Source: Nitratifractor salsuginis DSM 16511
Lineage (GTDB): Bacteria; Campylobacterota; Campylobacteria; Campylobacterales; Sulfurovaceae
Reading direction: 5' to 3'
NCBI RefSeq assembly: GCF_000186245.1
Contig: NC_014935.1
Span: 1,612,001 to 1,676,000, forward strand
Length of the DNA: 64,000 nucleotides
Part shown: piece by piece, positions 1 through 64,000 of the stretch
How the letters are laid out: each line of letters starts with the position of its first letter
How positions within the stretch are numbered: position 1 is the stretch's first letter
The notes under the pieces: model-generated
The model's database searches: none
The model's input: the letters and a program-made list of their open reading frames with translations, nothing else
What the model was told of the DNA's origin: nothing
Position numbers and translations under genes: made by a program

Positions 1-1
1 T

Positions 2-991
2 GTCTTTATCCAAAAACCTTTCAGTGATCTCATTACCGACACGACCCGGTTTTGGAACGCCAGTGGTATCGATGCCCACATCGGTGCTGACGGAGTCGAA
101 ATCCGTACCGAATCCCTCACCGCCATTCTTTCGGGGGGAATCGCCTTCGACAATTTCGAAGTCTTCGGACCCGGCAGTAGGGTACAGGACGGGCATCATT
201 TCGTCCTCTACAATACGATCAAAGAGGCCAGGAAGGTCACGTACACCCGGGAACTTTACTTCTGGGTCTACTTCAACGAGTCAGTTCGCGGACTCAAAGC
301 CGGTGCCCCGGTGGAGTTTAGAGGGGTCAAAGTGGGTGAAGTGGTCAATCTCTTCCTCGTCGGCGATGTCAAAACCGCCAATTTCAAAATCCCCATCCTA
401 ATCAAGATTGAGCCGGAACGCTTCACGATCACCGGACGGGAGCGCAATGCCAGTAAGGGGATGGATCCAAAGGTCTTCAAGGCCCTGGTGGACAAAGGCC
501 TCCGGGCGCAGCTTCAGAGTGCCAACCTCCTCACCGGTTCTTTGCTGATCAACCTAGATTTCCATCCCGACGCTCCCAAGGCAAACCTTATCAAAGAGAA
601 TGGTCTCTATGTCTTTCCCAGTGTCCCCGCTACGATCGAGACACTCAAAAACAATGTCCAATCGATTCTGAACAATCTGGCCGCCATCCCCTTCAAAGAG
701 ATCGGGGAAGAGACCCGTCAGATCCTTGGCGATGTCAGACAGAAGACGCTCCCCGGTTTCGACGCGACGCTTCAGGGGGTCAACCGGGAGCTGCTGCCCT
801 CCTTTGTCAAGCTGATCGATCAAAGCAATCAAACCCTGGAAGAGATCCGCAAAAATTATCTCGACACCAATGCGCAGATCCACCGCCAAATGCTGAAACT
901 GATGAATGAAATCGAAGAGACCAGCCGGTCCATACGTGAACTCAGCAACTATCTGAACCGGCATCCGGAATCTCTGATAAGAGGACGCTAA
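2..991 (+). CDS. pqiB: PqiB-like MCE-domain transport protein (3' part)
   Basis: The gene enters from the left edge; 329 C-terminal residues are visible. The visible start has the PqiB/YebT hallmark of a phenylalanine-rich segment followed by RFWNASGID, GADGV and ILSGGIAFD, then an MCE/MlaD repeat with GAPVEFRGVKVGEV near residue 104. The C-terminal ~150 residues are predicted long helices (about 200-320), as in the PqiB needle. The family forms a periplasm-spanning channel between inner and outer membrane for lipid movement. The next gene starts on the base after this stop and encodes the partner lipoprotein PqiC, so the two are one operon. The start and the usual pqiA partner lie outside the window. 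Confidence 0.85.
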   Translation, partial: VFIQKPFSDLITDTTRFWNASGIDAHIGADGVEIRTESLTAILSGGIAFDNFEVFGPGSRVQDGHHFVLYNTIKEARKVTYTRELYFWVYFNESVRGLKAGAPVEFRGVKVGEVVNLFLVGDVKTANFKIPILIKIEPERFTITGRERNASKGMDPKVFKALVDKGLRAQLQSANLLTGSLLINLDFHPDAPKANLIKENGLYVFPSVPATIETLKNNVQSILNNLAAIPFKEIGEETRQILGDVRQKTLPGFDATLQGVNRELLPSFVKLIDQSNQTLEEIRKNYLDTNAQIHRQMLKLMNEIEETSRSIRELSNYLNRHPESLIRGR

Positions 992-1576
992 ATGAAGAAA
1001 CTGACTCTGTTATCTTTTGCTCTGCTCACCCTCTTTTTGGCAGGGTGCAGCAGCCGATCCGAATACTACCGCCTCCAGCCCCGTCTGCAACCTCATCGGG
1101 ATGTCACTCCCCTTTCCACTCGGCACATTGTAGGAATCGGGGAAGTGCAGGTAACCGACTATCTTCAGCAAAAGGCCCTCACCCTGCGCCTAGGCCCCAG
1201 CCGATTGAAAGTCAAAGAAAACGCTCTCTGGGCTGGGTCTTTGGACAAAAATATCCAAAAAGTCCTCCAGCACAATCTGGCCCAACTGGTCCCTGACTAT
1301 ACCTTTCTCTCCTACCCCTGGGAAGAGCCTCTCTCGGACCGGACCCGGATTTATGTGACTGTTGACCGTTTCGACGGTGACAGCAACGGCACCGTGGTGC
1401 TGGAGGGGCATTGGAGTCTCGTCGACCGGGAAAAAGACCGAATGGTTTTAGGTGAAGATTTTCATTATATGCAGAGAGGAGCGGCGAACCTCCCCGGCAT
1501 CGTCGCCACGCAAAATCGCCTCCTGGAGCGGCTCAGCCGTCGGATCGCATCGAGGATTCGTCAGCGAACCCGTTGA
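992..1576 (+). CDS. pqiC: PqiC-like ABC-type transport auxiliary lipoprotein
   Basis: This 194-residue protein has a lipoprotein signal peptide ending in the lipobox LAGC at about residue 19, followed by SSRSEYYRL as in the PqiC/YmbA (DUF330) family. The family sits at the outer membrane as the receiving end of the PqiB tunnel. Its ATG begins directly after the pqiB stop, so translation is coupled. It converges with the response-regulator gene on the other strand, and the two coding ends overlap by 16 bp (1561-1576). Confidence 0.82.
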   Translation: MKKLTLLSFALLTLFLAGCSSRSEYYRLQPRLQPHRDVTPLSTRHIVGIGEVQVTDYLQQKALTLRLGPSRLKVKENALWAGSLDKNIQKVLQHNLAQLVPDYTFLSYPWEEPLSDRTRIYVTVDRFDGDSNGTVVLEGHWSLVDREKDRMVLGEDFHYMQRGAANLPGIVATQNRLLERLSRRIASRIRQRTR

Positions 1577-2853
1577 CGCCGTTCATAAAAAACCCTATTC
1601 CGCCCCAAATTCTTGGCCTGATAGAGTGCTTTATCCGCACGACGAAACATTTTGTGAGCATCCCGGGCATCCTCTTCCGGATTGAGGGTCGATACACCGC
1701 AACTGCAGTGGAGTTGCACTCCGTTTTCGTACTTTATTTCCATAATCTTTCGACGGATCTCTTCGGCCAACTCTATTGCCTCATCCAAGCTTCTCTGACT
1801 CAAAACGACAAACTCTTCTCCTCCCCAACGCGCCAGAAAATCTTTGGGACCGATACACTGTTCCAAAACCCTGGCAACATCCGTCAAAACCTTATCTCCA
1901 AAATCGTGCCCATACCGATCATTAATGGCTTTGAAATGATCCAGGTCGATTAAAATCATACTCAGTTGCCCATTCTCGCTGAGCGCTTTTGGGATCAAAC
2001 TCTCGAATTTACGGTTGAAAGCAAAGCGATTGTTTAGCCCGGTCAATTCATCTCTTTTGGCCTGTTTACGATAAAAATCCCTCGAAGAGATCAACTCAGT
2101 AATTTCAGAGAGCGCCACAATCCGATGACCGGTCTCCGGATTTGATGAGAGAGAGACGTTGTAGAAAGTCTCAGAGTCTTCAAAGGGTTTTTTCAATGCC
2201 ACAATTCGACGGGATGAGGGAAGCGCTTCAATCTCTCGTACCCATTCAAACTCTTCTCTACTTTCCGGAGCGAACCCTTCTTCCCAATCAACCATATATT
2301 GGGCAAGAGATGGAAGCTTTTGGCGGCACATTTCCAATGAATCACACCCTATGTATTCCAAATACCCTCTGTTGAGAAAAATTGCTTTCATTTGCCGATC
2401 GAGGACAACAAGCATATTGCCTTTGATAGCAGAAATCTCTTCCATAATGATTCGTTGCTGCTCGACGCGCCTTTCCAACTCTATTTGATGCTCAATTTGC
2501 CGAATCTTATCTTCCAAAAGTTCAAGATTGATCGGTTTTAGGAGGTAATGATCTACCTTGAGTTCAATCGCCTTCATAAGAAAACGAGTGTCACTGTGAG
2601 CTGTCGTAACAATAATGGCTTGGGAGGGGTTGATCTCTTTGATCTGGCGGATCATCTGTGAGCCGTGCATTCCCGGCATCTCCAAATCGGTTATGACGAT
2701 ATCGGGTTGATGCTCCCGATAGAGTTTCAATCCCTCTTCACCGTTTTCTGCGGTCAAAACTCCTCCGGAAGCTACGTGACGCAGATAATAGCCCAATTCT
2801 TCCCGTATCCCTTCCTCATCTTCTACAAAAAGAATCTTTAGCTCACTATTCAT
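1561..2853 (-). CDS. Response regulator with GGDEF domain (diguanylate cyclase)
   Basis: 430 residues. An N-terminal CheY-like receiver (about 1-120) shows the acidic VEDEEG pocket, phosphoacceptor Asp in VITDLEMPG and the LKP lysine. A middle PAS-like stretch (about 140-250) leads to a GGDEF domain (about 260-425) with an intact GGEEF active loop, predicting c-di-GMP synthesis. The usual RxxD product-inhibition site is not conserved: the residues before the loop read GPKD, lacking the Arg. The chosen ATG overlaps the stop of the upstream sensor kinase by 8 bp, so kinase and regulator are translationally coupled and probably cognate. A longer frame starting at 2874 lies inside the kinase gene and is less likely. 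Confidence 0.88.
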   Translation of the reverse strand: MNSELKILFVEDEEGIREELGYYLRHVASGGVLTAENGEEGLKLYREHQPDIVITDLEMPGMHGSQMIRQIKEINPSQAIIVTTAHSDTRFLMKAIELKVDHYLLKPINLELLEDKIRQIEHQIELERRVEQQRIIMEEISAIKGNMLVVLDRQMKAIFLNRGYLEYIGCDSLEMCRQKLPSLAQYMVDWEEGFAPESREEFEWVREIEALPSSRRIVALKKPFEDSETFYNVSLSSNPETGHRIVALSEITELISSRDFYRKQAKRDELTGLNNRFAFNRKFESLIPKALSENGQLSMILIDLDHFKAINDRYGHDFGDKVLTDVARVLEQCIGPKDFLARWGGEEFVVLSQRSLDEAIELAEEIRRKIMEIKYENGVQLHCSCGVSTLNPEEDARDAHKMFRRADKALYQAKNLGRNRVFYERRQRVR

Positions 2854-5203
2854 TGTTTCTATCCTCAAAATCAAGTATCACGCGCAACCCTTCCTCTCCA
2901 TTCTCAACTCGGATCTTCCCGCCGAATTTTTTCTCTATAATTTCTTTAGAAATATAAAGTCCGATTCCCGTTCCTCCCGGTTTGGTGGTAAAATCAGCTT
3001 CAAAGAGCCGATTGAGTAACCCTTCATCTGCTACGCCGCCGGCACTATCTTCGAAAACGATTTGCCGATTCTTCAATATTACCCGAATCCATCGTGCTCC
3101 GCCTTTTTTATGTTCAAGCGCCTCTTTGGAATTGGTAATCAAACTGAGGAATATCTGCTGGAATTCACTTTTGATGCCCTCGAGCTCGAAATCGTCACCT
3201 TCAATCCCCCTAAACTCTATCCCGTTATTCCTCAGATCCAGAGAATAAATAGCAAATATGGCTTTGATTGCTTCCCGGACACTAAATTGTTTTTTCCCTT
3301 CCCTGTTATGGAAAAAATTTCTGAAATCTTCGATTGTCTGATTAAGGAAATTGATTCGATCCAGGTTTTTCCCGACAAAACGATCAATAAATTCCTCATC
3401 AACTTCCCCATCCCGGTAACGGTATTTCAGGTTTTGAAGGCTAAGCGCCAGGGAGTTGAGCGGCTGACGCCACTGATGGGCGATCACTCCGATCATCTCC
3501 CCAAGAACCGCAAGTTTCTCTCTTTCCCGGATCATTGTACGCTGAGCTACGACTTCCTCCGTGGCCTTTTGAACCTCCTTCGTCAATAACTTGTTGTGGC
3601 CCTTTAGCAACCAATGTCGATAGAGCAGAAGGATTACCAGGATCAAAACGACACTCAGAGCAAGATAGAGTTTTTTATAATCAAAGGGTTCAATCAATTT
3701 CTTTTGACCGATCCAGTAATTATAAAGAGCATTTTTTTCTACCGGATTGATGGTGGCCAGTGCCCCATCCAACTTGTGTAAAAGCTCGGGCTCCTTTTTT
3801 GTGACGGCTACGGAGAGCCGGTATTTCATCTCGGTATAACCGGCGACTCTCAAATTCTTTAGATTGAATCGGTTGATGTAATAAGCAGCAACAGGTATCG
3901 TGGCGATGGTGGCGTAAGCTTCCCCTTCGGCAACTTTTTGCAAGGACTCCAGATAATTTTTAGTCTCGATGATTTTCATAGTAGGATAGAGCTGCTTGAG
4001 CCGGCTGATGAGCCCCGAACCCCTTTTCCGGGCAATTGTCTTATCAGCCAATTCGGAGAGATTATTGACGAGCGGTTTATCCTTGCGCGTGATGATCACC
4101 AAACGGTAAGAGAGATAAGGCCGGGTAAAACGAGCATATTCTTTACGCTCCTTGGTAGCTATAGCCGCCGGCAGGATTTCGCATTTACCCTCTTTTAGAT
4201 ATTGTTGGGACTCGACCCAACTTCGCGTCGGAACATTACGAAACTCCACATTGAGTTTATTTTCGACTAGACGTAATGTATCGATGGCGATTCCGGTCAT
4301 ACGGCTCATATTTCCGTCCTTGGCAAACTCGATCGGTTCCCAATTGGGATTGTTGCACATCAAAACCACTCGTTTATGTCGATAAGGTTTTATCTGTGTC
4401 CCCACCGCTTTGAGCCGATCCGGATTCTGAGGAGATTTATCCAACCATTTCTTTGACAAAGCCTCCAGCTCCCGATTATCAATCGTATACATCGCCTTCT
4501 GGATAATATCCCTGAGCATTTTGAGTTTGGGCCCTGTGGCGATGCTTAATCCTCGCTCCATACGCTTATCCGTCAGAACCGAAATATGGCGAATTAGGAT
4601 CTTTTCTCTTTGAATCAGCGCTTTGGCGACACTATAACTGGCAATCGTAGCGTCACTCTCATTGTTCTCCACCGAGTGTAAGCAATCGAGAAGAGAAGGT
4701 TTCGTTTTGAGAAGTATTTCGGGGTAATAGGTTTCAAGAAAATGGTGGATAAAAAAATCTTTAGGAACGCACACCTTCTTACCCATTAAATCGTTCATCG
4801 TATTGATCGATAGATCTTCCGTAAAAATCGCTTTGCGGGTAGAGGCATAGGGTTCAGTAAAATGGAGGGATTCTCCTCGTTGGGGAGTATAAATGACATT
4901 GAGCATCACATCGAGCTTCCCCTCCTTGATCATCTTTATAAATTCACTCCAAGTTGGCCCGTGGATGTATCGGACTTTCACACCGAGTCTCTTGGCCAGG
5001 AGGTTCATATAATCGATGGAGAGCCCCTGGGCTTTACCGTCCTTGTAAAAATTGTAGGGAGGATAATCCATTTCGTTATGAACGGTAATGACAGGATGTT
5101 TTTTGAGAAATGCTTTCTCCTGATTACTCAAGTGCAAACTGTTTTCCGCCAAAAGCGGAAGAATCAGGGCCAAAAAAAAGAACCATATTTTATTGAGAAA
5201 CAC
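2846..5203 (-). CDS. Sensor histidine kinase with two periplasmic solute-binding (SBP_bac_3) domains
   Basis: 785 residues. A signal/TM helix (1-20) is followed by two tandem bacterial extracellular solute-binding family 3 domains (about 30-255 and 270-505), each opening with a VxVxNEMDYPPYNF- or VVLMCNNPNWEPIEF-like strand. A TM helix (about 515-535), a short coiled coil, a histidine box AHQWRQPLNSL and an ATPase domain with FTTKPGGTGIGLY follow. The architecture predicts periplasmic sensing of an amino-acid-like ligand with output to the overlapping GGDEF response regulator. The AHQWRQPL box is typical of Campylobacterota kinases. The ligand cannot be told from the sequence. Confidence 0.88.
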   Translation of the reverse strand: MFLNKIWFFFLALILPLLAENSLHLSNQEKAFLKKHPVITVHNEMDYPPYNFYKDGKAQGLSIDYMNLLAKRLGVKVRYIHGPTWSEFIKMIKEGKLDVMLNVIYTPQRGESLHFTEPYASTRKAIFTEDLSINTMNDLMGKKVCVPKDFFIHHFLETYYPEILLKTKPSLLDCLHSVENNESDATIASYSVAKALIQREKILIRHISVLTDKRMERGLSIATGPKLKMLRDIIQKAMYTIDNRELEALSKKWLDKSPQNPDRLKAVGTQIKPYRHKRVVLMCNNPNWEPIEFAKDGNMSRMTGIAIDTLRLVENKLNVEFRNVPTRSWVESQQYLKEGKCEILPAAIATKERKEYARFTRPYLSYRLVIITRKDKPLVNNLSELADKTIARKRGSGLISRLKQLYPTMKIIETKNYLESLQKVAEGEAYATIATIPVAAYYINRFNLKNLRVAGYTEMKYRLSVAVTKKEPELLHKLDGALATINPVEKNALYNYWIGQKKLIEPFDYKKLYLALSVVLILVILLLYRHWLLKGHNKLLTKEVQKATEEVVAQRTMIREREKLAVLGEMIGVIAHQWRQPLNSLALSLQNLKYRYRDGEVDEEFIDRFVGKNLDRINFLNQTIEDFRNFFHNREGKKQFSVREAIKAIFAIYSLDLRNNGIEFRGIEGDDFELEGIKSEFQQIFLSLITNSKEALEHKKGGARWIRVILKNRQIVFEDSAGGVADEGLLNRLFEADFTTKPGGTGIGLYISKEIIEKKFGGKIRVENGEEGLRVILDFEDRNNE

Positions 5204-5308
5204 ACAACCCCTTTGCTTACATTATTGATATATCGATGAATGGCTCTATTACTGAGCTCTTTTATCGGATCTTCCGTTCATTTGCTCTTCGATTTTTTTT
5301 CGGCTCGC

Positions 5309-5701
5309 TTAACTTCGTTCTAGCCATCGCTCGAGGATAATCTGAGCCGCCAGGGAATCGATCCGGCCATCGCGTTTCTGGCGAATCGCCCCTTGCATCC
5401 GTTCTTTGGCCTCTTCGGAGCTTCCGGCTTCATCCTGATAATGAACCTCCATCTGCGGAGGAAGTTCGAGTAAACTGACGAAATGGCGGATCCGCCGCTC
5501 CATCTCCTCTTCGCTGCTTCCTCCCCTTGGTAAACCGACCACTAGCAGATCGACTTTCCACTCCCTCAGAAAATCGCTCAACTCCTTCGCCGCCTGTTTC
5601 CGCCCTCGGCGCTCGATGGCCCGTTGGGGCAGTACGATCCGCCCATCGGGGCTGATGGCCACGCCGATACGCTTGAGCCCCACATCGACTGCCGCAATCA
5701 C
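5309..5701 (-). CDS. ruvX: Holliday junction resolvase-like RuvX/YqgF
   Basis: 130 residues, the normal family length. The RNase H-like fold motifs are visible: DVGLKRIGVA near the N-terminus with the first catalytic Asp, VGLPRGGS in the middle and YQDEAGSS near residue 90. YqgF proteins act in 16S pre-rRNA 5' end processing and were first predicted as Holliday junction nucleases. The start is a GTG that overlaps the stop of the upstream phosphoribosyltransferase gene (GTGA), so the two are co-translated. Confidence 0.87.
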   Translation of the reverse strand: MIAAVDVGLKRIGVAISPDGRIVLPQRAIERRGRKQAAKELSDFLREWKVDLLVVGLPRGGSSEEEMERRIRHFVSLLELPPQMEVHYQDEAGSSEEAKERMQGAIRQKRDGRIDSLAAQIILERWLERS

Positions 5702-6339
5702 TCCCCGGCCTCCGGATGGCGTCTCAATGTTGCAATCACCTCTTCGTCGTCGAGCTGGTGGAAATCCTCGTAGAAACGGCCTACGGCGATGAGATTGTCC
5801 GATGCGTGCAGCACGACCACCCGGTCGGCCGTCTGCTCCAGCAGAGGCAGGATCTCCGAAGGGGCCACCGGCACAGCGACGATCACTTCGGCAGCTCCCG
5901 CCTGTTTAAGCGCCTGCACCGCCAAAAACATCGACGATCCCGTCGCGATCCCGTCATCGACCAGGATCACCCGCTTGCCGGAAAAATCCGGGACTTTACG
6001 TCCATAGAGGGCGCGTTTTTCCGCCATTTGACTCAGCTTCTCCTTCGCCCGGCGCCGTAGATACTCTTCGCTGACTCCCAGGGCTTTGACCGCTTCGCTG
6101 TTGACCTGCATCAGCCCGGTTTCGCTCACGGCTCCGATCCCCGCCTCCTCATTGTAGGGGCTGGGGATCTTCTTGACGAAAAAGATATCCAACGGCAGAT
6201 GCAAAGCCTCGGCGATGGGCTCCGCTACTGCCACCCCGCCTCTGGGCAGGGCCACCACTACCGTATCGGGAGCTTCCCGGTAAGCCTCCAGGCGCTCCGC
6301 CAGCAAGCGTCCCGCCTCTTCCCTCGTTTTGAAAATCAT
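5698..6339 (-). CDS. Phosphoribosyltransferase-family protein
   Basis: 213 residues from the ATG at 6339. The PRPP-binding loop VILVDDGIATGSS lies near residue 120 and an ALPRGGVAVAEPIAE segment, typical of ComF/DUF-type PRTase-fold proteins, near residue 35. Proteins of this kind are annotated generically as phosphoribosyltransferases; no specific base substrate can be assigned. The ATG is preceded by a GGAGGA ribosome site that lies inside the end of thiS, one base after the thiS stop. The order is thiS - PRTase - ruvX. Confidence 0.75.
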   Translation of the reverse strand: MIFKTREEAGRLLAERLEAYREAPDTVVVALPRGGVAVAEPIAEALHLPLDIFFVKKIPSPYNEEAGIGAVSETGLMQVNSEAVKALGVSEEYLRRRAKEKLSQMAEKRALYGRKVPDFSGKRVILVDDGIATGSSMFLAVQALKQAGAAEVIVAVPVAPSEILPLLEQTADRVVVLHASDNLIAVGRFYEDFHQLDDEEVIATLRRHPEAGE

Positions 6340-6340
6340 C

Positions 6341-6541
6341 TCATCCTCCTCCGACAAAATGCAGCAGTTCCACCCGGTCATCCTCTTGGAGCCGATGCCG
6401 GGGCCACCGGTCCTTTTTGACGATCTCCATATTGACCGCCGCCGCCATCACTTTTTTGCCGATCCCCAATTCCTTTATCAACGCTTCGAGCGTTGTTCCC
6501 GATTCGATCTCCCGTCGTTCACCGTTCACGGTCACTGTCAT
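6341..6541 (-). CDS. thiS: ThiS sulfur-carrier protein
   Basis: 66 residues with a ubiquitin-like (beta-grasp) pattern: MTVTVNGE at the start, a TTLEALIKEL helix, DRVELLHFVGGG at the end. The C-terminal double glycine is the site that is adenylated and thiocarboxylated to carry sulfur to the thiazole ring of thiamine. The protein ends in three glycines, within family variation. thiC is encoded elsewhere in this window (47280-48647) and not in the same operon. Confidence 0.82.
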   Translation of the reverse strand: MTVTVNGERREIESGTTLEALIKELGIGKKVMAAAVNMEIVKKDRWPRHRLQEDDRVELLHFVGGG

Positions 6542-6694
6542 TGATCCGCCTCTCTTCCCACGTTTTTTTATCCATAAAGTTTACGTTTTTTTTCGACTTT
6601 TTGCAATGCTTTCGATCCCTCCGTTTTCATTTCAAAGATCAAGCATACTCTGGGTAGAATAGCACAGATTTATCATACAGGAGTGGGTAGGCTT

Positions 6695-7204
6695 ATGAGA
6701 AAAAAAGTGAAGATCGCCATCTTGGGCATCGGAGGGATTCTACTCTTTAGCGGATGCGCGCCGAGGCTCCCCGCTCCTCCGGCTCTGACCGATCAAAACC
6801 GAAGTGTCCATCGCGTAATGTGGGAAGATACTTCCGGCGTAGAGAAGAACTATTCACTCAAACCCGAGCCCTACTCCATCGACTCGGGCCAGAAGGACCC
6901 GGAGCTCCTCGGGCCCCAAAGCACTCTCAAAAAGAGACTTCCCGGCGACGAAGAGAGCCTTGCCGGCAGTGAGATGGTCGAAACCACTCAGGCAACGACT
7001 CCGCAAAGCGCTTCCGCCGAGGAAGAGACTTTCCTCGCCAGGGATGAGCAAAAAACACCTGCAACTTCCCGGCCTGCTATGACCCGCAGCCGCTGCATCG
7101 AACTCATCGGTCAAAGCGACTTTGACAAATATACCCGTCAATTCGGCAGCGAAGAGGCCGCGCTGCGCAAATGCATCATCCTCGAGAGGGTTCAGAAGAG
7201 ATAG
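6695..7204 (+). CDS. Small predicted lipoprotein of unknown function
   Basis: 169 residues. MRKKVKIAILGIGGILLFSGC is a lipoprotein signal with the cysteine at about residue 21. The mature part is low in hydrophobic content and rich in Pro, Ser, Thr and Glu, with a more ordered C-terminus holding two cysteines (SRCIEL and RKCIIL, about 40 residues from the end). The ATG at 6695 follows a CAGGAG site at a good distance; a GTG four codons upstream overlaps that site and is less likely. I do not recognise the family. Confidence 0.6.
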   Translation: MRKKVKIAILGIGGILLFSGCAPRLPAPPALTDQNRSVHRVMWEDTSGVEKNYSLKPEPYSIDSGQKDPELLGPQSTLKKRLPGDEESLAGSEMVETTQATTPQSASAEEETFLARDEQKTPATSRPAMTRSRCIELIGQSDFDKYTRQFGSEEAALRKCIILERVQKR

Positions 7205-7240
7205 GCTCCGTCGGCTGATCCACTCGCTTCCCCTCTCAAT

Positions 7241-7257
7241 GGGCATAGCCCCTTTTT
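7241..7257 (+). terminator. Weak candidate terminator after the lipoprotein gene
   Basis: GGGC-ATA-GCCC followed by CTTTTT, 36 bases after the stop of the lipoprotein gene. The stem is only four G:C pairs, so the call is weak. Confidence 0.3.
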
Positions 7258-7259
7258 AA

Positions 7260-7267
7260 AATCTTTA
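7260..7267. repeat. Left copy of the target site duplication
   Basis: AATCTTTA, directly outside the left inverted repeat; the matching copy is at 8314-8321. Confidence 0.85.
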
Positions 7268-8313
7268 GACTTAAAGCGGGTTTTCGGGTTGCTATTTCAT
7301 TGCTTTTTCTAGGAAATCAGTGATGAGTTTCTTCTTCATAGAGTCTCCAATACCCCGATGGATTTTCAATAAAGCTTTCATAGGAGAGAAGAGTCCACCA
7401 TCCAAAGTATTGGTTGTATTGGCTATGCCAAGATGAGGATGGGTTTTATACGTGAAGAGATAAGGAAGATTGCGTTCAAGACTTCGATAGGCCGAGCGGA
7501 GTCGATCATGGGTGTAATGCCATCCACGTGGAGAATCGTCAGGGGTTTTCTCTTCATAGAAATCTTTGTGCCGTTGGAGCCAGGCTTCCAGCATATAGCG
7601 GAAACGGCAGGGGGTTGTCTGTCCAAGATAGGAAGCGATACGCTTGAGATCCCTAGAGGCTTGATAGGTAGGTCTGCGCGTCAGATAACGAGTGAGAATG
7701 GCTTGTTGATGGAAATGGCACATTTGAACCGGAAGGTCGGCAAAGAGCCCAAACAATCCCCGTCGGCCATCGACGGTGACGGCCTGGATGATAAAGCCCT
7801 GATCCAGAAGGCTTTGCCGAAGCATCGCATATTCATTGAGCGTCTCAGTCTGAATGAAACGATACGCTACCAGTTGGCCACTCAGGATATCTTTAGCTAC
7901 AAGAACACCAAAGCCCTCTCCCCGTTTTCCGAAGAATGTCGCATCGATAACCAAAGTGACCGGTCTGGGATGTGGTGAAGTCTTTGGCGGTTCATAGCTA
8001 TGAATCTGACGTTGAATCCACTCCCGATCCTTATGATAGGTCCGGGATAAGGCTTTGAGGGTTTGGTGCTCATAGAAGTAGGCAGTAAAGAGTCGTTTTC
8101 TGAGGCGGGAGGGACGTCTACGAGAAGAGAAGCTCTGCCGGCAACTTTGGCAAAAATAGCGCTGAATTCCTGCTCTTTTACCATTCTTTTTCGTCGCTTT
8201 TGAACCACAGATAGGGCACTTTTTTACAAGCCATCTGTAAAAAAGTCCTTTTTAGGCACCATATTACCGAAGGTTTAAAGGATTTTTAGCAACCCGAAAA
8301 ACCGCTTTAGCTC
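7268..8313. mobile_element. IS256-type insertion sequence with 8-bp target duplication
   Basis: A 1046-bp element. Its ends are 26-bp inverted repeats (7268-7293 and 8288-8313) that match at 23 of 26 positions, both starting GA and ending TTCGGGTTGCT inward. The octamer AATCTTTA is present directly outside both ends (7260-7267 and 8314-8321), a target site duplication of the length made by IS256-family elements. It holds one transposase gene. The right duplication includes the stop codon of the neighbouring midA-like gene, so insertion occurred at the end of that gene without breaking it. Confidence 0.88.
7292..8262 (-). pseudogene. Zn-ribbon IS256-variant transposase, interrupted by a frame shift near the start
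   Basis: The main frame encodes an N-terminal zinc ribbon (CPICGSK...YFCQSC) and then a MULE/DDE-type catalytic region with VIDATFF and VTVDGRRG for two acidic residues, a MCHFHQ motif and a C-terminal Glu/Lys-rich end, about 320 residues in all. This matches the zinc-binding variant of the IS256 family. The zinc-ribbon frame has no ATG, GTG or TTG between the preceding in-frame stop and the ribbon. A good ATG at 8262 is in another frame and meets a stop after 12 codons. One extra base in the six-base homopolymer at 8239-8244 would join the ATG to the ribbon frame. The copy is therefore either inactivated by a one-base loss or expressed by slippage at that run. Confidence 0.72.
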
Positions 8314-8321
8314 AATCTTTA
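8314..8321. repeat. Right copy of the target site duplication
   Basis: AATCTTTA, directly outside the right inverted repeat; it includes the TAA stop (minus strand) of the midA-like gene. Confidence 0.85.
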
Positions 8322-9449
8322 CCTCTTGGAAAATTCCACGACTTTGAATCGATCCCCCATCACCGTTGGAGCGATCAGCGTTTTGATCCGGTCGGCCTGG
8401 CGCAGATAGTCGGCCTGAGCGGCGATCTTGGCATACTCTTCCAGGATGTCGACAAGGCCGTAACGCACCAGAGCCCTGGCCTGGGTCTCGTAGGCGTCGC
8501 ATCGCATCCCCGCCCCCTCGAAAGCTTCGATCACGTGGCCGAAGTTCACATCGTATGTGATGTCGCTCTCCTGGTACGCTTGGGCCAGGTTCAACTCTTC
8601 GTCAAAGAGGGGAAAGGTCTCGTGCTTTCGATAGACCCGGATGGAGAAGTCATTGCGCACATACTTCTCTCCGTAGTCGAAGCTGACAAACTCCAGCGCC
8701 TCCGCCGCCTCGGCCACCCGCCGGGCAAAGGATTCGTAGCCGACGGCGATCTCCCCTTTGACGAGGCGGTGGCGCTCGGCAAAATCTTTGAGCTTATCCT
8801 CTGCATCGACCCAGCTGATGTGGTGATTTTCCACCACAGCCTGTTCTCCCTCTTTGTAGAGTTCGCAGGGAAAGGCGTCGAAGATCTCGTTGGAGACAAA
8901 GAGAGCGTAGGGGACCCGTACCTCATCCAGGGAAGCAAACTGCTCCAGTGCCACCCCGCTGCCGAAGCGCTCGGCGAAATACTCCCGCTGGATCCTGCGT
9001 ACATCCTCCTGCCGCTCCACGATCCCAAAGCGCATCGTCTCCAGCAAAGAGGGGTCACAGCTGTAGAGCCACTGGATCATATCGGCCAGCAGATAACCCC
9101 GATGGGCCCCGATCTCGATAAGCCAGGCATCCCGAGGGATCCGCCCCTCTTGAATCCCTTTCCAGAAGTGATTGGCAATGGCCGCACCGAAAAAGGCGCT
9201 GGTACTTACCGCGGTATAGAAATCCCCACCCTTTCCGATATCCCGAAAAGTCTTGTAGTAGCCCCCCTCGCCGTAGAGCCATTCATTCATATAGGTGCTG
9301 AAGGGAACCGGGCCGGAGGGAGATTTTGGATTTTGGATTTTGGATTTTGGATTGTTTTTTGAGTCGTTGGTCGTTGGTCGTTGGTCGTTGGAGATTTGTT
9401 GCTTGCTTTGCTGATCGGTTACTCCGTTATTCAGTTCCTCACTCCTCAC
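8319..9449 (-). CDS. MidA/NDUFAF7-family SAM-dependent methyltransferase
   Basis: 376 residues as drawn. From about residue 48 the protein follows the DUF185/MidA family: PVPFSTYMNEWLYGEGGYY, GGDFYTAVSTSAFFG, an SAM-binding IEIGAHRGYL and VSNEIFDAFPCELY. Family members methylate protein arginine (complex I assembly in mitochondria); the bacterial substrate is unknown. The first ~45 residues are encoded by three different short tandem repeats (9323-9353, 9363-9391, 9437-9464), and no ATG, GTG or TTG lies between those repeats and the conserved domain, so translation must begin in the repeats. The GTG at 9449 is itself part of a heptamer repeat unit. The 3' end borders the IS256-type insertion. 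Confidence 0.8.
   Translation of the reverse strand: MRSEELNNGVTDQQSKQQISNDQRPTTNDSKNNPKSKIQNPKSPSGPVPFSTYMNEWLYGEGGYYKTFRDIGKGGDFYTAVSTSAFFGAAIANHFWKGIQEGRIPRDAWLIEIGAHRGYLLADMIQWLYSCDPSLLETMRFGIVERQEDVRRIQREYFAERFGSGVALEQFASLDEVRVPYALFVSNEIFDAFPCELYKEGEQAVVENHHISWVDAEDKLKDFAERHRLVKGEIAVGYESFARRVAEAAEALEFVSFDYGEKYVRNDFSIRVYRKHETFPLFDEELNLAQAYQESDITYDVNFGHVIEAFEGAGMRCDAYETQARALVRYGLVDILEEYAKIAAQADYLRQADRIKTLIAPTVMGDRFKVVEFSKR
9323..9353. repeat. Tandem heptamer ATTTTGG, four copies plus ATT
   Basis: Exactly four perfect units plus ATT (31 bp), inside the N-terminal coding part of the midA-like gene. The identical 31-bp sequence occurs at 31326-31356 and, reverse-complemented, at 31751-31781. 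Confidence 0.95.
9363..9391. repeat. Tandem heptamer GTCGTTG, four copies
   Basis: Four perfect 7-bp units plus one G, ten bases from the ATTTTGG array, also in the midA-like N-terminal coding region. Confidence 0.95.
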
Positions 9450-9464
9450 TCCTCACTCCTCACT
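9437..9464. repeat. Tandem heptamer CCTCACT, four copies
   Basis: Four perfect units. On the minus strand each unit reads AGTGAGG, so it carries both a GTG codon and an AGGAG-like ribosome site. The GTG at 9449 in this array is the in-frame start available to the midA-like gene. Confidence 0.92.
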
Positions 9465-9484
9465 TGAAACCATAAGGTTTCATT

Positions 9485-9516
9485 CGGTTACTCGGTTGCT
9501 CGGTTGCTCGGTTACT
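9485..9516. repeat. Tandem octamer CGGTTRCT, four copies
   Basis: Four 8-bp units (A, G, G, A at the variable position) between the midA-like gene and the end of the tolC-like gene; the last base is the first base of the tolC-like stop codon (minus strand). Confidence 0.9.
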
Positions 9517-10724
9517 CATTCGTTACTTTCCGTTTTTTCATAGAGTTTGAGCAATTGGATCTGCCGTTCTATCCCATAGATCTGAGCATCGAGTTTGGCC
9601 ATATTCATCGAGTTGCGCATCGTCTCTACATCGAGTTGGGTCTTCTCCCCCGCAGCGGCCTGTTCCCTGGTGCTCTTGAGCAGATCTCGGTAGAGCCGCT
9701 CGTCGGAGTGTGCCAGGGCGATCTTTTTGTCGATGATCTTGAGGGTATCGATGACCAGGCGGTATTCACTCTCCACTTTGCGGCGGTCATCCTGCAGCTG
9801 CACCGACTCCTGGAGAAACTTCACCCGGCTCGCTTCGATATCGTGGGGGGCGTTGATGTTCAGCGGCATCGAGACCCGGAAACCGTAACGGTAATAGTCG
9901 TCACGCATCCCCGGCATCGGAGTGTCGAAATCATTATCGTAGTAGTTGGCATTGACCGAGAAAGTGGGAAGATATTTCGACCAAGTCATTTTGCTGTTAT
10001 ATTCACTTTGGCTCACCCGCAGGCGCTGGGCCAGAAGCTCCAGGTTGTTCTGCCGATACTCTTTCGCCCGAATCAAGTGAAGTCTGGGAAGTCTGAGCCG
10101 ATCGGGATTCCGGTCACTCAGCAGAGAAAAGGCGTTGCGAAGATTCTTCTCTGCCAGTTGTAGCGCCAGCAGCGTCGTCTGGTCGCGGTTGCGCTGGAGG
10201 ATCGCCTGATTGAGGAAGCTGCTGTCGATCACCCCGGCGTCATACTGCTCCCGCTTGCGCCGAATATCGATCTTGTCGTTGCGGATCTTGAGGCGAAGCT
10301 GCCGCTGCTGGAGGCGGTTTTTGCGCAGTTCGAAGAGGGTTTCGATCGCCTGAACGATGAGTTGGCGGCGTTGGAGCCGGATCTGGGCAGCGGTGGCCCC
10401 CTCCTGGGCATTGGCGAATTTGACGGCATAGTAGATCCCGCCGCTTTTGAAGATAGGCTGGTCGATCCCCACGCTCCAGGTCCGCTGTGTGCTTTTGCCT
10501 GCCAGAGACTGATCGTCGCTGCTGTCGCTATAGCTGAAGATGATCGGATTGATCCAGCTCTTGCGCAGCACATCGCTCTGGAGTTGATTGACCTGCTCCT
10601 GGTAATCCAGGATGAGGTTTTTCTCCCGGGAGAGGTAATTCTCCAAATCGCTCTGCGCCGCCAGGGGCAGGAGCAGGAGATTAGAGAGTAGCCAGAGCTT
10701 TTTCAAAGCGTTTGAACCCTTCAT
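9516..10724 (-). CDS. TolC-family outer membrane channel protein
   Basis: 402 residues with a signal peptide (WLLSNLLLLPLAAQS) and the repeated long-helix/beta pattern of outer membrane efflux proteins: GIDQPIFKSGGIYYAVKFA and later YRYGFRVSMPLNINAPHDIEASR, each followed by a coiled helical segment. TolC proteins trimerise to form the outer-membrane duct of type I secretion or RND efflux. No inner-membrane pump or adaptor is adjacent. The start overlaps the end of argD by 44 bp, and the C-terminal codons run into the octamer repeat. Confidence 0.82.
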   Translation of the reverse strand: MKGSNALKKLWLLSNLLLLPLAAQSDLENYLSREKNLILDYQEQVNQLQSDVLRKSWINPIIFSYSDSSDDQSLAGKSTQRTWSVGIDQPIFKSGGIYYAVKFANAQEGATAAQIRLQRRQLIVQAIETLFELRKNRLQQRQLRLKIRNDKIDIRRKREQYDAGVIDSSFLNQAILQRNRDQTTLLALQLAEKNLRNAFSLLSDRNPDRLRLPRLHLIRAKEYRQNNLELLAQRLRVSQSEYNSKMTWSKYLPTFSVNANYYDNDFDTPMPGMRDDYYRYGFRVSMPLNINAPHDIEASRVKFLQESVQLQDDRRKVESEYRLVIDTLKIIDKKIALAHSDERLYRDLLKSTREQAAAGEKTQLDVETMRNSMNMAKLDAQIYGIERQIQLLKLYEKTESNE

Positions 10725-11868
10725 CGATCTCGTCGCGGGTGATGGTCAGCGGCGGGAGGAAGCGCACGGTATTACGCCCCGCTTTGAGCACGATCAGCCC
10801 CTCGTCGAAGGCGGCCTTGAGAATGGCCCCCTGGATTTCGGCATCCACGCAGCGCAATCCCCGCATCAGCCCCAGCCCCACTGCTTCGGTAAAATACTCG
10901 GGCAGACGCTCAGCCAAGCCCTTCAGATAACTGCTGAAAATCTCGATCCGCTCCGCCAGGGCTCCCCGGTCCTGCTCCGCTTTCAAAACCTCCAGCACGG
11001 TCAATCCCGCCCGGGTACTCAGATAGTTGCCCCCGAAGGTGCTGCCGTGATCTCCAGGCTTGAAGATCTCCTTGAGCCGGGTCATCGCCACCCCGATGGG
11101 CACACCCCCGCCCAAACCTTTGGCCAGGGTGATAATGTCGGGCTCGATTTCATAGAGCTGGGACGCCAGGAATTCGCCGGTGCGATAGACTCCGGTCTGC
11201 ACCTCGTCCACGATCAGCAGCAGATCCCGACTGCGCAAAAATTTGGCCAAATCCTGAACTTCGCCTTTGTCGAAGGGTTGCACCCCGCCTTCGCCCTGGA
11301 CCAGCTCGATCATTACGGCCACGGTCTCATCATCGATAGCATCGTAGATGGCGTCGATACTCTCCACATAGGCGAAGCCCGCCGGGTAGGGGGAGAAGTC
11401 GGGTTTGTGCATCTCTTTCTGTCCCGTCGCCTTGACGGTGGTGATAGTGCGGCCGTGGAAAGAGTGTTTGAGGGTGATGACCTTGTAGCGCTTGGTGTCG
11501 AAGGCGGTCTCCCCGTATTTGCGGGCGATCTTCAGGGCCGCTTCATTGGCTTCGGCTCCGGAATTGCCGAAGAAGCAGCGCATATCGTAGCCGCTGAGCT
11601 TCACGATCCGCTCCGCCAGGCGCGCCTGGGGCTCGATCACCTGGAGGTTGGAGACGTGGATCAGTTTGGAAGCCTGATCGCAGAGGGCTTCGCTGAGCTT
11701 CGGGTGAGCGTGGCCGATGCTGCAGACCCCGATCCCGCTACCGAAATCGATAAACTCCCGTCCCGTGTCGTCATAGAGCTTCGCCCCTTCACCCCGGACG
11801 AAGTTGGTGTAGTTTCTGGCATAGGAGCCCAGCACATAATCCCGATCGACTTGTTCCAATTCACTCAC
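10681..11868 (-). CDS. argD: Acetylornithine aminotransferase
   Basis: 395 residues, normal for class-III PLP aminotransferases. Visible motifs: GSGIGVCSIGHAHP, FFGNSGAEANEAALKIARK, the metal/cofactor Asp in LLIVDEVQTGVYRTG, and the PLP lysine in ITLAKGLGGGVPIG. The enzyme converts N-acetylglutamate semialdehyde to N-acetylornithine in arginine synthesis and often also serves as succinyl-DAP aminotransferase in lysine synthesis; dapE lies at 33672-34766. It stands at the head of an argD-tolC-midA minus-strand run. Confidence 0.92.
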   Translation of the reverse strand: MSELEQVDRDYVLGSYARNYTNFVRGEGAKLYDDTGREFIDFGSGIGVCSIGHAHPKLSEALCDQASKLIHVSNLQVIEPQARLAERIVKLSGYDMRCFFGNSGAEANEAALKIARKYGETAFDTKRYKVITLKHSFHGRTITTVKATGQKEMHKPDFSPYPAGFAYVESIDAIYDAIDDETVAVMIELVQGEGGVQPFDKGEVQDLAKFLRSRDLLLIVDEVQTGVYRTGEFLASQLYEIEPDIITLAKGLGGGVPIGVAMTRLKEIFKPGDHGSTFGGNYLSTRAGLTVLEVLKAEQDRGALAERIEIFSSYLKGLAERLPEYFTEAVGLGLMRGLRCVDAEIQGAILKAAFDEGLIVLKAGRNTVRFLPPLTITRDEIDEGFKRFEKALATL

Positions 11869-11987
11869 GCCTGATCCTTGATATTGATGAAAAATTGGAA
11901 ATATTATAGCAGTTTTCCTTCTTGTTAAATCCTGTTAAAAATGGGAGTGATATAATTGATGAAAGTCCGCAATAAAGGCGAGCGATC

Positions 11988-13451
11988 GTGAAATTTCCGA
12001 CCGAACATCCATCGATTTTATTGAGTGTCACCAAGTGGACCGTACTCTCTGGGCTCATCGGCATCGTCATCGGGGCCATTGTTACCCTCTTTTTGAACAT
12101 CCTCGCCTATGGCGAAGCGGCCCGGAGCTTTCTGCCTTTTCACTACTATTACCTCCTGCCCCTGGGCCTGGTGCTGAGCGTTTGGCTCACCCGCAAATTC
12201 GCCCCCGAAGCCCAGGGTCACGGGACGGAAAAGGTGATCGAAGCGGTCCACAAGCGTAACGGCAAGATCGACGTCGCCGTCATCCCCGTCAAACTCCTCA
12301 CTACCGTCATCACCCTCGTTACCGGCGGATCGGCGGGAAAAGAGGGCCCCGGAGCGCAGATCGGTGCGGGAACCGCCTCGGCCATCTCCGATCTCCTGCA
12401 CTTTTCGAGGCAGGACCGCAAAAAGCTGGTCATCTGCGGCATCAGCGCCGGCTTCGCCACCGTCTTCGGCACCCCCATTGCCGGGGCGATCTTCGGCATC
12501 GAAGTGCTGGTCGTCGGTGCAGTGATGTATGAAGTGCTGCTCCCCTCCTTCGTCGCCGGCTTCAGCGCCTTTTTCACCGCCCAATACCTGGGCGCCCACT
12601 ACACCTATTACGAGATCAGCTACTTCCAGCACTACTACATCGACCTGGTGCTCATCGCCAAAGTAATGCTCGGAGGGGTCTTTTTCGGCCTGGTAGCCTG
12701 GCTCATCATCGCCACCCTCAAGCGGACCGAAGATGCCGTCGAAAAGATCCCGATGAACCCCTATTTCAAAGCCTTCGGCGCCGGGGTTTTGCTGATCCTC
12801 CTCTCTTTTGTCTTCGGCACCCACTACTTCGGCCTGGGGCTCGATACTATCTCCGAAGCGATGAAGGTCGACAGCAGTCTCGGGACCGATTCTCTGCCCT
12901 GGTACGCCTTTTTGGTCAAAATCTTCTACACCGCGGTCACCCTCGGCTCGGGGGGAAGCGGCGGGATCATCACCCCCATCTTCTACATCGGCGCCACCAG
13001 CGGCCACTGGTTCGGCGGGCTCTTTGGCAGTGCACATCAGCTGGCCCTCTTCGCCGCCCTGGGCTTCGTGAGCGTCCTCGCCGGCGCCACCAATGCCCCT
13101 ATCTCGGCCACCGTAATGGCGATGGAACTTTTCGGGATGGATGTGGCCCACTATGCGGCAGTGAGTATCGTCATCAGCTTCCTGGTCTCGGGGCACCGCA
13201 GCGTCTTCCCCTCCCAAAAGATCCAAATGAGCAAGTCGGATCTCCTGGAGATCGAATACGGAGAAGATATCGAGCACTCCAAGGTGAAGCTCAACGAACG
13301 TCAATACAAACGCTTCAACAACATCTACCGAAACATTCAGATCAAACGTGCCCGGCATGACAGAACGCGACAGGAGAGAAGAAAGAGACGTGATGATCGG
13401 CGGAAAGAACGCGCAGATGCCCGTGAAAAGAGTGAAGAAGAGAGCTCTTAA
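11988..13451 (+). CDS. ClC-family chloride channel/antiporter
   Basis: 487 residues starting at GTG. About ten to twelve membrane helices with the ClC selectivity motifs: GSAGKEGPGAQIG (the gating glutamate is present), GTPIAGAIFGIEVL and GSGGSGGIITPIFYIGA. The gating glutamate fits a Cl-/H+ exchanger. The last ~55 residues are a soluble, very highly charged Arg/Lys/Glu/Asp tail instead of CBS domains. A TATAAT at 11950-11955 is a plausible -10 element. The stop overlaps the ribF stop by four bases in convergent orientation. Confidence 0.88.
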   Translation: MKFPTEHPSILLSVTKWTVLSGLIGIVIGAIVTLFLNILAYGEAARSFLPFHYYYLLPLGLVLSVWLTRKFAPEAQGHGTEKVIEAVHKRNGKIDVAVIPVKLLTTVITLVTGGSAGKEGPGAQIGAGTASAISDLLHFSRQDRKKLVICGISAGFATVFGTPIAGAIFGIEVLVVGAVMYEVLLPSFVAGFSAFFTAQYLGAHYTYYEISYFQHYYIDLVLIAKVMLGGVFFGLVAWLIIATLKRTEDAVEKIPMNPYFKAFGAGVLLILLSFVFGTHYFGLGLDTISEAMKVDSSLGTDSLPWYAFLVKIFYTAVTLGSGGSGGIITPIFYIGATSGHWFGGLFGSAHQLALFAALGFVSVLAGATNAPISATVMAMELFGMDVAHYAAVSIVISFLVSGHRSVFPSQKIQMSKSDLLEIEYGEDIEHSKVKLNERQYKRFNNIYRNIQIKRARHDRTRQERRKRRDDRRKERADAREKSEEESS

Positions 13452-14272
13452 TCCAGCCCCAGCCGCGCCATCGCCTTTTCGATATCGAGATAGATCTGCT
13501 CTTTGAGCTCAGCCGGGTTGTCGAAACGGCGGTTGGGACGCAGGAGCGCTTCAAACTCCAAAGCGACTCTGGGCTCTTCGACCGGGCCGATTATCTTGTC
13601 GAGCAGATGGGTCTCCACGGCGAAGCTCCCGTCGGTACTGTCCCGGTACCCCAGGAAGATAACGCTGGGATAGCACGCTTCTCCCAGATGGGTATAGCCG
13701 GCATAGACCCCTTCGGCGGGCAGCTCGTACCCCTCGACCTGGAGATTGATGGTCGGGACGAATTCCCGGCTTCCTCGCCCCTGCCCCCGCACAGGTTCCC
13801 CGTCGATGAGATAGCACCGCCCCAAGAGCCGGTTGGCCAGGGCCAGATCCCCGTTTCGCAACAGTTCACGGATCGTCCGGGCGTGGACCGGCACCCCTTC
13901 TACCTTGATCTCGGGAACGATGCGCACTTCTCCGTCAAAAAGCTCTTTGAGAGTCTCGGCGTTCCCCCCGCGCCCCACTCCGAAATGAAAATCATAACCG
14001 ACGACGATCTTACGGAGCCTGGGATAGTGCTCCCGGAGCATTGCAACGAAGGCTTTGGGACTGAGGGAACGGATCCGATCGAAGAGATAGAAATCCATCG
14101 GCTTGTCGGTGTACCAGCTCCGCTTGTATCCCGGGGTCAGGGTCCCGCTCTGGCGCTCGATCACCGCCACCGCCTCCGCTGCTTCGATGAGGGCCTGATG
14201 GGCCACATGCATCCCGTCGAATGATCCCAGAGTGATCGCTTCGATGCTGTTCTCGATCCGGCTCAAAGACAT
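13448..14272 (-). CDS. ribF: Bifunctional riboflavin kinase / FAD synthetase
   Basis: 274 residues. The nucleotidyltransferase half begins AITLGSFDGMHVAHQALI (a class-I HxGH-like motif, here HVAH) and has VVGYDFHFGVGRGG. The C-terminal riboflavin-kinase half shows GRGSREFVPTINLQ and ALEFEALLRPNRRFDNPAELKEQI. It makes FMN and then FAD from riboflavin. I take the ATG at 14272, although GAGGAG lies directly against it. A TTG three codons downstream is at a more normal distance from that site, so the true start could be slightly shorter. Confidence 0.88.
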   Translation of the reverse strand: MSLSRIENSIEAITLGSFDGMHVAHQALIEAAEAVAVIERQSGTLTPGYKRSWYTDKPMDFYLFDRIRSLSPKAFVAMLREHYPRLRKIVVGYDFHFGVGRGGNAETLKELFDGEVRIVPEIKVEGVPVHARTIRELLRNGDLALANRLLGRCYLIDGEPVRGQGRGSREFVPTINLQVEGYELPAEGVYAGYTHLGEACYPSVIFLGYRDSTDGSFAVETHLLDKIIGPVEEPRVALEFEALLRPNRRFDNPAELKEQIYLDIEKAMARLGLD

Positions 14273-14332
14273 CTCCTCTTTTGAAAAAAGTGGCTCTATT
14301 ATACGATACAATTTGGCAAGAAGGAGGATTTG

Positions 14333-15718
14333 ATGAAAGCATTCATTCCCATATTCACCCTGACACTCGGTACGCTAATGGCCGCCTCGACGGTCATTCC
14401 CCCCTCCGACAGCAATCTTTCACTGACCATCTACACCAACGACCGGGCCTTCATCCACGAAAAGCGCCAAGTCAGCGTCCCGGCGGGCGATCAGCGGCTG
14501 GTCTATCAGAATGTCCCCAATACCGTCATTCCCAGCAGCGTGATCCCCGAATTCAGCGGCATTCCCGTGACCCTCTACTCCCAAAATTACGTCTATGACC
14601 TAATCTCCCTCACTTCGATGCTCCAAAAGAGTATCGGCCAAAAGGTCCTCTACCGCCCCGATCCAAAATCGAGAGACCTCAAAGAGGGCCTCCTCCTTTC
14701 CGCCGCCCCCTCGGTGATGATCCGGACCGAGAGCAAGGGGCGCATCGTCACTCTCAAAGACCCCTCCCAGGTCGTCTTCCCGACGATCCCACCGACGATG
14801 ATCACCCGCCCCAGCCTCGTCTGGCATATCCAAACCCCCAAAGCCGGACCCCTCGACGTGGATCTCAAATACCTCAGCCGCGGCCTGAGCTGGCGCAGCG
14901 ACTATGTGCTCAACCTCCATCCCAAAAAACACACCTTCGACCTGGTAGGGTGGATCACCGTGGACAACCGAACCGGAGTGAGCTATCCCCACGCCAAAAT
15001 CTACTGCCTCGCCGGAGAGGTGCATACCGAGGAGAAGCGCCCGATGCCCCGCGCGATCTATAAAACGATGGCGATGGCGGCACCCAATGTCAAAGAGGAG
15101 TCCTTCGCCGGTTACCATCTTTACACGATCCCCTTTCGCGAAACGATCCGTGCCAAAGAAAAAAAGCAGATCCGTTTCCTGGAAAAAGCGGGGATCACCT
15201 ACCGCCAATTTGCCCGGGCCAAAGTCCACAGCTTCCAGCGCAGCGGAGAACTGCGGCTGAGCTTTCTCAATACCCTGACCTTCCGCAACAGCGCCTCCAA
15301 CGGCCTGGGCCTGCCTCTGCCCAGGGGGATCGTGCGGATGTACAGCCCTGACGCTTCGGGCACCTTCCGTTTCATCGGGGAGAGCCGCCTGGGCAACACC
15401 CCCGCCGACGAGCGGGTCAATCTCAGCATCGGCACCCTCTTCGATGTCACCGGCACCAAAAAGACCCTCAAATACATTGCCCGGGATAATTACCGAAACG
15501 TCGTAAGCCAATACACCCTCCACAACCGGGGCGACGTCCCCAGGGTCCTCAAGATCGAGGAGCAAATCCCCACCTACGGCGGCACCATCCGGCTCAAGAG
15601 CAGTTGCAGCGGCCCCTGCTCCGTCAGGAAGCTCACCGCCTTCGTGCGGGAGTTCACCGTCCGTCTCAAGCCCAAAGAGAGTTACAAATTCACTTCGGAA
15701 TTCGAAGTGATCCGATGA
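14333..15718 (+). CDS. DUF4139-domain secreted protein
   Basis: 461 residues with a signal peptide (MKAFIPIFTLTLGTLMAAS) and the DUF4139 fold: an early VYQNVPNTVIPSSV segment, LSWRSDYVLNL in the centre, and a long beta-rich C-terminus with PLPRGIVRMY and LKPKESYKFTSEFEV. Function is unknown; related proteins are sometimes named mucoidy inhibitor A. The ATG at 14333 is preceded by AAGGAGG at ideal spacing. The stop overlaps the ATG of the YaiI gene (ATGA), so they are co-translated. Confidence 0.75.
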   Translation: MKAFIPIFTLTLGTLMAASTVIPPSDSNLSLTIYTNDRAFIHEKRQVSVPAGDQRLVYQNVPNTVIPSSVIPEFSGIPVTLYSQNYVYDLISLTSMLQKSIGQKVLYRPDPKSRDLKEGLLLSAAPSVMIRTESKGRIVTLKDPSQVVFPTIPPTMITRPSLVWHIQTPKAGPLDVDLKYLSRGLSWRSDYVLNLHPKKHTFDLVGWITVDNRTGVSYPHAKIYCLAGEVHTEEKRPMPRAIYKTMAMAAPNVKEESFAGYHLYTIPFRETIRAKEKKQIRFLEKAGITYRQFARAKVHSFQRSGELRLSFLNTLTFRNSASNGLGLPLPRGIVRMYSPDASGTFRFIGESRLGNTPADERVNLSIGTLFDVTGTKKTLKYIARDNYRNVVSQYTLHNRGDVPRVLKIEEQIPTYGGTIRLKSSCSGPCSVRKLTAFVREFTVRLKPKESYKFTSEFEVIR

Positions 15719-16164
15719 CCCTCTACCTCGACGGCGACGCCCTGCCCAATCTCCTCAAACCGATCCTTCTGCGGGGCATCGAGCGGCGGAGTATCCCTAC
15801 CAAAGTGATCGCCAACAAACGGATTCACATCGGCAATTCTCCCCATATCGAAATGATCCTCGTCGAACAGGGCGCCGACCGGGCCGACGACCTCATCGTC
15901 GAGCTCCTCTCCCCCGGAGATCTGGTCATCACCGCCGACATCCCCCTCGCCGACCGCGCCCTCAGCGCCGGTGCCCACGCCATCGACCACCGGGGAGAGC
16001 GCTATACCCCCGAAAACATCAAAGAGCGCCTGGCCCTGCGCAATCTGATGGAATCGATCCGTGAAAGCGGAGAGATCACCAAAGGTCCCAAACCCTTTAC
16101 CGTCAAAGACGCCCACGCCTTTGCCAATGCGTTCAATGCTTTTTTGCAAAGTCTGGTGATTTAA
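15715..16164 (+). CDS. YaiI/YqxD-family (DUF188) protein
   Basis: 149 residues. The family signature is clear: YLDGDALPNLLKPI at the start, GADRADDLIVE, LVITADIPLADRAL, and TVKDAHAFANAFN near the end. The fold is PIN-like, and the acidic residues of LDGDA, GADRADD and TADIPLAD would form a metal site. No verified substrate is known. A decayed second copy lies at 21400-21648. Confidence 0.85.
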   Translation: MTLYLDGDALPNLLKPILLRGIERRSIPTKVIANKRIHIGNSPHIEMILVEQGADRADDLIVELLSPGDLVITADIPLADRALSAGAHAIDHRGERYTPENIKERLALRNLMESIRESGEITKGPKPFTVKDAHAFANAFNAFLQSLVI

Positions 16165-16269
16165 GAAAATAGAAATCTACTTTCACACCAAGTCCCTGAA
16201 TGCGGCAAGTTCAAATTAATCAATCTCATCTGATTGTCTTCTGAATTGTTACGCTCCTGACTGGACATC

Positions 16270-16893
16270 TCACCCCCACAGGGCCAATCCGACCCCCATC
16301 GCCACAAACAATGCCCCCGAGATCCGATAAAACCCTTTCAACTTCTCTTCATCGAAAAACCAGGCTTTGGCCCGGGTCGAGAGGTATCCGTAGGTCATCA
16401 GAGAAGTAAAGGATATCGCCAGAAAAGTCACCGTCATAATCCCGAATGACAACAGGGAATCACGCCCCGGCTCCATAAAAAGCGGATAGACGGCGCTGAA
16501 AAAAAGGATCGGCTTGGGGTTGGTCGCGGCAACGAGGAAGCCCTTGCGAAAGACGGCCCAGGGGCTGCAGGCCCTATGAAGGGTTTCCCGGTTCATCACG
16601 AGATGGGTATGGTGATTGCGCATTTGGCCGATACCGAGATAGACGAGGTAGGCACCGCCAAGCCACTTGAGCCACTTGTAAAAGAGCGGCGAAGTCTGAA
16701 AGAGCACCCCCACGCCGAACATCGCCACGGTCGCCAGCAAGAAAAGACCGAGGATATTCCCGAGGGTCGAGAAGAGCACAGCCCGCAGATTCATCCGCAT
16801 CGCATTGTTGATCGCCAGGAGGATCGCCGCACCGGGGCTGATGATCGTCAGCACAGCGATGAGCAGATAATTGAAATAGTTGTCGAGGCTCAC
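16270..16893 (-). CDS. LysE/RhtB-family amino-acid exporter
   Basis: 207 residues from the GTG at 16893, the usual length for this family; six hydrophobic helices are visible. The LysE signature is SPGAAILLAINNAMRMNLRAVLFSTLGNILG near the N-terminus, with TNPKPILFFSAVYPLFM in the centre. The family exports amino acids or related compounds. A longer open frame upstream of the GTG has no membrane character and would intrude on the AraC gene. The AraC-type regulator directly upstream on the same strand is a plausible controller. Confidence 0.82.
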   Translation of the reverse strand: MSLDNYFNYLLIAVLTIISPGAAILLAINNAMRMNLRAVLFSTLGNILGLFLLATVAMFGVGVLFQTSPLFYKWLKWLGGAYLVYLGIGQMRNHHTHLVMNRETLHRACSPWAVFRKGFLVAATNPKPILFFSAVYPLFMEPGRDSLLSFGIMTVTFLAISFTSLMTYGYLSTRAKAWFFDEEKLKGFYRISGALFVAMGVGLALWG

Positions 16894-16954
16894 GGCAAAC
16901 CTTTTTTGCCGGGATTGTACCCCTGTGCAGTCTTTGAGTTCTAGGAAAATATTG

Positions 16955-17710
16955 CTATTTTTCGATACTGCCGGGTGTGTGGCCGTAGAATTTCCGGTAA
17001 GTTTTGAGCATATGGGACTGATCATAAAAGCCGCACTCCAGCGCAATCTGCGCCAGAGAACCGCCCAGAGCCAATTTGCGACGTACACAATCGATGCGGA
17101 TATTCTGGAGATAATGATGGGGTGTCCGGCCGTAACGGCGCTTGAATTGCCGGAGGAAATGGTATTTGCTCATCGAAGCCCGAGCCGCCATAGCTTCCAG
17201 CGAAATATCAGGGTCGCAAGCGTGGGCGTGGATGAAGATCCGGGCTTCCTCCAGGGATCGATCGGCGGGGATCGACACCGAAGCAGGCGGCGTATCCTCC
17301 CGATGCTTTTCCAGCAGATGGATCAGCAGCGTCTCCTCGGCGTGCCGCCGGTCCGCATCCGCCCTTTTTGTCCACAGCGAAAGCATCTTTTCCGAGAGTA
17401 CCGCATCGTCGATCACCTGACGCAACAAAACCGGCACCTCCATCCTCATCGCTCTTGCCGGTGATTCGATCCTCTTCGTGGGGACGGAAAAGTTGAGATG
17501 TTCCCAACTGCTCGGCAGCGTCTCGTGTATTTCAAACGGATGCACCACCCGCACCATCCCGGGGCCGGCCTCCATCCTCTGCCCCTCGATCGCAAAGCGG
17601 TGCACCCCCTTTAGCACCAACGAGAGCGAATAGCCCTCATGCGTATGCGCAGCGAAGCTTCGTCGTTGGAATCTGCTGTGGACCATCAAAATATCGCCGG
17701 CGGAAGGCAT
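16955..17710 (-). CDS. AraC-family transcriptional regulator
   Basis: 251 residues. The N-terminal half is an AraC-type cupin (HTHEGYSLSLVLKGVHRF, VVHPFEIHE). The C-terminal ~100 residues are a double helix-turn-helix with SMSKYHFLRQFKRRYGRTPHHYLQNIRI and ALECGFYDQSHMLKTYRKFYGHTPG. Such proteins activate nearby genes upon small-ligand binding. It lies 61 bp upstream of the LysE exporter on the same strand, the typical pairing in which the regulator controls the exporter. Confidence 0.88.
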   Translation of the reverse strand: MPSAGDILMVHSRFQRRSFAAHTHEGYSLSLVLKGVHRFAIEGQRMEAGPGMVRVVHPFEIHETLPSSWEHLNFSVPTKRIESPARAMRMEVPVLLRQVIDDAVLSEKMLSLWTKRADADRRHAEETLLIHLLEKHREDTPPASVSIPADRSLEEARIFIHAHACDPDISLEAMAARASMSKYHFLRQFKRRYGRTPHHYLQNIRIDCVRRKLALGGSLAQIALECGFYDQSHMLKTYRKFYGHTPGSIEK

Positions 17711-17768
17711 CTTCTCTCCTCTTTGGAACCTATAGCGTCAAATAACCGCGATTGAAGTGATTCTTCTT

Positions 17769-19649
17769 TCAAGCACTCTTAGGCGCTTCACTCGTCTCAT
17801 CTTCCGGGAGGATGATCGTAAACTCCGCCCCCTTGACCTGACGATCGTGATAGGTAAACGTAACGGTTCTGGCCTGAATCGTTCCGCCCATCCCTTCCAC
17901 AATCAGCCGATAGGTCATATGTAATCCCAGGCCGGTTCCCTGGGATTTATCCTTGGTCGTAAAATAGGGCTCGAAGATCCGATGCAAAATTGCGTCATCG
18001 ATGCCGCCGCCGTTATCCAGGACCCGGATCAAGACGGCTCCTTTTTCTGTACGCTCCATTCGAACAGCGATATAACGATCCTCTTCCCCTTTTTCCAAAA
18101 AAGCATCCTTGGCATTGTTGACCAGATTGATCAAAACTTGCAAAAGGTCGTTGCGATACCCAAGGATTTTCAATCCCGGCTCGATAAAGGTCTCCAGGGT
18201 AATCTCATGCCGTTTCAATTGGACATTGAGCAGACTTTTGAGGCTCTCAATCAATTCTTCGGCATCAAAGGTCTCTTTCTCATGATCTCCTCGGATAAAC
18301 TGTCGAAAATCTTCAATGGTTTCCGAAAGATACTGTACATTGTTATTGATCTGGGTACAGGAGTTGATCAAGCCCTTATCATTGAGAATGCCCAATTCCT
18401 TTTCGGTTTTCATCCCGGTAGCCAGGGTTGAGATCACCGAAAGCGGCTGACGCCACTGATGAGCGATGTTGCCGATCATTTCCCCCATCGCTGCCATTTT
18501 CTCCTGCTGGACAAGCCGTTTCTGCATGAGATCATTGGATTGGATCTGTGCTTTGAGTTTCTGCTCCCGCGCACGGATTTTACGGCGCATCGTTTCAAAA
18601 CTCTCGATAAGATTCTCGAAAATGGGATAGGTTTTCTCCCTGTCCATTGCAGGGAAATCTTTTGATCCCATCGCAAACAGATTGATCCTCTGAATAATCT
18701 GTTCCACCGGCTTGACGATACGATTACTCATCATCCGCGCACTGATGATCGTCACAAGCAAAATCAACACCATCAAAAACGATCCGACCAACAATATTTT
18801 CTGCAGATATTTATCCAACTGATCCCTGTGGTCCCGCACTACAACCATCCAATTGAAGTCAGGCAAATGGGCATAAGAGAGAAAATTATCTTCGTCAAAC
18901 CACCCTTTCCAAAAGGAATCCCCCTCCCGGTAGTGCTCCGGAAATTCCGTCACCGTATACGGATCAGAGTTTTTAACCGCAGCCGCATATGCCCCGTCTT
19001 TATAAAAAGAGACAGTGTTACGTGAGAGATTCTCATCACGGGTACTATAAATATAGTCCCCTTTGTCATCAATAATAGCGATAGAGCGTAGCTCTTTTTT
19101 TTGGAGAAGATATTTTAACTGCTCAAAGAAATGTTTTGGATCGACCTGAATGATGTAGAAGTGATCCCGAAACCGGAAAGCATAAGCAAGGAGGACAGAC
19201 TCTTGTGTCTTGGAGTAATATACCGTCTCATTTTGGGCATCGGGGTTTGAACGAACCTGTTCAAGCAGCCTTTTGAGATGAGGATCGAGGGCGTGTGGTT
19301 GCGAAATCAATTGGTCTCGGGCATAGATACGACGTATCTTCCCTTGATTATCTATTTCTATAATTGACACCAGTTCAGGAGCGTAGTCAAATGCATTTTT
19401 TATAGAGGCTTCATCCTCCTCTACAATCTTGTGCTGTATGACATTAAATAGCAAGTGTACCCGACGATAATATTCACCGCTCAAGCGCTCAACCACATTC
19501 AACAGACGGGTATGTTCACTCCGTTGTAATGACACTTCAGCCCGATAGATCAAGAGAGACCCCAGAAGTCCGATGATGATCATCGGGATCAAAGAGAGTG
19601 CGATCATTTTTTGACGAATGTCACTGCGAAAGGTTTTGCGTTTAAGCAT
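17769..19649 (-). CDS. Sensor histidine kinase with periplasmic Cache-type domain
   Basis: 626 residues. TM1 (about 15-35) and TM2 (about 283-305) enclose a ~240-residue dCache-like sensor (VSIIEIDNQGKIRRIYARD, SIAIIDDKGDYIYST). A HAMP-like linker and coiled coil lead to the histidine box NIAHQWRQPLSVIS, and the ATPase domain has NNAKDAF, DNGGGIDD and GTGLGLHM. The start codon overlaps the stop of the upstream REC-EAL gene by 8 bp, so the pair is coupled. The order here is regulator first, kinase second, opposite to the pair at 1561-5203. Confidence 0.88.
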   Translation of the reverse strand: MLKRKTFRSDIRQKMIALSLIPMIIIGLLGSLLIYRAEVSLQRSEHTRLLNVVERLSGEYYRRVHLLFNVIQHKIVEEDEASIKNAFDYAPELVSIIEIDNQGKIRRIYARDQLISQPHALDPHLKRLLEQVRSNPDAQNETVYYSKTQESVLLAYAFRFRDHFYIIQVDPKHFFEQLKYLLQKKELRSIAIIDDKGDYIYSTRDENLSRNTVSFYKDGAYAAAVKNSDPYTVTEFPEHYREGDSFWKGWFDEDNFLSYAHLPDFNWMVVVRDHRDQLDKYLQKILLVGSFLMVLILLVTIISARMMSNRIVKPVEQIIQRINLFAMGSKDFPAMDREKTYPIFENLIESFETMRRKIRAREQKLKAQIQSNDLMQKRLVQQEKMAAMGEMIGNIAHQWRQPLSVISTLATGMKTEKELGILNDKGLINSCTQINNNVQYLSETIEDFRQFIRGDHEKETFDAEELIESLKSLLNVQLKRHEITLETFIEPGLKILGYRNDLLQVLINLVNNAKDAFLEKGEEDRYIAVRMERTEKGAVLIRVLDNGGGIDDAILHRIFEPYFTTKDKSQGTGLGLHMTYRLIVEGMGGTIQARTVTFTYHDRQVKGAEFTIILPEDETSEAPKSA

Positions 19650-21270
19650 CCGGTATATCGTCCCTGCTTATCTCTTCCGAAAGATACCATCCCTGCACCC
19701 GATCGATCCCAATACGCTTGATAACGGCATACTCCTCTTCACAACTGACCATTTCCGCTACGGTTTTGATTCCCAATTTCTTACAAAACTCATAAATCGC
19801 TTCCACGATCAACTCCTGCCGGTGTGAGCGGTGAATCCCCTGAATCAACAAACCGTCGATCTTGACAAAATCGACATGTAATCCTTCGAGTATACTGAAA
19901 TTGGAGTATCCGGCACCGAAATCATCGATTCCGACCCGACATCCGTAACGGCGTACTGCCTCAATAAAGTTTCCCATCAAGTCGTAATTATCGATCTTTT
20001 CACTCTCAAGTATTTCAAAATCAATCAGCTTTGCCTCATCCGGATTTTCTTCCAACAGGGTCTCGATATCGTTTAAGCTATCTTGATTGACCAAATCGAT
20101 ATAAGAGATATTGACCGAGACGCGAACCTTCTTGGTACGTACGGTTTCGATGACGTGTCGCAATACCACCCGCGTTATAATAGAATAGAGATGGCTTTTT
20201 TTGGCAATATCCAGGAAGGCGGCAGGAAGCTCATGTTTACCGGTTTCATCCACATAACGAATAAGAGCTTCATATTTGTCAATCTCTTGGGTTTTGGTAT
20301 CAACAATCGGCTGATAAAACGGTACAAATTTTCCACTCTCTTCTGCCCGTTGCAATTCAAGAGTCCAATATATATTTTTTTTATGTTGGATGCTGTCTTT
20401 GTCGTCTTCGGGATTATAGACAATAAATTTCAAATGCGACTTCATAGCTTTGCGCAAGGCATACTGGGTGTAATAGAGCGTATGCCCGTCATTCGAGTGT
20501 GCCAAGGCAAAGACCAGGATCAGGTGGATCGGAATCCCGGCAACCGATACACCCTGTTTGTTACACTCCTTTTCAAAAGCTTCCAATGCAGGATAAACCG
20601 TTTCAACCGCTCGCTCAGGATGCCGATCCCAAAGAACAAACCGGTCAAAACCGACCCGGTAGATCTCATACCGATCATCAAAAAATTTGTGAAATTTCTG
20701 TGTCAATGCTACAAGTGTTTTGGTGCTAATTTCCTCTCCATACAAATCCTGAATATGACTAAACTCTTCGATTCCGACCAAAACGAGGCGGTTGTCCCCA
20801 CTTTTTTCGAGATCCCGAATCAGCGCGTTGCGTGTCTTGAGATTTGTAAGCGGATCACGACATAAACTGCGTAATTCATGATAAAGCATCGACTGTTCCA
20901 TGGCTTCAAGCAGTTTCTTGGCATCCAGGGGTTTGAGGACATATTTGTCGACATGGATATCAATGGCTTCAAAAAGATGATCGGTACTTGAGTAGGCTGT
21001 CGTAACAATTACCGGCATATAAGGTACCATCTCTTTGATGGCTTTAGTCATCTCCAGACCGTTCAGGTTCGGCATATTGATGTCGGTAATTACCATATCG
21101 ATCTCGTCACGGTACTCCTGAAAGAGCCTTAATCCTTCCGCTCCGTCTTTGGCACTCAAAACACGCAGGACAACACGATCAAGCAGGGAAGAAGTCACTT
21201 CACGCAGTTCCGGCTCATCTTCGCAATACAGCACGGTCACTTGCTTGAGTTTTTCCAAATCTGTTTTCAT
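19642..21270 (-). CDS. Response regulator with degenerate GGDEF and intact-looking EAL domain
   Basis: 542 residues. Receiver domain (1-125) with CEDEPEL, phospho-Asp in VITDINMPN and LKP. A GGDEF-like domain (about 140-290) has lost the active motif: the loop reads RVGFDRF. The EAL domain (about 305-535) keeps YEALIRY, NISYID, FEILESE, DDFGAGYSNF and KIDGLLI, the residues for metal binding and catalysis, predicting c-di-GMP hydrolysis. Together with the GGDEF regulator at 1561 the window encodes an opposing pair, each wired to its own histidine kinase. Confidence 0.87.
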   Translation of the reverse strand: MKTDLEKLKQVTVLYCEDEPELREVTSSLLDRVVLRVLSAKDGAEGLRLFQEYRDEIDMVITDINMPNLNGLEMTKAIKEMVPYMPVIVTTAYSSTDHLFEAIDIHVDKYVLKPLDAKKLLEAMEQSMLYHELRSLCRDPLTNLKTRNALIRDLEKSGDNRLVLVGIEEFSHIQDLYGEEISTKTLVALTQKFHKFFDDRYEIYRVGFDRFVLWDRHPERAVETVYPALEAFEKECNKQGVSVAGIPIHLILVFALAHSNDGHTLYYTQYALRKAMKSHLKFIVYNPEDDKDSIQHKKNIYWTLELQRAEESGKFVPFYQPIVDTKTQEIDKYEALIRYVDETGKHELPAAFLDIAKKSHLYSIITRVVLRHVIETVRTKKVRVSVNISYIDLVNQDSLNDIETLLEENPDEAKLIDFEILESEKIDNYDLMGNFIEAVRRYGCRVGIDDFGAGYSNFSILEGLHVDFVKIDGLLIQGIHRSHRQELIVEAIYEFCKKLGIKTVAEMVSCEEEYAVIKRIGIDRVQGWYLSEEISRDDIPDA

Positions 21271-21399
21271 CTTCTCCTATTCTTTCTCTCTGTTGCCCAA
21301 AGATCGCATCCGATCGTCAGCTATATTTATGTTCCATTTCCATCCTTCTTGATATTAGCAGAATTGCACTTATTACTAAGTTTTTTGCCGGAGCAGGCT

Positions 21400-21648
21400 T
21401 GCACTACTACGCCAATTCTTTCTATGATAAGCAATCCTCCGGTATCGAAATAATCTTCATCAAACAGGGCGCCGACTCGACTTGTCACCGCATTATCGAA
21501 CTGCTCTCAATAGGAGCCTCAGTCATCAACGCCAGCAATTACACAATCTGATGAAATAAATCCGGAAGAGTTTAGAGATCCCAATAGACCTAGATTGTTG
21601 GCAGTAAAAGACGCCTACACATTCATCAATTCATTTTGTAGTTTCAGA
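21400..21648 (+). pseudogene. Decayed second copy of a YaiI/DUF188 gene
   Basis: No open frame covers this stretch, but pieces in shifting frames match the intact YaiI protein encoded at 15715-16164. EIIFIKQGADSTCHRIIELL (from about 21455) aligns to EMILVEQGADRADDLIVELL, and AVKDAYTFINSF (from 21601) aligns to TVKDAHAFANAF. Frame breaks and stops (for example the TGA near 21550) separate them. It is best read as an old duplicate in decay. The rest of the 21271-21784 gap shows nothing else I can name. Confidence 0.7.
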
Positions 21649-21784
21649 CTTCAACCGGGTTGTCAGGTTGATAAAAATCTTCCAAGCCTTCAGTAATATG
21701 GAGTTCAAAAAGGGCTTTTTTAATATAAAAAACTTTTAGGAAATTTTACATTATTCGGACCACAGGTTAAACACCACATTCAGA

Positions 21785-23095
21785 TCATTCCTCCGGCTCC
21801 TCCGGTAACTCCAGCACATCGATCTTCGGCAGAGCATTCCCCCCGGCGATACCCTGTAGGGCTCCGTACATCTCCGTCGTATTGGCCAGGACGCTGTCGA
21901 TGAGCTTCTGGCGACGTTTCCAGGCGGCCATGAGAGAGCGTTTCTCCTTGTCCAGCTCATTTTGCATCTGCATAAACCCGTCCACAATGGCGCGCAGCTG
22001 CATCTGGAATTCGTTGCCGGTGAGGTAGTTGTAGAGCAGGGTCATCTTATCAGCCTTGTTCTCCTCCCGCTGCATCGCCTGATGCACGCGGATCAAGCTC
22101 TCACGCAGCAGCGCTGCCGAACCCCTGAACTCTTCCAGGGAGCAGACCCAGATACCGTCCACCCAGCCCATCCGCTCCATCCCCGGAGGATAGACCGAGC
22201 TCACCAGTACCCCGATATCGGCCCCGACCTTGAGCATATCCTGCTTGAGCTTGCCGATCCAGGCATCGCTCCAGGCTTTGGTGTTTTTCGACTCGTAGCA
22301 GATCACCCCGCAGTTTTGCGCATCGCGGGTGTGCACCGTCTGGATACAGTCGGCGCCGAAGGCTCCCTTCTTGACCTCCTCGATGCTGTCGAAAGGAAAC
22401 TGGCTTCTGAGCCAGCCTTCGATGGCCAACTCCAAGGCTTCGCCCTGCACCTGCATACTCCCCTGCTCCGCCTTGCGCTTGGCATCCTCCAAAGAGCGCT
22501 GGAGCTGCTTGAGCTGCTCATCTTTCTCCTTGAGCTTGAGGGCCTGGGCCTCTTCGATCTCTTTGAGCTTCTTCTGGGCCATCTCCTCCAGATACTTCTG
22601 AGCCTTGGCCTTCTCTTCGGCCAAGCGCTTGTTGAGCTCCGCTTCGGCCTCAGCCTTGGCCTTGAGGGCCAGCTCCTCCCTTTCGCGCTTGAGCCGCTCG
22701 ATCTCGATCTTCGCCGCCGAGAGCTCCCGGATCTGCTTCGATTTCTCCTCCAGCTCCTTTTGCATCAGGGCCATCGCCTCGGCCTGCTCTTTGGCCAGCT
22801 CGCCCTTGAGCTCTTCGGTCAGCTTGGAGCGCTCTTTGCGCAGCTGCTCCCTCGTCGCCCGGCGCAACTCCTCGTCGAAGCGCTCTTTCTCTTCGCGAAG
22901 CTGCTCCTCTTTGGCTTTGAGGGCATCGAAATGGGCTTTGTACTCCTTGCGCCTGTCCTCCAGCTCCTTCTGAAGCTTCCGGCGCTCTTCGAGCTGCTGC
23001 TCCTTGAACTTCTCCTCCACCTGCTTGTAGAAGATGGCGTCGATATCGATAAGGGTTCCGCAGTTGGGGCATTGGATGGTAGTCGATGTGGACAT
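21785..23095 (-). CDS. DUF2130-domain protein, coiled coil with nuclease-like fold
   Basis: 436 residues. A short zinc-binding motif (CPNC at 9-12) is followed by ~200 residues of almost uninterrupted charged coiled coil (about 25-225) and then the DUF2130 domain (about 225-350). In that domain GADCIQTV and CYESKNTKAW give a D...ExK arrangement like PD-(D/E)XK nucleases, the superfamily to which DUF2130 has been assigned. A C-terminal helical part follows. Function is not established. It is next to, but separated by 232 bp from, a KAP NTPase gene. Confidence 0.8.
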   Translation of the reverse strand: MSTSTTIQCPNCGTLIDIDAIFYKQVEEKFKEQQLEERRKLQKELEDRRKEYKAHFDALKAKEEQLREEKERFDEELRRATREQLRKERSKLTEELKGELAKEQAEAMALMQKELEEKSKQIRELSAAKIEIERLKREREELALKAKAEAEAELNKRLAEEKAKAQKYLEEMAQKKLKEIEEAQALKLKEKDEQLKQLQRSLEDAKRKAEQGSMQVQGEALELAIEGWLRSQFPFDSIEEVKKGAFGADCIQTVHTRDAQNCGVICYESKNTKAWSDAWIGKLKQDMLKVGADIGVLVSSVYPPGMERMGWVDGIWVCSLEEFRGSAALLRESLIRVHQAMQREENKADKMTLLYNYLTGNEFQMQLRAIVDGFMQMQNELDKEKRSLMAAWKRRQKLIDSVLANTTEMYGALQGIAGGNALPKIDVLELPEEPEE

Positions 23096-23327
23096 GGCGA
23101 CTCCTGTCTCTTGCGTTTAGTTGGTTTGGGGGTATTTTAACGGAAATGTGGGGAGAATGCTGCTAGTCTAGAGCCTTTTTATATATTGGATGGATGATGA
23201 ACAGTCATTAGCAGCAGCGGTGCTACACACCGTCAGTTACATGCTGTTCTCAGGCAACATGCCAACAAACCTTCATAGCTGATGAAAAGAATCACGAGTA
23301 AATTTTCAGTGCTACCACTGTGCCATG

Positions 23328-25502
23328 TTATGCGTCCCCAAACTCACTCGATCGCCAGCCACCAAGATACTTGTCAGCCAATTCCAGAACCCCATTGACG
23401 TCCTCTGACTGCGTAGCTTTCAGTTTGTTGATCCTCTCCCTGAGGATATCCTCACTGCCATACAACTCAATAAGCGCGTCCCAGGCTAGTCGGGGGGATT
23501 GACGAACCGCCCGGCTTCCAAGCGCCAGGCTTCGTACGTCGCTACGCGCTGATCGCAGAAGCGCAAGAGTCACGCTGGGGGAGTCGGGAATATCAAGTGC
23601 CGGTTCCGCTGGGCCTGCTTCTCGCTTTGTGAGAAGCAGTATTCTAAGAAGTTCTTTTTCCTTGGCTAGTCGGTCTGCGGTCGTCGCGCGGACCTCGGCA
23701 CGCCAAGAATCTTCAAGTTCACGTACTACCACTTCCGATACGAGTTTGTGACCGGCTCCATCGCGGTATCCCACCATAGTGATCAGTTGCTCCTTCGCAG
23801 ACAGGGTGGTGAGTTTAGGAAGTATCTGTCGAATTGCTTCTTCTATCGCGTTGTCTTCCTTAAGTGTGCGTACGAGACGGTACACAACTCGCCCTACGAC
23901 CATTCGGCTATCAAGATTGAACATTCCTTGGTCGCGCTCAGGCAGCTCTGGCAAGAGATTAAGCAGCACTACGCTCCCCGGAACTACGTGTTCAGGAGCG
24001 AACTGCTCCTCGTATACCTCTAGAGATGAGATGACATCTTGCAGTCTTTCCGCGTCAAGTGAACGGAGGTAAGAGTCGAAAGCTTCGCGGTTAGCCATGC
24101 GGGGAAACGCCTGTTCGGCGTCGGTCAACGCCTGAAGCCCTTCACCGATAACCCGCTCAAGGTACACGCGAAGAACTTCTTCATGTGCAACGCGCCGCTC
24201 GCGAAGCCAACCGTTCTTCCAATCCTCGCCATAGTTTGAGCCGCCAATATGCCGTTCCCCCGCTGGAAATAGACGCTGGATGAGTGCCTGGACGACATCC
24301 GCACGGCTCTCGGCAGCTTGCATCAATCGCTTGACCTGTTCCTTTAGATGTGGTGCATCTTCGTCACCGCGATAATAGAGGCCAGAGGGGGTAGTAAGTC
24401 CTTCCACGGCTCCATGCAACTCTCTGAACACGTCGGGGAGAAAAACTCGAATGGCCTCCAATGCGAGCACATCGGCAAGGGCGACTGATCCTCCGAGTTC
24501 CTGTACCGTACCGCGAATAGCAGCCGCATAACGACGGACATCCCGCATGTTCTGAAGGAGCGGCCTGATGATCTCCATGAAAATGTCGGCCCAAGCGTTC
24601 TGATCAAAGGGCCCTGTGTTAACGACCGTGGAAAGCGCATTGTCAATCGCGGTCAAGATCTGCTTGTTAAGAACGTGAGCCGGCACCGCCGGAAGATCAA
24701 AGCCCACCTGGAGTATCTTCTCAAGATAGTCACGGCCAGGGATTCTGTGCTCAGCGAGAGCTTCTTCCACTCGAATACGATCAAACACTAGGATATAGAT
24801 TACGTTTGGAAAATTCGCGGTCAACCGAACAAGTTTGAAGATATCACGGATCTCTGGAGTGGTAAGACGATCTATGTCATCGAGCACTACGGTAAGGGGT
24901 TTGTCAAGAGCGCCAAGAGCTTTCACGACCTTCGCACGGCGACCATATATACCTTCTTTTTTCCTGCGTTGGAGGATTTTAGCGAAGATCTTTGTGGCTG
25001 CACGACCTCGTTCAATCCACGGACCAACGAGAGGTAGCCAGCTCATGCCAGAAAAGATTTCACCGTAGTCCTCCAACTCCTTGCCAACTTCAAAAAGCTC
25101 AGGGCGAAGCCTTAGCTGTGCGGAAAGCTCAACAAAGAACGACTCAACAAGTTGGTCTGCTCCGCTATACATCCAAGGATTGAAGTCGAGGACCGCGACC
25201 GAATTGCATTCCAGGCACTCTCGAGCAAGGTTGACAAATGAAGTCTTACCAGAGCCCCAAGGACCGAGAACGCCAACGACGGCACCTTCGGTCACATCCA
25301 GCGACAGGACATGTTCAGCGAACGAGTGAGCCATGTCTGCACGTCCGAGAACATCATCTTTCCGCCGATGAATCGGATTGTCTCCAGTGACACACTGGAC
25401 GTCACGTTCAGTTCCATCCACAGCATCGCCCTGTTTCCACTTGCTTTTGGTCTGAGAACCACCTTTCGGACGATGCTGGAGTTTTCTTATCCATTTTAGC
25501 AT
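23328..25502 (-). CDS. KAP-family P-loop NTPase
   Basis: 724 residues. Walker A is GPWGSGKTS (about 80-88) and Walker B VVLDDIDRL (about 205-213); an LDFNPWMYSG motif sits between them, as expected for KAP NTPases. The long C-terminal part is mostly helical. No KAP membrane helices stand out. Bacterial KAP proteins include the phage-exclusion protein PifA of the F plasmid. Codon use is visibly less G/C-biased at third positions than in flanking genes, which suggests acquisition. It lies 68 bp downstream of an AT-rich AbiGi-like gene on the same strand, and a defence role is an inference from that. Confidence 0.82.
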   Translation of the reverse strand: MLKWIRKLQHRPKGGSQTKSKWKQGDAVDGTERDVQCVTGDNPIHRRKDDVLGRADMAHSFAEHVLSLDVTEGAVVGVLGPWGSGKTSFVNLARECLECNSVAVLDFNPWMYSGADQLVESFFVELSAQLRLRPELFEVGKELEDYGEIFSGMSWLPLVGPWIERGRAATKIFAKILQRRKKEGIYGRRAKVVKALGALDKPLTVVLDDIDRLTTPEIRDIFKLVRLTANFPNVIYILVFDRIRVEEALAEHRIPGRDYLEKILQVGFDLPAVPAHVLNKQILTAIDNALSTVVNTGPFDQNAWADIFMEIIRPLLQNMRDVRRYAAAIRGTVQELGGSVALADVLALEAIRVFLPDVFRELHGAVEGLTTPSGLYYRGDEDAPHLKEQVKRLMQAAESRADVVQALIQRLFPAGERHIGGSNYGEDWKNGWLRERRVAHEEVLRVYLERVIGEGLQALTDAEQAFPRMANREAFDSYLRSLDAERLQDVISSLEVYEEQFAPEHVVPGSVVLLNLLPELPERDQGMFNLDSRMVVGRVVYRLVRTLKEDNAIEEAIRQILPKLTTLSAKEQLITMVGYRDGAGHKLVSEVVVRELEDSWRAEVRATTADRLAKEKELLRILLLTKREAGPAEPALDIPDSPSVTLALLRSARSDVRSLALGSRAVRQSPRLAWDALIELYGSEDILRERINKLKATQSEDVNGVLELADKYLGGWRSSEFGDA

Positions 25503-25570
25503 GTGCTACTCAACGTTTGAGTTGAGAAATATTTGAGCCATATAGTCAAATATTTCTCTCCAGTGATTTA

Positions 25571-26209
25571 TTATGAAATGTGTGTCGGCCATAGGCTTTC
25601 AATTTTTTTATACATTTCGATAGAGAGAAATTTTTCTTTGGGAATTTTCCACTTTATTATTCTGTCAATTTGTTCAATATCAGAGTTTTTAGCAACTACT
25701 ATAAATTGTATATCATCTACGTTAAAAGTAAAATCATGTGGAACTCTCCATTCTCTCTTATGTGTATAGTCGACAAATTTTGGAAATTTACTGTTTTTTT
25801 TATGATTACTTGTACCATAAGGTGGTATAAAAGGTGTCATGAATGGCTTAACTTTATCATCCCAATTTTGAGCATTTAACAAATCTTCTTTTAAATATAG
25901 AGCAGGACCTCCACCAGCAACATAAATATGTGGTTTTGTAAAGCCTATCCCATAAGCAGAATAGTTTTTTGTATGCTGCAATAGACTTGACCATGGACAT
26001 TCAGTAAAACAAACAGCATTTGCTTTTATCCATGGCATAGTAGAAGCTATAATTTTTTTACTATTCAAAATAGAAATTAGTCTTTCCATTGCATCCATTT
26101 TTTGAAATTTCAATGTAGGATTATCTTGACTCTGACTACAAGTTTTTCTGTTTGAAGTAAAATGAGCCAAATAGTTAGAAAAATCTGGTCTAGAATCAGT
26201 ATATCCCAT
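25571..26209 (-). CDS. AbiGi-like (abortive-infection type) protein, tentative
   Basis: 212 residues. Motifs visible are LAHFTS near the N-terminus, AVCFTECPW around residue 67, YGIGFTKPHIYVAGGGPALYL, and YTHKREWRVPHDF. This order (H-x-T, then CFTE, then GxGF, then EWR) is like AbiGi and related abortive-infection proteins; I am moderately sure of the family group and not of the biochemistry. The gene is much more AT-rich than its surroundings, including the KAP gene 68 bp downstream, pointing to recent transfer. A small CTCAAC...GTTGAG dyad (25509-25526) lies between the two. Confidence 0.5.
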   Translation of the reverse strand: MGYTDSRPDFSNYLAHFTSNRKTCSQSQDNPTLKFQKMDAMERLISILNSKKIIASTMPWIKANAVCFTECPWSSLLQHTKNYSAYGIGFTKPHIYVAGGGPALYLKEDLLNAQNWDDKVKPFMTPFIPPYGTSNHKKNSKFPKFVDYTHKREWRVPHDFTFNVDDIQFIVVAKNSDIEQIDRIIKWKIPKEKFLSIEMYKKIESLWPTHIS

Positions 26210-26629
26210 CTTTTATCCTTTTTATAACAGGGGCACGCTGCGCCGGGCGACTAACAGCGGGTGTTCAACCCACGCCCCACTGCCTCAGTAAGTGAAGCAT
26301 CCGAGGATACGATTCATTGTATGAACATTTTATACCATATCCTCAAAATCCCCAAATATGCCAAAACGACATATTTTTTCAATCCTACCGAGTTTTCCAT
26401 CAAAAATCTCTTACCTCCCATATCGTGCTATTGGCTCCACAACCGTTATACGCACTTTTTGTTCGGATAACAGGCCATATTCCAATAGCTAGACAAAAAG
26501 TGCAGATATCAAAGGATGGTCTATCCTATTTGTATGAATGAATATAATGGGTTTCGGAGTATGCATTCCCACGCTCAGCGTGGGAATGCATAGAAAGAAC
26601 AGAAGTAAACAAAAGAAAGACGAGAAGCC
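26210..26629. other. Gene-free gap with two inverted repeats
   Basis: No convincing gene. It holds an 11-bp inverted repeat GCACTTTTTGT / ACAAAAAGTGC (26453-26463 and 26492-26502) and a strong palindrome at 26560-26592. Short open frames here lack ribosome sites and recognisable sequence. Confidence 0.55.
26560..26592. repeat. 33-bp near-perfect palindrome (REP-like hairpin)
   Basis: Two 16-bp arms, the left one TATGCATTCCCACGCT, separated by a single C. The CCCACGC-GCGTGGG core resembles hairpins dispersed in many proteobacteria. It lies 38 bp downstream of the symporter gene's stop and could end its transcript, but no T-run follows in that direction. Confidence 0.7.
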
Positions 26630-27991
26630 TCAGAGTTCCTCTTCCTCTTTGACCTCCTCGATCACCTTGGCAAGCTCCTCTTCTACTTTTTCATCGATCT
26701 CCAACTCTTCATCATAGACCGTTCCAGCTTCGGGATCGTCATAGATACGCTCATCCAGTTTCTTTTCACTCTTAGCCACGATGGTAGTCACCACGCCGTC
26801 ACCCGATACATTGACCGCGGTACGGATCATATCCAGCAACCGATCCACGCCGAGGATCAGGCCGATTCCCTCTACCGGGAGCCCTACCTGGGTAAAGACC
26901 ATTGAAAGCATAATCAACCCCACCCCGGGGACGCCGGCTGTACCGATGGAGGCCAACACCGACATCAGAATGACCGTCAAGTAGCCGGCCGTCCCCAGGT
27001 CGACGCCGTAGGCATTGGCGATAAAGACCGTCGCCACCCCCTGCATAATGGCGGTCCCGTCCATGTTGATCGTCGCACCGAAAGGGATGGTGAAGGATGC
27101 GATGGAGTTGTGTACACCGAGACGCTCCACCGTCGCCCGCAATGTAACGGGAATCGTCGCGTTGGAGCTGGAGGTAGAGAAGGCGAAGACCTGCACTTCG
27201 CGGAATTTTTTGAGGAACATTGCGGGGCTCTTGCCCGAAAGGAGTTTGAGTAAGAGCATCAGCGTGATGAAAAGGTGGAACATCAGGGTCCCGATGAGGA
27301 CCAGCACATAGCCCGCCAAGTCCGCCAGGAGCCCCAGTCCCAGATTTGCCATAGCCCGTGCCAGGAGTGCAAAGACTGCATAAGGGGCCAGAGCCATAAT
27401 GATGGTTACCATCTTCATCATAATCTCATTGCCAATCTCGGTCAGCTCCACGATCGCTTTGGCCTTTTTCCCCACCATAAGGATCGAAATTCCGATAAGA
27501 ATTGAAAAAAAGATGATCTGGAGCATATTACCTTTGGCCATAGCATCGATCATATTGGTCGGAACAATATTGATGAGCACCTGGCTCAATGGCGGTGCCT
27601 CTTTGGCAGTGAAAACCGCGTCGCTGCTCATATGCACGCCCGAGCCAATGCCCAAAGATGCGGCGATGGTGATGGCCACGGCGATAGCTATGGCGGTCGT
27701 GAGCATGTAGAGGACGAAGGATTTCGCACCCACCTTCCCCAGCTCGCGGATGTCACCGATACCGACCACTCCCGTGATCAATGAGAAGATCACCAAGGGA
27801 ACGACCAACATCTTCAAGGCCGCAACAAAAAGCTTACCGATAATGAGAAACAGCCCATCGGTTATATAAAGGTTAATCCAGGACCCATGGGCATTTAGCC
27901 CAAGCATATTGAGCGCCAGTCCCACGATAATCCCCAGGGCCATTCCGATCAGGACTTTGACCGTCAAAGACATCTTTTTCTTTTCCGCCAT
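26630..27991 (-). CDS. Dicarboxylate/amino acid:cation symporter (DAACS family)
   Basis: 453 residues with about eight membrane helices. Signatures of the glutamate/dicarboxylate symporter fold are present: FSTSSSNATIPVT (the serine-rich hairpin), GATINMDGTAI and the C-terminal VDRLLDMIRTAVNVSGD. The substrate (C4-dicarboxylate or glutamate/aspartate) is not certain. The last ~45 residues are an acidic cytoplasmic tail, ending in a run of glutamates, longer than in most relatives. Confidence 0.88.
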   Translation of the reverse strand: MAEKKKMSLTVKVLIGMALGIIVGLALNMLGLNAHGSWINLYITDGLFLIIGKLFVAALKMLVVPLVIFSLITGVVGIGDIRELGKVGAKSFVLYMLTTAIAIAVAITIAASLGIGSGVHMSSDAVFTAKEAPPLSQVLINIVPTNMIDAMAKGNMLQIIFFSILIGISILMVGKKAKAIVELTEIGNEIMMKMVTIIMALAPYAVFALLARAMANLGLGLLADLAGYVLVLIGTLMFHLFITLMLLLKLLSGKSPAMFLKKFREVQVFAFSTSSSNATIPVTLRATVERLGVHNSIASFTIPFGATINMDGTAIMQGVATVFIANAYGVDLGTAGYLTVILMSVLASIGTAGVPGVGLIMLSMVFTQVGLPVEGIGLILGVDRLLDMIRTAVNVSGDGVVTTIVAKSEKKLDERIYDDPEAGTVYDEELEIDEKVEEELAKVIEEVKEEEEL

Positions 27992-28236
27992 TTTATAACT
28001 CCTTTTGCTGACACACGACGAACGGAGTCCCTCGAAATCCCGCTCTCCTCCAACCGCGATCCGTATCTATGATAGAGGAGCGACGCTTCAAAATCACTTA
28101 TTAAATCTACATATTTGTATACAATATGTTTTTATAAATGATAAAGAGTAGCTTGCCGAGGTATGGCAAAGAGAAGGATTTCGAAAGGCTTTGGGGAAAA
28201 TCAGTGTTGCCAAGTAGGAAGAAAGAAGAGGCGATC

Positions 28237-28965
28237 CTACCCCTCGCTGCGGTACTCGCACCAGCCCAGCAACTCCCGGTCGCCGGAGATGATGTAGAGT
28301 TCCTTGGGTAGCAGATCCTGTTTGTGTTTCCGGATCAGCTGTCGGCGTAGCTCGGGAAACCGCCAGAAGAAAAAGAGTCCACCGCCGTGGGGAGCGTTGC
28401 TCCAGGCTCCCAGGCGTAGGGCGCTCTCCCACTCGTTGGCGATGCTGTTCTGGATCGCGGCGCAGCTCTCCTCCAGATAGGTATCGACGAGATGTTTGTG
28501 CTCATATTCGGCCAGCGCCCGGGCATAGGAGGTCAAAGCCGTGCGAATCTTCTCCCATTGGGGTGTGCTGATCTGCAGATCCGGGATCGTTCCTCGAAAA
28601 CTCAAGGCTTCGAATTCCCGACTGACTTTTTGCTCCTCCAGGTCAAAGACTTCGATATGCCGCCGCCGCAATCCTTCGGCGGGAAGAGAGATCTTTTCGG
28701 GGATCACCAGGTCCTCCAGCCGATGGAGGGCAAAGACCATCGAACGCACCGCCTCAGATGCCTGCAAAAAGGCTTCGTCGTTCTGGAGATTTTCCAGATG
28801 CTTCCGTGCCTTATTCTGAAGACTTTTATCCTTTTTGACCCAGTAGAAGACCCAGGCATTCTCGATCGCTTCACGCACCGACGATCCGGGCAGGTAGGCC
28901 TGTCCCTCCTCTTTGGGAAAGCCCTTTTTAGAATCGGCGATCAGCGTCGTCCAGGCGATCAGCAT
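28237..28965 (-). CDS. Orphan RAMP-like (Csm5-like) protein, tentative
   Basis: 242 residues from the ATG at 28965. Near the N-terminus it has AYLPGSSVREAIENA, close to the YLPGSSIKGAI motif of Csm5-type RAMP proteins. About 40 residues from the end it has LRLGAWSNAPHGGG, which resembles the glycine-rich loop of the RAMP fold. The centre is helical and unfamiliar. No cas gene or repeat array is in the window. The start overlaps the stop of the upstream gene (TGATG), so the two proteins are made together and probably act together. The RAMP assignment rests on two motifs and is not secure. Confidence 0.45.
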   Translation of the reverse strand: MLIAWTTLIADSKKGFPKEEGQAYLPGSSVREAIENAWVFYWVKKDKSLQNKARKHLENLQNDEAFLQASEAVRSMVFALHRLEDLVIPEKISLPAEGLRRRHIEVFDLEEQKVSREFEALSFRGTIPDLQISTPQWEKIRTALTSYARALAEYEHKHLVDTYLEESCAAIQNSIANEWESALRLGAWSNAPHGGGLFFFWRFPELRRQLIRKHKQDLLPKELYIISGDRELLGWCEYRSEG

Positions 28966-29648
28966 CACTTCAACTCCGCCAGGGCTTTGTCGATGCGTTC
29001 GGCGATGTGCTCGTCAAACAGTGCGATCGTCGGCACCATCCAGCTCATACGGTAGCGGGGTTTGCCCTCCTTGTTCTCACCGAACCAGGCCAGAGCTATC
29101 CTGCCGAATCCCATATCCTTTTCGATCTTCTTGGCTTCCCGCAAAAAGCGCCGGGGCACGGGAGGAAGCTCCGCAAAGCTCATCGGTTTGCCGCTCTCAC
29201 CGTCGTGACGCACCAGCTCGGCGGCACTGCCCAGTGTCCGGAGGGCATTGGCCACGTGGGGCAAGCGGTGTTTTTTCAAAAAGGCCAGCAATATCTCCCC
29301 CGCCGGAACCCGCAGGATCTCCTGACTCTCCTCAGCCTCCAGGTCCAGGACGAGGTGAGCCGTCCCCTCCTCCATCTCGATCCGGGCATAGGCTTTGGCG
29401 TTTTTGGGATACTCTTTGAGGACTTCGGTGATGGAGACATCGCTGCCTTCATACTCGAAGCTCTCTCCTTCGGCCGCGCCTTCGGGCCGGGTTGCGTAAA
29501 TGGTTTTGCCGTTGTGGATACCGCTCACCAGATCGAAGCCCCACTTTTTGAGGCTCTTGATCTTGAACTCCCGTTCACGCTCCGGGGCCCCCAGGGTCTC
29601 GAAGACCAGGGTACCCAACACCATCGGTTCATTGATTTCAAAGGTCAT
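28965..29648 (-). CDS. Unknown protein coupled to the RAMP-like gene
   Basis: 227 residues from the ATG at 29648, which follows AGGAGTG at good spacing. I do not recognise it. The N-terminal half looks beta-rich (LGTLVFETLGAPEREREFKI, KTIYATRPEG), the middle has VPAGEILLAFLKKHRLPHVANALR, and the C-terminal part is mixed with a basic helix around PRRFLREAKKIEKDMGFG. No signal peptide or membrane segment. Its stop overlaps the start of the RAMP-like gene. An RNA- or nucleoprotein-related role would fit the partner but is only a guess. Confidence 0.6.
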   Translation of the reverse strand: MTFEINEPMVLGTLVFETLGAPEREREFKIKSLKKWGFDLVSGIHNGKTIYATRPEGAAEGESFEYEGSDVSITEVLKEYPKNAKAYARIEMEEGTAHLVLDLEAEESQEILRVPAGEILLAFLKKHRLPHVANALRTLGSAAELVRHDGESGKPMSFAELPPVPRRFLREAKKIEKDMGFGRIALAWFGENKEGKPRYRMSWMVPTIALFDEHIAERIDKALAELK

Positions 29649-29807
29649 AATCACTCCTGATTTTTTGCAAATCATAACCGAGAAGAGAGAAGACCCCTTG
29701 CTACCTGGGTCACATCCGGGGAGAATTGTCCATCAAATGCAAGAAGTTCGGCTAAAAGTGGAAAATACGTTCCTGAATGGAGTAGAGAAAAGGCATATAG
29801 AAGTCCC

Positions 29808-30527
29808 TCAAGGGATCCGGAAATGATAGACCCACTCCACATTCCCCTCTTTGCCCGCCAGGGAACTGGGAGTTTTGCGCAAGAGCTGCCAACCCATCGC
29901 CTCCGTCACGGCTTCGAACCGCTCCATCGCTCTCTCGATCGCCCGGGAATCGGTCACCACCCCTTTACGGTCCCGTTTGGCTTCTCTGCCCACTTCGAAC
30001 TGGGGTTTGAAGAGCAAAATCACCTCGGCTCCGGGAGCGGCCAGGCGGGCGACGGAGGGGAGGATATGGTGAAGGCTGATGAAACTCACATCCGAAACGA
30101 TGAGGGGATAGCGAATCCCGGGATCGAAATCACGGATGTCAGTCTGCTCATAGGAGCGGACCCGGGGATCGGCCCGAAGAGAAGGGTGGAGCTGATCCCT
30201 TCCCACATCCACGGCATCCACTCCCGCCGCACCCTTTTCCAACAGCACCTGGGTGAAGCCTCCGGTGGAGCTGCCGATGTCAAGGCAGCGCTTCCCTTCT
30301 GTCTCCAACGGATGTTCCTGCAGATAACCCGCCAGCTTCTGAGCGGAGCGGGAGACATAGACCGGGCCGCCCTGGAGGGTGATCTCGGTCTCCTCACCCA
30401 CTTTGAAAGCGGGCTTTTTTTGCACGTGCCCATCGAGGAACACCCGCCCTTTGCGGATTGCCTCGGCGGCTTTGTTGCGGCTCTCAAAAAGCCCCCGCTC
30501 CACCAGGGCCGTGTCGAGACGTTTCAT
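29808..30527 (-). CDS. tlyA: TlyA-family rRNA (ribose-2'-O)-methyltransferase
   Basis: 239 residues. An N-terminal S4 RNA-binding domain (RLDTALVERGLFESRNKAAEAIRKGRVFLDG is its pattern, 1-60) is followed by an FtsJ-like Rossmann methyltransferase with LDIGSSTGGFTQVLLEKGA and DVSFISLH. TlyA proteins methylate ribose in 16S and/or 23S rRNA and affect capreomycin sensitivity. The start overlaps the end of murI (ATGA). Confidence 0.88.
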   Translation of the reverse strand: MKRLDTALVERGLFESRNKAAEAIRKGRVFLDGHVQKKPAFKVGEETEITLQGGPVYVSRSAQKLAGYLQEHPLETEGKRCLDIGSSTGGFTQVLLEKGAAGVDAVDVGRDQLHPSLRADPRVRSYEQTDIRDFDPGIRYPLIVSDVSFISLHHILPSVARLAAPGAEVILLFKPQFEVGREAKRDRKGVVTDSRAIERAMERFEAVTEAMGWQLLRKTPSSLAGKEGNVEWVYHFRIP

Positions 30528-31360
30528 CGCTCCTCCAGCCTCTCGGGGTCCAGCCGGTTCACGGGATAGGAGCGACCGAGAATATGCTCCACCGCTTCGG
30601 TATCGATCGGGCCAGTGGCGTAGAGTTTCAATACCGGCTCTCCATTACTTTTACTTTCGCATTCGCCCAGCAGGCTCAGCAGTCGCCGTGCGATCGCCTC
30701 TCCGGTTTCGATGAGAGTCACCGGCGTGCCCATCACTTCCCGGATCGCGGAAGCGGCCAGCGGATAGTGGGTGCAGCCCAGCACGATCGTATCGACCCCC
30801 GCCTCTCGCATAGGGGCCAGCCACCCTTCGAGCATCCGGCGGCACTCCGGGCTCTCTACCTCTCCCCGTTCGATCCGCTCCACCAGGCCCGGGCAAGCCT
30901 GCTCAAAGAGCTGCACTTCATGCTCTGTGCAGAGGCGCTCTGCCAAAGCCTGATATTTCTCTCCCGCCAGAGTCGCCGGCGTCGCCAGAATCCCTACTTT
31001 GGCGCTGCGGCTCGCCCGAACCGCCGGCTTGATCCCCGGCTCGGTCCCGACTATGGGAAGATCGGGAAAACGTTCCCGTAGTGTCGCAATGGCGGCGGAG
31101 GTAGCGGTATTGCAGGCGACGACCAGGGCATCGACGTCGTGTTCACGGATGAAATACTCGGCAATCCCCAGGGAGTAGCTACGAATCTCTTCACGGCTCT
31201 TCTCCCCGTAGGGCGCATGGGCCGTATCGGCCAGATAGAGGATCTCCGCCCCCGGCAAGGCTTGCATAATGGGACGCAGAACCGTCAAACCGCCTAAGCC
31301 GGAGTCGAAGATTCCGATTCTGACAATTTTGGATTTTGGATTTTGGATTTTGGATTTCAT
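30524..31360 (-). CDS. murI: Glutamate racemase
   Basis: 278 residues. Motifs: GIFDSGLGGLTVLRPI, VVACNTATSAA with the first catalytic cysteine, and VLGCTHYPL with the second. The enzyme supplies D-glutamate for peptidoglycan. The ATG at 31360 overlaps the stop of the four-helix gene (ATGA). Its first eleven codons after ATG are encoded by the ATTTTGG heptamer array at 31326-31356. Because the unit is 7 bp, a change in copy number would put the start out of frame with this essential enzyme; no ATG, GTG or TTG lies between the array and GIFDSGLGG. Confidence 0.92.
   Translation of the reverse strand: MKSKIQNPKSKIVRIGIFDSGLGGLTVLRPIMQALPGAEILYLADTAHAPYGEKSREEIRSYSLGIAEYFIREHDVDALVVACNTATSAAIATLRERFPDLPIVGTEPGIKPAVRASRSAKVGILATPATLAGEKYQALAERLCTEHEVQLFEQACPGLVERIERGEVESPECRRMLEGWLAPMREAGVDTIVLGCTHYPLAASAIREVMGTPVTLIETGEAIARRLLSLLGECESKSNGEPVLKLYATGPIDTEAVEHILGRSYPVNRLDPERLEER
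31326..31356. repeat. Tandem heptamer ATTTTGG, four copies plus ATT (murI start)
   Basis: Identical to 9323-9353; it lies just inside the murI start codon and is one arm of a perfect 31-bp inverted pair with 31751-31781. Confidence 0.95.
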
Positions 31361-31815
31361 TGGTTTTTCTGAAGTGTCAAAATAATACTTGTCAAAAGGC
31401 GATTGATGGATTCGATATCTGCCAACATACTTTTCACGTGATCTCTGTCAGCCTCCAAATAGCCTGTTTCAATCAACAAACGAAGCCAATATCGGGTTTC
31501 TCTCGCCTCTTTTGACGCGATGGTGAGTTTGGAAACAAAATCTTTGCGACTCTGTGCAGCTTGGGCCTCTTCGACATTGGCACCTATGGAAGTCCCTGAA
31601 CGAAGAATCTGCTTGGAAAGAATATACTCGTTATGCTTTTTACAGAGGTGACGATAAAGTAAGACTATACGTTTAGCAAAAGAAAATGAGAGTTCAACAA
31701 TCTCATTTTTGTTCTCTTTAGCCTCCAGAAGTGAAGACTCGTCTTCATTTAATCCAAAATCCAAAATCCAAAATCCAAAATCGCGTAATGAATGAAGCGG
31801 CTTATGCCCCTTCAT
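31357..31815 (-). CDS. Four-helix-bundle protein (S23/IVP family)
   Basis: 152 residues. From about residue 35 it follows the four-helix-bundle family first seen in 23S rRNA intervening sequences: [27 protein letters not shown] is its hallmark, then [20 protein letters not shown]. The family is usually ~115-120 residues; here an N-terminal extension of ~30 residues is encoded partly by the heptamer array at 31751-31781 and starts inside the end of rho. No other ATG is available before the conserved domain. It sits between rho and murI, flanked by oppositely oriented 31-bp repeats. Function is unknown. Confidence 0.8.
31751..31781. repeat. Heptamer array, inverted copy of the 31-bp repeat
   Basis: Perfect reverse complement of 31326-31356 (plus strand unit AATCCAA, rotating to CCAAAAT). 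It lies within the 5' coding part of the four-helix-bundle gene. Confidence 0.95.
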
Positions 31816-33133
31816 TCATGATGGAAAGAAATTCATCGTTGCTCTTGGTCTTGAGCATTTTAGAAAAGAGGAATTTGAGCCCTTCGACCTCTTCCATATT
31901 CTGCATAGCGTTGCGGATCGCCCAGACTTTCTGGAGGGTTTCGGGATCGGTGAGGAGCTCCTCTTTGCGGGTGCCGGACTTGGTGACATCGATGGCGGGA
32001 TAGATACGGCGGTCGGCGACGTGGCGGCTGAGGACTACTTCGGCGTTACCCGTTCCCTTGAACTCTTCGAAGATCACTTCATCCATCCGGCTGCCGGTTT
32101 CGATGAGGGCGGTGGCGATGATGGTGAGGCTGCCGCCGTTTTCGATGTTCCGGGCGGCACCGAAGAAGCGCTTGGGCTTGTGCAGGGCATTAGCGTCTAC
32201 CCCCCCGGAGAGGACTTTACCGGAACTAGGGGTAACGGTGTTGTAGGCCCGTGCCAGACGGGTGATGGAGTCGAGCAGGATGATCACATCCTCGCCCAGC
32301 TCCACCCGGCGCTTGGCCCGCTCGATGACCATCTCGGCGGTGCGCACGTGGTTCTGTGCCGGCAGGTCGAAGGTGGAGGCGTAGACTTCCCCCTTGACGG
32401 AGCGCTGCATATCGGTGACCTCTTCGGGCCGCTCGTCGACCAGCAGAACCATCAGGGCCGCTTCGGGGTTGTTGTGGGTGATGCCGTGGGCCACCTCTTT
32501 GAGCAGTTCGGTCTTACCGGTGCGGGGCGGAGCCACCACCAAGGCCCGCTGCCCCTTGCCGATGGGGGCGAAGAGGTCGATGACCCGTCCGGTGAGTTTC
32601 ATCGGGTTGTACTCGAGTTTGAGCTTCTCCTGGGGATAGAGGGGGGTCAGGTTATCGAAGAGAGGGCGTTTCTTGGACTCTTCGGGCGGCAGGTAGTTGA
32701 TCGCTTCGATCTTGAGCAGAGCGTAGTATTTCTCCTGCTCCTTGGGGGCGCGCACCTGGCCGGTGACGATGTCGCCGTTACGCAGGGCGAAACGCTTGAT
32801 CTGGGTCGAGCTGACGTAGGTATCATTCGATGAGTTGGCGAAGTTGCCGTCGATGGAACGCAAAAAGCCGTAGCCGTCGCTCATAATCTCCAGGATACCG
32901 GTAAAGAGGATGTACCCTCCCTGGCTCACCTGGGCTTTGAGGATTTCGAAGATCAGGTCTTTGCGCTGATATTCGTTGGGATTTTCCACCTTGAGTTTGC
33001 GGGCGATCTCCACCAACTCGTCGAGCGGTTTGTTCTGCAAATCTTCGATCTTGTACCCTTCGACAGGGGTATGGGTACGCTGATGCTGTTTTCTGCCATT
33101 ATTATGGCCGTTTTTCTGGCGGTTTTCTTCCAT
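31802..33133 (-). CDS. rho: Transcription termination factor Rho
   Basis: 443 residues. N-terminal Rho domain (about 30-75), cold-shock-like RNA-binding domain with GYGFLRS (about 90-150), and the ATPase with [11 protein letters not shown] (Walker A), [14 protein letters not shown] (Walker B) and the Q/R-loop segment [14 protein letters not shown]. Rho is the hexameric RNA helicase that ends transcription. The first ~20 residues are a basic Asn/Gln/His-rich tail. The stop overlaps the start of the four-helix-bundle gene by 14 bp. Confidence 0.94.
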
Positions 33134-33273
33134 GGGTCCTCGTAATTATGGAGATTAAGTAAAAAATGTGCAGAGATGAATGCAAAGATTGTCCACTCTT
33201 AGGAATTCGCAGGCGAATCCTGTGAAGCACGTTTTGTAAGTGGCGTCATTATAATGCTTTTTGGCCTTAAATG

Positions 33274-33672
33274 TCAAACCGACACGTGGGTCAGGGCCAG
33301 CCAGACCAGCCACGGATAGGTCAGGGGCCCGACGGCCCAGAGCCAGAAAGGCATCTCCATCTTGAGCATCTCCTCCGTCAGCGGATCGCTCTCGTGACGG
33401 ACATAGATCTTGCGGACCATTTCGATCTTGGTAAAGATATCGAGGGTCTTGAGGGCGATGGCCAGGATGATGGGCCAGTTGAGCAGGTCAAAGCGCAGGG
33501 AGAGATAGAGGATGTAGAGGTATCCGGTATGGGCCAGCAGCAGCACAAAGACCGAACGGCGGTAGAGCCGCCACACCTTCTCCATCACCGTGCGCATCTG
33601 CGGCGCATACTGCCACGAGGTCTCCACCAGTTCCGCCAGAAAACTCAGTGCGACCCAATGCCAAATCTGCAT
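33274..33672 (-). CDS. Small integral membrane protein of unknown function
   Basis: 132 residues with three or four hydrophobic helices (IWHWVALSFLAELV, VFVLLLAHTGYLYILYLSL, WPIILAIALK, FWLWAVGPLTYPWLVWLAL). No family recognised. The ATG overlaps the dapE stop (TGATG), so the protein is co-translated with DapE and rhodanese, which do not reveal its role. Confidence 0.6.
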   Translation of the reverse strand: MQIWHWVALSFLAELVETSWQYAPQMRTVMEKVWRLYRRSVFVLLLAHTGYLYILYLSLRFDLLNWPIILAIALKTLDIFTKIEMVRKIYVRHESDPLTEEMLKMEMPFWLWAVGPLTYPWLVWLALTHVSV

Positions 33673-34766
33673 CAAAAAGCCTCGATCACCCGGCGGAAGA
33701 CCCGGTAGAGCCCCTCCACCTCATCGATGGGCACCCGCTCGTTGGGGGCATGGATGGTGTCGTTGCGCACCCCGAACTCCACGACTTTTACCCCGTACTC
33801 GGCGAAAAAGCGGGCGTCACTGGTGCCGCCGGCGGTAGAGTGTTTGGGCGCCAGGCCCGTCACCTCGGCGATGGCCCGGTCCAGAACCCGGACAACCCGG
33901 GTATCGGGATCGGTGACGAAGGGCTTGGCGCTCTGGGAAAGTTTGAGGTCGTAATCCATCCCCGAGAAATAGCGATGGACGAACTCTTCCACATCTTTCA
34001 AGTCGGTATGGGTATTGTTGCGGACATTGAACATCATCTTGAGTTTGCCCGGAGTGACGTTGGTTACTTCCATTCCCGCCCGGATATCGGTGATGACGAA
34101 TTGGCTGGGGGCGAAAAACTCGTCCCCCTCGTCCAGGTTCACCCCGGCCATATGGGGAAGGACCTGGGAGACTTTGTGGATGGGGTTGACCGCCTTTTCG
34201 GGATAGGCGGCGTGGCCCTGGCGCCCCCGTTTCTCGATGACGCCGTTGATGGAACCCCGGCGGCCGATCTTGATGGCGTCGCCGAAGCGCTCTTCGCAGG
34301 TGGGCTCGGCGACGATGGCGTAGTCAGGCAAGAGGCCGATCTGGCGTAGATGGGCCAGCATGATCCGGGTACCGTAGGTGGCGTCCCCCTCCTCATCGCT
34401 GGTCAGGAGCAGCGAAAGGGTACCGTTGAAGCGCTCCGCCCGTTTCATCGCTTCGACGAAGGCCGCCACGCCGCTCTTCATATCCTGGGCGCCCCGGGCG
34501 GTGATCACCCCCTTTTCGATCCGGGGGGTGAAAGGGTCGCTGCGCCATCCCTCTCCCGGGGGCACCACATCCACATGCCCGGCGAAACAGAGGTGTTCTC
34601 CCTCCCCGAACTTCCGATACATAAAGAGATTTTTCACTCCCCCTTCGTCAAGGCGGATGATCTCGTAGCCCGGGAGGTACTCCTGGACAAACTCCATCAA
34701 CCCCGCGTCATCGGGGGTGACCGAAGGGGCGCTCAGCAGCCGAATCAGCAGATCAGTCACCTCCAT
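33672..34766 (-). CDS. dapE: Succinyl-diaminopimelate desuccinylase
   Basis: 364 residues, M20 metallopeptidase family. LCFAGHVDVVPPGEGW and ARGAQDMKSGVAAFVEA carry the metal His and Asp, LLTSDEEGDA has the catalytic acidic pair, and GTSDARFFAEYG lies at the end. The enzyme releases diaminopimelate for lysine and peptidoglycan. The start overlaps the rhodanese gene by 14 bp. Confidence 0.9.
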   Translation of the reverse strand: MEVTDLLIRLLSAPSVTPDDAGLMEFVQEYLPGYEIIRLDEGGVKNLFMYRKFGEGEHLCFAGHVDVVPPGEGWRSDPFTPRIEKGVITARGAQDMKSGVAAFVEAMKRAERFNGTLSLLLTSDEEGDATYGTRIMLAHLRQIGLLPDYAIVAEPTCEERFGDAIKIGRRGSINGVIEKRGRQGHAAYPEKAVNPIHKVSQVLPHMAGVNLDEGDEFFAPSQFVITDIRAGMEVTNVTPGKLKMMFNVRNNTHTDLKDVEEFVHRYFSGMDYDLKLSQSAKPFVTDPDTRVVRVLDRAIAEVTGLAPKHSTAGGTSDARFFAEYGVKVVEFGVRNDTIHAPNERVPIDEVEGLYRVFRRVIEAF

Positions 34767-35124
34767 AGGTGCCCCCCTCTACCGGCCCGTGCCAACTCAT
34801 GATCCCGCTGCGGTGGTCGATGAGCTTCCCGGCGCCGTGCTGCTTCATGATCTGCTGCACCTGCCCCGTCCGGTTGGCGGTGCGACAGGTGAGGATCACC
34901 GGCTTTTGCCGGCTCAGTTCGATCAGCTCCCCCGCCCACTCCTGGAAGCGGCTGGTCGGGCGCAGCAGATCCACCCCGGGGATGTGGGCCTCTTCATACT
35001 CATAGGGCTCCCGGACATCCACCAGCAGAAAATCGCACGCTCCGGCTTCCCGTGCCGCCAGCAGCGCTTCCAGCTGCGCCGAGTTGACCGCATCACCTTC
35101 CAACCATTTCAAATCGATACCCAT
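34753..35124 (-). CDS. Rhodanese-domain protein
   Basis: 123 residues, a single rhodanese domain: LLVDVREPYEYEEAHIPG and the active-site loop TCRTANRTG with the catalytic cysteine. Such proteins carry sulfane sulfur or transfer it to thiol or cyanide acceptors. The C-terminus (DHRSGIMSWHG) closes the fold. It heads the rhodanese-dapE-membrane protein operon. Confidence 0.82.
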   Translation of the reverse strand: MGIDLKWLEGDAVNSAQLEALLAAREAGACDFLLVDVREPYEYEEAHIPGVDLLRPTSRFQEWAGELIELSRQKPVILTCRTANRTGQVQQIMKQHGAGKLIDHRSGIMSWHGPVEGGTYGGD

Positions 35125-35291
35125 GATTTCTACCTTTCGTCTCTTACTCGTCCACCCGGACTCTTCGGGTCAAAATTCCCGCAATTATACCCACCGGGAA
35201 AGCCCGGGAGCTTTGCCGACGCCATCCTTAATCCTAAATCCTATATAATAAGCCCTATCTCATTCAGAACCCAGTAGAAAAAGGATTGCCT

Positions 35292-35582
35292 TTGGCTCTC
35301 GATCTTCAGACGCTTGAAAAGCTCGAAAAGCTCTCCCATCTGCGTATCGACGCGAGTAAACGGGAGGAGGTACTGGCCCAGTTGAGCGAAATTCTCGACT
35401 ATGTGGAGAACCTTAACGAACTCGATACCGAGGGGCTCGACAGCTACTTCTCCACCCTCGAGGGGGGAACCCCGATGCGCGAGGATCTCCCCGCCAACGA
35501 TCCCGACGTGCCCCGGATCATTCTGGATCATGCACCCGAGAGCCGTGACGACTACTTCATCGTTCCAGCCATTATCGACTAA
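35292..35582 (+). CDS. gatC: Glu/Asp-tRNA amidotransferase subunit C
   Basis: 96 residues, normal for GatC: LEKLEKLSHLRI at the start, ILDYVENLNELDTEG in the middle, REDLP then APESRDDYFIVP at the end. GatCAB makes Gln-tRNA and Asn-tRNA by transamidation. Two in-frame TTG codons compete for the start (35286 and 35292). The second is six bases from the AAGGA site and gives the standard length, so I use it. It opens the long plus-strand operon corresponding to C. jejuni Cj0398-Cj0404. Confidence 0.86.
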   Translation: MALDLQTLEKLEKLSHLRIDASKREEVLAQLSEILDYVENLNELDTEGLDSYFSTLEGGTPMREDLPANDPDVPRIILDHAPESRDDYFIVPAIID

Positions 35583-35605
35583 ACATCGTCCGAAAAAGGA
35601 AGACC

Positions 35606-36661
35606 ATGGCCTTCAATATTAAAAAACTGCTCCAAAGCGTCGTCGTCCACAAAGCCTCCGACCTCCACCTCATCGCCAAAAAAGAGCCCCTGCTCCGGGT
35701 CGACGGAAAGCTCCGCCCCATCAATATGCCCAAACTCACCGGTGAGGATATCGAGGAGATGTGCTACGGTCTGCTGACCGAGAAGCAAAAGAAACATTTC
35801 GAAGAGGAGAATGAACTCGACTTCGCCGTGGAGTTGGAAGGGGTCGGGCGTTTCCGGGTCAACTACTACCGCACCCTCGGAGATATGGCGGCGGCCTTCC
35901 GGATCATCCCCCTCTCCGTACCGACACTGGACGAGATCGACGCTCCCCCGGTCTATCGAAAGATCATCCGGAGGGAAAAGGGGCTCATTCTCGTCACCGG
36001 CCCCACCGGCTCGGGTAAATCGACCACCCTGGCCGCCATGCTCAACGAGATCAACCTCACCGAGTCCAAACACATCATCACCGTGGAAGACCCCGTGGAA
36101 TTCGTCCACCAGCATAAAAAGTGCGTCTTTTCCCACCGAAGCGTCGGCGAAGACACCAAGAGCTTCGCCGCGGCATTGAAATACGCCATGCGGGAAGACC
36201 CCGACATCATCCTTATCGGGGAGATGCGGGACAAGGAGACCATCGCCGCGGCCCTGACCGCCGCCGAAACGGGTCACCTGGTCTTCGCCACGCTGCACAC
36301 CAACTCCGCTCCCGGGACCGTCAACCGGATCATCGACGTCTTCAGCGGAGATGAGCAACCCCAGATCCGGGCTATGCTCTCCAGCTCCCTGGTCGCGGTC
36401 ATCTCCCAGGCCCTGCTTCCCAAGATCGGCGGCGGCCGGGTGGCCGTGCCCGAGATCCTCATCACCAACCACGCCATCGCCAACCTGATCCGTGAAGACA
36501 AGGTCCACCAGATCTACTCCGCCATGCAGCTGGGCCAGGAGGATAGCGGGATGCAGACCCAGACCCAGGTGATGCTCCGCCTGATCCGGCAAGGGGTCAT
36601 CAGCAAAGAGGATGCCCTGCAGTGGTCTAACAAGCCCGATGAACTCCGCCGGCAACTTTGA
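35606..36661 (+). CDS. pilT: PilT-type retraction ATPase
   Basis: 351 residues. Secretion-ATPase motifs: ASDLHL near residue 18, Walker A VTGPTGSGKSTTLAAM, Asp box TVEDPVEF, Walker B DIILIGEMRDKETI, His box HLVFATLHTNSA, and AIANLIRE near the C-terminus, which marks PilT. It powers type IV pilus retraction. No other pilus gene is nearby; it appears as an insertion between gatC and cvpA, which are adjacent in C. jejuni. Confidence 0.9.
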   Translation: MAFNIKKLLQSVVVHKASDLHLIAKKEPLLRVDGKLRPINMPKLTGEDIEEMCYGLLTEKQKKHFEEENELDFAVELEGVGRFRVNYYRTLGDMAAAFRIIPLSVPTLDEIDAPPVYRKIIRREKGLILVTGPTGSGKSTTLAAMLNEINLTESKHIITVEDPVEFVHQHKKCVFSHRSVGEDTKSFAAALKYAMREDPDIILIGEMRDKETIAAALTAAETGHLVFATLHTNSAPGTVNRIIDVFSGDEQPQIRAMLSSSLVAVISQALLPKIGGGRVAVPEILITNHAIANLIREDKVHQIYSAMQLGQEDSGMQTQTQVMLRLIRQGVISKEDALQWSNKPDELRRQL

Positions 36662-36681
36662 CGTGGAGACGAGGAAACATT

Positions 36682-37179
36682 ATGTCCGTCAACCTCTTTG
36701 ACCTGATCGTCACCCTGCTGATCCTGCTGCTTGCCTTCAAAGGAGCTTTCAACGGGCTGCAGCGTGAGCTCTTTACTTTTCTGGGACTGATCGGCGGGGT
36801 TTTCCTCGCTTCACGGGGCGCAGCCCCTCTAGCCCGTTGGGTCGAAGCCCATCTCGTCCATCTTCCCAACCCGGCCCTGACACGCCTCATCGCCTTTGTC
36901 CTGATCCTCTCTGTCGTCTGGGGTGGGTTCAGCTGGCTCGGACGCTGGGTCCATCTGCGTTTCCCGAGAGGCGAGCGCGGCACCCTGGCCCGGGTCGGCG
37001 GTTTCGTGATCGCCGGAGTGAAATATTTTCTGATCTTCGCCATAATCCTGGCCGCCCTCCACCGCACCCCTTCGGTGCGCCACAAACTGCAGCCCCTCAC
37101 CCGGGGCTCGCTGCTGGCACCCATCTTACTCGAAAGCGGACGCAGCGTGATCCATCTCGCCCCGCTGCGCCGACACTAG
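36682..37179 (+). CDS. CvpA-family membrane protein
   Basis: 165 residues from the ATG at 36682, after a GAGGAA site. Four membrane helices and the N-terminal FDLIVTLLILLLAFKGAFNG pattern identify the CvpA (colicin V production) family. The C-terminus is amphipathic. The cellular role is unsettled. It matches Cj0399 in position, next to fur. Confidence 0.82.
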   Translation: MSVNLFDLIVTLLILLLAFKGAFNGLQRELFTFLGLIGGVFLASRGAAPLARWVEAHLVHLPNPALTRLIAFVLILSVVWGGFSWLGRWVHLRFPRGERGTLARVGGFVIAGVKYFLIFAIILAALHRTPSVRHKLQPLTRGSLLAPILLESGRSVIHLAPLRRH

Positions 37180-37188
37180 GAGCCTACA

Positions 37189-37674
37189 ATGGTCGATTAC
37201 GATTTCCTCCTCCAGGAGCTTAAGAGAATCCTCAAAGAAAAGCAATTAAAATTCACGCGCCAAAGAGAGCTGATCCTCAAAGCCCTCTATGACAATCCCG
37301 GCCACTTCTCCCCCGAGGAGATCCACCGCCTGGTCCAGCAGACCGCTCCCGACGCCAAGGTGGGCATCGCTACGGTCTACCGGACCCTAGCCCTGCTCGA
37401 AGAGGAGGGGTTGGCGGATTCCCTCTCCTTCGGCAAGGAGGGAAAACGCTACGAGATCGGGCTGAAGAAACACCACGACCACCTCATCTGCACCCGCTGC
37501 GGAAAGATCATCGAATTCGTCGACGAGGTGATCGAAGAGCGTCAGGAGGCCGTGGGGCGCCGCTTCGATTTCACCATCACCGACCACACGATGAAGATCA
37601 TCGGCATTTGCAAAGAGTGCCGTGAAGCCGAAGAGAAAAATTCACAACAAGACAAAAAACAGGAGACCCTTTGA
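37189..37674 (+). CDS. fur: Ferric uptake regulator Fur
   Basis: 161 residues. Winged-helix DNA-binding half with [12 protein letters not shown] and [18 protein letters not shown], then the metal site [18 protein letters not shown] and the second CxxC in ICKECREAE. It represses iron-uptake genes with Fe2+ bound. The stop overlaps the TTG start of lysS (TTGA). The place between cvpA and lysS is the conserved campylobacterial one, supporting Fur over PerR. Confidence 0.9.
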
Positions 37675-39233
37675 TATTCGAAAACCCCTACGTCCAGGAA
37701 CGGATCAAAAAAGCCCAAACCCTCCGCGAAGAGGGGATCAATCCCTATCCCGCCGGCCGGACCCGCGGCACCCCCTCGGCAGAGTTTCTCGCCGAAAACC
37801 GGGACCTGCTTGAACGCCCCGAAGGGGAACGCATCGCCCAGGACCGCCACTACCGCCTCACGGGCCGGATCAAATTCATCCGGATCATGGGCAAGGCCGC
37901 CTTCGCCAAACTCGAGGACAGCGAAGGACTGGTGCAGATCTACTATAACCGCGACGACCTCCCCGAGGGCTACTACAACAAGATCAAGAAACTCATCGAA
38001 GTGGGCGACATCGTCGAAGCCGAAGGCTTCCCCTTCGTTACCCGCACCGGGGAGATTACCCTCCACTGCACCGACCTGCGCATCGTCTCCAAAGCGGTCC
38101 ACCCCCTGCCCGAGAAGTTCCACGGCCTCACTGATCAGGAGATCCGCTATCGCCAGCGCTACCTTGATATGATCATGAACCCGGAGGTCAAAAAGACCTT
38201 CAAACTCCGCAGCCGCATCGTCTCCCTGGTGCGCCGTTTCTTCGAAGAGAAGGGCTTTTTGGAAGTCGAAACCCCGATGATGCACCCCATCCCCGGCGGG
38301 GCCAACGCCCGCCCCTTCGTCACCCGCCACAACGCCCTGGGGGTGGACCGCTATCTGCGTATCGCCCCCGAGCTTTACCTCAAACGCCTCATCGTGGGCG
38401 GCATGGAGGCGGTCTTCGAGATCAACCGCAACTTCCGCAACGAGGGGATGGACCACACCCACAACCCCGAGTTCACGATGATCGAATACTACTGGGCCTG
38501 GCACACCTATGAAGACCTGATGCGCCTGACCGAGGAGCTATTCGACTATCTCTTCGAGAATCTGGGCCTCCCCCGCAAACTCCCCTACGGCGATCAGGAG
38601 GTGGACTTCACCACCCCCTTCCGCAAAGTCGGCTACCTGGAATCCCTGCACACCATCGGCGGGGTCCCCGAAGCGGTGATCACCGACAGAGAGAAGGCCC
38701 GTGCCTATCTCAAGGAGCACGGCGTCGAGACCGACCCCAATCTGAGCCTGGGCTACCTCCAGGCGGAGCTCTTCGACGCCTTCGTCGAAGAGAAGCTGAT
38801 CAACCCCACCTTCGTCGTGGATTTCCCGGTCGAGATCTCCCCCCTCGCCCGCCGCAGCGACGAGAACCCCGAGATCGCCGAGCGCTTCGAACTCTTCATC
38901 GCCGGCAAGGAGATCGCCAACGGATTCAACGAGCTCAACGACCCCCTGGATCAATACGAGCGCTTCAAAATGCAGGTCGAAGCCAAAGAGGTCACCGGAG
39001 ACGACGAAGCGATGCATATGGACCTGGACTATGTGCGGGCACTTAGCTACGGTATGGCCCCCACCGCCGGCGAAGGGATCGGCATCGACCGGCTGGTGAT
39101 GCTGCTGACCAATCAGCACTCCATTCGCGACGTGCTCCTCTTCCCCGCTATGCGCCCCGAAGCCAAACTCGAAAGCGCGGAATCCAACGAATCCAACGAA
39201 TCCAATGAAAATGAACCCCAGACAAAGGAATAG
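37671..39233 (+). CDS. lysS: Lysyl-tRNA synthetase, class II
   Basis: 520 residues starting at TTG, with AGGAG upstream. OB-fold domain (about 50-150), then the class-II core with motif 2 [22 protein letters not shown] and motif 3 [14 protein letters not shown]. The last ~18 residues contain a 9-bp tandem repeat coding SNESNESNE, an in-frame low-complexity tail absent from standard LysS. The stop lies 1 bp before the glyA start. Confidence 0.94.
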
Positions 39234-39234
39234 A

Positions 39235-40485
39235 ATGAGCTATTACATCGAACAATTCGACCCCGAGGTCTATCAGGCCATCGTCGACGAACTCAAACGC
39301 GAAACCGAGCACCTGGAGATGATCGCCAGCGAAAACTTCACCTTCCCCGACGTCATGGAGGCGATGGGCTCGGTTTTTACCAACAAATACGCCGAAGGCT
39401 ACCCCGCCAAACGCTACTATGGCGGCTGTGAATACGCCGACAAGGTCGAGCAGCTGGCCATCGACCGCTGCAAAGAGCTCTTCGGCTGCGAATACGCCAA
39501 TGTCCAGCCCCACTCCGGTTCCCAGGCCAACGGCGCCGTCTATGCCGCGCTGATCAAAGCCGGTGACAAAATCCTGGGGATGGACCTTAGCCACGGCGGC
39601 CACCTCACCCACGGCTCCAAGGTCAGCTTCTCGGGCAAAAACTACCACAGCTTCACCTACGGCGTGGAACTCGACGGGCGTATCGACTACGACCGGGTTC
39701 GCGACATCGCCAAGATCGTCCAGCCCAAGATCATCGTCTGTGGCGCTTCCGCCTACCCCAGAGAGATCGACTTCGCCCGTTTCCGTGAAATCGCCGACGA
39801 GGTAGGCGCCCTCCTCTTCGCCGACATCGCCCACATCGCCGGGCTCGTCGTCGCCGGGGAACACCCTAGCCCCTTCCCCCATGCCCACGTGGTCACCACC
39901 ACCACCCACAAGACCCTGGCCGGCCCCCGCGGCGGCGCCATCATGACCAATGACGAAGAGATCGCCAAGAAGATCAACTCCGCCATCTTCCCCGGACTGC
40001 AGGGCGGCCCTCTGGTCCATGTCGTCGCCGCCAAAGCCGTGGGCTTCAAGCACAACCTGGCTCCCGAGTGGAAAGAGTACGCCAAGCAGGTCAAAGCCAA
40101 CGCCAAGGTCCTGGCCGATGTGCTGATGAAGCGGGGCTACGACGTCGTTAGCGGCGGCACCGACAACCACCTGGTACTTGTCTCCTTCCTCGACAAAGAG
40201 TTCAGCGGCAAAGATGCCGACGCCGCGCTGGGCCGCGCCGGAATTACGGTCAACAAAAACACCGTCCCCGGAGAGACCCGCAGCCCCTTCGTCACCAGCG
40301 GGATCCGCATCGGTTCCCCCGCCCTGACCCGCCGGGGTATGAAAGAGAAAGAGTTCGAGCTCATCGCCAACCGTATCTGCGATGTCCTTGACCGCATCGA
40401 CGACCACGAGTTCCAAGCCAAAGTCAAAGAGGAGATGAAAGAGCTTGCTCTGCAGTTCGTCATCTATGACCGACCCATCTACTAA
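39235..40485 (+). CDS. glyA: Serine hydroxymethyltransferase
   Basis: 416 residues. [33 protein letters not shown], and the PLP lysine in [14 protein letters not shown] (about residue 226) are clear. It converts serine and tetrahydrofolate to glycine and methylene-tetrahydrofolate, feeding one-carbon metabolism. The ATG at 39235 follows AAAGGA. Confidence 0.95.
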
Positions 40486-41005
40486 GCGAACCGATTCTAT
40501 ACTCGAGTCGGAGCTGGGCGACCTGGCCAAAGGCGCTCATTGTTACTATCTCAAATCCCCCGCCATCGTAGAAAAGATCCTGCACGAGGGACGGACCTTC
40601 TACAGCAAATTCCGCCGTTACGATCAGGAGGTCAATCCCATCCTGATCCGTCAGCATCTGAATCGTGAAGTCACCCTGGCTCTTCCTCTGCTCCGTGAGG
40701 GGCGGGGCGATCTTCTGGTCGTGGAGTATTTCGGAGAAGAGCCGGAACTCTTCATCCCCATCCTCGAACACCTCTTCCACCATCTCGGGATCACAGACTA
40801 CCGTCTCTACCGAGGCAAGCATAAACATCGCCGCACCGTCCTCATTCAGGTACCGGAACAGCCCCTTGAGCGTTTGCATGAAATGGGGGGTCAAATCTCC
40901 GATATGCTCCAGACGCGCCTGGAAAAATCCTGGAAGATCCTTCCCGACCGGCGCCTTCCCGAGCGCTACAATATTTTCACCCTTCCCTATGAATATATTA
41001 AGTAA
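40466..41005 (+). CDS. DUF1882-domain protein
   Basis: 179 residues from the ATG at 40466, overlapping glyA by 20 bp. It matches the campylobacterial DUF1882 family found directly after glyA (HP0184 / Cj0403 position): SHCYY-like [20 protein letters not shown], then [24 protein letters not shown]. Function is unknown. A 20-bp AT palindrome (40992-41011) overlaps the stop, followed by a T-run. Confidence 0.75.
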
Positions 41006-41024
41006 TATATTGCTCAGATTTTTT
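40992..41024 (+). terminator. Weak AT-rich hairpin and T-run after the DUF1882 gene
   Basis: AATATATTA-AG-TAATATATT followed six bases later by a run of T. The stem is only A:T pairs, so it may equally be an operator-like dyad in front of the SPOR gene. Confidence 0.25.
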
Positions 41025-41060
41025 TGGTTATAATCTTCTATCTCACCTTGGAGTGCTCCA

Positions 41061-41792
41061 ATGAACGATCACAACCTTGACGACCTTATCATCGGTGAAC
41101 CCGACTCGGGCAACAAAGGAAGCAAGAGCCTTCTGACCCTTGTCGGCCTGATCCTGATCATTCTGATCGTCGGGGTCTTCCTGGCCAAATTGATCCTGGG
41201 CGGACCCGATGTTCCCCAGGAAGCCCAGGAAACCGAGCTTACCGGGATCAGCAAACCCGCAGCCCACCCTGCCGCCAAGCCCCGGCAACCGACCGCTTCC
41301 AAGAGTGAAGCCCTCCCCGAAGAGCTGCAACCCATCAGCAAAGAGACGCTCCCCTCCACCGAAGAGCTCACACCCATTCATCCTCCTGTAACGGCCAAGG
41401 TACCGAGTAAACCCCACATCGTGAAGCAGACACCGAAGACCCAGTCAACACCGAAAGCCAAAGTGAGTGTGTCCAAACCAAAGCCCAAGCCCAAAGTGAA
41501 AAAAAGCCCCAAAGAGCTCTTCGCCAAACAGAGTCGAAACAAAAAGCCGGCGGCGAAAACGGCGACTGGAACCCGACAATACTTTATCCAGCTCGGCTCG
41601 TTCAAAAGAATGCCGGACAAAAAATTCCTCGACAAGATCAAAGCCCGGGGCTACAAGCCCATTATCGTCAAAGCCGGCGAAATGATCAAGGTCCGTGTCG
41701 GGCCCTACGGCTCCTATGCCGATGCCAAGGCCAAACTACCCACGATCAAAGATCAACTGGGCATCTCCGGTTTCGTCGTAAGGAAGCAGTAG
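41061..41792 (+). CDS. SPOR-domain membrane protein
   Basis: 243 residues. One TM helix (about 24-45, SLLTLVGLILIILIVGVFLAKLIL), a Pro/Lys/Thr-rich periplasmic linker (50-165), and a C-terminal SPOR domain with QYFIQLGSFKRMP and IKVRVGPYGSYADAK. SPOR domains bind denuded glycan strands at division sites. Same position as the Cj0404 family. The stop is immediately followed by the trpE ATG. Confidence 0.85.
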   Translation: MNDHNLDDLIIGEPDSGNKGSKSLLTLVGLILIILIVGVFLAKLILGGPDVPQEAQETELTGISKPAAHPAAKPRQPTASKSEALPEELQPISKETLPSTEELTPIHPPVTAKVPSKPHIVKQTPKTQSTPKAKVSVSKPKPKPKVKKSPKELFAKQSRNKKPAAKTATGTRQYFIQLGSFKRMPDKKFLDKIKARGYKPIIVKAGEMIKVRVGPYGSYADAKAKLPTIKDQLGISGFVVRKQ

Positions 41793-43256
41793 ATGTTGCG
41801 CAGCTATCTCTTCGACCAGCTCACCCCGGTCGCCCTCTACGGCGAAATCAAAAAACTCTATCCCGAGGAAGTCACCATGCTCTTCGAGAGTGTGGTCACC
41901 TCCGAAGAGGGGAACTTCAGCTTCATTGTCATCGGAGCCAAAGAGCGCCTCGTTTATCGGGACAATGAGACCCTCTATACCGACAACACCGGGACCACAC
42001 GGCAGTTGGAGGAAGATCCCTTCGCTTTCCTCCAGGAGTATTACCGCCGCCTGGACAAGGAGCGCTACCGCGCGATCGCCCGGGACGCCGGCTTCTCCTT
42101 CGTCGACGGATTTATCGGCTTTATCGGTTACGATATGGTCAAAGTCTTCGAGCCGGTGCTTCGGGAGTGGATGGATGATCTCGAAGATCCGCTCCAGACT
42201 CCCGATCTCGACCTGATCCGCCCCAAACTCATCATCGGCTTCTCCCACAAGAGCAGCGAACTGACCCTCATCGACCCGGGCGGGGAAAATCCCAAAATGC
42301 TCGAAAGCGTGGCCGCTCTGCTCCCCAAGGCTCATCATCCCCTCCCTTTTCAACCCGCGCGGCTGGAGGGAGAAGGGAGCTTCTCCATCACCCCGGAGCG
42401 CTATATGGAGATCGTCGAAGAGGCCAAAGAACATATCCGCGCCGGGGATGTCTTTCAGATGCTTCCCTCCAACCGCTATACCCAGCGGGGACACGTGGAC
42501 CCTCTGAGCTTCTACCGGGTGCTCCGCGCCAAGAACCCCTCGCCCTACCTCTTCCTCCTCGATTACGAGGATTTCAGCATTTGCGGCTCTTCCCCGGAAG
42601 TGATGGTCCGCCTCACCCAGGGGGAGATCCTGCTGCGCCCCATCGCCGGTACCCGCAAACGGGGGGCCACCCCCCAGCGCGACCACGAACTGGAACAGGA
42701 GATGCTGAGCGACCCCAAAGAGTGCGCCGAACATTTGATGCTGGTGGACCTGGGACGCAACGATGTGGGCCGGGTCGCCAAAACCGGCACCGTGGAAGTC
42801 CCCGAGATGATGCGCGTGGAAAAATACTCCCACGTCATGCATATGGTCAGTGACGTCGTGGCACAGATCGACGAGGGGAAAGATATGTTTGACCTCTTCC
42901 GCGCCACCTTCACCGCCGGTACGATGACCGGTGCCCCCAAGATCAAAGCGATGGAGCTCATCGCCCGCTTCGAGGGGCTCAAGCGGGGCTTCTACAGCGG
43001 CAGCGTAGGCTACTTCTCCTTTACGGGGGATATGGATTCCGCCATCGCCATCCGCACCGCCCTGATCCAACCCGACAAGATCATCCTCCAAGCCGGCGCC
43101 GGCGTCGTAGCCGACAGCCGCCCCGAGCTCGAAGAGCTGGAAGTCCGCAACAAACTGATGGCCCTGCTCGCTACGCTGAAAGAGATGGAGCGTTTCTCGC
43201 CCGATCAGCCGCTACTGATACTCAAAGAGATTCCTGAAGCCGATGAGAAAGAGTAG
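41793..43256 (+). CDS. trpE: Anthranilate synthase component I
   Basis: 487 residues. The chorismate-binding core shows PSPYLFLLDYEDFSICGSSPE, RPIAGTRKRG, VDLGRNDVGRV and FTAGTMTGAPKIKAMELI; the feedback region LLES-like stretch (LFESVVTSEEGNFS) is near the N-terminus. With a TrpG subunit it makes anthranilate. No other trp gene is adjacent. The SPOR gene abuts upstream without gap. Confidence 0.9.
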   Translation: MLRSYLFDQLTPVALYGEIKKLYPEEVTMLFESVVTSEEGNFSFIVIGAKERLVYRDNETLYTDNTGTTRQLEEDPFAFLQEYYRRLDKERYRAIARDAGFSFVDGFIGFIGYDMVKVFEPVLREWMDDLEDPLQTPDLDLIRPKLIIGFSHKSSELTLIDPGGENPKMLESVAALLPKAHHPLPFQPARLEGEGSFSITPERYMEIVEEAKEHIRAGDVFQMLPSNRYTQRGHVDPLSFYRVLRAKNPSPYLFLLDYEDFSICGSSPEVMVRLTQGEILLRPIAGTRKRGATPQRDHELEQEMLSDPKECAEHLMLVDLGRNDVGRVAKTGTVEVPEMMRVEKYSHVMHMVSDVVAQIDEGKDMFDLFRATFTAGTMTGAPKIKAMELIARFEGLKRGFYSGSVGYFSFTGDMDSAIAIRTALIQPDKIILQAGAGVVADSRPELEELEVRNKLMALLATLKEMERFSPDQPLLILKEIPEADEKE

Positions 43257-43317
43257 GCATCTCTACGAAAAAAACAGGCCCGCTACATTTTGATCAATCA
43301 TTTCCCGGGAGAAAAAT

Positions 43318-43950
43318 ATGAAACTGCAATTGGCGATCGACGTTCTAACGAGTGAAGAGGCCCTTGTCCTGGCCAAAAAGACAAGCAAATACATCGATAT
43401 CATCGAGATCGGCACACCGCTGATCAAGCACGAAGGAGTCCGCCTCATCTCTTTGATGAAAGCCCTTCACCCGAAGAAGGAACTTCTGGTCGATCTGAAG
43501 ACCATGGATGTCGGAGAGTATGAGGCGGACTTCTGCTTCGAAGCGGGGGCGGATATCGTCACCGTCCTGGGGGTAGCCGATATCAAAACGATCGAAGGGG
43601 CGATTGTCAGTGCCAAAAAACATGGCAAAAAGGTCGTCGTCGATATGATCAACGTCGCCGACAAGATCACCCGGGCCAAAGAGGTTGCCGAGCTGGGAGC
43701 CGACTATGTCGGGATCCACTCAGGAATCGATCAACAGAATGCAGGCCAATCCCCATTGGCGGACCTCAAAAAGCTCTCCAAGGCCGTCGATATTCCCCTC
43801 GTCGTCGCCGGAGGAATCAATCTGGATACGCTTGATGAGATTATCGCCTGCAAGCCGGAGGTGGTCGTCGTTGGCGGGGCCATCACCGGAGCCAAAAACC
43901 CCAAAAAGATCGCCAAAAAAATCTCGAAGAAAATCCGGAAAGCATCATGA
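43318..43950 (+). CDS. hxlA: 3-hexulose-6-phosphate synthase
   Basis: 210 residues, orotidine-monophosphate-decarboxylase-like barrel. QLAIDVLTSEEAL, DIIEIGTPLIKHEG, LLVDLKTMDVGEYEA (catalytic D-K-x-x-D pattern) and VVAGGINLDTLDE are typical of HPS. It condenses formaldehyde with ribulose 5-phosphate. The stop overlaps the start of hxlB (ATGA), so the pair is made together. The pair is not part of the conserved block upstream and may be acquired. Confidence 0.9.
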   Translation: MKLQLAIDVLTSEEALVLAKKTSKYIDIIEIGTPLIKHEGVRLISLMKALHPKKELLVDLKTMDVGEYEADFCFEAGADIVTVLGVADIKTIEGAIVSAKKHGKKVVVDMINVADKITRAKEVAELGADYVGIHSGIDQQNAGQSPLADLKKLSKAVDIPLVVAGGINLDTLDEIIACKPEVVVVGGAITGAKNPKKIAKKISKKIRKAS

Positions 43951-44480
43951 TCGCAGAAGAGATTCTAAACGATCTCGAGAGGATCCTCTCCAAAACGGAT
44001 GAAAAGGCATTTGAGCGATTTCTCGACAGACTCCAGCCCGGTAAGCGTATTTTTATAGCCGGCGCAGGCCGCAGCGGCTATGTAGGAAAATGTTTTGCCA
44101 TGCGTCTGATGCATCTGGGTTATGAAGCCTTCGTCGTCGGGGAGACCAATACTCCCTCTATTCGCCCGGATGATCTGTTGTTGGCGATCTCCTCTTCCGG
44201 CACGACCGACAGCGTCGTCAATGCCGCCAAAAAAGCGCTGAGCCATGGAGCCGAAACACTGGCTCTCACCGCCGACACCTCTTCCCCTCTGGCTCAGAAG
44301 AGCGACTTCGTCATCTATATTCCTTCAAATGACCCGAAAGAAGATGGAAGCAGCCCCCTCCCTCTGGGATCGAAATTTGAACTGAGCGCTCTACTCTTCC
44401 TCGAAGCCGCCGTCAGCGAGCTAATGAAACATTACGGTATCACTGAAGAAGAGATGAAAAGCCGCCACAGCAATCTGTAA
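43947..44480 (+). CDS. hxlB: 6-phospho-3-hexuloisomerase
   Basis: 177 residues, SIS-domain fold: FIAGAGRSGYVGKCFAMRLMHLGY and LLLAISSSGTTDSVVNAAKKA bind the sugar phosphate, and GSKFELSALLFLEAAV is at the end. It isomerises hexulose 6-phosphate to fructose 6-phosphate, the second step of the ribulose monophosphate pathway. Coupled to hxlA. Confidence 0.9.
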   Translation: MIAEEILNDLERILSKTDEKAFERFLDRLQPGKRIFIAGAGRSGYVGKCFAMRLMHLGYEAFVVGETNTPSIRPDDLLLAISSSGTTDSVVNAAKKALSHGAETLALTADTSSPLAQKSDFVIYIPSNDPKEDGSSPLPLGSKFELSALLFLEAAVSELMKHYGITEEEMKSRHSNL

Positions 44481-44849
44481 TATTAGCTACCACCTAATAT
44501 CCCGACTCCACACAAAGAATTTGAGTTAAAGCAGAAATTATGATTGCCAAAAACCCTTCAATGCTTCGATCTGAAAAGTACCACGATCAACGTGATCTCG
44601 CCAATGATCTTCATCGCTGCGGCATTGGGTTGAATCGGTTTTCCCGGGTAAGGAAGAGTGGCAAGAGTGAAATTTCCACCCCGCTAAAGTCCGTCGGTTC
44701 CAGGATATTGAGCCTTGTGAGAAGGAAGACGAAACCACCTTATCCCGAAATCACTAGATCTTTATGCATAAATACTCCTGATAAAAGTGATGAATTGTCT
44801 GGAGGTCTTCAATAGAGCCTTCCCCATAAAGGGGGAGAGCAATTGAGGA
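44481..44849. other. Gap without recognisable gene, possibly decayed coding sequence
   Basis: No frame has a convincing start and family. Short coding-like runs broken by stops occur on both strands, such as INVISPMIFIAAALG on plus and LPYPGKPIQPNAAAMK on minus around 44560-44690. This suggests a relic, but I cannot name it. Confidence 0.4.
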
Positions 44850-45443
44850 TTAGAAATCGCCGTGGGCGGCTTTGTCCATCATGGTATAGATCGTGTTTTT
44901 GACCTGATTTCCGTATTTGAGCATATCGGGAGGCAGCGGTTTGCCGCCGTGGATCATCATATCCAGATCAAGGGTGTAGAGCCAATAGTCGCCGTTTTTA
45001 TCCTGCATGAGCGTAATGCGACAGGGTAGATAGGCTCCGTAGGCCATGGACCATTTGACCATCTTAATAGCGATGGCGGGATTGCAATAGCTCAGCACCC
45101 GGGTATAGGGCTGGGGCTTGCCGGTACGCAAAGCCACCTCTTTGGAGAGGGGCAGGTCCCCCACCGGCTTGATTCCCATCTCCGTCGCGACGCTGTTGAG
45201 AGCATCGACCACTTCATCCGGTTCGATCCCTTTCTCCACTTTTACTTTACGGACCGTAGCCTTACCGATATCTCCTGTCTCCAGGAGGGTGGACATCATA
45301 TGGGTATAGACATCCTTGGCCTTGGGGTCGAGTTGTTTGACCTGCTCGATACGCGTGCCGAGATCCAGGGCGAACCAGAGATAGATGATCAGGATCGTGA
45401 TCAGCAGGCCGATAATCGCAAAGAGGTTTTTGAAGAATTTCAT
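44850..45443 (-). CDS. DUF302-domain protein with N-terminal membrane anchor
   Basis: 197 residues from the ATG at 45443, after a GGGAG site. One TM helix (about 4-24), then a DUF302-like region with SYCNPAIAIKMVKWSMAYGAYLPCRITLM, which holds the family CN...LPCRI pattern. DUF302 proteins are often linked to oxidative or sulfur metabolism, but no activity is proven. Confidence 0.75.
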   Translation of the reverse strand: MKFFKNLFAIIGLLITILIIYLWFALDLGTRIEQVKQLDPKAKDVYTHMMSTLLETGDIGKATVRKVKVEKGIEPDEVVDALNSVATEMGIKPVGDLPLSKEVALRTGKPQPYTRVLSYCNPAIAIKMVKWSMAYGAYLPCRITLMQDKNGDYWLYTLDLDMMIHGGKPLPPDMLKYGNQVKNTIYTMMDKAAHGDF

Positions 45444-45662
45444 AGAATATCTCCCTTCCATTGTAAAGATAATCTATTTTAACGATCAATTTATTCCTTT
45501 TTGTTTAATTAATTTTATTTTATTCGATTTTATAATATATGAATGATCGGCTGAGTAAATTTGACACAAATGAAGAGCTAAAATGAAAATATGGGAAGGA
45601 TCAGATGAACACTGACAAAAATAATGTAATAAGTTGGGAAGAAGATTTGAAATTGAGAAAAA

Positions 45663-45740
45663 TGGTCGGAGTGACAGGACTCGAACCTGCGACCTCTACC
45701 ACCCCAAGGTAGCGCGCTAGCCAGACTGCGCCACACCCCG
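45663..45740 (-). tRNA. tRNA-Pro, anticodon GGG
   Basis: 78 nt including an encoded 3' CCA. Acceptor arm CGGGGTG pairs with the CACTCCG before ACCA; the D-arm, a CTACC/GGTAG anticodon stem with loop TTGGGGT (GGG at 34-36) and the GGTTCGAGTCC T-arm are all visible. Confidence 0.93.
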
Positions 45741-45993
45741 ACTGAAAGTGGAGTAGAATATTAGCGAATTAAACTGAAAAAAACCTGAATAAGCATTATT
45801 CCTGCTATCCCTGTTATTTTTATCGTTTTTCGGACAACGCCGAAGAGTTTGCGTCAGATGTGTCGATGCTTGGTGTGTAGGAGTGTTGATGGGAAGCGCA
45901 GGCGCACTTGGAAAGTGCGTTGAGCATTCACATCGGCGCTCATGACGCCGATGATCGATACAGATGACGTGAAATCTGAGGGATTGGCCGAAA
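45741..45993. other. Gap upstream of the tRNA with hairpins
   Basis: No gene seen. A CATCGGCG / CGCCGATG hairpin lies at about 45932-45954; without a T-run it is not a clear terminator. Confidence 0.4.
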
Positions 45994-47112
45994 TTATTTC
46001 ATACTGCAGGCACTTACACCCGGAGGGGTGGTCGGTTGGATGGCGGCATTGTCGGCACCGCCCTCTTCATCGACTTTTTCCATAAAGGCGATTACTTTAT
46101 TGGCCGCTTCCTGGAAACGTTTGGCCGTTTCGCTCTCGGGATGATGATAGGTTACCGGCTTTCCGGTATCTCCACCGATACGGACCTGAGGCTCGATGGG
46201 GATACGGGCCAGAAGCTCGGTACCGTACTCTTCGGCAACAGGCTTGGAAGTCCCCATTCCGAAGATGTCGTACTCTTTGCCGTCACCCGGGCAGATGAAG
46301 CCGCTCATATTTTCGATAACCCCGGCGATGGGGATGTGGAGTTTCTGGAACATATCAAGGCTCCGGCGGCTGTCGTCCAAGCTCACTTCCTGGGGAGTCG
46401 TGACGGTGACACCAGCGGTCACAGGTACGCTCTGAGCCAGAGTCAGCTGGGCATCCCCGGTCCCGGGAGGCATATCGATCACCAAGACATCCAGGTCGCT
46501 CCAGAGAATATCGCGGAGGAACTGCTCGATCGCCTTCATGATCATCGCCCCCCGCCAGATCAATGACTGGCCGGGCTCCATCAGGCTTCCCATACTCATC
46601 ACTTCGATCCCGTAGGCTTCGATGGGCTTGACTTTGTTACCCACCACTTCGGGCTTGACATTCTCGATCCCCATCATCCGGGGAATGTTGGGGCCGTAGA
46701 TATCGGCATCGAGCAGACCCACCTTTTTGCCCTGCATCGCCATCGCGATGGCCAGGTTGACGGCGGTGGTCGATTTACCCACGCCCCCCTTACCGGAGCT
46801 GATCATCAGGAAGTCTTTGACCTGGGGAGCGATGTTTTTGCCGGTCATGGAGTTGCTGCGCTCGACGGGCTTTTTGGGAGCAATGATCTCTACCTGCACA
46901 TCCTCGGCACCCGCCTTGGCCAATTCGGTCTCGATGTCTTTGATAAGCTGCATCTTCACTTCATCGGCACTGGAAGTGATCTCTATGGTCACTTTGACCC
47001 GGTCGTTGTCGTCAATCTCGACACCCTTGACGAAACCAAAGCTCACGATGTCTTTGGTAAATCCCGGATAGATGACGTGGCTCAACGCCTCCAATACTTT
47101 ATCTTCTGTCAT
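45994..47112 (-). CDS. Mrp/NBP35-family iron-sulfur cluster carrier ATPase
   Basis: 372 residues. N-terminal MIP18/DUF59-like domain (1-85: VLEALSHVIYPGFTKDIVSFGFVKGVEI), then the deviant Walker A ISSGKGGVGKSTTAVNLA, LLDADIYGPNIPRMMG and VIDMPPGTGDAQLTL. The C-terminal half has a single cysteine in GFICPGDG plus a cysteine near the very end (SACSMK); the usual CxxC pair is not seen. It carries [4Fe-4S] clusters to apo-proteins such as respiratory enzymes. Confidence 0.88.
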   Translation of the reverse strand: MTEDKVLEALSHVIYPGFTKDIVSFGFVKGVEIDDNDRVKVTIEITSSADEVKMQLIKDIETELAKAGAEDVQVEIIAPKKPVERSNSMTGKNIAPQVKDFLMISSGKGGVGKSTTAVNLAIAMAMQGKKVGLLDADIYGPNIPRMMGIENVKPEVVGNKVKPIEAYGIEVMSMGSLMEPGQSLIWRGAMIMKAIEQFLRDILWSDLDVLVIDMPPGTGDAQLTLAQSVPVTAGVTVTTPQEVSLDDSRRSLDMFQKLHIPIAGVIENMSGFICPGDGKEYDIFGMGTSKPVAEEYGTELLARIPIEPQVRIGGDTGKPVTYHHPESETAKRFQEAANKVIAFMEKVDEEGGADNAAIQPTTPPGVSACSMK

Positions 47113-47135
47113 TAAAACTCCTTCTTTTAATTTTT

Positions 47136-48674
<1,539 letters not shown>

Positions 48675-48820
48675 TTAGGAGTTATACCAACCGAATCTTA
48701 AACGAAACCTAAATCGAGAGAAATTATGAGTAAAATTGTCCACTTTGGCCAGTTTCGACAGGGGTCGATGAGGGATTGTTCCAAAAAGTGGCGTTCTTAT
48801 GCTCTATAAGATTCCGGGTG

Positions 48821-48826
48821 TATAAT
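48821..48826 (+). promoter_or_regulatory. Candidate -10 element for the ispDF operon
   Basis: TATAAT 100 bases upstream of the ispDF ATG in the divergent thiC-ispDF gap. No good -35 hexamer at 17 bp was found, so the call is tentative. Confidence 0.3.
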
Positions 48827-48838
48827 TTCGTTACATAG

Positions 48839-48864
48839 CTATACTACAATTGTCAATAGTATAG
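48839..48864. promoter_or_regulatory. Dyad CTATACTA...TAGTATAG between thiC and ispDF
   Basis: Eight-base arms with a ten-base centre, just downstream of the candidate -10. It could be an operator or a small hairpin in the ispDF leader. Confidence 0.35.
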
Positions 48865-48925
48865 AGATAAACAGAGTATTTATTCGATACGTGAATGGAT
48901 TTGATGACACCAAAAGGAACATTAA

Positions 48926-50050
48926 ATGAATAGAATCTCCCTCATACTTTTGGCGGCAGGCAGCTCCACACGCTTCGCTTTACCCGTCAAGAAACAGTGG
49001 CTCTATCAGGGAGAGATCCCCCTTTGGCTCCACGTAGCCCGAGCCTTCGAAGCGGCGGGGGATTTCCGAGACATTATCATCACGGGCCATCCCGACGAAT
49101 TGGAGTATATGCGCCAATTCGCCGACTATACCTTCGTCCCCGGCGGAGCGAGCCGGCAGGCGTCCTTGCTCAATGCCCTAAACCAGGTCCAAAGCGAATG
49201 GGTCCTGGTCAACGATATCGCGCGCTGCTGCCTCGACCGGGAAATGCTCCGTAGGGTCCTCTCCCGCTGCGGTGAAGCCGACTGCATCGTCCCCGCTCTT
49301 CCCGCGGTCGATACAGTCTACGAAGAGGGCCGTCCCATCGATCGAGAGAAGATCCGCCTCATCCAAACCCCCCAGCTGAGCCGGGCCGCCCTGCTGCGGG
49401 ATGCCCTCAGCCGGGACCAGGAGTTTACCGACGAGAGCAGCGCCATTCACGCTGCCGGCGGCAAAGTCCTCCTGGTAGAGGGCTCTGCCAAAGCCCGCAA
49501 GCTCACCCATCCCCAGGACTTGAAACACCTCGAGTGCCTGATCCCCCCGGCAGCACAGACCTTCACCGGTTTCGGGATGGACATTCACGCCTTCGAGCCG
49601 GGCAAGCCGATGGTCCTGGGCGGGGTCTCTGTCGATGCCCCCGTGGGTTTCAAAGCCCACAGCGACGGTGATGTGGCGATCCACGCCCTCATCGACGCCC
49701 TGCTGGGCGCCGCCGGCATGGGGGATATCGGAGAGCATTTCCCCGACACCGACCCCCGCTGGGCGGGCGCCGACAGCACACGACTGCTCCAGACGGTCCT
49801 AGAGCGGATCCAGGGCTGCGGACTGACCCCGCTGCATGCCGACCTGACCATCATCGCCCAGGTGCCCAGACTCGGCCCCTACAAAGAGCCCATCCGCCGC
49901 AAACTGGCGAGGCTTTTGGGGCTGAGCCCCGCCCGGGTCAATGTCAAAGCGACCACCGCCGAAAAGATGGGCTTCATCGGGCGTGAAGAGGGGGTCGCGG
50001 TCCAGGCAGTCGCCACCCTGGGAATCTACGACTGGAGTCGAAAAGTATGA
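48926..50050 (+). CDS. ispDF: Bifunctional IspD/IspF enzyme
   Basis: 374 residues. N-terminal IspD (1-205) with LLAAGSSTRFALPVKKQW and NDIARCCLDREML; C-terminal IspF (about 213-374) with GFGMDIHAFEPG, HSDGDVAIHALIDALLGAAGMGDIGEHFPD and KATTAEKMGFIGR. It catalyses the third and fifth steps of the MEP isoprenoid pathway; the fusion is common in Campylobacterota. The stop overlaps the regulator start (ATGA). Confidence 0.93.
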   Translation: MNRISLILLAAGSSTRFALPVKKQWLYQGEIPLWLHVARAFEAAGDFRDIIITGHPDELEYMRQFADYTFVPGGASRQASLLNALNQVQSEWVLVNDIARCCLDREMLRRVLSRCGEADCIVPALPAVDTVYEEGRPIDREKIRLIQTPQLSRAALLRDALSRDQEFTDESSAIHAAGGKVLLVEGSAKARKLTHPQDLKHLECLIPPAAQTFTGFGMDIHAFEPGKPMVLGGVSVDAPVGFKAHSDGDVAIHALIDALLGAAGMGDIGEHFPDTDPRWAGADSTRLLQTVLERIQGCGLTPLHADLTIIAQVPRLGPYKEPIRRKLARLLGLSPARVNVKATTAEKMGFIGREEGVAVQAVATLGIYDWSRKV

Positions 50051-50931
50051 AAATCGTCATTATAGAAAACGAGCTCTACCTGGCCCAAAGCATCGCCGCC
50101 AAGCTTTCGGAATTCCATTTCGATACGGAGATCTACAGCTCAGTCAAAGAGGCGATGGAAGCACGGGCCGATGTCTACCTCCTCTCGACCAACCTCCCGG
50201 GGCAGAACTTCATGCCCCTGATCGAAAAGTTCCGGGACAAGAACGTCCTGCTCATGGTCAACTACATCAACAACGACACCGTGGGCGAACCCCTCAAAGC
50301 AGGAGCACGGGACTACATCGTCAAACCCTTCACCATCGAGGAGCTCCTGCGCAAAATCGAACACTTCCATGACTACCGGATGCTCCAGGAACGCAACCGC
50401 TTCTACCAGGAGTATCTCGACCACCTCTACCGGGAAGTGGAGTGCAACGTGGAAGCGGAAAGCCTTACTCTGCCCCTGGTGATCCGCACCAACTACCAGC
50501 GCGCGGCGGATAAGCTGGCCCTTCGGCTCAATCGGATCAAGAAAAACATCCTCACCCTCATCTCCCTGGACGAAGCGGGCTGGAAGGAGAAGGTGGCGGC
50601 CCTGGACAATGAGCACATCGGCTACATCATCCACCTGGAGAAGCTCAAAAAGAACGAGCGCCAGCAGCTCTTCGAACTCCTGGAGGGCAAATTGTTCCTC
50701 CTGACCGACAGTTCCGGAGAGGTGGAGACCCCCTACCCCACCCTCACCCTCACCGCCGACAACAAACTCTACGACCAGGACGAGATCCTGACCATCGACG
50801 AGTATGTCCAATACATCGTGAAAACCTTCCAATACAAATTCCCCGATACCGAACTGAGTAAAAAGCTGGGGATCTCCCGTAAAAGCCTCTGGGAAAAAAG
50901 GAAAAAGTATGACCTCTTCAAAAAGAAATAA
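50047..50931 (+). CDS. HP1021/Cj1608-type atypical orphan response regulator
   Basis: 294 residues. Receiver-like domain (1-115) in which the phosphoacceptor place reads YLLSTNLPG, a serine instead of Asp (about residue 47). VKPF is retained. A middle dimerising region leads to a C-terminal Fis-like helix-turn-helix (ELSKKLGISRKSLWEKRKKY). Directly after ispDF, as HP1021 and Cj1608 are. In H. pylori, HP1021 is a redox-responsive regulator that also binds the replication origin; the same role here is an inference. It overlaps the next gene by 23 bp. Confidence 0.85.
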   Translation: MKIVIIENELYLAQSIAAKLSEFHFDTEIYSSVKEAMEARADVYLLSTNLPGQNFMPLIEKFRDKNVLLMVNYINNDTVGEPLKAGARDYIVKPFTIEELLRKIEHFHDYRMLQERNRFYQEYLDHLYREVECNVEAESLTLPLVIRTNYQRAADKLALRLNRIKKNILTLISLDEAGWKEKVAALDNEHIGYIIHLEKLKKNERQQLFELLEGKLFLLTDSSGEVETPYPTLTLTADNKLYDQDEILTIDEYVQYIVKTFQYKFPDTELSKKLGISRKSLWEKRKKYDLFKKK

Positions 50932-52099
50932 GAGCCTCTACATCGACACCGAAGCCCTCTCGACCCTGGCCCTGGTCCAGGAGGGGCTGCTGGCCCCCGT
51001 CACGAAGCTCATGGGGCGCCGGGAAGCCGAGGAGGTTGACCGCACCCGGCAATACCAGGGGCTGCCTTTTCCCTTCTCCTTCATCCTGGCCCCCAGGGGG
51101 AAACGCAATGAAACGATCATCCCTACCCTCGAGCCGGGTGAAACCGTCGATCTGATCAACGAAGGGAAAAAGGTGGGCGAACTGACGGTGGAGGAGGTCT
51201 TTCCCATCGACCCGAAGGAGCGGCTGATCCACATCTACGGCTCGGCCGACCCCACCCATCCCGGCGTCAAAAACACGATGGCCCGCCTGGGAGAGTGGGC
51301 CGTCAGCGGTCCCTATCGGGTGGAGTATCCGCTGATCCGGGATACCGTCAACCGGATCCGCCAGATGATCCGGCGCACCGGCGCGCAGAAGATCTCGGCG
51401 ATGATGCTGGCCGCCAACCCCCTCAACCGGGCCCACGAACGGATCATCCGCCAGATCCTCACCCGGGCGGACCTGGTGGTGCTCTTTTTGCGCAAACCCT
51501 TCACCGACGAAGGGCTGCGCTACGACATCCGCCACAATGCCGTGCAACTCTTCATCGACAATTTCCTCCCCCGCAACAAGGTCCTGGTGGTCCCCTTTGA
51601 GAATACTTACATCTTCGCCGGATACAACGAACTGGTCCTCGACGCTCTCCTGGCCAGGAACGCCGGCTGCAACGAACTGGTCATCGGCAAAAACCACGCC
51701 GGCCTGGGGCTCTACTACGACCAGAACCGCCTCAACACCATCTTCGATACCCTCAGCGGCCTGGATCTGGAGATCACTACCGTCGACGAGTATGTCTACT
51801 GCGATACCTGCCGAACCCTGGTAAGCACCGAGACTTGTCCCCACGGACAGCACCACCACATCCACTACCACTCCGAATCGATCATGACCCTGATCCAAAA
51901 CGGGATCCTCCCCCCGCCAATCCTGGTGCGCAAGGAGATCTCCGCCAATATTCTCGCTTCCCTCTTCCCCAACCGCTTCGAAAATCTCCAGGAGACCTAC
52001 TACTCCCTGATGCCCAGCAGCGGGCTGCTCGAACCCAAGAGCGACGAGCAGTTTTACGTCAAACTGATGGAGCTCTACCAGACCAGTTCCCTCACCTGA
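50909..52099 (+). CDS. ATP-sulfurylase-like protein with altered active site
   Basis: 396 residues. Overall fold of sulfate adenylyltransferase: LIHIYGSADPTHPGV, GKNHAGLG and the zinc site CDTC...STETCPHG near residue 300. The catalytic segment, canonically QTRNPxHRAHE, reads LAANPLNRAHE (about 167-177): the Arg of TRN and the first His are gone. The usual SGTKVR motif after the zinc site is also absent (HYHSESIMTLI). It may be non-catalytic or use another substrate. Position matches Cj1609. Confidence 0.72.
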   Translation: MTSSKRNKSLYIDTEALSTLALVQEGLLAPVTKLMGRREAEEVDRTRQYQGLPFPFSFILAPRGKRNETIIPTLEPGETVDLINEGKKVGELTVEEVFPIDPKERLIHIYGSADPTHPGVKNTMARLGEWAVSGPYRVEYPLIRDTVNRIRQMIRRTGAQKISAMMLAANPLNRAHERIIRQILTRADLVVLFLRKPFTDEGLRYDIRHNAVQLFIDNFLPRNKVLVVPFENTYIFAGYNELVLDALLARNAGCNELVIGKNHAGLGLYYDQNRLNTIFDTLSGLDLEITTVDEYVYCDTCRTLVSTETCPHGQHHHIHYHSESIMTLIQNGILPPPILVRKEISANILASLFPNRFENLQETYYSLMPSSGLLEPKSDEQFYVKLMELYQTSSLT

Positions 52100-52136
52100 T
52101 CCGACAGGAAGCGAAAAAACACCAAGGAGAAACGCT

Positions 52137-52634
52137 ATGAACCTTTCAGAGATCTTTTTGAGCCTTTTGGGAGCGGGCAAGCTCCCCTCCCCGCGGATCA
52201 GCGCGACGGTACTCGCCTGGATCATCGGCCTGGGCCTGCTCTGGGCCCTGGGAGCAGAGAGCCTCTTCACCCTCGCTTTCGCCCTCTTCATCATCGGGAT
52301 CTTCGAAATCACCAAAGAGGAGAACCGCTCAGGCGTCCACGACCCCTCCTGGATCGTCATCGACGAAGCGGTGGGAGTCTGGGTTGCTCTGAGCGTGAGC
52401 GCCTCCGCCCTGCGCTGGCTTCCCTCCTCTGCGATGAACCTCTGGCTCCTCGCCGCCGGAGCCCTGGGTGCTTACCTCCTGATGCTCCTCTTGGCCCCCT
52501 CCACCATCGGCTGGATCCGCCGTAATGTCAAAGGAGGCCTGGGAGTCATGCTCGACGACGTGCTCGCCGGCTTCGCGGCGGGACTGCTGGTGCTGCTGGC
52601 GGCCAAAGGGGCACAAGCGCTCCTGGGACATTGA
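52137..52634 (+). CDS. pgpA: Phosphatidylglycerophosphatase A
   Basis: 165 residues with four membrane helices and the PgpA pattern: HDPSWIVIDEAVGVWV with the acidic catalytic residues and NVKGGLGVMLDDVLAG. It dephosphorylates phosphatidylglycerophosphate. Conserved neighbour of this block (Cj1610). Confidence 0.88.
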   Translation: MNLSEIFLSLLGAGKLPSPRISATVLAWIIGLGLLWALGAESLFTLAFALFIIGIFEITKEENRSGVHDPSWIVIDEAVGVWVALSVSASALRWLPSSAMNLWLLAAGALGAYLLMLLLAPSTIGWIRRNVKGGLGVMLDDVLAGFAAGLLVLLAAKGAQALLGH

Positions 52635-52639
52635 GACCT

Positions 52640-53215
52640 GTGAATGTCTCCACCGGCTAATAGCCGGTGGCTTCAGATTACGGCTGAAAGCCGGTCATTC
52701 AGCCTGAAGGCCGTCGGTTGATCAGACAACTCGGAACTCATCATCAAGCTCTGGTGGTTGTTGGTTCTTGATATATTCCATCCAGACTTCATCGGTCACA
52801 TTTCCACTCGTTGCAACCCAGTATCCTCTCGCCCACAAATGCTGCCCCCAATACCGCTTCTTCAGCATCCGAAATTCACTCATCAATTTATGCGAACTCT
52901 TCCCTTTCAAATATTGCACTGCCTTTGATACGGACATATTTGGCGGTATCCCTATCAACAAATGTACATGATCCCGATTGATGGATCCTGCATAAATCAC
53001 CATCTCCCGACTCATCGCAATCTCACGTAACAAATCTCGGCATCGGTACCCCACATCCCCTTTTAAGACGGGATAACGGTATTTTGTCGTCCACACGAGA
53101 TGGTATTTACAGTCCCATACTGTATGCCCACCATTTCTATACTCTTGCATCTTTCAAGCATACCATATCCCGGCCGCCTAAAGGCGTGGGGTTTACGGAT
53201 CCCCGATGGGGGACT
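52640..53215. mobile_element. IS200-type element (tnpA only)
   Basis: One gene for a Y1 transposase, bounded by subterminal hairpins: CCACCGGCTA/TAGCCGGTGG at 52648-52670 on one side and CCGCC-TAAA-GGCG plus CCCC-GAT-GGGG on the other (about 53170-53210). IS200/IS605 elements have such hairpins and no target duplication, so the exact ends are approximate. Confidence 0.75.
52722..53150 (-). CDS. IS200/IS605-family TnpA transposase
   Basis: 142 residues, full length. HUH motif NRDHVHLLI (about 59-67) and the catalytic tyrosine helix VTDEVWMEYIKNQ near the end; KYHLVWTTKYRYPVL and KKRYWGQHLWARGYW are family constants. Single-strand transposase. No tnpB is associated. Looks intact. Confidence 0.92.
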   Translation of the reverse strand: MQEYRNGGHTVWDCKYHLVWTTKYRYPVLKGDVGYRCRDLLREIAMSREMVIYAGSINRDHVHLLIGIPPNMSVSKAVQYLKGKSSHKLMSEFRMLKKRYWGQHLWARGYWVATSGNVTDEVWMEYIKNQQPPELDDEFRVV

Positions 53216-53335
53216 CTAAAAATTCACACCCCATAGCCGCCCAGATCAGCTCAACTCTGTACTCTCCCCCAAGCAACTCTTGCATAAACTTTGGAAATGT
53301 TTCCCTTGATCTTATTCTGTGTGTTAGATTTGTAT

Positions 53336-53364
53336 TTGAATATAATTAAAATTCAGGATATAAT
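53336..53364 (+). promoter_or_regulatory. Candidate sigma70-type promoter of the DUF2089-LemA-M16 operon
   Basis: TTGAAT (53336-53341), a 17-bp spacer, and TATAAT (53359-53364), 27 bases from the first ATG. The -10 is one half of an 18-bp dyad TATAATT-TTTT-AATTATA (53359-53376), which would suit an autoregulatory operator for the HTH protein encoded first. Confidence 0.55.
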
Positions 53365-53390
53365 TTTTTAATTATATTAAAAGGCTATAG

Positions 53391-53750
53391 ATGAAAGAGT
53401 GCCCCATCTGCCATGAACCGCTCCAGGCGGTGAAGCTTCGATGCGATGCATGCAAGACCGCATACGAAGGGGAATTCATCCTTCCCAGGCTTGCTCGCCT
53501 CGATGCCCAATTCCAACGTTTGGCCGAGACCCTCATCGAGTATGGCGGCAATCTCAAAGAGATGAGCGAAGCCCTCGATATCAGCTATCCCACCCTCAAA
53601 AAGAGGCTCAATGCCCTCTCCCTGGCCCTCAAGAAACTCAAAGAGCATGACGAACAGACGATCACAGAGATCCTCGAAGCCATCGAAAGCGGCACAATCT
53701 CGGCCAAAGAGGGAATCCGACGTATCAAGGAGATCAACGGTGAACTATGA
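53391..53750 (+). CDS. DUF2089-family zinc-ribbon/HTH protein
   Basis: 119 residues. Zinc ribbon CPIC...CDAC (4-21), then a helical region with LKEMSEALDISYPTLKKRLNAL, a helix-turn-helix, and a C-terminal SHOCT-like segment (AIESGTISAKEGIRRIKE). Probably a small transcription regulator of the operon it leads. Its end overlaps the next start by 11 bp. Confidence 0.72.
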   Translation: MKECPICHEPLQAVKLRCDACKTAYEGEFILPRLARLDAQFQRLAETLIEYGGNLKEMSEALDISYPTLKKRLNALSLALKKLKEHDEQTITEILEAIESGTISAKEGIRRIKEINGEL

Positions 53751-54408
53751 AGAACGAATCCGGCAAATGCTGGCAAAAGGGATCCTCGACGAAAAAGAGG
53801 CCATCGAGCTGCGCGGTTCCCTCCAAAGCCGCCCCGCCGATGATCTCCCCCCGAGATCCCACACCATGGAGTGGATCGGGGTGTTTCTGTTGGAGAGTAT
53901 GATCCTGCTCTTTTGGCTCGTCACAGGCACGGCCTCCGCTCCCCAGGCTGTCGAAGATGTCCGTCAAAACCTCAATGCCCCGGTGCAAAGCGGCATAGCG
54001 GGCTACGCCCTTTTTGGAATCGTCCTGCTGCTGTGGACTTGTGTGGCTTACGTGGTACTTTATCTGCTTGCCAGGCTCTCCTATGCCGCTCTGGGTAAAA
54101 AAGCGGCGCGACTGGGGCAACTGGATGCCGAGGAGGAGCATCTGCTTTTGATGCAGGAGGCCCTGGAGAAAAAAGCCGGCAGATCCAAGCAGGAGGAGCC
54201 TTCCGCCGATCGCCGTGAATTTGTCCTTCGCCTCGACCCCGACGAAAATCCCGTCGATTCCTGGCGATACGAGCTGGAGACGGCTCTACGGCAATGTCGA
54301 AACGAGCGGGCCGAAACCCGAAGCGAATATCTCCGGCTGCGCCGGGGGCTTGTCGGTGCCCTGGCCAGGCTGATCGGGCCATTACCAAGCAACAAGGAGG
54401 AAGAATGA
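53740..54408 (+). CDS. Membrane protein of unknown function (LemA operon)
   Basis: 222 residues from the GTG at 53740, which follows AAGGAG. Two hydrophobic helices (about 45-68 and 92-117) and a long charged C-terminal half with possible coiled coil. The N-terminal ~30 residues (RIRQMLAKGILDEKEAIEL) resemble a SHOCT-type motif. No family recognised. The stop overlaps the lemA-like ATG. Confidence 0.6.
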   Translation: MNYEERIRQMLAKGILDEKEAIELRGSLQSRPADDLPPRSHTMEWIGVFLLESMILLFWLVTGTASAPQAVEDVRQNLNAPVQSGIAGYALFGIVLLLWTCVAYVVLYLLARLSYAALGKKAARLGQLDAEEEHLLLMQEALEKKAGRSKQEEPSADRREFVLRLDPDENPVDSWRYELETALRQCRNERAETRSEYLRLRRGLVGALARLIGPLPSNKEEE

Positions 54409-55028
54409 AAGAGAATGAAATCACGCGGAGCAAACGGGGCGTAGGAGCCTACCTCCTCATCGTGCTGGGGCTGCTGGCGGCGGGGATGCTGATCTGGTTC
54501 ATCCTGAGCTACAACACCCTGGTGGCCAAAGAAGAGGCGGTCAAAACCGCCTGGTCGCAAGTAGAGAGCAATCTCCAGCGCAAGGTCGATCTGCTGCCCA
54601 ACCTGGTCAAAACCGTCAAAGCCTACGCCAAACACGAACGCGACCTCTACACGAAGATCGCCGCACTGCGCGCCCAGGCCGCTTCGGTGCTCAAAGAGAG
54701 TTCCAGCGGCCCCGACGAAACGCGGCTCGCCAAACTCGACACCCTGCAAAAAGCGCTGCGGAAACAGACCGCCCGGCTCTTCGCCGTGGCGGAAAATTAC
54801 CCCGTTCTGCGCTCTTCGGAGCAGTTTTTGCAGTTGCAATCCCAGATCGAGGGAGCCGAGAACCGCATCAACATCACCCGTATGCAGTTCAACGAAGCGG
54901 TCGGGGATTTCAACCGCTATATGCGCACCTTTCCCGCCAGCATCGTGGCGGGCTTCGCCCACTTCCGGCGCAAAGCCTATTTCAAAGCCGCACCCGGCTC
55001 AGAAAAACCCCTGGAGCTGAATCTATGA
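54405..55028 (+). CDS. LemA-family protein
   Basis: 207 residues. One N-terminal TM (about 16-38), then the LemA helical domain: YNTLVAKEEAVKTAWSQVESNLQRKVDLLPNLV is the signature, and NRINITRMQFNEAVGDFNRY. LemA proteins are of unknown function, often next to TPM-domain or peptidase genes. The stop overlaps the next ATG (ATGA). Confidence 0.86.
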   Translation: MKENEITRSKRGVGAYLLIVLGLLAAGMLIWFILSYNTLVAKEEAVKTAWSQVESNLQRKVDLLPNLVKTVKAYAKHERDLYTKIAALRAQAASVLKESSSGPDETRLAKLDTLQKALRKQTARLFAVAENYPVLRSSEQFLQLQSQIEGAENRINITRMQFNEAVGDFNRYMRTFPASIVAGFAHFRRKAYFKAAPGSEKPLELNL

Positions 55029-56464
55029 AAACCCTGGTCAAAACCCTGATCTTCCTGACGATCTCCACCCTCTTCATCGGCTGCCAAAATCAGGCGGAGA
55101 ACTCCCGGAGCGTGGCCTCACAGGCTCCGGCCGCACAGATCATCTACGACGATGCCGCCGTACTGCTGGACAATGACAGATTCGTCCGGGAATTCACCCG
55201 ATACAACCGCTGGCTCAAAAAGCGTTATGACATCGATTTCAGAGTCGTAACCACCATCGACGACGGCGATATCGACCTTTACGCCAACCGCCGCTTCAAC
55301 ACACTGATGAAAGAGAGCCGCAGCCACAGCGGTAAAGCCCTTCTCCTGGTGATCAACCCCGTTCAGGACAAGGTGCGCCTGGAGGTTTCGGAAGCGCTGG
55401 AGCCCATCTTCACCGACGCTTTTGTTAGCTACATCGAGCGCAAGGGCTTCATCCCCTATTTCCGCGACCAATCCATCGCCGAAGGGGTCTTTATGGCAAT
55501 GGAGCTGATCAAAGACCGGCTCAACGACGCAGCGGCCGGCAAAGAGTTTCTCCCGCCCATGAAGACCAAATCGATCGGAGGCGGGGCCAAAAACAAAGCC
55601 CACATCGGACAAAAAGACCCCCACGCCAAAGAGGGGGCCCAAGTGACGGTCAAGGCAGCCGAACCCCCCAAAGCCGTCCTGAAACGCTACCTCAACGAGG
55701 TACTCAAAAAGCACAACAAAAACCCCGACCTCGACATCTACACCGAGGCAAGCAGGAAGTTTTTTCACCATTGGACCGTCACCGAGGTCAACCAGAACAA
55801 CGAAGTGCGCTTCCTCTCCCCCTGTATCGACCGGATGGAGACCCTCTACAACCCCGATCGAACTCATGCGGTGCTTGCCGTACTCCCCTACGACAAAAAC
55901 CGCAAATGCTCTCCCTACTTTTTCAGGAAAGAAGAGGGCAAATGGAGGCTCGACATCGCCACGATGGCCCAGGTGCTGCATTTCAATACCCAGATGCAGT
56001 GGCATTTCGACACGGCCAAACGCCTTCAGGGGGAAGGGATCTATTACGCTTACGCTTTCGACGGCTACGGAATAGGCCGTAACGGCTACCTCTATACCCC
56101 CGATAAACCGAAGCCCAAAGATACGCGATGGGGCTTCTGGGTTCGGGGCTACTACCACCCCGGGGACCGCCGGGAGGATGTCCGGGCCTGGATCCGTTAC
56201 GTCTGGCCGGGCTCCCCGGCACAGGTGCGCCTCGGCCTGGAGAGGGGAGACAAGATCTACGCCGTCGGGGAAGGTCCCACACGCATCGAAAATGCGACCC
56301 ACCGGCAATTTATGGACTATATGAAAAACATCCCCAGCGGAGAAATCGCCACCGTCGTCGTGGAGCACTACTACCTCAACGGCAAAGAGACTTACGACTT
56401 CGACGCAGTACTCAAGCCTGATGTGCAGTTCAAATATGAAACCAAAAGGGGGATCGCACCGTGA
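55025..56464 (+). CDS. TPM-domain lipoprotein with C-terminal PDZ-like domain
   Basis: 479 residues. Lipobox LFIGC at about residue 20. A TPM (YgcG) domain (about 35-165) with KRYDIDFRVVT, SHSGKALLLVINPVQDKVRLEVSEALE. A central NTF2-like/unknown region, and a PDZ-like end with WPGSPAQVRLGLERGDKIYAVG. TPM proteins regularly pair with LemA. A start-stop overlap couples it to the M16 gene. Confidence 0.72.
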   Translation: MKTLVKTLIFLTISTLFIGCQNQAENSRSVASQAPAAQIIYDDAAVLLDNDRFVREFTRYNRWLKKRYDIDFRVVTTIDDGDIDLYANRRFNTLMKESRSHSGKALLLVINPVQDKVRLEVSEALEPIFTDAFVSYIERKGFIPYFRDQSIAEGVFMAMELIKDRLNDAAAGKEFLPPMKTKSIGGGAKNKAHIGQKDPHAKEGAQVTVKAAEPPKAVLKRYLNEVLKKHNKNPDLDIYTEASRKFFHHWTVTEVNQNNEVRFLSPCIDRMETLYNPDRTHAVLAVLPYDKNRKCSPYFFRKEEGKWRLDIATMAQVLHFNTQMQWHFDTAKRLQGEGIYYAYAFDGYGIGRNGYLYTPDKPKPKDTRWGFWVRGYYHPGDRREDVRAWIRYVWPGSPAQVRLGLERGDKIYAVGEGPTRIENATHRQFMDYMKNIPSGEIATVVVEHYYLNGKETYDFDAVLKPDVQFKYETKRGIAP

Positions 56465-58512
56465 GCGGAACCGAAAAATTAATGCGCTTTTTCAAAAGAT
56501 CGACCATCGCATTGCTGCTTGCCACCTATGGCATAACAGCGATGGCCGCTTCGACTACATCGGAGAACAACCAAAGCTCCCATACCCACCCCGACCCGTT
56601 CAAAAGGGTGATCTACTATCGACTCCCCAACGGGATGCAGGTCTATCTGCTTCCCGACCCCAAGGCATCAAAAGTCCAGGCCGAAGTCGATGTCGGAGTG
56701 GGATACGACAATGAAAACGAAAAGAATTACGGCCTCTCCCACCTGGTGGAGCATATGGTCTTCCGCGACCGGCGCATCCCCCATCACGACTATCTCGACT
56801 ACATCAAAGACCAGGGCGGCACCGGGGTCAATGCAAGCACCAAACGTTACGAGACCGACTACTACGCCACCATCGCGCCCCCCAAGGCCGAGTGGCTCAT
56901 TCAAAGCTTCGCGCAGATGCTGCTGGATAAGAACCTCACCCAGGAGGATCTGAACGTCGAGAAAAAAGCCCTCCAGATCGAGATCGGTGAACCTCACTTG
57001 ATCTATCAGATTTTCTATAAGATCGGCCGTCTCATCCAGACCATCACTCCCCCATCGGAGGATCTCTACCGTGACTGGTTTTCGCTCCCCAAACAAAAAG
57101 AACTCCCCTCCCCCTACATCGCCCAGATCAACAACCGACGCTTTACCCTCGGCGATGTTCTCAGGCGCTACCGTACCTACTACTACCCGGCCAATATGAA
57201 ACTTTTCGTCGCCGGGAACTTCGACCCCGAGCGTATGCGGCAAACCATCCGGGAGAGTTTCGGCAAAACTAAACGCCGCGGGACCCTCAGCGTCAGCGAA
57301 CCCCACCCCCAACCGCGGCTGCCGAAGAAACCCTACGCCGCCTATAATCTGGGCTCCCCCAAGAGCTACGCCAGTGTCGCGACGATGTTTGTGATGAAGG
57401 ATTACCGTCGCTATCTGATCCTCGATGCCTATACCGATATGCTGGCCGAGCGACTCCAGCAGCAACTGCGCAACCGCGCGGGGAAGACCTATACCGTCAG
57501 CGCCACCTCCTTCGGCCGGGGATATGCCCAGGTGATGGGGATTTCCCTCGACGGCCCCCACCGCAGTTTCGACGCCAACATCCACGCCGCCGAAGCGATG
57601 ATCTCCGCCGACCGCCAAAAGATGCCGCACCCCCTCATCGAAAAGACGCTCTGGAGGTATGAAAAAGAGAATTTCACTGACATCGAGCACGACACCGATA
57701 CACTGATGAGTATGCTGGGAGCCATGCAATACCTGCGGGAAGATTTCAATATCACCGACAAAACCCCCTACGATCTCTTCAAGTCGATCACCCCCGAGAC
57801 CTTCGCCCGAACGGTTTCGGAAGCTTTCGCTCCCCGGCACCGCTATCTGAAGGTCTGGAGGGATTACGCCTTCTTCCCCATGGAGCTTGTGGCTATGAGC
57901 CTGCTGACTTTAATTCTTTTTATCCTGACCATAGTCTTCTACCCCTCATGGCTGATGAGGATCAAGGGAATACGCTTCACCCAACGGGACGTCAGACTGA
58001 GTCGCCGTCTCAGCAGCCGTTTCACCGGGACGCTCATTTTCATCGTCACCTACCTCCTCGCCGCGCTGGCCGAAGGGTGGGTCATCTACCTGGTGGGCAA
58101 ATGGATCTTTCACGATCCCTACTGGGTCGAACGCATCGACGCGCCCCTGGGGCATCTCATATGGTTCCTGGAGTTCTTCCTCTTTTTGGCCCTCTATGTG
58201 GGTCTTTACTACCTCCTCTGGCGCTATTACGCCAAACTCTTTGTCACGGATGACAGGATGATCGCCCTGGGCAACCGCGTACTCGCCATCGACAAGGACC
58301 AGATCGCCGCCATCGACGTCGTCCCCGCCCGGGAACGAAAATGGCGACGAACCCTGGGTGCGATGCTCCGCTTCTACAAACCGGTGGTCAAACTCACCCT
58401 CAAAGACGGAAAAATCTACTATCTACGCAACTCCAATGCCCAGGAGCTCAAAGAGGACCTGGAGCGATGGATGCAAGAGCAAAGAGGGAAAAGGGAAGAA
58501 ACCACCCAATGA
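56461..58512 (+). CDS. M16-family zinc peptidase fused to membrane and PH-like domains
   Basis: 683 residues starting at GTG (GTGA overlap). Signal/anchor at 12-30. M16 (insulinase) domain with HLVEH (94-98), the HxxEH zinc site, and the downstream glutamate region NVEKKALQIEIGE; the second M16 half follows to about residue 465. Then several TM helices (about 475-600) and a C-terminal ~80-residue PH-like domain (LFVTDDRMIALGNRVLAIDKDQIAAIDVV). The fused membrane/PH portion is unusual for M16 peptidases. It is the last gene of the five-gene operon. Confidence 0.78.
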   Translation: MSGTEKLMRFFKRSTIALLLATYGITAMAASTTSENNQSSHTHPDPFKRVIYYRLPNGMQVYLLPDPKASKVQAEVDVGVGYDNENEKNYGLSHLVEHMVFRDRRIPHHDYLDYIKDQGGTGVNASTKRYETDYYATIAPPKAEWLIQSFAQMLLDKNLTQEDLNVEKKALQIEIGEPHLIYQIFYKIGRLIQTITPPSEDLYRDWFSLPKQKELPSPYIAQINNRRFTLGDVLRRYRTYYYPANMKLFVAGNFDPERMRQTIRESFGKTKRRGTLSVSEPHPQPRLPKKPYAAYNLGSPKSYASVATMFVMKDYRRYLILDAYTDMLAERLQQQLRNRAGKTYTVSATSFGRGYAQVMGISLDGPHRSFDANIHAAEAMISADRQKMPHPLIEKTLWRYEKENFTDIEHDTDTLMSMLGAMQYLREDFNITDKTPYDLFKSITPETFARTVSEAFAPRHRYLKVWRDYAFFPMELVAMSLLTLILFILTIVFYPSWLMRIKGIRFTQRDVRLSRRLSSRFTGTLIFIVTYLLAALAEGWVIYLVGKWIFHDPYWVERIDAPLGHLIWFLEFFLFLALYVGLYYLLWRYYAKLFVTDDRMIALGNRVLAIDKDQIAAIDVVPARERKWRRTLGAMLRFYKPVVKLTLKDGKIYYLRNSNAQELKEDLERWMQEQRGKREETTQ

Positions 58513-58539
58513 AAAACGGCTTAGAGCCGGAGGAGTCTT

Positions 58540-58968
58540 ATGCCTGCTAATAACATTGTTTTGTCAGACTATTACAGCGACAAACTGTATCTCTACGACT
58601 TGGATAAAAATGTCTTACTCCTGCTGGAAAACAGTATCAAGCATGACAAGTTCACTGGCTGGGTGGCTTTTGAAAAATGTGGGTTGTTTAAAAAGAAAAT
58701 CGTCACAACAGGATTGTTTTATCTAAATGGAGAAGTTTTTTTCATCTGGGATAAAAAATACTATAGAATGAATAATGATATTGCAATTAAAATAAATGAT
58801 TTCTACTTTTTGATAAGATTAGTAAAGATAAAAATCAATAATACAGTAGATTATCTTTGTAAACAGTGGTCAAAAGATATCGATCCGTTTGAAATGGATG
58901 ATTTCTTTTACTTTTTTGAATATTCTGCAAAACATAATTTTGAGAATATTAAATCTTTAAGAAGATGA
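58540..58968 (+). CDS. AT-rich orphan protein
   Basis: 142 residues, a good GGAGGAG site. No known family, rich in Ile, Lys, Asn, Phe, Tyr. The composition drops sharply from that of the M16 gene 27 bp upstream. Its start codon follows the end of the operon. Position before a lipoprotein gene and an Rhs core fragment suggests an Rhs immunity-type gene; this is an inference. Confidence 0.55.
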   Translation: MPANNIVLSDYYSDKLYLYDLDKNVLLLLENSIKHDKFTGWVAFEKCGLFKKKIVTTGLFYLNGEVFFIWDKKYYRMNNDIAIKINDFYFLIRLVKIKINNTVDYLCKQWSKDIDPFEMDDFFYFFEYSAKHNFENIKSLRR

Positions 58969-59360
58969 CCTATACAAAGTTGAAAATTATTAAAATGATA
59001 TTCTTGATATCAGTTTTCTTTTTATTTGGATGCAACAAGAAAGATACTTGTGTATATAATATTGAATCAAAAAATGATATGATCTTATTCTACAAAAAAT
59101 TTAATATTTATGACTTGAAAACTAAGGTTAGACAAAATGACAATTATATAAAAAAATTTTTATGCTTAAAAGGTTTAAGTGAAAAAATCCCTGGCATTGA
59201 TGATGAAAATATTATATTGAAGCAGGGGTACATATGTGTTGGTATTAATGATGCAAATGCGACAAAGGAAAATTCCACTAAAGTTCTGAAACTTTATGAA
59301 TATGAAAAAAAATATAATTTGCTTCTACTTTCCAGTTTAAAGACGGGGGATTCTTATTAA
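58965..59360 (+). CDS. AT-rich predicted lipoprotein
   Basis: 131 residues. Signal peptide and lipobox LFGC at about residue 22, then a small acidic/basic mature domain. No family recognised. It overlaps the previous gene (ATGA). Same foreign-looking composition. Confidence 0.55.
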   Translation: MTYTKLKIIKMIFLISVFFLFGCNKKDTCVYNIESKNDMILFYKKFNIYDLKTKVRQNDNYIKKFLCLKGLSEKIPGIDDENIILKQGYICVGINDANATKENSTKVLKLYEYEKKYNLLLLSSLKTGDSY

Positions 59361-59465
59361 CAATAACTACTTGAAAATTTGGGGATGCCACTATTGGTAT
59401 CTGGGCTTTTTCAACAGGGTATTTTTTGGGTCCTTTGGCGAATTATTTATTAAAGGTAGTCTAGA

Positions 59466-59751
59466 ATGATATATCTCATACTCATTTTCATCGTTGTGAT
59501 CTTTGCACTTATTTATGACAGATTGAAATATACTAGTGTACGAGATTGGATGTCGGAAATTGAAAAGCATTTTGCGGAAATCTGCAAAAAAGATATTAGT
59601 TATATTCCCGAGGAATATAATCTTTTATCAAAAAAGCAAAAAACACTTTCTTGACAATCTATCAAAATACTTGAATTGTGAACAGCTCCCATATCTGTTG
59701 GATCAAAAGATCTATAATATATTTTGTCTTCCCATAAAAAATACAAATTAA
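59466..59751 (+). pseudogene. Small membrane protein gene broken by a frame shift
   Basis: The first frame gives a TM helix (MIYLILIFIVVIFALIYDRL) and stops at 59654. The adjacent frame continues with HFLDNLSKYLNCEQLPYLL to 59751. A run of A at about 59630-59642 is the likely break. Joined, they make one ~94-residue protein. It may be a mutation, slippage or an error in the read. Confidence 0.5.
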
Positions 59752-59820
59752 AATATCACTTTAAATAAATTTCTTTTTAGGCATAATGATCATTATTGTT
59801 CTCATGCTGTTTATGATTAG

Positions 59821-60018
59821 TTGTATTTTATAGACAGGCAATATCAGAAATACATAGAAATATACAAAAATATAAATATTTATGTACTCAATATTAAGTT
59901 GTTTGGTAAAGAAAAAATCGACGATGAAGAATTATTACATACAATTTTGGATATGACTTTAAAAGATTTTGTAATAAGATTTAGTGTTTTATACAATTAC
60001 GATACCAAACAAACCTAA
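59821..60018 (+). CDS. Short AT-rich open frame, possible gene remnant
   Basis: 65 residues from a TTG; no clear ribosome site and no family. It shares the low-G+C composition of the three preceding genes. It may be the end of an older gene. Confidence 0.3.
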   Translation: MYFIDRQYQKYIEIYKNINIYVLNIKLFGKEKIDDEELLHTILDMTLKDFVIRFSVLYNYDTKQT

Positions 60019-60041
60019 TCCGAGAACCTCGCCCGCCATAG

Positions 60042-60293
60042 GGCTCCATCGTAGTCCTGACCGACAGCAGCGGAGAAGTAGTAGAATCCTTTACCTACGA
60101 CAACCACTATGGTAAAATCCTAAGCCATACCAGGAGTGTAGAGACCAACAACCCCTACGCCTACACCGGCAGGGAGTTTGACACCCAAGAGCTCTACTAC
60201 TACCGCGCCCGCTATTATGATCCTACGATTCAGAGATTCATCAGCGAGGATCCGATCGGGTTTGCGAGCGGGGATTTTAACTGGTATCGGTAA
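60042..60293 (+). pseudogene. C-terminal fragment of an Rhs core
   Basis: An open stretch without start encodes GSIVVLTDSSGEVVESFTYD, then YAYTGREFDTQELYYYRARYYDP and RFISEDPIGFASGDFNWYR before a stop. This is the conserved end of the Rhs core just before the variable toxin tip. The rest of the core and the tip are missing. The G+C content is back to the host level, unlike the AT-rich genes before it. Confidence 0.85.
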
Positions 60294-60369
60294 ATCACCC
60301 TCATCTATGTCCGAGCAAAGATTTACCCTTTTTGGCTAAAATGCCCCATCTATAGTTTGGAGCGTTCGA

Positions 60370-62784
60370 TTGGCCAGAGTCCCCTGTACCCACTGTCATC
60401 TGGAGTTTGACGAATCGGTAATGATCACCGAAGAGGAGAAGGGCAAAAAGCTCCACTTCTGCTGCCGCGGCTGCCAGGGGGTTTACCATCTGCTCAAAGA
60501 GGAGGGGTTGGAGAGCTTCTACGACAAGCTCGGCAACCAGACCCTCGAACCGGCCGAGACCGCCCTCAAAAAAGGCGAAGAGCTGGCCCGTTTCGACCTG
60601 GAGGGCTTTCACAAGAAATATGTCCGCACCACGCCGGAGGGGTTCAACGAGATCCACCTCATCATCGAGGGAATCCACTGCTCCGCCTGTGTCTGGCTCA
60701 ACGAAAAGGTGCTCCACCAGACCCCCGGCATCATCGAAGCGACCATCAACTACTCCAACAACAAAGCCAAGGTGGTCTGGGACCCCGAACAGATCAAACT
60801 CTCCCAGATCATCGAGACCATCCGCAATATCGGCTACAACGCCTACCCCTACGACCCGGCGCTCCAGGAGGAGCGGGCCGTCAAGACCCGCAACGACTAC
60901 TACTCCCGCATCCTCGTCGGCGTCTTCGCCACAATGAACATTATGTGGATCGCCATCGCCCAATACGCCGGCTACTTCACCGGGATGGAGCAGGGACACA
61001 AAAACATCCTCAATATCGCCGAATTCATCCTGGCTACCCCCACCCTCTTCTACAGCGGCTGGATCTTCTTTCGGGGGGCCTGGTACGGACTCAAGAACCG
61101 CCTCATCAATATGGACGTCCTGGTGGCCACCGGCGCCACCCTGGCCTACCTCTACTCCATCTACGCGATGATCACCCACAAAGGGGAAGTCTACTTCGAC
61201 TCGGTGACGATGATCATCACCTTCGTCCTGGTGGGCAAATACCTCGAAGTGCTGAGCAAAAAGCAGGCCGCCGACACCCTCGATCGGATCATCGGCTCCA
61301 TGCCTACCGAGGCTATGGTGGTCAAAGCCGACGGATCCAAAGCCCTTGTCAGCGTGGAGAATATCGAGATCGGGGACCTCATCGAACTCAAACCGGGGGA
61401 GAAAGTGGCCGTAGACGGTATCCTGCGCAGCGGCAAAGCCCTCTTCGACGAGAGTTCCCTCACCGGCGAGAGCGAACCGGTCTTCAAGGAGCCCGGCGAC
61501 GAGATCCTCAGCGGGACCATCTGCCTCGATTCGGTGGTACGCTACGAGGCGACCAAGCGGGCCGGCGATTCGCTGCTGAGCCAGATCACCGAGCTGCTCA
61601 GCGACGCCGTGACCAAAAAGCCCCGAATCGAACAGCTGGCCAACGTGGTCTCAGGCTACTTCTCCGTGGCGATCCTGAGCATTGCCCTGCTCACCTTTGC
61701 CGGCTGGTATTGGCACAGCGGCTCCTTTGAGACGGCGCTCATCGTCGCCATCAGCGTTATCGTCATCGCCTGCCCCTGTGCTCTGGGCCTGGCCACCCCG
61801 ATGGCGACCCTGGTGGGTATCGGCCGGGCCGCCAAAGAGGGAATCCTCTTCAAAGAGGCGGCGCAATTGGAGACGATGGCCAAAAGCGACCTTTTGGCAC
61901 TGGACAAGACCGGTACCATCACCGAAGGGCGCCCCAGCGTCCTCTCGATCAAAACCTATGAGAGCTTCGACCCCGCCGAGCTTTTGGCACTGGTGCATAG
62001 CTCCAACCACCCCGTCAGTCGGGGGATCGAACGCTATTTGCTGGAGCATTATGAGAATCTGGCCGAGATCAAACTCAGCGAACTCAAGAGCATCGAAGCC
62101 AAAGGAGTCACGGCGCTCTGCGACGGCAAAAAGCTGGCCGGGGGCAACCGGGAGCTGATGCAAAGCCTGGGGATCGCCTGCGACTTCGAAAGCGAGCATA
62201 CACTTTTCGTCTATGCCGTCGACGGCAAAATCGCCGCAGAATTCGAGCTGCGCGACCGCATCCGCCCCGGTATCCGGGAAGTGATTACCCACCTCAAAGC
62301 GATGGGGATCTGGGTGGTGATGCTCACCGGAGATCACGAAGCCAGTGCCAAAAAAGTGGCGGAAGAAGTAGGGATCGAAGAGGTCCACGCCAGGCTCCTG
62401 CCCCAGGAAAAGGCGGAGAAGATCCAAGGCTACCACGAAGAGGGGCACATCGTCGTCATGGCTGGCGACGGAATCAACGACGCCGTGGCCCTTGCCTCCA
62501 GCGATATCGCCATCGCTATGGGCAGCGGCGCCGATGTGGCTATCGAAGTGAGCGATGTGGTACTCCTGGAAGACAAGCCCGAAAGCCTCCTGGCCGCCTA
62601 CCGGATCGGTCGGCAAACCTTCCGCACCGTCAAACAGAATCTTGGCTTTTCACTGCTTTATAACCTCGTGGCCGTCCCTCTGGCGGTGCTGGGCTTCGTC
62701 AACCCCCTTGTCGCTGCCCTCTCGATGAGCCTCAGTTCCCTCTTCGTTGTGGGGAACTCGACGAGAATCAAACTAAAGAAATGA
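60370..62784 (+). CDS. ccoI: Copper-transporting P-type ATPase CcoI/FixI
   Basis: 804 residues from TTG with GGAG upstream. N-terminal cysteine-rich segment CTHCH...CCRGCQGVYHLL, HMA domain GIHCSACVW (about 103-109), eight TM helices, the CPC motif in VIACPCALGLATP, phosphorylation loop LALDKTGTITEG, and MAGDGINDAVAL. It loads copper for the cbb3 oxidase. The stop codon forms part of the ATGAGGA repeat. Confidence 0.92.
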   Translation: MARVPCTHCHLEFDESVMITEEEKGKKLHFCCRGCQGVYHLLKEEGLESFYDKLGNQTLEPAETALKKGEELARFDLEGFHKKYVRTTPEGFNEIHLIIEGIHCSACVWLNEKVLHQTPGIIEATINYSNNKAKVVWDPEQIKLSQIIETIRNIGYNAYPYDPALQEERAVKTRNDYYSRILVGVFATMNIMWIAIAQYAGYFTGMEQGHKNILNIAEFILATPTLFYSGWIFFRGAWYGLKNRLINMDVLVATGATLAYLYSIYAMITHKGEVYFDSVTMIITFVLVGKYLEVLSKKQAADTLDRIIGSMPTEAMVVKADGSKALVSVENIEIGDLIELKPGEKVAVDGILRSGKALFDESSLTGESEPVFKEPGDEILSGTICLDSVVRYEATKRAGDSLLSQITELLSDAVTKKPRIEQLANVVSGYFSVAILSIALLTFAGWYWHSGSFETALIVAISVIVIACPCALGLATPMATLVGIGRAAKEGILFKEAAQLETMAKSDLLALDKTGTITEGRPSVLSIKTYESFDPAELLALVHSSNHPVSRGIERYLLEHYENLAEIKLSELKSIEAKGVTALCDGKKLAGGNRELMQSLGIACDFESEHTLFVYAVDGKIAAEFELRDRIRPGIREVITHLKAMGIWVVMLTGDHEASAKKVAEEVGIEEVHARLLPQEKAEKIQGYHEEGHIVVMAGDGINDAVALASSDIAIAMGSGADVAIEVSDVVLLEDKPESLLAAYRIGRQTFRTVKQNLGFSLLYNLVAVPLAVLGFVNPLVAALSMSLSSLFVVGNSTRIKLKK

Positions 62785-62810
62785 GGAATGAGGAATGAGG
62801 AATGAGGAAT
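62781..62810. repeat. Tandem heptamer ATGAGGA, four copies plus AT
   Basis: Four perfect units overlapping the ccoI stop. Each carries an ATG and AGGA. Related to the GTGAGGA units at 9437-9464 (minus) and in the thiC end. Confidence 0.95.
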
Positions 62811-62904
62811 TTCGGTTTGCGTTGCTTTGCAACGCCTCTATTGGAATCGTCACCGAAGGTGATACCGATTCCCAATGACCGGCGCAAAAATTTGCGCCTT
62901 CGAC
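62811..62904. repeat. Stacked small hairpins between ccoI and ccoS
   Basis: Three dyads in a row: GCGTTGC-TTT-GCAACGC, a nested GGAATCG...TCACC-GAA-GGTGA...CGATTCC, and GGCGCAAA-AA-TTTGCGCC. The first matches the hairpin near 47251. Confidence 0.8.
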
Positions 62905-62920
62905 TAAAAGGAGAACGACA

Positions 62921-63160
62921 ATGAGCGATTCGATTATGGCCCTGATGCTTGGGGTCTCCACTTTTCTCGGAGCCCTGGGACTCATCGCCCTGCTCTGGGG
63001 ACTGCGCAGCGGGCAATTCGAGGACCAGAGCAAATTCCTCGACGGCGCACGCTTCGACGGTGAAGAGGAGCTCAAAGATGCCGTGATGATGGAACGGAAG
63101 AAAAAAGAGGCGCTTGAAAAGAAGAAGAAAAAAGAAAAAGAGTATCGGCCGGTCGATTGA
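62921..63160 (+). CDS. ccoS: CcoS-like cbb3 oxidase maturation protein
   Basis: 79 residues with one TM (about 7-28, GVSTFLGALGLIALLWGLRSGQ) and FEDQSKFL, as in CcoS, then a Lys/Glu-rich tail longer than usual. CcoS acts with CcoI in cofactor insertion into the cbb3 oxidase. AAAGGAGA gives a good ribosome site. Confidence 0.82.
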   Translation: MSDSIMALMLGVSTFLGALGLIALLWGLRSGQFEDQSKFLDGARFDGEEELKDAVMMERKKKEALEKKKKKEKEYRPVD

Positions 63161-63334
63161 ACCCGATAATTTGTTTCATCTCTTCATTTTTTATTATCCC
63201 ACTCCATAAGATGGGATCTATCTACAATCAAATACATTATGAACTTCTAAATATTCCAATATAAATAATTTGGTTTAATTTTGATTTAACATCTTTTGTG
63301 CGATCATAAAGCGATTCTAAAAAAAGGAGTTAAA

Positions 63335-63997
63335 ATGAGAAGGGTTATATTTTCGTTAACAACAGCTGTCGCATTGAGTAGTTTCGCAATGGCAGGAGGA
63401 GACATCGTTCCTGTCGCTCCCGCACCTGCCGATAGTTGGAGCGGCTTCTACGTCGGTCTGCAGGCGGGAGGAATCTGGGGAAATGCGGATGTAAATATCC
63501 CCGCCTATCCCAGCAATTTCAGCCTCGACCCCGATGGATTCGGAGGTGGAGTTTATGCCGGTTATAATTGGCTGCTGGAGAACGACTTTCTTATTGGCCT
63601 CGAAGTTGCAGGTAATTTCATCTCTGCAGATGATGAAGGCCTTAGTGGTGGTATGGGTGGAGAAAAGTACAAAGTCGAACAGAACTGGGATGCTGCGATT
63701 CTTTTGAGAATCGGTAAAGTGATCGATGATACATGGATGCCTTACGTAACCGGTGGTGTTGCGTGGACAGAGCTGGAAACTTCCTATATTCCCGATGGGG
63801 GGTGGGGTAGCAAAAAGGATACTGTCAACGGATGGACCATTGGCGCCGGTGTAGAAATGAAGCTGACGACAAATATCCATGCCCGTATCGAGTATCGCTA
63901 TACAGATTATGATACGGCACAGTTTGTACATGCCGGTCCTTCTAATGTCGATTATAATGATAACCGGGTAATGGTGGGTATCAGCTACCGTTTTTAA
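63335..63997 (+). CDS. Outer-membrane beta-barrel protein (Omp25/OmpA-like fold)
   Basis: 220 residues. Signal peptide ending FAMAG (about 20), then alternating strands with WSGFYVGLQAGGIWG at the start, GGVYAGYNWLLENDFLIGLEVAG in the middle and RVMVGISYRF with the terminal phenylalanine that serves BAM sorting. An eight-strand porin-like family common in surface proteins. The ATG at 63335 follows AAAAGGAG. Confidence 0.85.
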   Translation: MRRVIFSLTTAVALSSFAMAGGDIVPVAPAPADSWSGFYVGLQAGGIWGNADVNIPAYPSNFSLDPDGFGGGVYAGYNWLLENDFLIGLEVAGNFISADDEGLSGGMGGEKYKVEQNWDAAILLRIGKVIDDTWMPYVTGGVAWTELETSYIPDGGWGSKKDTVNGWTIGAGVEMKLTTNIHARIEYRYTDYDTAQFVHAGPSNVDYNDNRVMVGISYRF

Positions 63998-64000
63998 ATG

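Follow-up and report, generated by a model that had tools for sequence, protein, structure and literature searches.

A DUF2089-headed LemA-TPM operon with putative double operator, PDZ lipoprotein and accessory M16 peptidase in Nitratifractor salsuginis

The window analyzed here, a 64,000-nucleotide stretch of Nitratifractor salsuginis DSM 16511 of the sulfur-oxidizing Sulfurovaceae (NC_014935.1, positions 1,612,001 to 1,676,000, forward strand), contains a five-gene operon that is a variant of the known LemA-TPM and DUF2089 modules and is itself new; literature searches gave no match for the five-gene set. A core of four genes recurs in other genomes, and the M16 peptidase with three TM helices (M16-3TM) encoded by the fifth is a facultative accessory partner, not an obligate subunit. 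The promoter is bracketed by two operator-like sites, a putative double operator conserved in ten Campylobacterota that is new here and that the original prediction for this operon had overlooked. Tentatively, we infer a DUF2089-autoregulated module for envelope maintenance, composed of LemA-type proteins and a TPM/PDZ lipoprotein, with the M16 protein as an optional effector. LemA and TPM proteins occur widely and frequently in pairs. Their role becomes accessible to testing through this version, which adds a dedicated regulator with a recognizable operator, a PDZ domain and, in some lineages, a protease: the operator leads to its regulator, a C-terminal peptide ligand is expected for the PDZ domain, and a substrate for the M16 site.

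All five open reading frames lie on the + strand (53391-58512) with successive overlaps of 11, 4, 4 and 4 nt, as expected from the original description of genes joined through stop/start overlaps (Table 1). Among the five proteins, Pfam matches above cut-off comprise the DUF2089 HTH and zinc ribbon, LemA, TPM, and the M16 N- and C-domains. DUF2089 proteins have a ZnR-HTH-SHOCT-like layout and are found in membrane-stress operons (PMC11237479). PSP/Lia/Toastrack-type operons (Ravi et al., 2024; PMC11237479) share the regulator layout seen here, in which a membrane-protein operon is headed by its regulator; unlike them, however, the five proteins of this operon include no PspA, PspC, LiaI-LiaF-TM or Toastrack domain by Pfam.

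Table 1. Features of the operon, in window coordinates.
Feature	Position	Strand	Remarks
Promoter TTGAAT-N17-TATAAT	53336..53364	+	best sigma-70-type match in scanned region, 10/12
Putative operator O1, TTTGAATATAATTAAAA, overlapping -35 box	53335..53351	+	one mismatch to O2 palindrome, minus-strand reading
Putative operator O2, palindrome TTTTAAT-TAT-ATTAAAA, directly past -10 box	53366..53382	+	
Gene 1, DUF2089 protein, 119 aa	53391..53750	+	zinc ribbon, HTH, possible SHOCT-like tail
Gene 2, LemA-related two-TM protein, 222 aa	53740..54408	+	GTG start
Gene 2 layout			helical (SHOCT-like) head 1-28, TM 46-64, VEDVxxxLN loop, TM 91-109, charged C-terminus
Gene 3, LemA protein, 207 aa	54405..55028	+	PF04011 E 5.2e-47; one TM, 17-35
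Gene 4, TPM-PDZ lipoprotein with a Cys-pair domain in the middle, 479 aa	55025..56464	+	
TPM domain, residues 40-171	55142..55537	+	PF04536 E 1.3e-18; Z 14.9 to 7tbr
Middle alpha+beta domain, residues ~215-330, conserved C267/C295	55667..56014	+	model pLDDT mostly >=90
PDZ domain, residues 366-479, conserved GIAP at end	56120..56461	+	predicted fold
Gene 5, M16 peptidase with 3 TM helices, 683 aa	56461..58512	+	GTG start
Gene 5 order			signal-peptide-like N-terminus, half-size M16 peptidase, 3 TM helices, C-terminal domain
M16 zinc motif HxxEH = HLVEH, residues 94-98	56740..56754	+	
Third zinc ligand E174, 76 residues past H98	56980..56982	+	
Three TM helices, 476-494, 521-542, 566-584	57886..58212	+	
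C-terminal domain of gene 5, ~588-675	58222..58485	+	strand-rich, then helix

A good promoter with an AT-rich dyad had been predicted upstream of gene 1 and is indeed present, with TTGAAT and TATAAT boxes spaced by 17 nt and the O2 palindrome beyond them. Three dyad matches were observed vs. 0.06 expected in shuffles, two of the three being one palindrome counted on both strands. In ten Campylobacterota, O1 and O2 bracket the promoter, and in all ten the right halves of the two sites start exactly 31 bp apart with O1 upstream. The operator motif score was reached by none of 300 shuffles at each of these promoters; this motif was derived from the very sequences scored, and the only independent evidence is the fixed spacing and the scarcity of other genomic sites. 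The O2-type 24-bp pattern TAYAATTTTTTAAWWWWATTWAAA occurs a single time in the 2.1-Mb genome with up to two mismatches allowed, which suggests a dedicated autoregulated unit. Gene 1 encodes the sole DUF2089 match in the genome. Its product exceeds the Pfam cut-offs of PF22747 (46 bits) and PF09862 (51.8 bits) over a zinc ribbon and HTH in which four cysteines are invariant (alignment A8), and its possible SHOCT-like tail scores 22.4 bits vs. a cut-off of 27 (PF22746). At most loci the DUF2089 gene runs 11 nt into the one downstream, and at a few 14 nt; this holds across phyla. Judged from sequence, the DUF2089 protein is a probable autoregulator of its own operon.

The second gene appears to encode a LemA-related partner, a relation that the original prediction had missed. 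Its TM helices have positive-inside flanks. In Alphaproteobacteria (L086-L088), the N-terminal half of gene 2 is fused to LemA in one polypeptide, a concrete clue to a membrane scaffold, and in three other loci (L075, L080, and L083) a gene 2-type head is fused to LemA. The orthologue in L058 scores 26.2 bits for Pfam LemA vs. a cut-off of 26.2, and the gene 2 protein of the window (P0002) has no LemA profile match in Pfam. A LemA domain at the gene 2 C-terminus in Sulfurovaceae was considered and rejected, the profile comparison being negative and the support confined to the distant L058 orthologue. No SHOCT family appears among the Pfam matches listed for the gene 2 head, whose SHOCT likeness is a resemblance of pattern. 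Gene 3 is a LemA protein (PF04011, 159.8 bits) with an N-terminal TM helix and the LemA helical domain. With regard to topology, the two-TM fusion places the LemA domain inside, and single-TM headed members would place it outside if the head is cytoplasmic. As in known LemA-TPM pairs, the LemA gene is followed directly by a TPM-domain gene, with both families above Pfam cut-off. In contrast to those pairs, the DUF2089 gene and the LemA-related two-TM protein precede the pair here, and the TPM domain belongs to a lipoprotein that also carries a Cys-pair middle domain and a PDZ and lacks a TM tail.

The lipobox cysteine of this lipoprotein (Cys20) is invariant in five homologues, and its TPM domain scores 67.6 bits vs. 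a cut-off of 22.1 (PF04536). TPM domains have been argued to be chaperone-like (PMC11237479) and unlikely to be phosphatases (PMC12419801). The middle Cys-pair domain of gene 4 was overlooked in the original prediction and has no convincing Pfam or PDB match; an NTF2-like fold, guessed from the sequence pattern, was dropped as no Pfam or PDB sequence match supported it. The proposed PDZ-like end is backed by the model, which aligns 82-90 residues with PDZ domains of DegQ, HtrA, Prc, and DegS (Z ~9-10), the Pfam score of the protein (P0004) lying marginally below cut-off (22.5 vs. 23.2 bits). In an Alphaproteobacterial relative (L088), PDZ_2 is above cut-off (39.2 vs. 27). Like the PDZ-equipped periplasmic proteases (DegQ/DegS/HtrA, Prc, and CtpB), gene 4 carries a C-terminal PDZ fold on a protein predicted to be periplasmic, here a lipoprotein; unlike them, it has no serine protease domain, and the sole protease is the optional M16 neighbor.

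In gene 5, the M16 half is followed by three TM helices, in keeping with the proposed fusion to several such helices. The zinc site, whose HxxEH motif and downstream Glu the original prediction had proposed to check, is complete on alignment: H94, E97, H98, and E174 are invariant among the aligned M16 homologues (alignments A2 and A5). The half fold is identified by PF00675 and PF05193, and the model matches 7v4y (Z 23.3) and 5euf (Z 22.9). Half-size bacterial M16 proteins (H. pylori 5euf, TTHA1264/1265, and Sphingomonas M16B 3ami) share this N-/C-domain half fold (Z ~22-23), the HxxEH...E residues and the conserved C-domain R337/Y344. Gene 5 differs from them by a signal-peptide-like N-terminus and, on the C-terminal side, by three TM helices and another domain, and no second M16 subunit is present in the operon. 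For the final ~85 residues, the suggested PH likeness was not confirmed: the window protein has no Pfam PH or PDB sequence match and model confidence is low there, and one orthologue matches bPH_9 at E = 0.097.

The core order DUF2089-gene 2-LemA-TPM is kept in L068, L069, L070, L071, L076, L079, and L085 and recurs among other Sulfurovaceae, and the order DUF2089-LemA-TPM is found in L075, L080, L083, and the Alphaproteobacterial loci L086-L088. The conditions named originally for refuting the idea gave a split outcome: the M16 Glu is in place, and the core of four genes is conserved with the M16 gene close to it in six Sulfurovaceae genomes, but the strict overlapping order of five genes was seen only here. 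In a survey of 175 Sulfurovaceae genomes, the M16-3TM gene was present in 17, the TPM protein in 16 and both in 8, and the two were linked in six of these eight, this genome included. Outside this genome, the M16 gene lies 27-57 nt off, is separated by one or two small genes, sits on another contig, or occurs without the core unit. Since half of the Sulfurovaceae genomes with TPM lack M16, and M16 also stands without TPM (nine Sulfurovaceae genomes and further Campylobacterota), the peptidase is not essential to the unit. Complete lack of linkage elsewhere, suggested by a first sample in which no genome held both genes, was overturned by the contig search and the full family survey; a single-sequence contig scan with the M16 protein as query gave no match. 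M16-3TM was lacking in all six genomes of Alphaproteobacteria and Marinobacter that the loci include. Plasmid carriage was also rejected: PLSDB contained no TPM match, and its M16 matches were partial, below 60% identity, with none covering 80% of the query.

It is conceivable, if unlikely, that the M16 gene is a functionally unrelated neighbor with its own history at a syntenic site, merely abutting the four-gene unit. The genomes with M16 and no TPM fit this explanation, as do two genomes of another family in which the gene follows glmM-lspA, and in one genome (G558, L149) M16 stands without the unit at seemingly the same chromosomal site as in L085 and L070. The M16 tree, moreover, requires three label changes. 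On the other hand, co-occurrence of M16 and TPM in Sulfurovaceae exceeds chance (p = 1.1e-5, phylogeny uncorrected), linkage is seen in at least three different chromosomal surroundings (the window, L068, and L070/L085), and the 4-nt overlap with gene 4 in the window implies translational coupling.

Returning to an envelope-maintenance module, the DUF2089 protein would bind its own promoter at O1, over the -35 box, and at O2, past the -10 box, and repress it; the conserved sites, their spacing and the single O2-type site are observed, with DUF2089 as the candidate binder and repressor. Release may be tied to the membrane: the DUF2089 protein would touch, through its SHOCT-like tail, the helical head of the LemA-related gene 2 product, which has two TM helices and would work with LemA. 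The fusions to LemA of the N-terminal half of gene 2 and of its head are observed, and both contact and sensing are conjectural. The LemA pair might then scaffold the lipoprotein at the membrane; the TPM domain of the lipoprotein would serve the assembly or maintenance of a membrane complex, and its PDZ domain would bind C-termini of periplasmic proteins. Here the folds are predicted with good confidence and the roles are provisional. Lastly, on the basis of linkage, co-occurrence and catalytic residues, the membrane-anchored M16 protein, where present and with its complete zinc site predicted in the periplasm, may degrade peptides or unfolded segments that the PDZ protein would release or present. 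The envelope quality-control or peptide-processing unit originally proposed is consistent with these domains (TPM plus an HtrA/Prc-type PDZ lipoprotein, an intact M16 zinc site and a DUF2089 regulator), but M16 is an optional and not a fixed part of it. In a Flavobacterium sppA mutant, the up-regulated genes listed include those for TPM, LemA and M16 proteins (PMC13236525). More speculatively, and rather unlikely in our estimation, the operon could be a new one-component envelope-stress circuit, in which the head of a LemA complex in the membrane would directly contact a cytoplasmic zinc-ribbon HTH repressor and so hold or release it; the condition of the LemA/TPM-PDZ complex would thereby be read into transcription of its own operon, with membrane-anchored M16 as effector in some lineages.

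Improbable in our view is an assembly function of respiratory or photosystem-like type, in which the TPM protein is a factor or subunit of a membrane complex such as a cytochrome bc-oxidase and M16 has a structural or processing role comparable to core proteins 1/2 (MPP) of mitochondrial complex III. By structure match, TPM-fold relatives do include subunits of mycobacterial bcc:aa3 supercomplexes (8hcr and 6hwh) and Psb32/TLP18.3 of photosystem II, and the M16 half is similar to the core proteins of complex III, but this fold match covers the whole M16 superfamily and does not single the core proteins out. Furthermore, no copy of the unit examined has a respiratory complex gene inside it, and the unit has a rare, patchy distribution (16 of 175 Sulfurovaceae genomes), whereas bc1 and cbb3 oxidase occur generally throughout the group. 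Maturation of, or immunity to, a secreted peptide or bacteriocin processed by M16 and the PDZ lipoprotein is very improbable: certain M16 pairs do act in peptide maturation, the structure matches include an AlbEF homologue and three papers on leaderless bacteriocins mention DUF2089, but no precursor peptide gene, maturase or exporter was recognized in or beside the operon, in the window or in relatives (small ORFs being covered non-exhaustively), and LemA and TPM occur without M16.

A link to MamQ and magnetosomes was likewise rejected, the NCBIfam MamQ score of 88 vs. a cut-off of 250 reflecting mere LemA kinship. The second LemA gene of the genome (760657-761115) sits in a LemA-DUF2207 pair.

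The original prediction described five ORFs overlapping by stop and start codons, and this was borne out, with overlaps of 11, 4, 4, and 4 nt. The genes begin with ATG, GTG, ATG, ATG, and GTG, respectively, and Shine-Dalgarno-like purine runs lie within the preceding gene for genes 2, 3, and 5. Pfam matches above cut-off comprised DUF2089 (zinc ribbon plus HTH), LemA, TPM, and both M16 domains; the PDZ score of gene 4 fell just below cut-off, and gene 2 had no Pfam match. In the source genome, a single 2.1-Mb contig assigned to Sulfurovaceae (Campylobacterota), DUF2089 has one match and LemA two genes, and a further M16 gene of ordinary type is present. Its second LemA gene belongs to a different LemA module (Table).

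Table. Coordinates of the features discussed, within the window unless another locus is named.
Feature	Locus	Position	Strand
IS200-type transposase (PF01797, E 2e-42), immediately upstream of operon promoter region	Window	52722-53150	-
First operator-like site, over -35	Window	53335-53351	
Downstream palindrome, just after -10	Window	53366-53382	
Five-gene operon	Window	53391-58512	+
Two AT-rich ORFs directly 3′ of operon (27% GC vs. 53% GC for window)	Window	58540-59360	+
LemA-DUF2207 pair	L037, source genome	4770-7218	-
800-aa beta-helix / alpha-beta hydrolase protein	L149, genome G558	9005-11407	-
Large membrane protein, M50 (site-2 protease) domain with HELGH	L069	9668-12064	
Apparent two-component genes followed by a related TPM gene	L090 and L092, Marinobacter	around 5700-8880	

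Searching contigs with the TPM protein as query yielded 25 loci, mostly from Sulfurovum-type MAGs, with others Sulfurimonas-labelled, Alphaproteobacterial, or from Marinobacter; the relatives are for the most part MAG contigs, ending close to these genes. The complete order DUF2089-gene 2-LemA-TPM, hereafter the unit, occurs at L068-L071, L076, L079, and L085, a DUF2089-LemA-TPM order with a gene-2-like head joined straight to LemA at L075, L080, and L083, and simpler LemA-TPM pairs at L074, L077, L082, L084, and L091. DUF2089 overlaps the next gene by 11 nt at most loci and by 14 nt at a few, in Campylobacterota and Alphaproteobacteria alike. At L071, whose contig bears a Desulfobulbaceae label, the unit shows 55-60% identity (29% for gene 2); either misbinning of the contig or transfer of the unit would account for this.

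The gene 5 protein (M16-3TM) was linked to the unit in six Sulfurovaceae genomes, although strict five-gene overlap was seen in the source genome only. Among 175 Sulfurovaceae genomes surveyed, 16 encode the TPM protein, 17 M16-3TM, and eight both (Fisher p 1.1e-5, related genomes being counted though non-independent); in six of these eight the two genes share a contig and orientation. TPM and M16 overlap by 4 nt in the window and lie 57 nt apart in L073 and 27 nt in L081; a single gene of 161-176 aa separates them in L085 and L070, and two small genes do so in L068. The contig breaks in G515, where genes 3′ of an M16 fragment resemble those 3′ of M16 in L085; in G537 the two genes sit on separate contigs, each among other neighbours. 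M16-3TM also occurs without the unit, after glmM-lspA in two genomes, adjoining tmk in one, and in G558 at the apparent L085/L070 chromosomal site. Judged from these gene neighbourhoods, M16 is a facultative partner of the unit, since it also stands alone and its linkage varies among genomes. The M16 tree requires three changes of the "with operon" label, which would fit a single origin followed by losses as well as repeated joining. In G558, the hydrolase protein abuts M16-3TM in place of the relatives' DUF2089-LemA-TPM unit; at L069, the M50 protein follows the unit where relatives have M16, and the contig ends there.

The gene 1 protein (119 aa) consists of a zinc ribbon, an HTH, and a putative SHOCT-like tail. 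The gene 2 protein opens with a short helical head and closes with a charged C-terminus; between them, two TM helices (46-64 and 91-109) enclose a loop. Charges flanking the TM helices would place head and tail in the cytoplasm, and the most conserved motif of the protein, VEDVxxxLN in the loop, includes invariant L78 and N79. An orthologue from another Campylobacterota family (L058) scored exactly at the LemA cut-off, which suggests descent of gene 2 from a LemA-type protein; in Sulfurovaceae the C-terminus has diverged, and profile comparison detected no LemA relationship. Gene 3 is a LemA with one TM. Alphaproteobacterial L086, L087, and L088 encode a single chain of 306-309 aa in which the LemA domain follows the head, both TM helices, and the loop between them. 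The TM count of this chain puts LemA on the cytoplasmic side, in conflict with the head-bearing single-TM LemA proteins; predicted LemA topology is contradictory between architectures.

In the gene 4 model (22 sequences; mean pLDDT 83), the TPM domain (Z 14.9 to 7tbr) is joined by a low-confidence linker to a middle domain that is predicted well, carries Cys267 and Cys295, and has no convincing match to Pfam families or solved-structure sequences. The PDZ at the C-terminus resembles those of DegQ, HtrA, and Prc (Z about 10), and close homologues end in GIAP. The gene 5 protein starts with a signal-peptide-like segment, followed by the M16 half (HLVEH, E174), three TM helices, and a putatively PH-like C-terminal domain. 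Although the full-length model is of low confidence (pLDDT 62, six sequences), the M16 half is clear (Z 23.3 to TTHA1264/1265 and 22.9 to H. pylori 5euf).

No paper on the five-gene set was found among open-licence full texts. DUF2089 is a ZnR-HTH-SHOCT-like protein found in membrane-stress operons, and a chaperone-like role in assembly of membrane-linked complexes has support for TPM (Ravi et al., 2024, PMC11237479); TPM phosphatase activity was later judged unlikely (PMC12419801). Genes for TPM, LemA, and M16 all figure in the list of those up-regulated when Flavobacterium columnare lacks SppA (PMC13236525). Together with the HtrA/Prc-type PDZ and the intact M16 site, these data lead us to favour a predicted role in envelope maintenance rather than peptide maturation. 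Assembly of a respiratory complex may be an alternative role, because structure matches include TPM relatives within bcc:aa3 supercomplexes and a link to oxidase and bc complex is described for a TPM-like protein of Campylobacter (PMC8267372).

The DUF2089-gene promoters of ten Campylobacterota share a layout in which an ATTAAAA-type half-site lies between -35 and -10 and a palindrome, TTTTAAw-n3-ATTAAAA, directly follows -10. Matching half-sites are 31 bp apart in 10/10 promoters, and the start codon lies 32-38 nt beyond the point where the -10 block begins. The first of the window's two sites nearly repeats the palindrome sequence, and the left half of that site is shared with the -35 box. 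The downstream pattern (≤2 mismatches) occurs once in the source genome; across five relatives, operon copies aside, a single further distinct site was found, on G495 contig 49 with one mismatch. As the pattern was derived from these same sequences, its match at the operon does not count as independent evidence, in contrast to the fixed spacing and the scarcity of sites elsewhere. Alphaproteobacterial promoters did not match it. The simplest reading is that a dedicated regulator would bind both sites on one DNA face, most likely the DUF2089 protein as a repressor. In Marinobacter, a related TPM gene directly follows, by eye, apparent response-regulator and histidine-kinase genes, which hints at two-component control. 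The AT-rich ORF pair beyond the operon, one with a lipoprotein-like start and neither matching a Pfam family, looks foreign.
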